Assembly: GCA_023667395.1 (NCBI GenBank)
Contig: JAMPAC010000026.1
Location: 1 to 35,671 of the forward strand
DNA: 35,671 nt
Origin: Blautia sp.
GTDB taxonomy: Bacteria > Bacillota > Clostridia > Lachnospirales > Lachnospiraceae
Direction of reading: 5' to 3'
Shown here: piece after piece, positions 1-35,671 of the stretch
How positions within the stretch are numbered: position 1 is the stretch's first letter
Layout: the number at the start of each line of letters is the position of its first letter
Made by a program: the position numbers and the translations under genes
Notes under the pieces: model-generated
What the model was told of the DNA's origin: nothing
The model's input: only the letters and a program-made list of their open reading frames with translations
Databases searched by the model: none

Positions 1-93
1 ACTGCGTTGCTCCGTCCGCACAGAACAGGGCAGCACGTCTCCGCCGTCCCCTTAGATGTGAACCTGCGAGCCACCGGATACCATCAGGACTGA
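1..93 (+). CDS. possible 3' end of an upstream gene (partial)
   Basis: The first frame is open from the window edge for 30 codons and ends in TGA at 91-93. Its codons have mostly G or C at the third position, like the real genes here. The tail ends in ATGYHQD and I do not recognise the family. It could be chance. The open frame is short and cut by the window edge. Confidence 0.2.
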   Translation, partial: TALLRPHRTGQHVSAVPLDVNLRATGYHQD

Positions 94-341
94 ACGGTTA
101 CATTTCCTCATAATTTTCCCCCATATTTCCTTGCCTAAAATCATTTTATGTGATACACTTTATCTGTCTGATACTTCATATGACATTTTGCCCGGTCCGG
201 GCAGGCGCCACCCGTGAGGCGCGTCATAACATTCCGGCATATCGCCATAAGTTTCAGCAAAAATTTGAAAAACGGAGGTGGATGCCTTTGAGGCAGTTTT
301 ATGGGACATAAAAAATGTTATGGTAAAAATGTAATAAATGA
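94..341. other. intergenic region upstream of recA, no gene seen
   Basis: I see no convincing coding frame or RNA gene here. The only structure noted is a short perfect palindrome at 190-202 (GCCCGG, one base, CCGGGC), without a T-run. The final part becomes A/T-rich as it enters the recA promoter. Confidence 0.4.
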
Positions 342-370
342 TTGACAAAACCGAACAAATGTTTTATCCT
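342..370 (+). promoter_or_regulatory. recA promoter (sigma-A type)
   Basis: TTGACA at 342-347 and TATCCT at 365-370 are separated by 17 bases. A LexA box fills the spacer, so repressor binding would occlude RNA polymerase directly. Confidence 0.8.
352..365. promoter_or_regulatory. LexA (SOS) box 1
   Basis: CGAACAAATGTTTT matches the Gram-positive LexA box pattern CGAAC-4-GTTYG in 12 or more positions. It lies between the -35 and -10 elements of the recA promoter. The family pattern is known from Bacillus; binding here is inferred. Confidence 0.75.
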
Positions 371-380
371 ATAAAAAGAC

Positions 381-394
381 AGAACATTTGTTCC
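381..394. promoter_or_regulatory. LexA (SOS) box 2
   Basis: GAACATTTGTTC at 382-393 has the two inverted half-sites GAAC and GTTC around four bases. It lies just after the expected transcription start and before the recA ribosome site (AAAAGGAG, 397-404). With box 1 it makes a double operator, centre to centre about 29 bases apart. Confidence 0.75.
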
Positions 395-412
395 TGAAAA
401 GGAGAAATTAAT

Positions 413-1525
413 ATGGAAAAAGATGAAAAACTGAAAGCATTGGACGCGGCCATCAGCCAGATTGAGAAACAGTACGGCAAGGGAGCGGTCATGAAGCTGG
501 GGGATCCCGCTAACCAGATGAATGTGGAGACCATTCCCACCGGTTCCCTGAGCCTGGATATCGCGCTGGGATTGGGAGGGATTCCCAAGGGAAGGATCGT
601 TGAAATATATGGGCCGGAATCCAGCGGTAAGACCACAGTGACCCTGCACATGATCGCAGAGGTACAGAAATGCGGCGGTATCGCGGGATTTATTGACGCG
701 GAGCATGCCCTTGACCCCGTGTATGCGAAAAATATCGGTGTGGATATTGATAACCTTTATATCTCCCAGCCGGATAACGGCGAGCAGGCGCTGGAGATCA
801 CCGAGACCATGGTACGTTCCGGCGCGATCGATATTGTGGTGGTGGACTCCGTTGCAGCGCTGGTTCCCAAGGCGGAGATCGACGGCGACATGGGGGATGC
901 CCATGTAGGACTCCAGGCGCGCCTGATGTCCCAGGCGCTGCGCAAGCTGACTGCCGTGATCAGCAAATCCAACTGTACGGTGGTGTTCATTAACCAGCTG
1001 CGTGAGAAAGTGGGCATTATGTTCGGCAATCCGGAGACCACTACCGGCGGCCGCGCATTGAAATTTTATTCCTCCGTGCGGATGGATGTGCGTCGTATCG
1101 AGTCTTTGAAACAGGGCGGCGAAGTGATCGGCAACCGCACCCGTGTGAAAGTGGTAAAGAACAAGATAGCGCCGCCTTTTAAAGAGGCGGAGTTCGATAT
1201 CATGTTTGGCGAGGGTATCTCCAAAGAAGGGGATATTCTGGATCTTGCCGCCCAGATAGATGTGATCGTCAAGTCCGGCGCATGGTACGCTTACGAGGGA
1301 AATAAGATCGGACAGGGACGTGAGAACGCGAAACAGTTCCTGAGGGACAATCCTGAAGTATGCGAGGCTGTCAGCCGGAAGGTGCGCGCCCATTACGGAT
1401 TCGGGGAGAAAGGAAAGGCAGAGGACGATACCCAGAAACAGGATGCTGCAAAGGCCCCGGCTAAGGAAAGCAGGGAGAAGAAAGCTTCGGCTAAGACGGC
1501 AGCGGAACCTGTGGCGGAAACCTAG
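413..1525 (+). CDS. recA: RecA recombinase
   Basis: Protein of 370 residues that forms ATP-dependent filaments on single-stranded DNA, drives strand exchange and triggers LexA self-cleavage. Visible features: Walker A GPESSGKT at residues 67-74, Walker B strand ending at D145 (VVVD), and the DNA-binding loop 2 region [12 protein letters not shown] near 205-214. The C-terminal tail, from about 330, is rich in Lys, Ala and Glu; such tails modulate RecA activity. The length is slightly above the usual 340-355 because of this tail. The start at 413 is set by the ribosome site AAAAGGAG nine bases upstream. recX follows within 80 bases, so the two are probably co-transcribed from the LexA-controlled promoter. 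Confidence 0.98.
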
Positions 1526-1604
1526 ACGGGAGTATGGGATTCGCACTCCTGGGGATTGGCGCCGTCAGAGGGCACAATGCGGATTAGGCAGCATGGAGGT
1601 TGGA

Positions 1605-2213
1605 GTGAAAGTAACAGGATTAGAAGAAATATCAAAATCACGCAGTAAAGTATTTATTGAACAGGAGTTCGCCTTTGTGTTGTACAAAGGCGAACTGCGT
1701 TCCTGTCACATATGCGAGGGAGAAGAACTTGCGCAGACTGACTATGATGAGATCATGAACGTGATCCTGCCCAGGCGGGCGAAGCTTCGTGCCATGAATC
1801 TGTTAAAAAGCCGTGAGTATACCACGAAACAATTGCGTGACAAACTGAAAGAAGGACTTTATCCTGCTGATGTTATTGAGCAGGCGCTGGACTATGTGGC
1901 CGGCTATCATTACACGGATGACCTGCGGTATGCGGAGACCTATATTTCCGACCATGAGGCGACCAGAAGCAGACGCCGGATAGAGCAGGATCTTACGAAA
2001 AAAGGGATTGACAGGGCTACGTTGGAGAAAGCATGGCAGCAGTGGGAGCAGAAAGGCAGCCTTCAGGACGAAAAGGCAATGATGCAATGCCTTTTGGATA
2101 AAAGGCATTATGACCCTGAGACGGCGGATCTGAAGGAGCAGCGGAAAAATTATGGATTTCTGGTGCGAAAAGGTTTTTCGCCTGAGGCTGTCTGCAGGGC
2201 ATTGGGACTGTAA
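1605..2213 (+). CDS. recX: RecX regulatory protein
   Basis: RecX-type protein of 202 residues, made of repeated three-helix modules, which caps or destabilises RecA filaments. Family hallmarks are the stretch AMNLLKSREYTTKQLRDKL and, further on, YHYTDDLRYAETYI, followed by an Arg-rich helix (RSRRRIEQDLTKKGI). The frame stays open back into recA (1443), but that extension is Arg-rich and overlaps recA. I chose GTG at 1605, which has GGAGG at 1596-1600 five bases before it; ATG at 1593 is the alternative and lacks a good site. Position directly after recA supports the call and suggests joint SOS induction. Confidence 0.9.
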   Translation: MKVTGLEEISKSRSKVFIEQEFAFVLYKGELRSCHICEGEELAQTDYDEIMNVILPRRAKLRAMNLLKSREYTTKQLRDKLKEGLYPADVIEQALDYVAGYHYTDDLRYAETYISDHEATRSRRRIEQDLTKKGIDRATLEKAWQQWEQKGSLQDEKAMMQCLLDKRHYDPETADLKEQRKNYGFLVRKGFSPEAVCRALGL

Positions 2214-2359
2214 AACCGTCCGCCCCGGCTCTATTATGGGACAATTTCGGCTTTATATGGATGCGAACCCGGGAAATCAGAGATTCCTTTAAATTTCGAG
2301 CGGGAATAGATGCTATAATGATGCGCTATAATATTGTTGCGGCCACAAAAACAATTCGC

Positions 2360-2388
2360 TTGACAATATACAAAATAAAGTTTAAAAT
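2360..2388 (+). promoter_or_regulatory. rny promoter
   Basis: TTGACA at 2360-2365 and TAAAAT at 2383-2388 have a 17-base spacer. The rest of the recX-rny gap (2214-2519) holds two further TATAAT-like hexamers near 2314 and 2327 without clear -35 partners. It also holds a leader hairpin at 2459-2478 (CAGCCG, 8-base loop, CGGCTG) with an outer GTACA/TGTAC pairing just before the ribosome site. Confidence 0.7.
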
Positions 2389-2519
2389 TTAAGTGTTGTG
2401 ATTGCTTGTTAGAATGTTTTCAGTCTCTTTCGGGGGACAGGTACATACATTCTATGAACAGCCGTTTGGCAGCGGCTGAAGTGTACAATGAAAATTAAAT
2501 AAGGAGGTGCTCCTGTAAG

Positions 2520-4067
2520 ATGCTTAGCCATGTAATTGTTGCATTGGTCAGCATCCTTGTGACGGCTGTTGTTACCTCGCTTGCTGTGTCTGCTTATCAG
2601 AAAAAGGCAGCTGCATCCACAGTGGGGAACGCACAGGAGAAAGCAAGGGAGATTATTGATGAAGCTCTGAAGACTGCGGAGACTAAAAAGCGTGAATCGC
2701 TGCTTGAGGTCAAGGAAGAGTCCATTCGTACCAAGAATGAACTGGACAAGGAGATCAAGGAACGCAGGGCGGAGGCTCAGCGTTATGAGCGCAGGGTCCA
2801 GCAGAAAGAAGAGAACATCGATAAGAAGGCCGAGGCAATTGAGAAACGGGAAGCCAGTCTGGCGTCCCGGGAAGAATCCCTCAATAAAATGAAGGATGAA
2901 GTTTCCAAATTGAACGAGCAAAGAGTACAGGAACTGGAACGTATTTCCGGATTGACCTCTGAACAGGCAAAAGACTACTTATTGAAAATTGTTGAAGACG
3001 AAGTAAAGCATGAAACGGCTGTGATGATCAAGGAAATGGAGAGTCGCGCCAAAGAAGAAGCAGACAAAAAAGCGAAAGAGTATGTAGTGTCGGCCATCCA
3101 GAGATGTGCCGCCGATCATGTATCGGAGACTACTATCTCCGTCGTGCAGCTTCCGAATGATGAGATGAAAGGCAGGATCATTGGCAGGGAGGGTCGTAAT
3201 ATCCGCACTCTGGAGACTATGACCGGTGTTGACCTGATCATTGATGATACGCCCGAGGCAGTTATTCTGTCAGGTTTTGATCCCATCCGCCGTGAAGTTG
3301 CGAGGATTGCTCTTGAAAAGTTGATCGTTGATGGACGTATCCATCCTGCCAGGATTGAAGAAATGGTAGAAAAGGCTCAGAAAGAAGTGGAAATCATGAT
3401 CAAGGAGGAGGGCGAAGCGGCCACGCTGGAAGTTGGTGTGCACGGCATTCATCCTGAACTGATAAAGCTTCTGGGCAAAATGAAATTTCGGACAAGCTAC
3501 GGTCAGAATGCGTTGAAGCATTCCATAGAAGTAGCGCAATTGTCAGGCTTGTTGGCGGCTGAGATGGGATTGGATGTGAGACTTGCGAAGCGTGCCGGTC
3601 TGCTCCATGATATCGGAAAATCCGTGGATCATGAGATGGAAGGATCCCATATTCAGCTGGGAGTTGAACTCTGTAAGAAATATAAGGAGAACGCTACGGT
3701 TATCAACGCTGTGGAGTCTCATCACGGTGATGTGGAAGCCACATCACTGGTCGCATGTATTGTTCAGGCCGCGGATACAATTTCTGCTGCAAGGCCGGGT
3801 GCCAGAAGGGAGACTCTGGAAACTTATACCAGCAGATTAAAACAGTTAGAGGAAATAACAAACAATTTCAAAGGTGTAGACAAATCTTTTGCTATTCAGG
3901 CAGGTCGTGAGGTTCGTGTAATGGTAGTGCCGGAGCAGATCTCGGATACCGATATGGTTCTGTTGGCTCGTGATATTTCCAAGCAGATTGAGGCAGAATT
4001 GGAATATCCGGGACAGATCAAGGTAAATGTGATCCGTGAAAGCCGTGTGATCGATTACGCAAAGTAA
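2520..4067 (+). CDS. rny: Ribonuclease Y
   Basis: Endoribonuclease of 515 residues that starts mRNA decay at the inner face of the membrane. Domains in order: an N-terminal membrane anchor (about residues 4-24), a long charged coiled coil (about 30-200), a KH RNA-binding domain with [15 protein letters not shown] near 217-231, and an HD metal-dependent domain with HDIGK at 363-367. Length and order match the RNase Y family. The ATG at 2520 has AAGGAGGTG at 2501-2509. The gene has its own promoter and a terminator right after it, so it appears monocistronic. Confidence 0.97.
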
Positions 4068-4102
4068 CCATATTATTTTTGCTTGAAAATTTCATATGGA
4101 GG

Positions 4103-4137
4103 AAAACCGCTGTGCAAATGTACGGCGGTTTTTTATT
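4103..4137 (+). terminator. Rho-independent terminator after rny
   Basis: AAAACCGC at 4103-4110 pairs with GCGGTTTT at 4125-4132, with a 14-base loop and a following T-run. It lies 36 bases after the rny stop, and it rules out the longest possible start (4096) of the next gene. Confidence 0.85.
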
Positions 4138-4142
4138 CCCCC

Positions 4143-4171
4143 TTGTTTCTTTCGGGAAGATATAGTATCAT
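4143..4171 (+). promoter_or_regulatory. possible promoter for the Nudix gene
   Basis: TTGTTT at 4143-4148 and TATCAT at 4166-4171 are 17 bases apart, after the rny terminator and about 40 bases before the Nudix start. The hexamers are imperfect. Confidence 0.4.
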
Positions 4172-4212
4172 ATTGCTGGTTTCGGCAGGATGAGAAAGGA
4201 GAGGTTACTGTT

Positions 4213-4746
4213 ATGGAAGAATTTAAACGATTGAAGAGGGAATTAGTGGCAAAGGGCGCTATTTTGGATTATTACCAGGATACCATGCTGATCCCTAACG
4301 GAAATACGGCGAAGTGGGATCTGATAGACCACAAGGGAGCGGCGGCTGTCGTGGCGGTGCGGGAAGACGGAAAGCTGCTGATGGTGCGTCAGTACCGTAA
4401 CGCCCTGGAAAGGGAGACGCTGGAGATCCCTGCAGGCGGTCTGAACGGCAGGGAGGAGCCCACCATGGACGCCGCAAGGCGTGAACTGGAGGAGGAGACC
4501 GGATATACCTGCGGCAGCATGGAACTGCTCAATTCCATTTATACCACGGTGGCGTTCTGCAATGAGAAGATCGATATTTACCTGGCAAGGGAACTGGAGC
4601 GGGGAGAGCAGCATCTGGATGAGGATGAGTTCATCAATGTGGAGGCATATACCCTGGGGGAGTTAAAGCAGCTGATCTTCGATTGTAAGATACAGGATTC
4701 TAAGACCATCTGCGGAATCCTTACCTATGCTGCAAAGTATGCATAG
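4213..4746 (+). CDS. nudF: Nudix hydrolase, ADP-ribose pyrophosphatase type
   Basis: Protein of 177 residues. A complete Nudix box (G-x5-E-x7-REL-x-EE-x-GY) runs from G76 to Y98, with the catalytic Glu cluster ELEEE at 91-95. The preceding RQYR and LEIPAGG segments are typical of ADP-ribose pyrophosphatases, which split ADP-ribose into AMP and ribose 5-phosphate. I chose ATG at 4213, preceded by AGGAGAGG; an in-frame ATG at 4096 would start before the rny terminator. A SpoIIM-like gene follows, an association also found in Bacillus, where the Nudix gene nudF lies near spoIIM. The substrate is inferred from the family. Confidence 0.88.
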   Translation: MEEFKRLKRELVAKGAILDYYQDTMLIPNGNTAKWDLIDHKGAAAVVAVREDGKLLMVRQYRNALERETLEIPAGGLNGREEPTMDAARRELEEETGYTCGSMELLNSIYTTVAFCNEKIDIYLARELERGEQHLDEDEFINVEAYTLGELKQLIFDCKIQDSKTICGILTYAAKYA

Positions 4747-4816
4747 GCAGTTCCCCGTCCGCATAAGATTAGTTTGAAAGCGCCTGTAAGACAGGCAGGA
4801 GAGTGCGGGCACGGGT

Positions 4817-5413
4817 ATGCGTTTGGCGGGAAAGAGATTTGGGTTTCGCAGGGTTCCGGTATTGCAGATCTTTATAGCGGGTTTTCTGGCGGGAATCCTG
4901 ATCGTGAATATGGGAGAGAGCATTTTACTGGACAAAACGGGTCTGTTTGATGAGGAAGTACTTTACCACATGAAATATATGACCGTTGACTGTAATGCTC
5001 TCTTTTGTTATGCCCTGCGAAAGAGGCTGCTGACCGTCCTGATCCTGGCGGTTCTGTCCACCACTTACCTGGGACTGACGGTCTGTGTGGGTACGGCACT
5101 GTGGTATGGAGCGGCGGCGGGCGGCCTGCTGGCGGTGATGGTGCTGCGCTATGGCATGAAAGGGATCCTGCTGGCGGCGGCAAGCCTGTTTCCCCATTAT
5201 CTGATCTTTTTCCCTGCCATATTCACGCTGCTGGCATGGGGGGAGAGCGTATATGGAAGTATTTATCACCGGATCGGCATGGAGCCGGAGAAGAATCTCC
5301 TGATCAAAAAAACGGGGCAGCTTGCGGCGGTCGTCGGGATGACCGTGGCAGGCTGCGCCCTGGAGGGATATGTAAATCCCGGAGTGTTCCTGAGTTTATT
5401 GAAGATCTTCTGA
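4817..5413 (+). CDS. spoIIM: SpoIIM-like stage II sporulation membrane protein
   Basis: Polytopic membrane protein of 198 residues with four to six hydrophobic segments. The SpoIIM family acts with SpoIID and SpoIIP in peptidoglycan remodelling during engulfment. Supporting features are the length, the small-residue-rich segments, the cytoplasmic loop with KNLLIKKTGQ, and a final helix with CALEGYVNPGVFL, similar to the conserved end of SpoIIM. The neighbouring Nudix gene supports the call. Ribosome-site spacing is poor (AGGAGAG at about 4797-4803, roughly 14 bases before ATG). The gene ends facing aroF across a hairpin array. Confidence 0.75.
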   Translation: MRLAGKRFGFRRVPVLQIFIAGFLAGILIVNMGESILLDKTGLFDEEVLYHMKYMTVDCNALFCYALRKRLLTVLILAVLSTTYLGLTVCVGTALWYGAAAGGLLAVMVLRYGMKGILLAAASLFPHYLIFFPAIFTLLAWGESVYGSIYHRIGMEPEKNLLIKKTGQLAAVVGMTVAGCALEGYVNPGVFLSLLKIF

Positions 5414-5731
5414 ATCCGCTACATCCGTAGCGTTCTTCGGGGTGAAATTTTTTTCACCCTAACCTCCATGCCGCCTCTGGCGGCACAAATCTTTCATGAG
5501 AAGAATGCCCGAATTCTGGGCATTCTTTGGTGTGAGACTTAGAGTTTCTTCGCGAAACAGCCCTTGCTGTGAGCGGTTAGAAACTCTTCTTACACTAACC
5601 CACATGATTTCGCCCTGCGGAATCACAAATCCGGATGAAGAATGCCCGGTTTTTGGGCATTCTTTGGTGTGAAGCTTAGAAGTTCTTTGCGAAACAGCCT
5701 CTGCTGTGAGCATTAGAACTTCTCTTCACAC
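5414..5731 (-). repeat. tandem array of A-B-C hairpin modules, 3' of aroF
   Basis: Read on the aroF strand, the aroF stop codon is followed at once by repeated units of about 137 bases. Each unit has three parts. Module A is a long hairpin, at 5667-5731 and 5530-5595, with outer stem GTGTGA.., an inner 8-bp stem and a CAGC/GCTG tip. Module B is a perfect 9-bp stem with a 7-base loop: AGAATGCCC/GGGCATTCT at 5639-5663 and 5502-5526. Module C is a hairpin with a 3-base loop: TGATTTCGC/GCGGAATCA near 5604-5624 and TGCCGCC/GGCGGCA near 5470-5486. A third, shortened A (GGGTGAAA/TTTCACCC, 5440-5459) and B (CGCTAC/GTAGCG, 5417-5432) end the array at the spoIIM stop. No plausible gene lies here. Confidence 0.8.
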
Positions 5732-6759
5732 TATTCATACTCCGCGATATCGTAAATCAGTTTCTCGGAAGCCTCCCAGCCCAGGCAGGGGTCGGTAATG
5801 GATTTGCCGTAAACGCCGTCGCCGATCTTCTGGCATCCCTCCTCGATGTAGCTTTCGATCATGACGCCCTTTACCAGATGATAGATATCAGGGCTTAGTT
5901 TACGGCTGTGCATGACCTCTTTCACAATGCGGATCTGCTGCTCAAACTGCTTGCCGGAGTTGGAGTGGTTCGCGTCGATGACGCAGCCAGGGTGCTTCAG
6001 ATCCATTTTCCCATACATTTCCAACAGAAGGTTCAGATCCTCATAATGGTAGTTGGGAATATTGTTTCCGTGCTTGTTTACCGCGCCCCGCAGGATGGTG
6101 TGGGTCAGGTCGTTGCCGGAAGTCTTTACCTCCCAGCCCCGGTAAATGAAAGAGTGGGGGTGCTGCGCCGCATAGACGGAGTTCAGCATGACGGACAGGT
6201 CTCCGCTGGTGGGGTTCTTCATGCCCGAAGCCACGTCAAACCCGCTGACGGTGATACGGTGCTGCTGGTCTTCCACGGAACGCGCGCCGATGGCCACATA
6301 GGAGAGGATATCGGATACATAGCCCCAGTTGTCGGGATAAAGCATCTCGTCCGCCGCGGTCAGCCCTGTTTCGGAGATGGCGCGGATGTGCATTTTTCTC
6401 ATGGCCATCAGTCCTGCGAGAAAGTCGGGTTTTTTCTCAGGATCGGGCTGGTGGACGATACCCTTGTAGCCCTCGCCGGTAGTGCGTGGTTTATTGGTGT
6501 AGATCCTGGGTATCAGGATCAGTTTGTCTTTCACCTTATCGTTTACCTTTGCCAGGCGGGTGATATAGTCGCAGACGGAATCCTCGTTGTCCGCAGAGCA
6601 GGGTCCGATGATGACCAGGAATTTCCGGCTCTTTCCGGTCAGAACCTCACGGATCTCTGCATCTCTCTGCTCCTTGATCCCGGCAAGGGATGCAGGCAGG
6701 GGCAGCTGCTGTCTGATTTCCTCAGGTGAGGGCAGCCTTTGTATAAATTCAAAACTCAT
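5731..6759 (-). CDS. aroF: 3-deoxy-7-phosphoheptulonate (DAHP) synthase, class I
   Basis: Protein of 342 residues that condenses phosphoenolpyruvate with erythrose 4-phosphate, the first step of aromatic amino acid synthesis. Motifs: IIGPCSADNED (50-60), RIYTNKPRTTG (85-95), a central Lys-containing sheet region and DANHSNSGKQ toward the C-terminus. The length fits the AroFGH type, which has no separate ACT or chorismate mutase domain. ATG at 6757-6759 is preceded on its strand by AGAAAGGA. No other aromatic gene is adjacent. The stop codon touches the first module of the hairpin array. Confidence 0.93.
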   Translation of the reverse strand: MSFEFIQRLPSPEEIRQQLPLPASLAGIKEQRDAEIREVLTGKSRKFLVIIGPCSADNEDSVCDYITRLAKVNDKVKDKLILIPRIYTNKPRTTGEGYKGIVHQPDPEKKPDFLAGLMAMRKMHIRAISETGLTAADEMLYPDNWGYVSDILSYVAIGARSVEDQQHRITVSGFDVASGMKNPTSGDLSVMLNSVYAAQHPHSFIYRGWEVKTSGNDLTHTILRGAVNKHGNNIPNYHYEDLNLLLEMYGKMDLKHPGCVIDANHSNSGKQFEQQIRIVKEVMHSRKLSPDIYHLVKGVMIESYIEEGCQKIGDGVYGKSITDPCLGWEASEKLIYDIAEYE

Positions 6760-6905
6760 GATATGTCCAGTCCTTTCTGATTATGGGTAAATTATTGTTC
6801 ACACTCGCGTCATTTGCCGAACGGTGCTTTCGCACCTGTTGTTCAGGAAAATCTCAATGCAGTCGAACTGTGCTCAATTGCGTCAGCCTGACGTATGAAT
6901 CGCAA
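6760..6905 (-). other. aroF leader with hairpins
   Basis: About 145 bases lie between the inferred transcription start and aroF. On the minus strand I see CGTCA-3-TGACG near 6882-6894 and a hairpin GGTGC-GAAA-GCACC near 6823-6836, flanked by GAAC/GTTC. There is no T-run after either stem and no T-box or aromatic leader peptide that I recognise, so the regulatory role is open. Confidence 0.35.
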
Positions 6906-6910
6906 CACAT

Positions 6911-6939
6911 ATTATAGTACAAGCCTTGAAAAGGTGCAA
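6911..6939 (-). promoter_or_regulatory. aroF promoter
   Basis: On the minus strand TTGCAC (6934-6939) and TATAAT (6911-6916) are 17 bases apart. It is back to back with the plus-strand promoter at 6947. Confidence 0.7.
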
Positions 6940-6946
6940 GTTTTAC

Positions 6947-6975
6947 TTGACAGCGGACGTGGTAAAAGATATACT
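6947..6975 (+). promoter_or_regulatory. promoter of the Cys-rich small gene
   Basis: TTGACA at 6947-6952 and TATACT at 6970-6975 have a 17-base spacer, a near-consensus promoter. The expected start lies inside the Fur-like box. Confidence 0.8.
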
Positions 6976-6980
6976 ATAAA

Positions 6981-6995
6981 TGAGAATGGTTCTCA
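6981..6995. promoter_or_regulatory. Fur-like iron box
   Basis: TGAGAATGGTTCTCA is a 7-1-7 inverted repeat with one mismatch and resembles the TGAGAATnATTCTCA form of Fur sites. It begins 6 bases after the -10 hexamer, a position suited to repression. The Fur assignment is inferred from the sequence and from the iron link of the downstream gene. Confidence 0.65.
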
Positions 6996-7070
6996 AAATA
7001 TGGATTTTCACAGAAAATTCATATTTGAATACACTATTCACATCAGGATGAAAAGGAAGGAATGAATTAA

Positions 7071-7235
7071 ATGGCAGATGTTATTATAATTACCGCATTG
7101 GCGATCGTTGTATTTTTCATAGTGCGCAGCCAGCTTCGGAAATTGCGGAAAGGCCAGTGCAGCGGGGGTTGTGCGGGCTGCTGCGGAAGCTGTGCCGGCT
7201 GCTGCGAGGCGCCTGTAAAGAAGACAGAAACTTAA
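7071..7235 (+). CDS. FeoB-associated-type Cys-rich membrane protein
   Basis: Small protein of 54 residues: one N-terminal membrane helix (about 3-18), a basic stretch (RSQLRKLRKGQ), then a cluster of eight cysteines (CSGGCAGCCGSCAGCC), and a charged tail. This is the layout of the FeoB-associated Cys-rich membrane proteins, usually encoded just after feoB and linked to ferrous iron uptake. No feoA or feoB is in the window, so this copy is isolated. AGGAAGG at 7054-7060 lies ten bases before ATG. A Fur-like box overlaps its promoter start, consistent with an iron-starvation role, and a strong terminator follows directly. Confidence 0.8.
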   Translation: MADVIIITALAIVVFFIVRSQLRKLRKGQCSGGCAGCCGSCAGCCEAPVKKTET

Positions 7236-7270
7236 AAGGACATTTTTATATGTCCTTTTTTTATTTTTTT
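7234..7270 (+). terminator. Rho-independent terminator after the Cys-rich gene
   Basis: AAAAGGACAT (7234-7243) pairs with ATGTCCTTTT (7250-7259) around a 6-base loop, followed by a long T-rich run to about 7270. It overlaps the stop codon. Confidence 0.92.
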
Positions 7271-7272
7271 CT

Positions 7273-7300
7273 TTGCGAATATTGAGGAATATGTTATAAT
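7273..7300 (+). promoter_or_regulatory. promoter of the deacetylase gene
   Basis: TTGCGA at 7273-7278 and TATAAT at 7295-7300 are separated by 16 bases. Transcription from here would give a leader of about 220 bases that contains the hairpin element at 7317-7469. Confidence 0.6.
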
Positions 7301-7316
7301 GTTCGAAAAGGGCAGA

Positions 7317-7469
7317 GTCAAATGGACAAAGATACATCTGCCAAGCTTGCTTGAGCGGATGTGCTTTTGCCCATTTGACGAGCGAAGCGAACCCGAAAAA
7401 CAAAGTTTTTCGGGTCTCTGCCCGTACCAGGCAGGGAACCGAAACGGGTCTCTGCCCGTACCAAGCAGG
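7317..7469 (+). repeat. long-hairpin element in the deacetylase leader
   Basis: A long imperfect hairpin spans 7317-7379: GTCAAATGG pairs with CCATTTGAC, then CAAA/TTTG, ACATC/GATGT, GC/GC, and at the tip AAGC/GCTT with a single C facing GA. The linker GAGCGAAGCGAA leads to a perfect 10-bp hairpin (CCCGAAAAAC, AAA loop, GTTTTTCGGG, 7392-7414). Two direct copies of a 25-base segment starting CGGGTCTCTGCCCG follow at 7411-7435 and 7445-7469, with one mismatch. An open frame across this stretch has no family likeness and I do not call it a gene. Confidence 0.7.
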
Positions 7470-7527
7470 CGGCGGACAGCGGAAGCTTCCCTCCCTGCTC
7501 CATACCAAGCGGAGAATCAAATGAATC

Positions 7528-8520
7528 ATGTCAGAAAAGAACCCCCCATCCGCTGACAGGAACCACAGGCGTGTGCAGCGGCTGAAAAAATGTATTATCC
7601 TGATGCTGGCATTGGCCATAGCGCTGCCCGTTATGCTGTGTATCGTCCTGCTTATCAGAATCTCCGGCCTGAATAAGACATTGGATGTATTGTCGATGCA
7701 GCTGGAGGATCTGGCGTGGATTGTGGAGGAGCAGCAGCAGGATCTGGAAGAATTGACAGAAGAACTTCATGTATACAGAAAAGCAGGTCCTGTTGTCACC
7801 AACCGGGCGGCCACCTGGCAGGGGCAGCTGAATTTTGCCGGGGATACGCCGACACAGCCGGAAGATCTGGAAGAACAGGCGGATTCGGAACAGCCTCTGC
7901 ACAGAGTATACCTGACGTTTGATGATGGTCCCAGTATTTACACGGATGATATTCTGGAAATATTGGACAGGTATGGCGTCAAAGCGACCTTTTTTGTCGT
8001 TGGAAAGGAATCGGAATCGGATAAGGAAGCGCTGACTATGATCGTGGACGGCGGGCATACTTTAGGTATGCACAGTTACAGCCACAAGTATGCGGAACTG
8101 TATCAGTCGGTGGAAGCCTTTGCGGAAGATTTTGTAAAACTGCAGGATTATCTCTATGAGGTGACAGGGGTGGAGAGCAGGTTCTATCGTTTCCCCGGGG
8201 GATCCTCCAACACCGTCAGCGATATAGACATGGAGGAGTTTGCGGAATATCTGGCGAGCCAGGACGTACAGTTCTATGACTGGAACATCGCTTCGGGGGA
8301 TGCCTCCAGCGTACAGCTTTCCGTGGATACACTGGTCAGGAACAGCATGGCAGGAATCAGGGAAAACAGCGATTCCATCATACTTTTTCACGATTCTGCG
8401 GACAAGCGGAACACAGTGGACGCGCTGCCAATCATTATTGAGAGGATTCAGGCAATGGAGGATACCGTGATCCTTCCGATCACGGAAGAAACCGTGCCTA
8501 TTCAACATATATACCGATAA
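7528..8520 (+). CDS. membrane-anchored polysaccharide deacetylase (NodB fold)
   Basis: Protein of 330 residues. A basic N-terminus precedes one membrane helix (about 22-44), then a coiled-coil-like stalk rich in Leu, Glu and Gln (47-85), a loose linker, and a NodB domain from about 125 to 320. The metal and catalytic motifs are TFDDGP with D132-D133, HSYSH at 182-186 and RFPGG later, with ILFHDS near the end. Such enzymes remove acetyl groups from peptidoglycan sugars or other glycans outside the cell. The exact substrate cannot be read from the sequence. The ribosome site GGAG (7511-7514) is 13 bases from ATG, longer than usual. A bactofilin gene follows 26 bases downstream. Confidence 0.9.
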   Translation: MSEKNPPSADRNHRRVQRLKKCIILMLALAIALPVMLCIVLLIRISGLNKTLDVLSMQLEDLAWIVEEQQQDLEELTEELHVYRKAGPVVTNRAATWQGQLNFAGDTPTQPEDLEEQADSEQPLHRVYLTFDDGPSIYTDDILEILDRYGVKATFFVVGKESESDKEALTMIVDGGHTLGMHSYSHKYAELYQSVEAFAEDFVKLQDYLYEVTGVESRFYRFPGGSSNTVSDIDMEEFAEYLASQDVQFYDWNIASGDASSVQLSVDTLVRNSMAGIRENSDSIILFHDSADKRNTVDALPIIIERIQAMEDTVILPITEETVPIQHIYR

Positions 8521-8546
8521 ACGAATGAACGGAGGAGTAAATTAAC

Positions 8547-9914
8547 ATGGGTTTTTTCTCAGATTTGAGGGAAGATCTGTCCCAGGCGGTCAATGAACTG
8601 ATGCCTGCTGAAGAACAGATCAGGCCCGGAGCCGGGCAGGAGGCGGTACCGCCTGCTGCTGACGTGAAAGCGCCGGACCATGCAACGGTAAAAGCGCCGG
8701 AGCCGGTGGCAGCGGCGCCTGAAAAGCCTGCCTATTCTCTGGAAGAAATGCTGGAGAACATTGACAGCTATAAGCTGGATGGGGAGGATATGGATGAGAC
8801 GGACAAGTCTCTGCTGGGGAAACCCAAGCCGCTGAAAGAGCCTGTCCCGGAGCAGACCATTGTGGCAGAACCGCCTGTGGAAGTCCCCGTGGGGGAGATC
8901 CCCGCTGTGGAGGAACCCATGGCAGGGGAAGTATTTGCGGAGAAGCCGATGGTGGAAGCGCCTGTGGCAGAGGAGCCTGTTATGGAAGAGCCGCCTGCGG
9001 AAGCGCCAGTGATGGAAGAGGCCATCATGGAAGAGATCCGGCAGCAGGAGCCGGAGGCGCAAGCCGTATCGATAGAGGAATTGTTGGCAGAGGATCCCAT
9101 AAGGGAGGAACTGCCAATGGAAGAATCCGTGGCGGAAGAACTTGTTGAGGAGGAGGTTCAGCCGGAAGAAGAGCCTGCGGGGAAACTGTCTGCGGAAGAT
9201 GCCGCGGCGGAGGAAACACCTGAAGAAGAGCCGCCGGAGGAGGGGATTACGGAAGAAAACATCCCGGCAGGGATCCAGGAGCAGGAAGAAAATCAGAAAG
9301 GGGAGATTGTTGGAAGTATGGAAACAGTCAGCATGACAGAAAATAATCAGGAAGAAAGCAAAGGAGCAGAGGAGACAATGGAAACAATGGAGACAATGGA
9401 GACAATGGACACGGCGGGCGAGAGGGTGGCCGCAGACGAGACAGCCGTTATCACATCGGCAATGATCATTAAGGGCGATATCAGCACAGAAGGATCTATT
9501 GATGTGATCGGTACTGTAAACGGTAACATCGAATCCTATGGAAAACTGAACATCACCGGCCATATCGTCGGCAATTCCAAGGCGGCTGAAATTTACGCGG
9601 AGGGCGCAAAGATCAACGGTGAAGTAACCAGCGAGGGCGCCGTAAAGATTGGCGCAAGTTCTGTTATCATTGGAAATATCACTGCGACCAGCGCCGTGAT
9701 CGCAGGCGCTGTAAAGGGTGACATCGATGTAAAGGGTCCCGTTATCCTGGATACTTCCGCGATCGTAATGGGCAATATCAAATCCAAGTCCGTACAGATC
9801 AATAACGGTGCGGTGATCGAGGGTATGTGCTCCCAGTGCTACGCGGATGTCAACCCATCTACTTTCTTTGATGAATATAAGCCAGAGCCTGTACGCAAAG
9901 CAAAGTCCAAATAA
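8547..9914 (+). CDS. bactofilin with long acidic N-terminal region
   Basis: Protein of 455 residues. The C-terminal part (about 300-435) is a bactofilin beta-helix: short strands in GDI, GNI and GEV turns starting at IIKGDISTEGSIDV, ending in GMCSQC. Bactofilins polymerise without nucleotide and scaffold cell-wall enzymes. The first 300 residues are unusual: a short amphipathic start (MGFFSDLREDLSQAVNELM), then a region dominated by Glu, Pro, Ala and Val, and a short Met-Glu-Thr repeat near 275-287 from a 9-base repeat. Typical bactofilins are 100-200 residues. GGAGGAG at 8531-8537 fixes the start. Coupling to the deacetylase just upstream suggests a shared cell-wall role. Confidence 0.88.
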   Translation: MGFFSDLREDLSQAVNELMPAEEQIRPGAGQEAVPPAADVKAPDHATVKAPEPVAAAPEKPAYSLEEMLENIDSYKLDGEDMDETDKSLLGKPKPLKEPVPEQTIVAEPPVEVPVGEIPAVEEPMAGEVFAEKPMVEAPVAEEPVMEEPPAEAPVMEEAIMEEIRQQEPEAQAVSIEELLAEDPIREELPMEESVAEELVEEEVQPEEEPAGKLSAEDAAAEETPEEEPPEEGITEENIPAGIQEQEENQKGEIVGSMETVSMTENNQEESKGAEETMETMETMETMDTAGERVAADETAVITSAMIIKGDISTEGSIDVIGTVNGNIESYGKLNITGHIVGNSKAAEIYAEGAKINGEVTSEGAVKIGASSVIIGNITATSAVIAGAVKGDIDVKGPVILDTSAIVMGNIKSKSVQINNGAVIEGMCSQCYADVNPSTFFDEYKPEPVRKAKSK

Positions 9915-9928
9915 GGAGAATATCCAGT

Positions 9929-10633
9929 ATGTCCATTATGCGCAGGATTCTTTTAAAATTGAGCGGGGAAGCGCTTGCAGGTGATAAAAGGACGGGATTT
10001 GATGAGGATACTGTCAGAAAAGTGGCGCTGCAGGTAAAGGAACTGGTGGATGACGGTATCCAGGTGGGAATCGTGATCGGCGGCGGCAATTTCTGGAGGG
10101 GACGCACCAGCGAGAATATTGACCGCACCAAGGCTGACCAGATCGGCATGCTTGCCACTATCATGAACTGTATTTATGTGTCGGAGATATTCCGTTCCAC
10201 AGGGATGCGGACCAATATCCTGACGCCTTTTGAATGCGGGACTTTTACCAGGCTGTTTTCAAAAGATGAGGCTGTCGGATGTCTTGAGGAGGGGCAGGTT
10301 GTCTTCTTCGCGGGGGGCACGGGGCATCCGTATTTTTCCACGGATACCGGTGTGGTGCTTCGTGCGATTGAAGTGGAGGCGGACGTGATCCTGCTGGCGA
10401 AAGCCGTGGACGGCGTCTATGACGATGATCCCAACAGGAATCCTGATGCGAAGAAATACGCGGAAGTTACTATTGACGAGGTCATTACCAGGAATCTTCA
10501 GGTAGTTGACATGACGGCTTCCATTCTGGCCAGGGATAACAGGATGCCCATGTGGGTGTTCGGACTGAATGAGGAAAACAGTATTGTCAACACCGTAAAA
10601 GGCAGTTTCAACGGAACGAAAGTACTGGTATAA
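9929..10633 (+). CDS. pyrH: UMP kinase
   Basis: Protein of 234 residues of the bacterial amino-acid-kinase-type UMP kinase, converting UMP to UDP with ATP. The start LLKLSGEAL, the GGGNFWRG loop near 50-57, the GTGHPYFSTDT segment and KAVDGVYDDDP are typical. ATG at 9929 has AAGGAGAA at 9913-9920; ATG at 9938 is a weaker alternative. It opens the conserved order pyrH-frr-uppS-cdsA-dxr-rseP and follows the bactofilin by 14 bases. Confidence 0.97.
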   Translation: MSIMRRILLKLSGEALAGDKRTGFDEDTVRKVALQVKELVDDGIQVGIVIGGGNFWRGRTSENIDRTKADQIGMLATIMNCIYVSEIFRSTGMRTNILTPFECGTFTRLFSKDEAVGCLEEGQVVFFAGGTGHPYFSTDTGVVLRAIEVEADVILLAKAVDGVYDDDPNRNPDAKKYAEVTIDEVITRNLQVVDMTASILARDNRMPMWVFGLNEENSIVNTVKGSFNGTKVLV

Positions 10634-10647
10634 GAAAGGAACAGATT

Positions 10648-11199
10648 ATGGACGCAAGACTACAGCAGTATGATGATAAGATGAAAAAAACAGTGGAGTT
10701 CCTGACGTCGGACTATGCGACCATCCGTGCGGGACGCGCCAATCCCCATGTCCTGGATAAGATCAGGGTGGATTATTATGGTACGCCTACCCCGATCCAG
10801 CAGGTGGGCAATGTGACTGTGCCGGATCCCCGCGTGATCCAGATCGCGCCCTGGGAGAAGTCGATGCTGAAGACGGTTGAAAAAGCGATTATGACTTCTG
10901 ACCTGGGGATCAATCCCTCTAATGACGGAAACGTGATCAGACTGGTATTTCCGGAGTTGACCGAGGAACGCAGAAAAGACCTGGTAAAGGATATTAAGAA
11001 AAAGGCGGAGGAGGGCAAGGTTGCCGTCCGCAATATCCGCAGGGACGGTAATGACGCCTTTAAGAAGCTGTCAAAAGAAGATGTATCCGAGGATGAGATC
11101 AAGCAGCTGGGGGATCAGCTGCAGAAGATGACCGATAAGTACATCAAAGACATCGATAAGTTGATGGAAGAGAAGTCCAAAGAAATAATGACAGTTTAA
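10648..11199 (+). CDS. frr: ribosome recycling factor
   Basis: Protein of 183 residues, the usual length, that with EF-G splits post-termination ribosomes. Recognised by the start helix with M-K-K-T-V-E-F-L, the motif IRAGRANPHVLDKIRVDYYG, PIQQVGNV, and the C-terminal helices with VRNIRRDGNDA. It sits 14 bases after pyrH with AAAGGA before the ATG. Confidence 0.98.
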   Translation: MDARLQQYDDKMKKTVEFLTSDYATIRAGRANPHVLDKIRVDYYGTPTPIQQVGNVTVPDPRVIQIAPWEKSMLKTVEKAIMTSDLGINPSNDGNVIRLVFPELTEERRKDLVKDIKKKAEEGKVAVRNIRRDGNDAFKKLSKEDVSEDEIKQLGDQLQKMTDKYIKDIDKLMEEKSKEIMTV

Positions 11200-11214
11200 T
11201 TACAGCAATGAAAA

Positions 11215-11246
11215 GCGGGGAGTGGAGAAAAGTCCGCTCCCCTTTT
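11215..11246 (+). terminator. hairpin between frr and uppS, weak terminator
   Basis: GGGGAGTGGA (11217-11226) pairs over ten positions, one of them G-T, with TCCGCTCCCC (11233-11242), then only four T. It may attenuate transcription or mark an mRNA processing site inside the operon. Confidence 0.5.
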
Positions 11247-11279
11247 CCATCATAATAACGCGAGAAAGGAAAGCGCAGT

Positions 11280-11999
11280 ATGGGTGAAGAATTAAGGATG
11301 CCCCGGCATGTGGCGATCATTCTGGACGGCAACGGCAGATGGGCAAAGTCCAAGGGAATGCCCCGCAATTACGGGCATGTCCAGGGGGCAAAGACGGTGG
11401 AAGTCATCTGCGAGGAAGCATATAAGATGGGGATACAGTACCTGACGGTATACGCTTTTTCCACGGAGAACTGGAACCGTCCCCAGAGTGAGGTGGATGC
11501 CCTGATGAAACTGCTCCGCAATTACATGAAGACCTGTCTGCAGACGGCGAAGAAGAACCGTATGTGCGTCAGGGTTCTGGGAGAGATGTCGCGGCTGGAC
11601 GAGGATATCCGCACCCGGATCGCAGAACTGGAAGAAGCCACGAAAGATAATGACGGCCTCCACTTTCAGATCGCCATCAATTATGGCGGAAGGGATGAGA
11701 TCGTGAGGGCTTCCAGGAAAATGGCGGATCGTGTCGCGGCGGGAGAGTTAAAGCCGGAGGATGTCACGGAAGAAACCTTGGACAGTTTTCTGGATACGGC
11801 GGGAATTCCTGACCCGGATCTCCTGATACGGACCTGTAACGAACAGCGGATATCAAACTTCCTGCTCTGGCAGCTGGCTTACACGGAATTCTATTTTACG
11901 CCCGTGCCCTGGCCGGATTTTACAAAGGAAGAATTGATAAAAGCTGTGGAAGCATATAATCATAGAGACAGAAGATACGGCGGAGTGAAGGAGGAATAA
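11280..11999 (+). CDS. uppS: isoprenyl transferase (undecaprenyl diphosphate synthase)
   Basis: Cis-prenyltransferase of 239 residues making the C55 lipid carrier for wall synthesis. HVAIILDGNGRWA near 11-23 carries the catalytic Asp, followed by H-Q-G-type YGHVQGAK, AFSTENWNR, and a C-terminal RTCNEQRISNFLLWQ segment. In that last motif Cys-Asn replace the more common Ser-Gly. AAAGGA at 11264-11269 supports ATG at 11280. The stop overlaps a spare ATG, and cdsA begins 5 bases later. Confidence 0.97.
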   Translation: MGEELRMPRHVAIILDGNGRWAKSKGMPRNYGHVQGAKTVEVICEEAYKMGIQYLTVYAFSTENWNRPQSEVDALMKLLRNYMKTCLQTAKKNRMCVRVLGEMSRLDEDIRTRIAELEEATKDNDGLHFQIAINYGGRDEIVRASRKMADRVAAGELKPEDVTEETLDSFLDTAGIPDPDLLIRTCNEQRISNFLLWQLAYTEFYFTPVPWPDFTKEELIKAVEAYNHRDRRYGGVKEE

Positions 12000-12003
12000 T
12001 GCC

Positions 12004-12921
12004 ATGTTTTGGACCAGATTGTTCAGCGGGATCATATTGTTGGCGATCGCCATCGGTTCCATCTGGCTGGGCGGGCCGGTACTGACGGCGGGGCTGCTTG
12101 TGGTTTCCCTGATAGGATACCGGGAATTGACGAAAGCCCTGGGTGTGTCTTCCGGGAAAAAGACCATTACCGCAGACAATGCCGCCTCAAAGACCTCGTT
12201 TTTCATGGTGATGCCTGAAATTACGGCCATTGAGGTGATCGGCATGATCGGTACAGTGCTCTATTATGGCGTGATCCACCTGAGGACGGAGGCCGCAAAG
12301 CTGGCCATGTGGAACGGTTCAGCGGGCACGGTATGGCTCCTGGCCTGCATCGTGCTGGTTTTTTTGGCGCAGCTTTTCGTCTATGTTTTTGCATTTCCAA
12401 AGTATCAGGCGGAACAGGTTATGGCAGGATTCTTTTCCTTTGTGTACGCCCCTGTGATGCTGTCATTCATTGAACTGACAAGGATGACGGGCGAGGGTAT
12501 TATCATAGTATGGCTCATACTGATCAGTTCCTGGGGATGCGATACCTGCGCTTACGCGGTGGGGAAGCTGATCGGGAAAAAGAAGATATTTCCCGTCTTA
12601 AGCCCCAAGAAGTCCCTGGAGGGATGTGTCGGCGGCGTGCTGGGAGCGGCGCTGCTGGGTTTTCTGTACGGAAAGTTCCTGGTCGGCTTTTTTTCAATAA
12701 CGGTTGATACTTTTGCATGGAAGGCGGCGCTGATCTGTGCCCTGGGCGCAGTGGTCAGCATGGTGGGAGACCTGGCGGCGTCCGCCATCAAGCGGAATAA
12801 AGGGATCAAGGATTACGGAAAGCTGATTCCCGGCCACGGCGGCATCATGGATCGCTTTGACAGCGTGATCGTGACGGCGCCCCTGGTCTATTTCATGACC
12901 ATGCTGCTGATCGGCCACTAG
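12004..12921 (+). CDS. cdsA: phosphatidate cytidylyltransferase
   Basis: Integral membrane enzyme of 305 residues with about eight helices that makes CDP-diacylglycerol from phosphatidate and CTP. The C-terminal signature is clear: SAIKRNKGIKDYGKLIPGHG followed by GIMDRFDSV. GGAGGAA lies at 11991-11996. It is tightly packed in the envelope-lipid block. An Ala/Ser-rich loop with GKKTITADNA near 45-65 lies between early helices. Confidence 0.95.
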   Translation: MFWTRLFSGIILLAIAIGSIWLGGPVLTAGLLVVSLIGYRELTKALGVSSGKKTITADNAASKTSFFMVMPEITAIEVIGMIGTVLYYGVIHLRTEAAKLAMWNGSAGTVWLLACIVLVFLAQLFVYVFAFPKYQAEQVMAGFFSFVYAPVMLSFIELTRMTGEGIIIVWLILISSWGCDTCAYAVGKLIGKKKIFPVLSPKKSLEGCVGGVLGAALLGFLYGKFLVGFFSITVDTFAWKAALICALGAVVSMVGDLAASAIKRNKGIKDYGKLIPGHGGIMDRFDSVIVTAPLVYFMTMLLIGH

Positions 12922-12934
12922 GAGAGGGATGCTT

Positions 12935-14083
12935 ATGAAAAAGATAGCGATTTTGGGTTCTACCGGTTCCATCGGCACGCAGACGCTGGAGGTGGTGCGC
13001 GGCAATCCCGACCTGCAGGTGGCTGCATTGGCGGCGGGCAGCAGCGTGGCGAAAATGGAGGAGCAGATCAGGGAATTTCATCCCGTGCTGGCAGCCATGT
13101 GGACGGAAGAAGCGGCGGCGGAACTGCGCCTCAGGGTGGCGGATACGGGCGTCAGGGTGGTTTCCGGGATGGAGGGACTGCTGGAAATTGCCGTTTTGCC
13201 GGAAAGCCGGGTATTGGTCACCGCCATTGTGGGAATGATTGGTATCAGGCCCACCATTGCGGCCATTCAGGCGGGAAAGGACATTGCGCTGGCAAACAAG
13301 GAAACGCTGGTGACGGCGGGGCATATTATCATGCCCTTGGCAAAGCGGTGCGGTGTATCAATCCTGCCCGTGGACAGCGAGCACAGCGCTATTTTCCAGT
13401 CGTTGAACGGAGAGCCTGCGGATAAGATAGAAAAGATATTGCTGACCGCTTCCGGCGGTCCTTTCCGGGGCAGGAGCAGGGAGCAGCTGCGGGAGATCCG
13501 GGTGGAGGACGCGTTAAGGCATCCCAACTGGACCATGGGAAAGAAGATCACCATTGATTCTTCCACCCTGGTCAACAAGGGGCTGGAAGTGATGGAGGCC
13601 AAATGGCTGTTTGGGGTGGATCTTGACAGGATCCAGGTGGTGGTGCATCCCCAGAGCATCATTCACTCGGCGGTGCAGTTCGTGGACGGTGCCATCATGG
13701 CGCAGCTGGGTGTCCCGGATATGAAACTGCCCATCCAGTATGCGCTGTTCTATCCCGACAGGCGTCCCATGGAGGGAAAGCGGGTAGACTTTTTTGACCT
13801 GGCCCGGATCACTTTCGAGAAGCCGGACACGGAGACCTTTACCGGCCTGGCGCTGGCCTATGAGGCGGCAAAAGCGGGCGGGAGTCTGCCCACGGTGTAT
13901 AACGCCGCCAATGAAAAGGCGGTGGCGCTGTTCCTGGAGCGCAGGATATCCTACCTGCAGATACCGGAACTGATCGGGGAGGTCATGGAACGGCATAAGG
14001 TGATCGAAGATCCCACGGTGGAGCAGATACTGGACGCCGAGGCGGAGACTTACGAATATATTTCAGGAAGGATGAAACGGTAA
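12935..14083 (+). CDS. dxr: 1-deoxy-D-xylulose 5-phosphate reductoisomerase
   Basis: Protein of 382 residues, the second enzyme of the MEP isoprenoid pathway, reducing DXP to methylerythritol phosphate with NADPH. NADPH loop GSTGSIGTQ near the start, DSEHSAIFQ (metal and substrate site), SGGPFR, and HPNWTMGKKITIDSSTL are all present. I prefer ATG at 12935, since GGAGAGGG at 12921-12928 directly abuts the earlier ATG at 12929. It supplies precursors for the UppS product encoded two genes upstream. Confidence 0.97.
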   Translation: MKKIAILGSTGSIGTQTLEVVRGNPDLQVAALAAGSSVAKMEEQIREFHPVLAAMWTEEAAAELRLRVADTGVRVVSGMEGLLEIAVLPESRVLVTAIVGMIGIRPTIAAIQAGKDIALANKETLVTAGHIIMPLAKRCGVSILPVDSEHSAIFQSLNGEPADKIEKILLTASGGPFRGRSREQLREIRVEDALRHPNWTMGKKITIDSSTLVNKGLEVMEAKWLFGVDLDRIQVVVHPQSIIHSAVQFVDGAIMAQLGVPDMKLPIQYALFYPDRRPMEGKRVDFFDLARITFEKPDTETFTGLALAYEAAKAGGSLPTVYNAANEKAVALFLERRISYLQIPELIGEVMERHKVIEDPTVEQILDAEAETYEYISGRMKR

Positions 14084-14086
14084 AAA

Positions 14087-15151
14087 ATGACTCTGATATT
14101 GTTTGTTCTCATATTCGGGGTGGTGGTTATCGCGCATGAGTTTGGGCATTTCCTGCTGGCAAAGGCAAACGGGATCCATGTGGTGGAATTTGCGGTGGGC
14201 ATGGGGCCGAACCTGATCTCCACGAAAAGGGGAGACACAAAGTACTCCCTGAAGCTTTTTCCCATCGGTGGAGCCTGCATGTTCGAAGGCGAGGACGGCC
14301 TGAATGAAAAAGAGGGTGAGCCAGGCGAGGGATCTTTTAACAAAGCCAGTGTCTGGGCCCGGATATCCACGGTGGTGGCAGGTCCCCTGTTTAATTTGAT
14401 CCTGGCTTTTGTCGTGGCCTTTTTCATGGTGAACATGAGCGATGTGTTTGCCATCCGTGACGCCATGGCAGTCCAGGTGTCGGAGGGCGGCGGTGCCGAA
14501 GCGGCGGGACTGCAGGCCGGGGACAGGATCCTCTCCATCAATGGGGAGAAAGTAAGGCTGTATCAGGAGATTTCGCTGTACATGCAGGTTTCCTACAGGG
14601 GCGGCGACCTGGAGGTCGTCTATGAGCGTGGCGGCGAGCGGTTTACCACTACCCTGACGCCGCAGTACGACGAGGAGATGGGAACGTATCTGCTGGGCGT
14701 GGTGAACGGCGAGTTCCTGGAGCCGCAGGGGTTTGATACCCTGCGGTACGCGTGGTATGAGATACGTTATTCCGTCAAGGCTACTTACAAGAGCCTGGGA
14801 ATGCTGTTCCGCGGACAGGTGGGCCGGGAGGACGTGGCAGGCCCCGTGGGGATTGCGGTGAATGTGGTGGGCAAGACCTATGAGGAGGCGAAAGATTACG
14901 GCTGGCAGAGTGTCCTGATCAGTATGCTTAATATCGTGTTGATGCTGTCGGTGAATCTGGGAATCCTGAACATGCTGCCCATTCCGGCGTTGGACGGAGG
15001 CAGGCTGGTGTTTCTCCTGCTGGAGGTCATCCGGGGGAAGCCCGTGCCGCCGGAGAAAGAGGGCATGGTGCATTTTGTAGGCCTGGTATTCTTTATGGTA
15101 TTGATGGTATTCATTTTCTTTAACGATCTGGCAAATATCTTTATGCATTAA
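14087..15151 (+). CDS. rseP: site-2 zinc metalloprotease RseP/RasP
   Basis: Intramembrane protease of 354 residues. HEFGH at 17-21 in the first membrane helix binds zinc, a PDZ domain follows at roughly 120-200 (EAAGLQAGDRILSINGEKV), and the second active-site segment NMLPIPALDGGRL is near 294-306. RseP-type enzymes cleave anti-sigma factors and leftover signal peptides. Start at 14087, three bases after the dxr stop; ribosome site AGGAAGGA is 13 bases away. Last gene of the conserved block. Confidence 0.95.
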   Translation: MTLILFVLIFGVVVIAHEFGHFLLAKANGIHVVEFAVGMGPNLISTKRGDTKYSLKLFPIGGACMFEGEDGLNEKEGEPGEGSFNKASVWARISTVVAGPLFNLILAFVVAFFMVNMSDVFAIRDAMAVQVSEGGGAEAAGLQAGDRILSINGEKVRLYQEISLYMQVSYRGGDLEVVYERGGERFTTTLTPQYDEEMGTYLLGVVNGEFLEPQGFDTLRYAWYEIRYSVKATYKSLGMLFRGQVGREDVAGPVGIAVNVVGKTYEEAKDYGWQSVLISMLNIVLMLSVNLGILNMLPIPALDGGRLVFLLLEVIRGKPVPPEKEGMVHFVGLVFFMVLMVFIFFNDLANIFMH

Positions 15152-15407
15152 TTCCGCAGGCGTAGAGCCAGATGCCGTGTACGGATGGACACGGACATTT
15201 GGCGTATGCCCTGGGGAGGAGAAGTTTTCTTTTTGTGATTCCATGATTGAAAATCAAACAACTGTCCGGTTCATGTGTCGCTTGGAAAGCGATGACGCAT
15301 GGCATTTTTCCGCGAGGTCAATACTCCGCTGCCTGCGGTGGGGCTGCTGACGACTTCCGGCAGGATAGCTGCAATTAAATAACATATGTGATAAATGGAG
15401 GGTGTCC
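15152..15407 (+). repeat. intergenic hairpin region after rseP
   Basis: No gene seen. At 15160-15209 a long imperfect hairpin has paired segments GCGTA/TATGC, GCCA/TGGC, ATG/CAT and CGTGT/ACACG. A single C (15175) faces GA (15194-15195), as in the hairpins at 7317 and 29819. A T-rich run at 15224-15236 lies 15 bases after it, so it is at best a poor terminator. Two further stems follow: TCGCTT-GGA-AAGCGA near 15279-15293, and CCGC-5-GCGG near 15328-15340. No clear promoter found for the next gene. Confidence 0.6.
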
Positions 15408-16040
15408 ATGGAATTTATGTCGGGATATTACAGGCAGAAAGAGGATTCCACGGCGTTGCTGCTGCAGCAGTATGTGTGCCGGGAAGTGCCGGTCTGCTTT
15501 GGATGCGTCTGCGGCGGGGAAAGCCGTGAGGCAGGAATGGCAGGAGGAGTGTTTACCGGTCGGCTCCTGAAAGAATTTCGCGGGTTCAGCCTGTTGAAAG
15601 CAGTGGAAAAGCCGTCGGTTTTCCTGAAGAAAATGGAGAGAAAAATAGGCAGATGCCGGGAGAATTGTGATGTCCCGGCCGATTTCTGGACGGCGGGGAT
15701 CCTGTGCGTGGCGGAGAACTTTTTGCTTTTTTTTGAGGGAGGGGCGAAGATCGTCTTGTGCAATACCGGGTTTGGGCGTCCGTCGCTGCAGGAGATCGGG
15801 GACGAGGGCAGGGAGCGGCGGATGGCGGTTCAGCAGGGGAGCATGGAGGCGGGAATCGGCATACTGCTGGCTTCGGAAGGTTTTTACGACCATGTTCCCC
15901 GGGAGGATATGCTGAGCTGTCTGTGGGTAAAGGAGATCCGCAGTTCCGGGCAGACCATGAAGAGGATCAGGGAACTGGGCGGAATGGCGGAGCAGCGGGG
16001 CGGCAGGGGAGTGGGGGCGCTGCTTCTGGAGGTCAGGTAA
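15408..16040 (+). CDS. degenerate PP2C-like protein (putative pseudophosphatase)
   Basis: Protein of 210 residues with the order of PP2C motifs but altered key residues. YRQKEDS (8-14) matches the first motif. FGCVCGGE (31-38) sits where family members have a DGMGG metal site, so the Asp becomes C33. LLASEGFYDHVP replaces the SDG motif, Asp to Glu. The final Asp-Asn pair is absent, with GGRGVGALLLEV in its place. Loss of these ligands argues against Mn/Mg-dependent catalysis. The protein is Cys-rich for its size. GGAGGG at 15397-15402 supports ATG 15408; GTG 15402 is the alternative. A Ser/Thr kinase gene follows, the usual kinase-phosphatase pairing. Confidence 0.6.
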   Translation: MEFMSGYYRQKEDSTALLLQQYVCREVPVCFGCVCGGESREAGMAGGVFTGRLLKEFRGFSLLKAVEKPSVFLKKMERKIGRCRENCDVPADFWTAGILCVAENFLLFFEGGAKIVLCNTGFGRPSLQEIGDEGRERRMAVQQGSMEAGIGILLASEGFYDHVPREDMLSCLWVKEIRSSGQTMKRIRELGGMAEQRGGRGVGALLLEVR

Positions 16041-16174
16041 GGGAGAGGGGTAAGCGGCTGGAAGAATGCCGCGCAGTCATTTTATTTCCGCAAGCAATGA
16101 GGCAAGGCAGCGTAGCTGACTTGTGGTGCGGACGGCATGACAGGAAGAAACGAAAGAAAGGATGCGGCAAGGAT

Positions 16175-17188
16175 ATGGCAAAAACCACAGGAAAGGAAGC
16201 CGTTTTTCATTACTGCCTTGTGCGGACGCTGGGGGAAGGCGCATTTTCGCAGGTCTATCTGGCGGAAGACAAAAACGGGAATCCGTATGCCTGCAAGGTC
16301 AGCAGGGAAATCAAGATGCTGCGCCGGGAAGCGGAGATGCTGAGTCGGCTGTATCACCCTTTATTTCCGGCATATCTGGGATATGAGGAAAGCGGAGGTA
16401 CAGGCAGGCTTTTTATGGAATACATTCCCGGCAGGAGTCTGGGGCAGCTGGCGCGGCGCAGGGGAGGGTTCTCCGCCACACAGGCCATGCGGATCACGGA
16501 AGAACTGGCGGACGGGCTGCGCTACCTGCATGAGCGGCAGCCGACGGTTCTGTATCGTGACCTGAAGCCGGACAATATTATAGTCTGTGAGGACGGGCAT
16601 GTGAAGATCGTCGATCTGGGTTGCGCCTGTGTTCTGGACGAACAGGGAGGCGAGAGGGTGGGGACGCCCGGATTTGCCCCGCCGGAGCAGCTGTCCGCAG
16701 GCCGGACGGCGGGAATCTACAGCGACGTATATGGTCTGGGCAGGACGATACAGAACGTGGTGGCGCAGACACGCAGGCGGCGGGTGGGCAAGGCAGCCGG
16801 AATAAGACGCCGGGGGAAGCGTGCACCTGAAAACAGGGAGAAGATATGCTGTAAACGCGCCGATATATGGCGTTATGAAGAAAAAGGATGCTGCAGCGGA
16901 GACAGAAAGCGTTACGGAGAGGGAGGATGTCAAAGCGGAGGTAGAAAGCATTACGGAGAAAGAGGATGCCACAGCTGGGAAAGAAAGCGTTATGCAGAGG
17001 AGCGGAAATGCCGCAGGCGGCTGGAGCAAATGATAGAAGAAAGCACCCGTGAAGACTTCCGGCAGCGTCCCCAGGATATGATCAGCATATCCAATATCCT
17101 CACCGGAAAAAAGAAAGGGGAAGAAGGAATCATCTGTGAAAAAAATATCTGGGAAAGCCATTATAAAAACCCTTGCAGTCTGCCATGA
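16175..17188 (+). CDS. Ser/Thr protein kinase with repeat-containing insert
   Basis: Protein of 337 residues. Kinase motifs: glycine loop [11 protein letters not shown] (19-29), catalytic-site lysine K41 (YACK), YRDLKPDN (127-134, Tyr replacing the usual His, D129 kept), DLG for DFG (147-149), APPEQ (168-172), and SDVYGLG of helix F. Residues about 199-282 are an Arg-, Gly- and Cys-rich insert with four 13-residue repeats. The frame then returns to kinase-like sequence, [17 protein letters not shown]. No membrane helix or PASTA repeat is present, unlike PrkC. The upstream frame from 15758 is out of phase with the PP2C-like gene and not gene-like; ATG 16175 has only a weak site, so the start is uncertain. 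Confidence 0.75.
16868..17023 (+). repeat. four 39-bp tandem repeats inside the kinase gene
   Basis: GCGTTA/GCATTA cores recur every 39 bases (from 16870, 16909, 16948 and 16987). In the kinase frame they encode 13-residue units of the form RY-x-E-x-GC-x-S-G-x-R. In a second frame (open from 16821) the same DNA gives an acidic [16 protein letters not shown] repeat. Units diverge toward the 3' end. Confidence 0.8.
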
Positions 17189-17200
17189 ATCTGATATACT
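17173..17200 (+). promoter_or_regulatory. fsa promoter
   Basis: TTGCAG at 17173-17178 and TATACT at 17195-17200 are 16 bases apart. It overlaps the 3' end of the kinase gene. Confidence 0.5.
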
Positions 17201-17262
17201 TAAGAAAAGAACACGTGCACGGGCACGGAATGATAAAATACATAGAAAAGGAGATTCAGGTT

Positions 17263-17916
17263 ATGCGTTTTTTTATTGATACCGCAAAGGTAGAAGACAT
17301 CAGGAAAGCAAACGATATGGGAGTGATCTGCGGCGTTACCACCAACCCTTCCCTGATTGCGAAAGAGGGCAGAGTATTTGAGGAAGTGATCGCGGAGATC
17401 GCGTCCATCGTTGACGGACCCATCAGCGGGGAGGTAAAGGCCACCACCGTGGATGCGGAGGGAATGATCGAAGAGGGCAGGGCAATCGCGAAGATCCATC
17501 CCAACATGGTGGTGAAGATTCCCATGACGGCGGAAGGGCTGAAAGCCTGCAAGGCGCTGAGTTCCGAGGGAATCAAGACCAATGTGACGCTTATCTTCTC
17601 GGCGAACCAGGCGCTGCTTGCTGCCCGCGCGGGCGCAACTTATGTATCTCCTTTCCTGGGGCGTCTGGATGATATCAGTGAGAGGGGCGTGGATCTGATC
17701 CGGGAGATTTCGGATATTTTCTCCATGACCGACCTGGAGACCCAGATCATCTGCGCCAGCGTCCGCAATCCCGTGCATGTGACGGACTGCGCCCTGGCAG
17801 GCGCGGATATCGCCACGGTTCCCTATTCCGTGATCGAGCAGATGGTAAAGCATCCCCTGACGGAGGCGGGCATCGCCAAGTTCCAGGCGGATTATAAGGC
17901 TGTGTTCGGGGAATAG
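17263..17916 (+). CDS. fsa: transaldolase / fructose-6-phosphate aldolase family protein
   Basis: Protein of 217 residues, the size of the short MipB/TalC family. It starts [16 protein letters not shown] and has [13 protein letters not shown] (24-36). Schiff-base Lys K85 lies in MVVKIPMT, and later [17 protein letters not shown] and SPFLGRLDD. Members act as transaldolase in the pentose phosphate pathway or as fructose 6-phosphate aldolase; the sequence alone does not decide. AAAAGGAGA (17247-17255) sets ATG 17263 rather than 17173. The stop is followed immediately by the A module of a hairpin element. Confidence 0.93.
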
Positions 17917-18030
17917 GGTGAGAAGAGTTTCTAACCGCTCGCAGCGAGGGCTGCTTCGCGGAGAAACTCTAAGGCTCACCCCGAAAAACGCCTAAAACAC
18001 GGCGTTTTTCATAAGCCAACTTGTTGGCTT
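17917..18030 (+). repeat. A-B-C hairpin element directly after fsa
   Basis: Module A spans 17917-17980: GGTGAG/CTCACC outside, AGAGTTTCT/AGAAACTCT inside, and a GCAGC/GCTGC tip. Module B is a perfect 10-bp stem, GAAAAACGCC (17983-17992) with GGCGTTTTTC (18001-18010). Module C is a perfect 8-bp stem, AAGCCAAC (18013-18020) with GTTGGCTT (18023-18030). Order, spacing and position right after a GAATAG end match the array after aroF, but the B and C stems have different sequences with pairing kept. It fills the gap between fsa and the spore-protein gene that faces it. Confidence 0.8.
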
Positions 18031-18045
18031 TGGGATTGTGTGATT

Positions 18046-18078
18046 TAAAAACCGCCGCGCTGGTCTTTCAGCGCGGCA
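18046..18078 (-). terminator. terminator of the spore-protein gene
   Basis: On the minus strand GCCGCGCTG pairs with CAGCGCGGC (18054-18062 with 18069-18077, 6-base loop) and is followed by a T-run (A-run at 18047-18051 on the plus strand). Confidence 0.85.
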
Positions 18079-18129
18079 GTCTTCTTTGTGCGCCATATGG
18101 CGCGTATTTTTCAGCCCTTTCGGGGAGCC

Positions 18130-18330
18130 TTATTTCATCTGCTCTTCCTGCTTCTTGATCATACGACGAACCATCTCGCCGCCGATGGAACCTGCCTCAC
18201 GGGAAGTCAGATCGCCGTTGTAACCCTCTTTCAGGTTTACGCCAAGCTCGGAAGCCACCTCGGTCTTAAAACGATCCATGGCTGCCTTTGCTTCAGGAAC
18301 TTCTACTCTATTACTTCTGTTACCGGACAT
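18130..18330 (-). CDS. alpha/beta-type small acid-soluble spore protein
   Basis: Protein of 66 residues that coats and protects spore DNA. Family marks: EAKAAMDRFKTEVASELGV and the conserved DLTSREAGSIGGEMVRRMI, which contains the Thr-Ser-Arg-Glu region near the germination-protease site. The ATG at 18328-18330 has GGAGGTG six bases upstream on its strand; an earlier in-frame ATG starts before that site. I could not find a clean sigma-G promoter by eye. The presence of the gene is strong evidence for a spore former. Confidence 0.95.
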   Translation of the reverse strand: MSGNRSNRVEVPEAKAAMDRFKTEVASELGVNLKEGYNGDLTSREAGSIGGEMVRRMIKKQEEQMK

Positions 18331-18370
18331 TTCATTCACCTCCAAACATTACATATTTGCTACCTTCTCT

Positions 18371-18443
18371 ATTTTCAAGATAAGTGCTGCGATCACTTAT
18401 CCTGAAAATTTCTCAGTCAAGCAATTGCCGCGACTTATCTTGG
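18371..18443. promoter_or_regulatory. inverted repeat and triple CARGATAAGT motif upstream of the spore-protein gene
   Basis: ATTTTCA and GATAAGTG (18371-18386, one base between) form the left arm of an inverted repeat, and 18394-18409 the right arm, with a 7-base loop and one mismatch. The core CAAGATAAGTG/CAGGATAAGTG recurs a third time at 18432-18443 (CCAAGATAAGTC on the minus strand). Between 18444 and 18480 nothing else was seen. Confidence 0.5.
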
Positions 18444-18488
18444 TCTTATTATCTGCCCTGACGAAAAAAATATAATGGTAGTTTTTGG

Positions 18489-18518
18489 TTGCTTCTTTTT
18501 TGGGGATTATGTTATAGT
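18489..18518 (+). promoter_or_regulatory. promoter of the transporter operon
   Basis: TTGCTT at 18489-18494 and TATAGT at 18513-18518 have an 18-base spacer. Confidence 0.5.
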
Positions 18519-18524
18519 ATTAAC

Positions 18525-18646
18525 TGAGACCGGAAAGCTGCGGCTGACCGGGATCGCACATAACATTCTGACCTGCGAAGATTTGTTCTGAGTGGAAAGG
18601 GCTTATTTTTTATGCCTTTCAGATGTTAAAACATATTATCTATCAC
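18525..18646 (+). other. structured leader of the transporter operon
   Basis: About 120 bases of leader contain CCGG-2-AGC..GCT-2-CCGG near 18531-18552 and a stem GAAAGG/CCTTTC near 18596-18626 with a T-rich loop. CTGAGA occurs near the start, but the other conserved TPP (THI) box segments are missing. I do not recognise a riboswitch class. Confidence 0.35.
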
Positions 18647-18659
18647 AGGAGGCATAATT

Positions 18660-19673
18660 ATGAGAAAAACAAAAAGAAATCCCTTGAAAAAAGCGGCGGC
18701 GCTGGGCTTAAGCCTGCTGATGCTGGCGGGCGTATTGGGCGGATGCGGAGAGGTTGATCAATCTGCGGACAGGGAAGCCGTGGCGGTACGTGTAGGCTCC
18801 CTGAAAGGACCCACATCCCTGGGGCTTCTGAACCTGATGGACAAATCGGCCCAAGGGCAGACAACCGATCACTACGAGTTCCAGATGGCGGTGGGAGCGG
18901 ATGAGCTGCTGCCCCTGATGGTGAAAGGTGATCTGGATATCGCGCTTGTCCCCGCCAACGTGGCGGCGGTTCTCTATCAGAAAACGGACGGCGGCGTGGC
19001 GGTGGTCGATATCAACACCCTGGGCGTGCTCTATCTGGTGACGGGAACGGCGGAAATAAGCGGTATCGCCGACCTGAAAGGAAAGACGGTCTGCCTTACG
19101 GGCAAGGGAACTACGCCGGAGGCTTCCCTGCGGTACCTGCTGGATGTAAACGGGCTGACAGAGGAGGATGTAACGCTGGAGTTCAAGTCGGAAGCCACGG
19201 AAGTGGCGGCAGTGCTGGCGGAGGATCCCGATGCCATTGGCCTGCTCCCCCAGCCCTTTGTCACGGCGGCGTGTATGCAGAATGAGAATTTGAAGATCGT
19301 GCTGGATATCAATGAAGAATGGAGCCGTGCGCAGGGCGGTGCAAGTAATGGAATGGTAACAGGTGTTACTGTTGCCCGCAGGGCGTTTCTGGAAGAGTAT
19401 CCGGAAGCGGTGTCCGCTTTCCTGGAGGAACATGCGGCAAGCACACAGGCAGTCAACGATGACCCTGCCACAGGCGCGGCGCTGGCGGTCCAGCAGGGCA
19501 TCGTGGCAAAGGAGCCCATTGCGCAGAAAGCAATACCGCAGTGCAATATCGTATGTGTCACCGGGCAGGAGATGAAAGAAGCGCTTTCCGCATATCTGGA
19601 CGTGCTTTATAATTTTAATGCGGAACTGACGGGCGGCGCGGCGCCGGGGGATGATTTCTACTTTTTACCATAG
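18660..19673 (+). CDS. ABC transporter substrate-binding lipoprotein (SsuA/ThiY-like)
   Basis: Protein of 337 residues. Lipoprotein signal: basic start, hydrophobic stretch and LGGC lipobox with C29 as lipid site. The mature part resembles the NMT1/SsuA/TauA class of binding proteins: VRVGSLKGPTSLGLL, GDLDIALVPANVAAVLY, ISGIADLKGKTVCLTGKG and ATEVAAVLAEDPDAIGLLPQP. These carry small organic anions or pyrimidine precursors. Homologues next to TM1266-type genes are common in hydrogenase-bearing clostridia, as far as I recall. AGGAGG (18647-18652) fixes the start. The ligand is not known from sequence. Confidence 0.88.
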   Translation: MRKTKRNPLKKAAALGLSLLMLAGVLGGCGEVDQSADREAVAVRVGSLKGPTSLGLLNLMDKSAQGQTTDHYEFQMAVGADELLPLMVKGDLDIALVPANVAAVLYQKTDGGVAVVDINTLGVLYLVTGTAEISGIADLKGKTVCLTGKGTTPEASLRYLLDVNGLTEEDVTLEFKSEATEVAAVLAEDPDAIGLLPQPFVTAACMQNENLKIVLDINEEWSRAQGGASNGMVTGVTVARRAFLEEYPEAVSAFLEEHAASTQAVNDDPATGAALAVQQGIVAKEPIAQKAIPQCNIVCVTGQEMKEALSAYLDVLYNFNAELTGGAAPGDDFYFLP

Positions 19674-19747
19674 TATTGCCGTAAGTTCCCCAGTCATGAG
19701 TCAGACCGTGTATCTATGTTGGCTCTGCACATCCGGAATAGGAAATT

Positions 19748-21133
19748 ATGAAAGAAAAGAATTTGCGTAAAATCATTATTATACTGGGATGGATTGTTCT
19801 CTGGCATGTGGCGGCGCTGATTGTGGACAACGGCATTTTGATGGCAACGCCCCTGCAGGTCATGGCAGAATTATTTTCCATGCTGGGAGACCCCGGATTT
19901 TACCGGACAGTCGGCTCATCGCTGCTGCGGATCGGATGCGGGTTCCTGGCGGGATTTGCGGCGGCGGTGGCGCTGGCGGCGGTGAGCAGCGGGCATCCCC
20001 TTTTTGAGGAGGCGCTCTCCCCGGTGATGACGCTGTTAAAGGCCATACCCGTGGCGTCTTTTGTGGTATTGCTGCTGATCTGGTGGGGTTCCTCCTTTTT
20101 GGCGGTGGCGATCTGCTTTGTGGTGGTGCTTCCCAATATTTACATCAACATGTTGGAGGGACTGAAGAGCACGGACAGGCAGCTTCTGGAGATGGCGCAG
20201 GTATTCCATGTGTCTGTGAAGGACAGATTCTTCTATATTTACAGGCCTGCCATCGCGCCATTTCTGTACAGCGGCATGAAGATATCCCTGGGAATGTGCT
20301 GGAAGTCGGGGGTGGCGGCGGAGGTCATAGGCACGCCGGATCACTCCATAGGGGAAAGGCTTTATCTTTCCAAGGTGTATCTGGATACGGCGGGGGTCTT
20401 TGCATGGACAACGATTGTTATTTTACTCAGTATTTTGTTTGAAAAGATGATCCTGTGGATGGCCGGACGTTTTTTCAAATGGGAGCCTGCGTGTTCCGGG
20501 CAGGTGATTCCCGGCAGGGTTCCGGCGGGGGCACGGGGAAAAAATGTGTGCGGGAGGCAGGCGGAAACCCTGGCGGCATCCCCGGACAGGCTGGAAGCCA
20601 GCCATATCTGTAAGTCTTTTGGCTCCCAGCAGGTCATATCAGATTTTTCCGCAGTGTATGAACCGGGGAGGACTTATGTCCTGAATGCACCCTCCGGCAG
20701 CGGCAAGACCACGCTGCTGCACATGCTGGCGGGCATACTGGAACCTGACGGCGGCGTGGTAAAGGGCGGCGGAACCTGCAGCATGGTCTTTCAGGAGGAC
20801 AGGCTGTGTATGGATACCAGCGCTGTTAAAAACGTGGAAATGGTCACGGGCGACCCTCTCCGGGCAAAAGCGGCGCTGGAAACGCTGCTGGAACCCGAGG
20901 CGCTGCAGAAACCTTGCAGGGAACTCAGCGGCGGCATGAAGCGCAGGGTCGCGCTGGTCCGCGCCATGGAAGCGGAGTCGGACTATGTGCTGTTGGACGA
21001 GCCTTTCACGGGGATGGATGCGGACACCAGGGCACGCGCTGAGGAATATATCAGGCGGAAACAGAACGGGCGGTTGGTAATCCTGGTGACCCATGACCGA
21101 AGCAGGCTTGGGGCGGAAAATTCTTCCCCATAA
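19748..21133 (+). CDS. fused ABC transporter permease and ATP-binding protein
   Basis: Single open frame of 461 residues joining two usually separate subunits. Residues 1-250 are a SsuC/TauC-type permease with about six helices and an EAA-like loop (EMAQVFHVSVKDRFFYIYRPAIAP). A linker (about 250-285) leads to an ATPase domain: Walker A APSGSGKTT (first Gly is Ala), Q-loop MVFQEDR, signature ELSGGMKRR, Walker B YVLLDEPFTGMD and switch LVTHD. The ATPase is short, ending soon after the H-loop. Two fused chains would give the normal two-plus-two transporter. No stop or ribosome site was seen at the junction. It follows the binding protein by 75 bases. Confidence 0.88.
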   Translation: MKEKNLRKIIIILGWIVLWHVAALIVDNGILMATPLQVMAELFSMLGDPGFYRTVGSSLLRIGCGFLAGFAAAVALAAVSSGHPLFEEALSPVMTLLKAIPVASFVVLLLIWWGSSFLAVAICFVVVLPNIYINMLEGLKSTDRQLLEMAQVFHVSVKDRFFYIYRPAIAPFLYSGMKISLGMCWKSGVAAEVIGTPDHSIGERLYLSKVYLDTAGVFAWTTIVILLSILFEKMILWMAGRFFKWEPACSGQVIPGRVPAGARGKNVCGRQAETLAASPDRLEASHICKSFGSQQVISDFSAVYEPGRTYVLNAPSGSGKTTLLHMLAGILEPDGGVVKGGGTCSMVFQEDRLCMDTSAVKNVEMVTGDPLRAKAALETLLEPEALQKPCRELSGGMKRRVALVRAMEAESDYVLLDEPFTGMDADTRARAEEYIRRKQNGRLVILVTHDRSRLGAENSSP

Positions 21134-21163
21134 AGGGCATTGGAGTGCAGAGATCGGAACAAG

Positions 21164-21199
21164 TTCCTGCAAGCAGGAAAAGTTCCTGTAAACAGGAAC
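21164..21199 (+). repeat. two tandem small hairpins
   Basis: TTCCTG-CAAG-CAGGAA (21164-21179) and GTTCCTG-TAAA-CAGGAAC (21182-21199) lie between the transporter and the TM1266-like gene. A GGAAC at 21157-21161 could pair with either. Because all arms share TTCCTG/CAGGAA, alternative foldings are possible. Confidence 0.65.
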
Positions 21200-21216
21200 T
21201 GGAATAGGAGATTGAT

Positions 21217-21471
21217 ATGTCAGATTCAAATACCCGAGTGGCGTTGGTCGGAATCATTGTGGAGGACAGGGACGCGGCGGCGCGCATCAATGGCCTGCTC
21301 CACGAATATGGCGAATATGTCATAGGAAGAATGGGCATCCCATACAGGGAAAAGCAGATGAATATCATCAGCGTGGTGCTGGACGCTCCCCAGAGCATTG
21401 TCAGCGCCCTGTCGGGAAAGCTGGGCATGATCCCGGGTGTCAGCAGCAAATGTGTATATGGCAGCAGATAA
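21217..21471 (+). CDS. TM1266-like iron-only hydrogenase system putative regulator
   Basis: Small ferredoxin-fold, ACT/NikR-C-like protein of 84 residues. It starts with TRVALVGIIVEDRDAAARIN and has LLHEYGEYVIGRMGIPY and IISVVLDAP, typical of the TM1266 family found beside [FeFe]-hydrogenase maturation genes. AGGAGA at 21207-21212 precedes ATG. Here the usual hydE, hydF and hydG genes are not adjacent; tig follows. Function is unproven even in the family. Confidence 0.82.
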   Translation: MSDSNTRVALVGIIVEDRDAAARINGLLHEYGEYVIGRMGIPYREKQMNIISVVLDAPQSIVSALSGKLGMIPGVSSKCVYGSR

Positions 21472-21484
21472 AATCAAAAAATAT

Positions 21485-21513
21485 TTGTGTTTTTGCCCCA
21501 TTCATGTTATAAT
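21485..21513 (+). promoter_or_regulatory. tig promoter
   Basis: TTGTGT at 21485-21490 and TATAAT at 21508-21513 are 17 bases apart. Confidence 0.65.
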
Positions 21514-21601
21514 TCTAAAATGACTGCTACTGTGTCCTGCATTTTACGGGAACAGATTAATATAGGGGAGACACAGTAACCATGAAGGAGGAAATATAAC
21601 A

Positions 21602-22891
21602 ATGAGTTTACAGGTGGAAAAATTGGAACACAACATGGCGAAGCTGACTATTGAAGTCTCTGCCGAGGAACTGGAGAAAGCGCTTGAGAGCGCATTCCGG
21701 AAGAATAAAAACAGGATCAGCATTCCCGGCTTCCGCAAGGGCAAGGCGCCCCGGAAGATGATCGAGCAGATGTACGGCAAAGAGGTCTTTTATGAGGACG
21801 CGGCCAATGAACTGATTCCCGACGCATACGACAAGGCGCTGGAGGAATGCGAGGAAGATATCGTTTCCAATCCCAGGATCGACGTTACCCAGATCGAAGC
21901 CGGCAAGCCGTTCATCTTTACGGCGGAAGTGGCCTTGAAGCCTCCCGTGACCCTGGGTCAGTACAAGGGCGTTAAGGTGGACAAGATAGACGTGACGGTT
22001 TCCGATGACGAAGTGAATGCGGATATTGACCGTGAGAGAGAAAAGAACGCAAGGACTGTTGACGTTACCGACAGGGTCGTTAAGGACGGCGATGTGACCG
22101 TTCTTGATTTTGAGGGATTTGTGGACGGCGTTGCCTTTGAGGGCGGCAAGGGAGAGGATTATCCCCTGACCATCGGTTCCGGCGCGTTCATCCCCGGCTT
22201 TGAGGAGGCGCTGATCGGCGCCGAGATCGGAAAGGAAACGGATGTGAACGTGACTTTCCCCGAGGACTACCAGGCTGCGGAACTGGCTGGCAAGGCGGCA
22301 GTGTTCAAGTGTACGGTAAAGAGGATCCAGGAGAAGCAGCTGCCTGAACTGGACGAGGATTTTGTGGCGGATATCTCTGAAGAAAGCGACACCGTGGAGG
22401 AATATAAGGAAGAAGTCAGGAAGAAACTGACTGAGAGAAAGGAAGACGAAGCGAAGATCGCGAAGGAAGAGGCTGTTATCGATGCCATCATCAAAGAGGC
22501 TGAAATGGATATTCCCGACGCCATGGTGGAGACCCAGCAGAGGCAGATGGTTCAGGAGTTTGCCCAGAGAATGCAGGCGCAGGGCATTTCCATGGATCAG
22601 TACATGCAGTTCACCGGCACGGATACCAATGCGTTGATGGGACAGGCGAAGCCCCAGGCCATGAAGCGGATCCAGTCCCGTCTGGTCATGGAGGCCGTTG
22701 TGGCGGCTGAGCAGATCGAAGTTTCCGAGGAAGAGTTCGAGGAAGAGATCAAGACCATGGGCGAAGCTTACCAGATGGAGACCGATAAGGTGAAAGAACT
22801 TCTCGGCGAAGATGGCAGTAAGCAGGTAAGGGAAGATATCAGCATTAAGAAAGCTGTGGCATTTGTGGTGGAGAATGCGGAAGAAGTTTAG
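21602..22891 (+). CDS. tig: trigger factor
   Basis: Ribosome-bound chaperone and prolyl isomerase of 429 residues. The ribosome-binding loop is visible as IPGFRKGKAPRKMI (about 41-54). The FKBP-type domain lies at about 155-245 (GDVTVLDFEGFVDGVAFEGGKG) and a long helical, Glu/Lys-rich C-terminal chaperone region follows. GAAGGAGGAAA precedes ATG 21602. It leads the conserved group tig-clpP-clpX-engB. Confidence 0.98.
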   Translation: MSLQVEKLEHNMAKLTIEVSAEELEKALESAFRKNKNRISIPGFRKGKAPRKMIEQMYGKEVFYEDAANELIPDAYDKALEECEEDIVSNPRIDVTQIEAGKPFIFTAEVALKPPVTLGQYKGVKVDKIDVTVSDDEVNADIDREREKNARTVDVTDRVVKDGDVTVLDFEGFVDGVAFEGGKGEDYPLTIGSGAFIPGFEEALIGAEIGKETDVNVTFPEDYQAAELAGKAAVFKCTVKRIQEKQLPELDEDFVADISEESDTVEEYKEEVRKKLTERKEDEAKIAKEEAVIDAIIKEAEMDIPDAMVETQQRQMVQEFAQRMQAQGISMDQYMQFTGTDTNALMGQAKPQAMKRIQSRLVMEAVVAAEQIEVSEEEFEEEIKTMGEAYQMETDKVKELLGEDGSKQVREDISIKKAVAFVVENAEEV

Positions 22892-22910
22892 AACCGGCGG
22901 ATACAAAGGA

Positions 22911-22937
22911 GGTTGTACCTGTTTAGCGGGTACAACC
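22911..22937 (+). terminator. hairpin between tig and clpP
   Basis: GGTTGTACC (22911-22919) pairs with GGTACAACC (22929-22937) around a 9-base loop. Only three T follow, so it is a weak terminator or an mRNA stability structure that allows read-through to clpP. Confidence 0.5.
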
Positions 22938-22974
22938 TTTAAAATATAATATCAGACAGAATGGAGGATTTATA

Positions 22975-23574
22975 ATGAGTTTAGTGCCTTATGTCATCGA
23001 GCAGACCAGCAAGGGTGAAAGATCCTATGATATTTATTCCAGGCTTTTAAAGGACAGGATCATATTTTTGGGGGAAGAGGTAAATGATACTTCTGCAAGC
23101 ATCGTGGTGGCGCAGCTTCTGTTCCTGGAGGCGGAGGATCCCGAGAAAGACATCCATCTTTACATCAACAGCCCCGGCGGATCTGTGACTGCCGGACTGG
23201 CTATCTACGATACCATGCATTATATCAAATGCGACGTGTCCACCGTGTGCATCGGCATGGCGGCGAGCATGGGCGCGTTCCTGCTGGCCGGGGGCGCGAA
23301 AGGCAAGCGGTACGCCCTGCCCAATGCGGAGATCATGATCCATCAGCCCCTGGGCGGAACGCAGGGACAGGCAACGGAGATTGAGATCGCCGCAAAGCAC
23401 ATCCTGCGCACCAAGGAAAAACTGAACCGTATGCTTTCCGAGAATACCGGAAAGGACTATGAGACCGTCTGCGCCGATACGGAGCGCGACAACTGGAAGA
23501 GCGCGGAGGAAGCGCTGGCATATGGCCTGATCGATATGGTGATCACCTCCCATGACGCCCAGAATGAAAAGTAA
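22975..23574 (+). CDS. clpP: ATP-dependent Clp protease proteolytic subunit
   Basis: Serine peptidase of 199 residues that forms the tetradecameric chamber served by ClpX. Catalytic triad by motif: S98 in [10 protein letters not shown]123 in MIHQPLGG, D172 in [16 protein letters not shown] is also typical. Followed 26 bases later by clpX. Confidence 0.98.
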
Positions 23575-23600
23575 GGCAAATAACATTTAGGAGTACGACA

Positions 23601-24884
23601 ATGGCAACGAAAATGACCACTGGTAATGACATTAGATGTTCTTTCTGCAATAAGACCCAGATGCAGGTCCGCAAGCTGATCGCGGGACCCGCCGGAGTGT
23701 ATATCTGCGACGAGTGCATTGATATCTGTGCCGATATCCTGGAGGAAGAACTGGAAGAAGAAGAGGAGATGGAGGAGACTGTCCATCCCGAGATCAATCT
23801 GTTAAAACCAATCCAGATCAAGACTTTTCTGGACGAGTACGTGGTAGGACAGGAGGAGGCCAAGAAAGTGCTTGCTGTCTCCGTCTATAACCACTATAAG
23901 CGCGTGACGGCGCCCAGGGATTTGGATGATATCGAACTGCAGAAGAGCAATATTATCATGGTAGGGCCTACCGGTTCCGGCAAGACCTATCTGGCGCAGA
24001 CCCTGGCAAAGATCATCAATGTGCCCTTTGCCATTGCAGACGCCACCACCCTGACTGAGGCCGGATATGTGGGCGAGGATGTGGAAAATATCCTGCTGAA
24101 GCTGATCCAGGCGGCGGATTATGATATAGAGCGCGCCCAGTATGGGATCATTTATATCGACGAGATAGACAAGATAACGAAAAAGGGCGAAAACGTGTCC
24201 ATCACCAGGGACGTGTCCGGCGAGGGCGTACAGCAGGCGCTTTTAAAGATCGTGGAGGGCACGGTGGCAAGCGTGCCTCCCCAGGGAGGCAGGAAACATC
24301 CCCACCAGGAACTGCTCACCATTGATACCTCCAATATCCTGTTCATCTGCGGCGGGGCCTTTGACGGGTTGGAGAAGATCGTGGAGTCCAGGCTGGACCG
24401 CAAGGCCATTGGATTCAATACCGAGGTGTCCCAGAAGACCACCAAGGAACTCAGCGACCTGCTGCAGGAGGTAACGCCCCAGGATCTGGTGAAATTCGGC
24501 CTGATTCCTGAATTTGTGGGGCGTGTGCCCATCTGCGTCTCCCTGCGCGGACTGGACAGGGAGGCGCTGGTAAGGATCCTGAAAGAACCCAGGAATGCCC
24601 TGATCAAGCAGTATCAGAAGCTGTTTGACATGGACGAGGTACAGCTTTCCTTTGAGGAGGACGCCATCCAGGCGATTGCGGACAAGGCCTTTGAGCGCAA
24701 GACGGGAGCCAGGGGACTCCGTTCCATTATGGAAAGCGTGATGATGGATACCATGTACAGGATTCCTTCCGACGATACCATTGAAGAGTGCATCATTACA
24801 AAGGAAGCTGTGGAGGGAAACAGCGAGCCGTTGACGTTGCACAAGGGCGACCAGAGAGCGCCCCGTCTGGATAGAGCCATATAG
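23601..24884 (+). CDS. clpX: ATP-dependent Clp protease ATPase subunit ClpX
   Basis: AAA+ unfoldase of 427 residues. The N-terminal zinc domain uses C13, C16, C36 and C39. Walker A is GPTGSGKT, Walker [10 protein letters not shown], and the pore and sensor regions ([19 protein letters not shown]) are intact. Length is normal. It feeds substrates into ClpP, encoded directly upstream. Confidence 0.98.
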
Positions 24885-24894
24885 GATAACGCAT

Positions 24895-25488
24895 ATGATT
24901 ATAAAAAATGTCAGTCTGGAGACGGTCTGCGGCATCACCAGCAAGATTCCTGACAATACGCTGCCGGAGGTGGCATTTGCGGGGAAGAGCAACGTGGGAA
25001 AATCTTCTTTGATCAATGCGCTGATGAACCGCAAATCCCTGGCCCGAACCAGTTCGCAGCCGGGAAAGACCCAGACAATTAACTTCTATAATATCAATAA
25101 CGCCCTTTATTTTGTGGATCTGCCAGGATATGGATATGCTAAGGCAAACGAGGCGGTGAAAGCCCAATGGGGCAAAATGGTTGAGAATTACCTGCACCGC
25201 TCAAAGCAGCTGCAGACCGTGTTCCTGCTGATTGACATCAGGCATGAGCCATCGGGGAACGACAGGATCATGTATGACTGGATCTGCAGGAACGGGTATC
25301 ATCCCGTGATCATCGCCACAAAGCTGGATAAGATCAAGCGCAGCCAGGTACAGAAACAGCTGAAGCTGATCAGGACGACGCTTGAGGCAGAACCGGGGAC
25401 GGTACTGATCCCGTTTTCGGCGCAAACAAAGCAGGGGCGTGAGGAAATATACGAACTGCTGGATCAACTGACAAGTATAAACGGATAA
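24895..25488 (+). CDS. engB: ribosome biogenesis GTP-binding protein EngB/YsxC
   Basis: GTPase of 197 residues for large-subunit assembly. G1 GKSNVGKS (30-37), a T-containing switch (TSSQPGKTQTINFY), G3 DLPGYGYAK and G4 TKLDK are present. It starts 10 bases after clpX with a weak ribosome site (AGGATAA), suggesting translational coupling. Confidence 0.96.
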   Translation: MIIKNVSLETVCGITSKIPDNTLPEVAFAGKSNVGKSSLINALMNRKSLARTSSQPGKTQTINFYNINNALYFVDLPGYGYAKANEAVKAQWGKMVENYLHRSKQLQTVFLLIDIRHEPSGNDRIMYDWICRNGYHPVIIATKLDKIKRSQVQKQLKLIRTTLEAEPGTVLIPFSAQTKQGREEIYELLDQLTSING

Positions 25489-25499
25489 GGGGTATATCC

Positions 25500-26735
25500 A
25501 TGAAAAAGTACTGTAAGGCTCTGGTCAATCTTGCCATTGCCGTGGCGATATTGCTGGCAGTTTTCTTTTTGCTGCCTAAGGTGATCATTTTCTTCATGCC
25601 CTTTGTGGTGGGATGGCTGATTGCCCTGTTGGCAAGCCCTCTGGTGCGTTTTTTTGAGGATAAGATTAAGCTGAAGCGGAAGATTGGCAGCGCTTTTGTG
25701 ATTATTTCCGTTATCGCGCTGGTGGTGCTGCTTCTTTACTTTGTTTCCTCGTGGCTCATAGAGCAGGTGGGGGGACTGATAGGGGCGCTGCCGGGTATGT
25801 GGTCCGGCATGGAATCCGACCTGAATGATATCGGACATAAATTTGGTGTGTTATTTAATAAGTTCCCCGCAGATATAAAAGAGGGATTTGCGGATGCAGC
25901 GGACAGTATTGCAGAATCCCTGGGGGATTTCTTCGGGAAGATCGGCACGCCTACCATTGCGGCTGCGGGAAGCTTTGCCAGACAGCTGCCCTCCATGTTC
26001 ATCGGGCTGATCATGGCGCTCCTGTCCGCATACTTCTTTGTGGCGGAGAGGAATACCATCGGCGACTGGTTCCGTAAACATACGCCCGCAGTGATACAGA
26101 TGCGCTTCCGCACGGTGCGCCGCAGCCTGAAAAAGTCTGTGGGCGGTTATCTGAAAGCACAGCTTAAGATAGAGGTGTGGATGTACCTGCTGTTGACGAT
26201 CGGCCTTGGCCTGCTGAAAGTCAACTACTTTGCCCTGATCGCGCTGTTGATCGCATTTATGGATTTCCTGCCTTTTTTCGGGACCGGCACGGTGCTGATC
26301 CCCTGGGCGGTGATCAAAGTCCTCACAGGGGACTTTAAAATGGCGATCTGGCTGCTGGTCATGTGGGGGGTGGGGCAGCTGGCAAGACAGCTGATCCAGC
26401 CCAAGATCGTGGGCGATTCCATCGGCGTGCCTCCTCTGCCTACTTTAATCCTGCTGTACATAGGATATAAGATCGGGGGAATCGTGGGAATGATCCTGGC
26501 GGTTCCGCTGGGGCTTCTCATCTATACCATGTATCAGGAGGGCGCTTTTGACACGACGAAGAACAGCCTGCTGATCCTTGTGTCGGGAATCAACCGTTTC
26601 CGGAGACTGAAAAAGGAGGATCTTGCCGATGTGCAGGCAATGACGGTGAAGAATGAAGAACTGATGGATAAAATAAAGAAAGAAAAAGCAGAAAATGGTG
26701 AAACTTTTTCACAGGAAAAGCAGTCTAATAGATAG
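25500..26735 (+). CDS. AI-2E family membrane protein
   Basis: Polytopic membrane protein of 411 residues of the AI-2E (YhhQ/PerM-like) transporter family. Two N-terminal helices, a long soluble stretch, then helices with GLGLLKVNYFALIALLIAF and DFLPFFGTGTVLIPWAV, the latter typical of the family (PxxG/G..P). GQLARQLIQPKIVGDSIGVPP also matches. The C-terminal 70 residues are charged and cytoplasmic by prediction. Transport of autoinducer-2 is not established for most members; I use the family name only. It is 11 bases after engB and ends in a terminator. Confidence 0.85.
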   Translation: MKKYCKALVNLAIAVAILLAVFFLLPKVIIFFMPFVVGWLIALLASPLVRFFEDKIKLKRKIGSAFVIISVIALVVLLLYFVSSWLIEQVGGLIGALPGMWSGMESDLNDIGHKFGVLFNKFPADIKEGFADAADSIAESLGDFFGKIGTPTIAAAGSFARQLPSMFIGLIMALLSAYFFVAERNTIGDWFRKHTPAVIQMRFRTVRRSLKKSVGGYLKAQLKIEVWMYLLLTIGLGLLKVNYFALIALLIAFMDFLPFFGTGTVLIPWAVIKVLTGDFKMAIWLLVMWGVGQLARQLIQPKIVGDSIGVPPLPTLILLYIGYKIGGIVGMILAVPLGLLIYTMYQEGAFDTTKNSLLILVSGINRFRRLKKEDLADVQAMTVKNEELMDKIKKEKAENGETFSQEKQSNR

Positions 26736-26775
26736 AGGGTATGAAAATGCTCTCTATTTTATTTTTTTATATTTT
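26732..26775 (+). terminator. Rho-independent terminator after the AI-2E gene
   Basis: ATAGAG (26732-26737) pairs with CTCTAT (26752-26757), followed by a long T-rich run. The stem starts in the stop codon region and is short. Confidence 0.6.
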
Positions 26776-26869
26776 TTCAGTTTTTTTATGCAACTTTGAT
26801 ACAAATGTGTTTTACAATGCCTTTAGTAACAAAGCATAAGGGGGTTAATGTCTGAGAATGGAGGTAGCT

Positions 26870-27565
26870 ATGAAGAAGAAAATATTAATATATAACAATC
26901 AGACAAAAATTGCCGAGAAGATGGAGCCATTATTATTAGGGGAAGGCCTTGAGTGCCTGGTGGCGGCCAACCTGCAGGAACTGTATGAGAAGATATCGGA
27001 GAATATCCAGTTGATGCTGGTGGACGTGGAGTTAAACGATAAAGGGTGGGATAAAGGAATCGAGATGATCGTTGCCCTGCGCCAGAAGAGCAGCGTTCCC
27101 GTTATCGTTGTTTCCGCACAATCCGCTGAGACGGCCAAGATCATGGCGTTGGAAGCGGGAGCGGACGATTATGTGACCACGGACTGTAATCCGCTGGAAC
27201 TGCTGGCCAGGATCAAGTCCCAGCTGCGCAGATATGTCCAGCTGGTAAATATGTGCACGGAAGTGGATCGGATCTACAGGGTGGAAGGACTGGAGATAAA
27301 CGATGTTCAGAGAACGGTCACGGTGGAGGGCAGGAGCGTAAGGCTGACCCCTATTGAATATAAGATATTGCGCTTTCTGGTGCAGCAGCAGGGAAAAGTG
27401 TTTTCCAACAGCCAGATCTACGAGAATATCTGGCATATGCAGGCTATCGGCGCGGATAATACCATTGCCGTACATATCCGCCATATCAGGGAGAAGATTG
27501 AGCGCAATCCCAAGGAACCCAGATACCTGAAAGTGGTATGGGGAATCGGATATAAGGTGGGCTAA
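26870..27565 (+). CDS. OmpR-type response regulator with degenerate receiver
   Basis: Protein of 231 residues: receiver (about 3-120) and winged-helix DNA-binding domain (about 133-231: VRLTPIEYKILRFLVQQQGKV, then VHIRHIREKIE and VWGIGYK). The phosphoacceptor D52 (LMLVDVEL) and S82 are present. The acidic pair is Asn-Asn (N9, N10 in ILIYNNQ), and the conserved Lys of YVTKPF is Thr (T104 in YVTTDC). Such receivers usually work without normal phosphorylation. No histidine kinase gene is nearby. I prefer ATG 26870, five bases after GGAGG; ATG 26858 precedes that site. Confidence 0.88.
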   Translation: MKKKILIYNNQTKIAEKMEPLLLGEGLECLVAANLQELYEKISENIQLMLVDVELNDKGWDKGIEMIVALRQKSSVPVIVVSAQSAETAKIMALEAGADDYVTTDCNPLELLARIKSQLRRYVQLVNMCTEVDRIYRVEGLEINDVQRTVTVEGRSVRLTPIEYKILRFLVQQQGKVFSNSQIYENIWHMQAIGADNTIAVHIRHIREKIERNPKEPRYLKVVWGIGYKVG

Positions 27566-27571
27566 ACAGTG

Positions 27572-27617
27572 AAAAGGATGGGGACAGGCGTAAAAACCTG
27601 TCTCCGTTTCCTTTTTT
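27572..27617 (+). terminator. Rho-independent terminator after the regulator gene
   Basis: GGGGACAGG (27580-27588) pairs with CCTGTCTCC (27597-27605, one G-T), extended by AAAAGG/CCTTTT outside, with six T at the end. Confidence 0.85.
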
Positions 27618-27630
27618 GGACAATGGGATA

Positions 27631-27659
27631 TTGACAAAGGAATGGAAAAGTATTATTGT
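27631..27659 (+). promoter_or_regulatory. promoter of the TraX-like gene
   Basis: TTGACA at 27631-27636 and TATTGT at 27654-27659 with a 17-base spacer. Confidence 0.65.
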
Positions 27660-27692
27660 ATTAATGAAGCAGTGCAATAGGAGGATATAAAG

Positions 27693-28538
27693 ATGGACAG
27701 TATGCAGCTGAATCAGCAGACAGGACAGGCAGTCATGCCGGAGACAAAAAAGAAAGGGATCGCAGGCAGCACCGTCAAGATCATTGCCATTGTTTCCATG
27801 CTCATCGATCATATCGGGGCGGGGCTTCTGGGAAGATTTATTGTCACATCCGGCTATATGAGCGCAATGGCTTCCGGCGACCTGAACGTAATCACGCGGT
27901 GGCTGATGGAAAACGGCAGGCTTTACTATACATACAACGCCATGCGTATGATCGGGCGGCTTGGTTTCCCTATTTTCTGTTTTCTGCTGGTGGAGGGTTT
28001 CCAGAGAACCCATGACGTGAGGAAATATGCGATGCGGCTGGGAATTTTCGCGCTGATCTCAGAGATTCCGTTCGACCTGTGTTTTAATGGGGCAGTGTTG
28101 GAATTTGGTTATCAGAACGTATATTTTACCCTGTTCTGGGGTCTGCTCACCATGATCGCCTTTGACTGGATCGAGAAGAAAGAATGGGCAGCGGGCAGGG
28201 GGCTGAACATTGCGGCTAAAGTGGTATTCTCGGCGGCGGCGCTGGCCGTGGGCGCGGGAGCCGCCCATTTTATGAAGACGGACTATGCCGCAACAGGTGT
28301 TATTTGTATCATGGCGCTGTATGTCTTCCGTAAAAAGAAGCCCTTGCAGATTGCTGCGGGATGCGTGGCTTTCCTCTGGGAGGTAACCGCGCCCCTGGCT
28401 TTTATCCCTGTAGCTTTCTACAATGGGAAGAGGGGACTGAAAATGAAATATTTCTTCTATGCTTTCTATCCGGCGCATCTGTTCCTGATCTGGCTTGTGT
28501 CCATGCTGCTGGGGATGGGGTGGGTTAATGTGATGTAG
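27693..28538 (+). CDS. TraX-like membrane protein
   Basis: Polytopic protein of 281 residues. IVSMLIDHIGAGLL, IGRLGFPIFCFLLVEGF and RLGIFALISEIPFDLCF match the TraX family, which contains the F-plasmid pilin acetylase and many chromosomal homologues without conjugation genes. The residues D and H in MLIDHIG and E/R in later helices are the conserved polar ones. No conjugation gene is near, so a membrane acyltransferase role is only inferred. AGGAGGATATAAAG precedes ATG 27693. Confidence 0.85.
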   Translation: MDSMQLNQQTGQAVMPETKKKGIAGSTVKIIAIVSMLIDHIGAGLLGRFIVTSGYMSAMASGDLNVITRWLMENGRLYYTYNAMRMIGRLGFPIFCFLLVEGFQRTHDVRKYAMRLGIFALISEIPFDLCFNGAVLEFGYQNVYFTLFWGLLTMIAFDWIEKKEWAAGRGLNIAAKVVFSAAALAVGAGAAHFMKTDYAATGVICIMALYVFRKKKPLQIAAGCVAFLWEVTAPLAFIPVAFYNGKRGLKMKYFFYAFYPAHLFLIWLVSMLLGMGWVNVM

Positions 28539-28547
28539 GAAAACGCA

Positions 28548-28576
28548 TTGACTAAATCTGGAAAACCGTGTAGAAT
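28548..28576 (+). promoter_or_regulatory. promoter of the GH105 gene
   Basis: TTGACT at 28548-28553 and TAGAAT at 28571-28576, 17 bases apart. Confidence 0.7.
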
Positions 28577-28615
28577 CAGGTTATATGAATCTACTTTTAT
28601 GCGGAGGTAATGGAT

Positions 28616-29761
28616 ATGCAGATGCCTGTTTTTGAGAGGTATATTGATGGTCTGATCGAGAAGAGCACCGTGGAAGTTCCCGTGTGGAACATTGAGAAAG
28701 CCAAAGCGGGCGGAAAGGGCGCCGGATGGAATTATATTGACGGTTGCATGATCCTTGCCATGCTGGAGATCTATCAGGCCACCGGCGAGCAGAAATATTA
28801 TGATTTCGCGGACGCTTTTATTGATTTCAGGGTAAATGAGGACGGCACCATCAAAGGCTACAATCCGGAGGATTATAATATCGACAATGTGAATGCGGGC
28901 AAGACGCTGTTTGCGCTGTATGAGTTGAATGGCAAGGAAAAGTACCGCAGGGCCATCGACCTGATCTACAGCCAGGTGCAGAAGCAGCCAAGGACTCCGG
29001 AGGGCAATTTCTGGCATAAGAAGATATACCCCAACCAGGTATGGCTGGACGGCCTGTACATGGGACAGCCCTTTTACATGGAATACGAGACAAAATTTAA
29101 CAATAAGAAAAATTACAGCGATATCTTTGCCCAGTTCGCCAATGTGGTGAAATACATGCGGGATGGAGAGACAGGTCTCTATTACCATGGATATGACGCT
29201 TCCAGGGAAATCTTCTGGTGTGATAAGGAGACGGGGCTTTCCAAGAACTTCTGGCTCCGGGCCATCGGGTGGTATTCCATGGCGCTGCTGGATACGCTGG
29301 CAAAGTGCGAGCCCGGCGAGGAGTATCAGGCGGAGTATGATAACCTGAAGAAAGTATTTGTCCAGCTGGTGGACGATATGCTGAAATTCCAGGATGAGAG
29401 CGGCATGTGGTATCAGCTGCCTGCGCTGGGCGGCAGGGAGCCCAACTATCTGGAGACCAGCGGCAGCGCGATCATGTCCTATTCCCTGTTAAAGGGCGTG
29501 CGTCTGGGATTTTTGCCGGAAAGCTACAGGGAGCCTGCGCTGAAAGCGTTTAACGGCATCTGCGACCGCTACCTGAAAGAGACTGACGGCGACCTGAACC
29601 TGGGCGGCATCTGCCTGGTGGCCGGTCTTGGACCCGCAAAGGATACCAGGCGTGACGGCACTTTTGAATATTATATGTCGGAGCCCATCGTTGAGAATGA
29701 CGCAAAGGGCGTGGGGCCGCTGCTTCTTGCCTATACAGAGATGCGCAGACTGGCTGACTGA
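28616..29761 (+). CDS. GH105 unsaturated rhamnogalacturonyl hydrolase-like enzyme
   Basis: Cytoplasmic (no signal peptide) protein of 381 residues with the alternating helix pattern of an alpha6/alpha6 barrel. Motifs typical of YteR/YesR enzymes: GWNYIDGCMILAMLEIY, VWLDGLYMGQPFYMEY, FWLRAIGWYSMALLDTL, MWYQL and ETSGSAIMSYSLLKG. They hydrolyse the unsaturated uronic acid left by pectin lyases. The Asp in WLDGLYM is a candidate catalytic residue. I prefer ATG 28616, eight bases after GGAGG (28603-28607); ATG 28610 is too close. No pectin lyase or transporter is nearby. Confidence 0.88.
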   Translation: MQMPVFERYIDGLIEKSTVEVPVWNIEKAKAGGKGAGWNYIDGCMILAMLEIYQATGEQKYYDFADAFIDFRVNEDGTIKGYNPEDYNIDNVNAGKTLFALYELNGKEKYRRAIDLIYSQVQKQPRTPEGNFWHKKIYPNQVWLDGLYMGQPFYMEYETKFNNKKNYSDIFAQFANVVKYMRDGETGLYYHGYDASREIFWCDKETGLSKNFWLRAIGWYSMALLDTLAKCEPGEEYQAEYDNLKKVFVQLVDDMLKFQDESGMWYQLPALGGREPNYLETSGSAIMSYSLLKGVRLGFLPESYREPALKAFNGICDRYLKETDGDLNLGGICLVAGLGPAKDTRRDGTFEYYMSEPIVENDAKGVGPLLLAYTEMRRLAD

Positions 29762-29771
29762 GACAGCTATG

Positions 29772-29803
29772 AGGAGGAACTGAGAAATTGGCTCCTCCTT
29801 TTT
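29772..29803 (+). terminator. Rho-independent terminator after the GH105 gene
   Basis: AGGAGGA (29772-29778) pairs with TCCTCCT (29793-29799), followed by five T. The 14-base loop is fairly long. Confidence 0.75.
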
Positions 29804-29972
29804 GCGCGAATGAGCAGAGCCAGAAGTACTTTTATGCAGATGCCATGCTCGCATGGACAGATGCATGAAAGTACTTCTGGCGAGCAACGCGAGTGAGAAA
29901 GGCATCGCCTTTCGAACTGGCTCATTTGCGCGAATGAGCAGAGCCAGAAGTACTTTTATGCAGGTGCCATGC
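29801..29972 (+). repeat. duplicated long-hairpin element between GH105 and mntP
   Basis: A 48-base segment starting TTTGCGCGAATGAGCAGAGC occurs at 29801-29848 and again at 29925-29972 with one mismatch, period 124. The full unit forms a long hairpin at 29819-29881. GCCAGAAGTACTTT pairs with AAAGTACTTCTGGC, then ATGCA/TGCAT, TG/CA and CATGC/GCATG, with a single C (29843) facing GA (29856-29857). The linker GAGCAACGCGAGT leads to a 7-bp hairpin GAAAGGC-ATC-GCCTTTC near 29897-29913. The second copy is cut off before its right arm, close to the mntP stop. Confidence 0.8.
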
Positions 29973-29986
29973 AGGCTTCCCTGGAT

Positions 29987-30553
29987 TTACAGCTGCAGGA
30001 TCCCCAGGTGCTCCAGAAGGATTTTCGTACCCATGAGAACCAGGATGATCCCGCCTGCCAGTTCCGCCTTGGATTTGTATTGTGTGCCAAAGATGTTGCC
30101 GACCTTGACGCCCGCGACGGACAACACGAAAGTGATGATGCCGATAAAGGATACTGCAGGAATGATGGCAACCTGCAGGAACGCGTATGTAACGCCCACC
30201 GCAAGGGCATCGATGCTGGTGGCCACGGCCAACAGGAACATGGTCTTGATATCCGTGGAGTCGTCCGTGCTGTCTTCCTCTTTGGAAAGCGCTTCCCGGA
30301 TCATATTTGCACCGATGAGAACCAGCAGCACAAAGGCGATCCAGTGGTCGATGGCAGTTACATACTGTTCGAACCGGCTTCCCAGCAGGTAGCCGACAGT
30401 GGGCATCAGCGCCTGGAAACCGCCGAACCACAGGCCGATGACCAGCGCCTTTTTCAGGTTCAGTTTTTTCATGGCAAGACCCTTGCAGATGGCAACAGCG
30501 AAAGCGTCCATGGATAGCCCCACGGCGGTAACAAACAGGGTAAATAAACTCAT
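29987..30553 (-). CDS. mntP: manganese efflux pump MntP
   Basis: Membrane protein of 188 residues with six helices in two related halves. The conserved acidic motifs are [11 protein letters not shown] in the first half and [11 protein letters not shown] in the second, as in MntP, which exports Mn(II). On its strand AAGGAGAAAA precedes ATG. Only about 33 bases separate it from the cspA terminator and I see no promoter there, nor a yybP-ykoY riboswitch in the short gap. Confidence 0.9.
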
Positions 30554-30586
30554 AGGTTTTCTCCTTTATATGAAGCAGTTATAAAC

Positions 30587-30619
30587 AAAAAAAGCACATC
30601 GAGGATTCGATGTGCTTTT
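30587..30619 (-). terminator. Rho-independent terminator after cspA
   Basis: On the minus strand AAAAGCACATCGA pairs perfectly with TCGATGTGCTTTT (30607-30619 with 30590-30602), 4-base loop, followed by T-run. Confidence 0.93.
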
Positions 30620-30637
30620 CCGTCTGTATCATGAGCC

Positions 30638-30853
30638 TTAAGCTACTACAGAAACATTGGTAGCACGGATCTTGCTGCTGTTCTGAGGATCGCATTCGGT
30701 ATCAAAAGTAACCTTCTGGCCTTCCTCAAGGGACTTAAACCCATCAGCGTTGATAGCAGAGAAATGTACGAATACTTCCTCGCCGGTTGCATCATTTGTG
30801 ATGAAACCATAACCTTTCTGTGCGTTGAACCACTTAACTGTACCGTTGTTCAT
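30638..30853 (-). CDS. cspA: cold-shock protein, CspA family
   Basis: OB-fold nucleic-acid chaperone of 71 residues. RNP1 KGYGFI (13-18) and RNP2 VFVHF (27-31) are intact, with WFNAQ before RNP1. AAGGAGGTACC precedes ATG on its strand. It has its own near-consensus promoter and a leader of about 150 bases, in line with temperature-dependent control in this family. Confidence 0.97.
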
Positions 30854-31005
30854 ACTGGTACCTCCTTCATAATAAAGGGCATTACGCCCATCGACATAGT
30901 AGATTCTAAAATATATGACAAAAAAATCACATATTTTTGTAAACCATCATCAAAGTTGCAATGACTTACAAAAAAATGTGAGTTCAATGACTTTCATTTA
31001 GAATA
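30854..31005 (-). other. long 5' leader of cspA
   Basis: About 150 A/T-rich bases lie between the inferred start and cspA. A small stem GGGC-5-GCCC (near 30878-30890) sits about 15 bases before the ribosome site. Two T-rich segments starting with ACATTTTTTTG and with GTGATTTTTTTG resemble each other. Long leaders are common in cold-shock mRNAs. Confidence 0.5.
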
Positions 31006-31012
31006 CAAGCGT

Positions 31013-31042
31013 AGTATATCATTGAATTCACTATAGTGTCAA
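31013..31042 (-). promoter_or_regulatory. cspA promoter
   Basis: On the minus strand TTGACA (31037-31042) and TATACT (31013-31018) with an 18-base spacer. Confidence 0.75.
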
Positions 31043-31133
31043 CAGTTTTTTTTAATTATTGGAATGATTCTGAAATTAAGTATTTTTTCCCTGAATCTGG
31101 GAAATAATCAGGCTTATCAGGAGGTTTGTCACA

Positions 31134-31760
31134 ATGATTACAATGCATTTTTTGATCCTTGCGTCCTGCCTGGCGGCATCGGTATGTTTTGGATTTTTTG
31201 CGGGACGTATGCAGCTGCCTGAAGAGGGTGCGGACGAGGAGGAAGAGCCGGTAAAAAGCCGGGAAAAAAGGACGGTCAGAAGCGGCAGGGGATGGCAGGT
31301 AGGCAGTCCGGTGTCGGGCCGCGCGGCGGTGTGGCAGGAAGGGCCGGAGGCTGAAGTGGTGATCCAGCCGGTGGAGGACAGGCTTTACGCACCTGCGGCG
31401 GGCAAGATCATAAAACTCTATCCCATGGGCAACGCGTTCCGGTTCCGGACAGAGTTCGGGGCGGAACTGTATATCCGGGTGGGCGATGTGAAAGATGATA
31501 TGCTGGGCAGGTATTTTCGGCCCAGGGTGGTACAGAATGAGATCGTGTGCAAAGGAAAGCTGCTGCTGGAGTTTGACAGGCAGGGGCTGGAAGCGGAAGG
31601 CGTCTTTGTGGAGGTATCCGTCCGGGTGGAGCATTATGTGTTCGGATGTGACGTGGCGGCCACGGCGGCGGAGCAGGTTAAGGCCGGGGAGGAGATTCTG
31701 TGGATGCAGGATGTGGCGGAACTGGCGGAGGGGTGCCTGGGGCAGCCGGTGCATTCCTGA
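31134..31760 (+). CDS. membrane-anchored EIIA-Glc-like protein without active-site histidines
   Basis: Protein of 208 residues: one N-terminal membrane helix (about 4-24), an acidic then basic linker, and a domain (about 57-170) that follows the glucose-type PTS EIIA pattern: SPVSGRA, QPVEDRLYAPAAGKIIKLYP, FRFRTEFGAELYIRVG, KGKLLLEFD and EAEGVF. In true EIIA, two His lie in the HAI and IHIG segments; here these are N100 (GNAF) and R115 (YIRVG). Phosphotransfer is therefore unlikely and a binding or scaffold role is more plausible. AGGAGGT (31119-31125) precedes ATG. No PTS gene is nearby. Confidence 0.72.
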   Translation: MITMHFLILASCLAASVCFGFFAGRMQLPEEGADEEEEPVKSREKRTVRSGRGWQVGSPVSGRAAVWQEGPEAEVVIQPVEDRLYAPAAGKIIKLYPMGNAFRFRTEFGAELYIRVGDVKDDMLGRYFRPRVVQNEIVCKGKLLLEFDRQGLEAEGVFVEVSVRVEHYVFGCDVAATAAEQVKAGEEILWMQDVAELAEGCLGQPVHS

Positions 31761-31768
31761 GAGAAAGA

Positions 31769-32021
31769 GGGGGTAGCGGCGAAAAAGGGACGGCGGTGGC
31801 GCAGTGTCCTGTGTCGGGAGTGGGGGTGGCGGCGAAAAAGGGACGGCGGTGGAGCAGTGTCCTGTGTCGGGCAGACGAGGCAGCGCGGAACTGAACTAAC
31901 TGCCAACTGCGACTAGGGCGCGAATAGGGATTTCGCGTCCAAGTCTCCGTAGGCAGTGGATTTCATTTCCGCTAAGGGCGCCTCCCAAAGTCTGCCCGGC
32001 ACAGGACACTGCTCCACCGCC
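31769..32021. repeat. direct repeat and large inverted repeat upstream of csoR
   Basis: A 50-base segment is repeated directly at 31769-31818 and 31822-31871 with two mismatches. The second copy leads into a 32-base arm (31845-31876, beginning GGCGGTGGAGCAGTGTCC) that pairs with 31990-32021 with a single mismatch. The 113-base interior can pair further: GAGGC/GCCTC, GCGGAA/TTCCGC, CTGCC/GGCAG and GCGCGAA/TTCGCGT. No gene seen in 31761-32061. It could be a MITE-like repeat or a folded RNA. Confidence 0.8.
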
Positions 32022-32061
32022 TGCTTTTTGGCAGCTGGAGGGGTGGCTGCTATTTTGGGGG

Positions 32062-32090
32062 TTGACAGATACCTGGATGGGGTATATACT
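32062..32090 (+). promoter_or_regulatory. csoR-copA promoter
   Basis: TTGACA at 32062-32067 and TATACT at 32085-32090, 17-base spacer. A CsoR-type operator fills the spacer. Confidence 0.85.
32069..32085. promoter_or_regulatory. CsoR operator 1
   Basis: ATACCTGGATGGGGTAT fits the CsoR pattern of TACC and GGTA half-sites around a G-rich centre. It lies between -35 and -10. Confidence 0.75.
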
Positions 32091-32099
32091 TATTTGCAG

Positions 32100-32116
32100 A
32101 TACCCTGATGGGGTAT
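32100..32116. promoter_or_regulatory. CsoR operator 2
   Basis: ATACCCTGATGGGGTAT is the better of the two sites (ATACCC/GGGTAT inverted), 31 bases from site 1, downstream of the transcription start. Confidence 0.75.
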
Positions 32117-32158
32117 TTGAGCATGCGAGGTCAAATTCTATTTTAAAGGAAAAGGGGG

Positions 32159-32509
32159 ATGGGAATGGAGGATTTACGGGAGAATGGGATGGAAGCGGGA
32201 CAGGCGGATGCGACTCCGTGCTGTGGGTGCCATCAGAAAGCTACGCCCAGGGGGGAAACGGAATTAAAGCAGTTGAAGAACCGTCTGAGTCGTATGACGG
32301 GGCAGTTGAACGGGATTGGCAGGATGCTGGAGGAGAACCGGTACTGTGGGGATATCCTGAACCAGGTGGCGGCGGTGGAGAGCGCATTGCAGGCGTTTGG
32401 GTATGTGATCCTGCAGGATCACATGGAGACCTGCGTGGTGGAGGAGATCAAAAATGGCAATACCGCCATCGTTGACGAGGCGGTGGAGTTGATGAAGAAG
32501 CTGAAGTGA
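32159..32509 (+). CDS. csoR: copper-sensing repressor CsoR
   Basis: All-helical repressor of 116 residues. The Cu(I) ligands C63 (RYCGDIL), H88 and C92 (DHMETC) are in place, with LKNRLSRMTGQLNGIGRM before them. Copper binding releases the operators. The first 30 residues add an extra Cys/His cluster (CCGCH, 21-25) not needed in the core family. AAAGGA lies eight bases before ATG 32159. It controls the ATPase gene 39 bases downstream and itself. Confidence 0.93.
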   Translation: MGMEDLRENGMEAGQADATPCCGCHQKATPRGETELKQLKNRLSRMTGQLNGIGRMLEENRYCGDILNQVAAVESALQAFGYVILQDHMETCVVEEIKNGNTAIVDEAVELMKKLK

Positions 32510-32548
32510 AGAAAAATAATTTTGGAACTGGAATAAGAGGATTATATT

Positions 32549-35521
<2,973 letters not shown>

Positions 35522-35553
35522 GTATCGGAAAAAAGTTTTCCACTGAAAACGGC

Positions 35554-35584
35554 AAAAAGGCTCTGTAAAAGCAGGGCTTTTTTG
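35554..35584 (+). terminator. Rho-independent terminator after copA
   Basis: AAAAGGCTCTG pairs with CAGGGCTTTT (6-base loop, two G-T), ending in six T. A small hairpin GTTTTC-CACT-GAAAAC (35535-35550) lies just before. Confidence 0.8.
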
Positions 35585-35605
35585 TTGTCCAAGAATAAAA
35601 ACAGG

Positions 35606-35635
35606 AATGCAACACATGATATAATGTGTTGCATT
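35606..35635. promoter_or_regulatory. palindrome over an extended -10 promoter-like site
   Basis: AATGCAACACAT (35606-35617) and ATGTGTTGCATT (35624-35635) are perfect inverted arms around GATATA. TGATATAAT, an extended -10, sits at its centre (TATAAT at 35620-35625). It looks like an operator for a gene starting beyond the window. Confidence 0.5.
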
Positions 35636-35671
35636 GAGGCGATTACCTTACAGCAGCGCTGAATGTGCCTG

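Follow-up and report, generated by a model that had tools for sequence, protein, structure and literature searches.

A tandem array of layered hairpins behind aroF, probably a local assembly of a dispersed and modular palindromic repeat of Lachnospiraceae

REPs are described as dispersed intergenic palindromes, which are located mostly between co-directional and convergent open reading frames, are found near 3′ ends and, in the case of GTAG REPs, often supply with their termini the TAG stop codon of the flanking open reading frames (PMC3733652). Ribosome stalling has been reported for Escherichia coli REPs situated no more than 15 nt from a stop codon (PMC12306157), and the main text of this 2025 REP survey contains neither a word beginning with Lachnospir- nor one beginning with Clostridi-. 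The BOX elements of Streptococcus pneumoniae are composite, consist of boxA, a variable boxB, and boxC, and are predicted to form stem-loops, with a number of modules that differs from strain to strain (PMC3049150). Template switching at quasipalindromes renders imperfect inverted repeats perfect, or brings them closer to this state, in one event (PMC7202029). Among the papers listed by a search of the open-access literature, none dealt, as judged by title and start of the abstract, with a hairpin repeat such as the one described here.

The stretch of DNA analyzed (the window, 35,671 nucleotides) contains a gap of 318 bases between aroF, which encodes a protein of the DAHP synthetase I family, and a convergent gene of the SpoIIM family (Table 1). 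Hairpins fill this gap throughout, in the order A1-B1-C1-A2-B2-C2-A3 (short)-B3 (truncated) on the aroF strand. The initial annotation had claimed an A-B-C unit about every 137 bases from the aroF stop codon, with two full units and a shortened A-B, which was confirmed by repeat search, folding, and inspection by eye. A mechanical repeat search of the gap detected a direct repeat of 75 nt (87% identical) with a spacing of 137 bases. The fold of the 318 bases on the aroF strand reached −132.9 kcal/mol compared to a shuffle mean of −86.4 (z −8.3), and the opposite strand gave a z of −13.9; none of 100 shuffles was as good in either case. Each full unit is arranged as A-B-C. It opens at A|GTGTGA with hairpin A, which is long and layered, and continues with hairpin B, a linker, hairpin C, and a purine-rich tail. 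The layers of A1 comprise an outer stem (GTGTGAAG/CTTCACAC), a middle stem (AGAAGTTCT/AGAACTTCT), and a tip (CAGC/GCTG). The first G of A1 is the G of the aroF stop codon TAG, so that the unit overlaps the stop. The tail of C1 runs into unit 2 (...GGTTAGTGTAAG), A3 corresponds to a hairpin A without the inner hairpins (GGGTGAAAAAAATTTCACCC), and the end of unit 3 abuts the stop codon of the SpoIIM-family gene. By eye, no intrinsic-terminator T-run was found after A, B, or C in the array, in agreement with the absence of a classic T-run noted before. Terminal inverted repeats were likewise not found by eye; the ends of the unit are direct (GTGTGA ... GTGTGA).

Table 1. Features of the array behind aroF and of the second locus in the window. 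Hairpin limits in the aroF array were set by eye from sequence and fold; R1 is the covariance model of hairpin A described in the text.
Feature	Position	Strand	Basis or remark
aroF (DAHP synthetase I family), upstream of array	5731..6759	-	stop codon TAG 5731-5733
SpoIIM-family (SpoIIM-like) gene, convergent to aroF	4817..5413	+	stop ends at 5413
Unit 1 hairpin A (A1)	5667..5731	-	R1 match 5667-5732, 85.8 bits
Unit 1 hairpin B (B1), AAGAATGCCC/GGGCATTCTT	5637..5664	-	repeat search and sequence
Unit 1 hairpin C (C1), TGATTCCGC/GCGAAATCA	5605..5625	-	limits by eye
Unit 2 hairpin A (A2)	5530..5597	-	R1 match 5530-5596, 89.4 bits
Unit 2 hairpin B (B2)	5500..5527	-	repeat search and sequence
Unit 2 hairpin C (C2), GTGCCGCC AGA GGCGGCA	5469-5486; with tail CATGGAGGTTAG 5459..5486	-	
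Shortened unit 3	5414..5459	-	A3 5440-5459 and truncated B3 5414-5438; by eye
Second locus, hairpin A	17915..17981	+	starts inside TAG stop of transaldolase-family gene 17173-17916
Second locus, hairpin B (17983-18010) and C-like hairpin with tail ...GTGTGA	17983..18043	+	limits by eye

Behind the element at the second locus stands another hairpin, GC-rich and separate from it, whose tail is rich in T (by eye). Two tandem repeats of other kinds are also present in the window, a 53-nt repeat at 31769-31871 (1.9 copies, 96% matches) and a 39-nt repeat at 16870-16992 (3.2 copies), the latter within an open reading frame with a protein kinase domain (15758-17188).

Using the whole element of the aroF gap as query, blastn detected 53 matches in the host genome at E ≤ 10, 25 of these at E ≤ 1e-7. 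A covariance model of hairpin A (R1) was built from 13 hand-picked copies of the host genome with a simple hairpin A; nested copies (such as L004, L009, and L013) and the irregular L014 were omitted from the alignment. R1 gave 59 matches in the host genome at E ≤ 0.1, 12 of which are opposite-strand rows, leaving 47 places (34 at E < 1e-6). The genome of the nearest named AroF relative found (L089, 97% identical), G176, contains 91 R1 matches at E ≤ 0.001. Its copies form equal-score groups with identical hairpins, which suggests recent amplification, and tandem arrays are seen among them as well. One locus of this genome (L229, G176:C1:69982-70545) holds five hairpins A in an array behind one gene, with a spacing of approximately 125 nt.

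With the host genome counted in each sample, R1 matched 28 of 61 genomes of the host's genus and none of 38 genomes of the other genera of the order, 24 of 397 genomes (21 of 334 genera) in the family sample, and four of 391 genomes in the class sample, one of them from another family (G874), the last two samples having been searched with stricter filters by which weak matches are lost. The named AroF relatives are labeled mostly Acetatifactor or Lachnospiraceae. Seven loci belonging to six other genera were read: a B-like hairpin comes after hairpin A in six of them (the B-like sequence of L264 differs), and in six the distance of the A start from the stop of an upstream open frame is −7 to +1 nt, one of these frames being only 39 codons long. 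The 80 loci of named relatives (up to 21 kb around aroF) contain nine R1 matches in six loci, none of which places a hairpin A immediately after aroF. Two copies, approximately 7.6 kb apart on one contig, are present in the genome from another family of the class (L329, G874:C11:29000-46000). This contig also holds VWA/AAA and Flp/type II secretion-like genes; a scan of ten of its proteins gave Pfam matches for four (VWA, AAA, type II secretion ATPase, RcpC/SAF), none of them an obvious mobilizer. The G874 copies may be due either to horizontal transfer or to contamination.

The repeat is a dispersed, modular, and palindromic family of Lachnospiraceae, probably non-autonomous, which is frequent in the genus of the host (Acetatifactor, as judged by the named relatives). 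The initial annotation had named the absence of further copies as a refuting observation, and many copies were found with the covariance model. It had likewise named a match to a known Rfam family, and Rfam 15 yielded no match at gathering score in the window or in 19 loci. A permissive scan returned only four matches below threshold (Cyano-1, IMPDH, mir-3202, and Yfr1; E 0.57-5.6), far under the gathering scores. A phage- or plasmid-borne origin is unsupported: no blastn match was found in phage and plasmid records, and two exact patterns were absent from viral contigs.

Orthologous sites with and without the element were compared by eye throughout, the sites of the relatives having been located partly by two chimeric flank searches. 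The region after aroF was inspected in 34 of the 80 named loci; L090 and L092 are empty there, and L089 carries a reduced unit. For the site at 17915, 12 loci were tried, seven of which gave no left-flank alignment, and four are empty (L176, L177, L183, and L186). In genome G130 (L170), an element starts from the same base but has different hairpins, and the flanks are 89% and 98% identical. Fourteen G176 sites could be located in the host genome, where eight are without a unit (L191, L197, L198, L205, L207, L209, L219, and L222), three are filled with other hairpins (L193, L203, and L208), and three show a remnant or a single terminal repeat (L199, L200, and L210). Conversely, 14 host sites were located in G176, with six lacking a unit, three filled (L053, L054, and L056), and five partial or reduced to a remnant. 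Several of the unit-free sites keep AGNGTGA(G)-like bases and may therefore be deletion products, deletion and absence being indistinguishable there. At L198 and L222, the element stands approximately 7-10 codons ahead of the stop codon of the relative and provides a new stop, and at L203 it parts two genes whose ends overlap in G001. These three cases, as read by eye, weaken the assumption of a strict insertion exactly at the stop codon, since the element enters some codons ahead of the native stop. In the filled/empty pairs, whose right junctions are imperfect, no target-site duplication could be read by eye. The terminal GTGTGA is unlikely to be such a duplication, because at two shared sites (L058/L235 and L059/L234) both genomes have a similar right copy, whereas the left copy differs.

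The comparison of shared sites revealed how the hairpins themselves change. At eight sites filled in both the host and G176, the left flanks are 74-98% identical (over 300 nt; 62 nt at one site) and hairpin A is 63-91% identical; in the pair L057/L256, flank and hairpin are nearly equal in this respect (92% and 91%). The pair L035/L237 has a common hairpin B, but an inner A of another type, and in L040/L212, the difference is found mainly in the tip hairpin. In L054 and L310, a pair that came from flank homology and not from structure, the host has an 81-nt inner hairpin exactly where G176 has GGGTGAAAA|TTTCACCC; hairpin B, the linker, and C do not differ between the two, and G176 has an extra stretch of 46 nt behind C. 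Whole inner hairpins are exchanged, gained, or lost as blocks at shared sites, and they turn over more rapidly than the surrounding DNA. The inner hairpin types pair with several middle stems and B types, and 42 combinations of outer, middle, and inner part were counted in 108 copies using rough, hand-made classes (25 copies classified as "other"). A second repeat, (G)TTTGAAAATAAATTTTCAAATATTGATTGGTATGCGTGC-like, was seen behind the C tail in L029, L034, L046, L204, L206, L214, and L215 and is possibly another family nested with the hairpin repeat. Tandem runs occur in some linkers, with GGGACCAATCAGGTTCCGT-like units in L205 and CCCCCCAAAGAGGTGGGCGCTG-like units in L277 (G001).

The stems show strong covariation, the test for which had been proposed with the initial annotation. 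In the 13-copy alignment of hairpin A, 99.1% of the pair cells are standard, 34 changes are two-sided and none is one-sided, and the covariation score was reached by none of 500 shuffles. A wider alignment (57 loci searched; 65 matches with 63 distinct rows, five being opposite-strand rows of the same places) contains 220 two-sided versus 19 one-sided changed cells, in a set that favors paired copies because R1 matches are ranked partly by pairing. One-sided changes are present in copies that look decayed (e.g., L256). RNA helices normally drift through G-U pairs. According to RNAfold, these make up 41 of 2,084 pairs (2.0%) in 80 distinct A copies and 11.6% in shuffles. A rough control, consisting of 112 terminator-like hairpins chosen by T-run and fold energy within the 80 named loci, also gave 11.6% when RNAfold was applied in the same way. 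The two-sided stem changes with few G-U pairs point to an evolution at the level of the palindrome, that is, of the DNA.

In 61 of 108 scored copies (16 of 30 in the host, 45 of 78 in G176), the distance between the stop codon of the upstream sense open reading frame and the beginning of hairpin A is −7 to +2 nt. The other 47 lie outside this range of a called sense stop; many of them are array-internal, and the calling of open reading frames was crude, as L037, the window copy at 17915, was scored otherwise though it starts in the stop codon. The sharpness of this distance is partly explained by stop codons that the element itself carries. The stop at −2 is T|AG (T|AA in L036), the stop at −7 is the TGA of AGTGTGA and belongs to the element, and the stop at −20 (five copies) is a TAA inside A. 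At some sites, the left end supplies the stop codon of the upstream gene. L036 was scored −2, yet by eye it lies in a 5′ region behind a promoter-like box; L043 and L036, both in the host genome, begin directly after a TATAAT/TATACT box (by eye).

After removal of 32 copies preceded by another module and of the G176 copies at sites shared with the host, 69 sites were left, with 44 copies in sense orientation between co-directional genes (++), 11 divergent (−+), nine convergent (+−), two antisense (−−), and three near a contig end. One of the two antisense calls, L033, is sense by eye, and one G874 copy also looks antisense. A weak left motif, G-R-G-A-A-W-A, precedes the element on the sense strand: at the 69 sites, G was found at −6 in 40, G at −4 in 37, A at −3 in 40, A at −2 in 40, and A or T at −1 in 63 cases, followed by A in all 69, and positions −10 to −7 are flat. 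Part of this motif is ordinary gene-end composition, because A at −3 and −2 is common (61% and 49%) in 561 stop-aligned TAA/TAG gene ends of the named loci, where G at −6 and −4 accounts for 17% and 32%. The tails of the units (ATGACGGGAA, ATGACTGGAA, and ATGGAGGTTA) resemble the left motif, a resemblance that could explain the head-to-tail arrays.

Most probably, the hairpins behind aroF form a short tandem array. The repeat from which it is built would be dispersed, non-autonomous, modular, and palindromic, mobile now or in the past, and similar in behavior to REP/BIME or BOX elements. The "non-autonomous repeat" put forward in the initial annotation is thereby supported by dozens of dispersed copies, by empty and filled orthologous sites, and by tandem arrays. 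Its second proposal, a transcription barrier between convergent genes, does not hold, given that 44 of the 66 classified sites are co-directional and nine convergent, and that the element at 17915 is followed, by eye, by a separate hairpin with a T-rich tail. A bidirectional terminator or barrier specific to the aroF/SpoIIM pair would fit the position between these convergent genes, but it is scarcely credible: the co-directional majority and the genome-wide copies refute it as a general account, the stems have no T-run, and R1 placed no hairpin A directly behind aroF in the 80 named relatives. The remaining proposal, an RNA element of the 3′ UTR, keeps some plausibility because most copies lie in sense orientation; the low number of G-U pairs and the swapping of whole hairpins point to DNA-level evolution instead. 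In a broader form of this explanation, the repeat would primarily be an RNA element, whose intercistronic hairpins are retained because, after transcription, they shield the 3′ end of the upstream mRNA, hold up ribosomes past the stop codon, or attenuate the gene downstream. It could draw on the sense orientation (44 versus 2), the closeness to stop codons, the very stable folds, and the stalling reported for E. coli REPs at most 15 nt from a stop codon (PMC12306157). We nevertheless regard it as unlikely, because G-U pairs are far rarer than in terminator-like hairpins, the same site in close relatives holds another hairpin type, a reduced unit, or nothing, and L043 and L036 are situated in 5′ regions.

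Two further alternatives concern the way in which the units are moved. A REP/BIME family mobilized by a REP-associated tyrosine transposase (RAYT) would share with the repeat the intergenic location, the palindromes, the high copy number, and the position near 3′ ends, and the left end gives a TAG stop as do the GTAG REP termini (PMC3733652). Such a mobilization is very unlikely here, since no Y1_Tnp domain (PF01797, the RAYT-type transposase) was detected in the host genome or in the 91-copy genome G176, by which it is refuted for both as far as drafts allow. Across 37 genomes, Y1_Tnp matched nine of 20 with repeat copies and six of 17 without. Moreover, no fixed GTAG/CGTC tag was seen by eye beside hairpin C in the examined G176 copies with a tail within 130 nt, in which the bases at this position vary (GACGGG, GACTGG, GATTGG, GTCGGG, and GGAGG). 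Alternatively, a site-specific recombinase with AGTGTGA cores as its substrate might have built cassette-like arrays in the manner of integrons, as array units are separated and ended by GGGAA|GTGTGA-like junctions and a single AGGGTGAGAAGA remains at one site (L274). This is highly improbable, because the copies are spread genome-wide rather than collected at one platform and the core is not fixed, but covaries with the A stem (GGGTGA, GCGTGA, and GTGCGA).

For the dispersed palindromic repeat, the following course may be proposed. Units would enter the DNA behind G-R-G-A-A-W-A on the sense strand, and insertions would survive mainly at gene borders, where operons keep working, presumably because the left end has stops and the right tail, GGAGG or GGAAG, is usable as a ribosome-binding sequence. 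Once settled, the palindromes might be kept perfect and diversify through hairpin-templated strand switching and through whole hairpins that are exchanged at the dyad or inserted there in nested form, instead of through RNA-selected single substitutions. The import of a different hairpin would need a second process, for example, a short-homology exchange with another copy or a nested insertion. More tentatively, the repeat might represent a RAYT-independent class of mobile palindromes, a possibility to which we attach limited confidence. Its units would themselves be hairpins that grow like a "Russian doll" by insertion into the dyads of others. They would enter purine-rich sense-strand sites at gene borders and restore there a stop codon at the left end and a ribosome-binding sequence at the right end, which would allow operons to survive the insertion, and each hairpin would be a rapidly exchanged allele. 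As related genomes show the block gain, loss, and exchange of hairpins at fixed sites, this process is open to direct observation. The repeat also cautions against taking strong covariation that lacks G-U intermediates as proof of a selected RNA structure; being searchable, it is useful for the annotation of Lachnospiraceae operons.

Compared to the known systems, the repeat resembles REP/BIME elements in its intergenic position near 3′ ends, its high copy number, and a left end that may give a stop codon. It differs from them in its units of approximately 137 nt with three hairpins and nested layers (REPs comprise 20-40 bp), in the lack of a fixed GTAG/CGTC tag, and in the lack of a Y1 transposase in the host genome and G176; whereas neighbors have opposite orientation in many REP families, its arrays run head-to-tail. 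On the basis of the tag and RAYT searches as done here, the repeat is not a member of the REPs. With ERIC, Correia, and other MITE-like repeats, it shares the short, non-coding, and folded nature and the occurrence in operons (in part PMC3049150), but no terminal inverted repeats frame the whole hairpin unit, and no autonomous partner was recognized. Quasipalindrome template-switch mutagenesis would yield two-sided changes without G-U pairs; it is a mutation process studied in E. coli reporters and no repeat family, and explains the correction of arms, but not the import of new hairpins. Similar to BOX (PMC3049150), the repeat is composite, consists of stem-loops in a fixed A-B-C order, and has modules that vary between related genomes. 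In contrast to BOX, no terminal inverted repeats were seen and no target-site duplication was legible, and the repeat is characterized by its sense orientation and its contact with stop codons. Whereas BOX elements vary in the number of boxB modules, the hairpin repeat swaps whole hairpins, one being gained or lost at the dyad of another.
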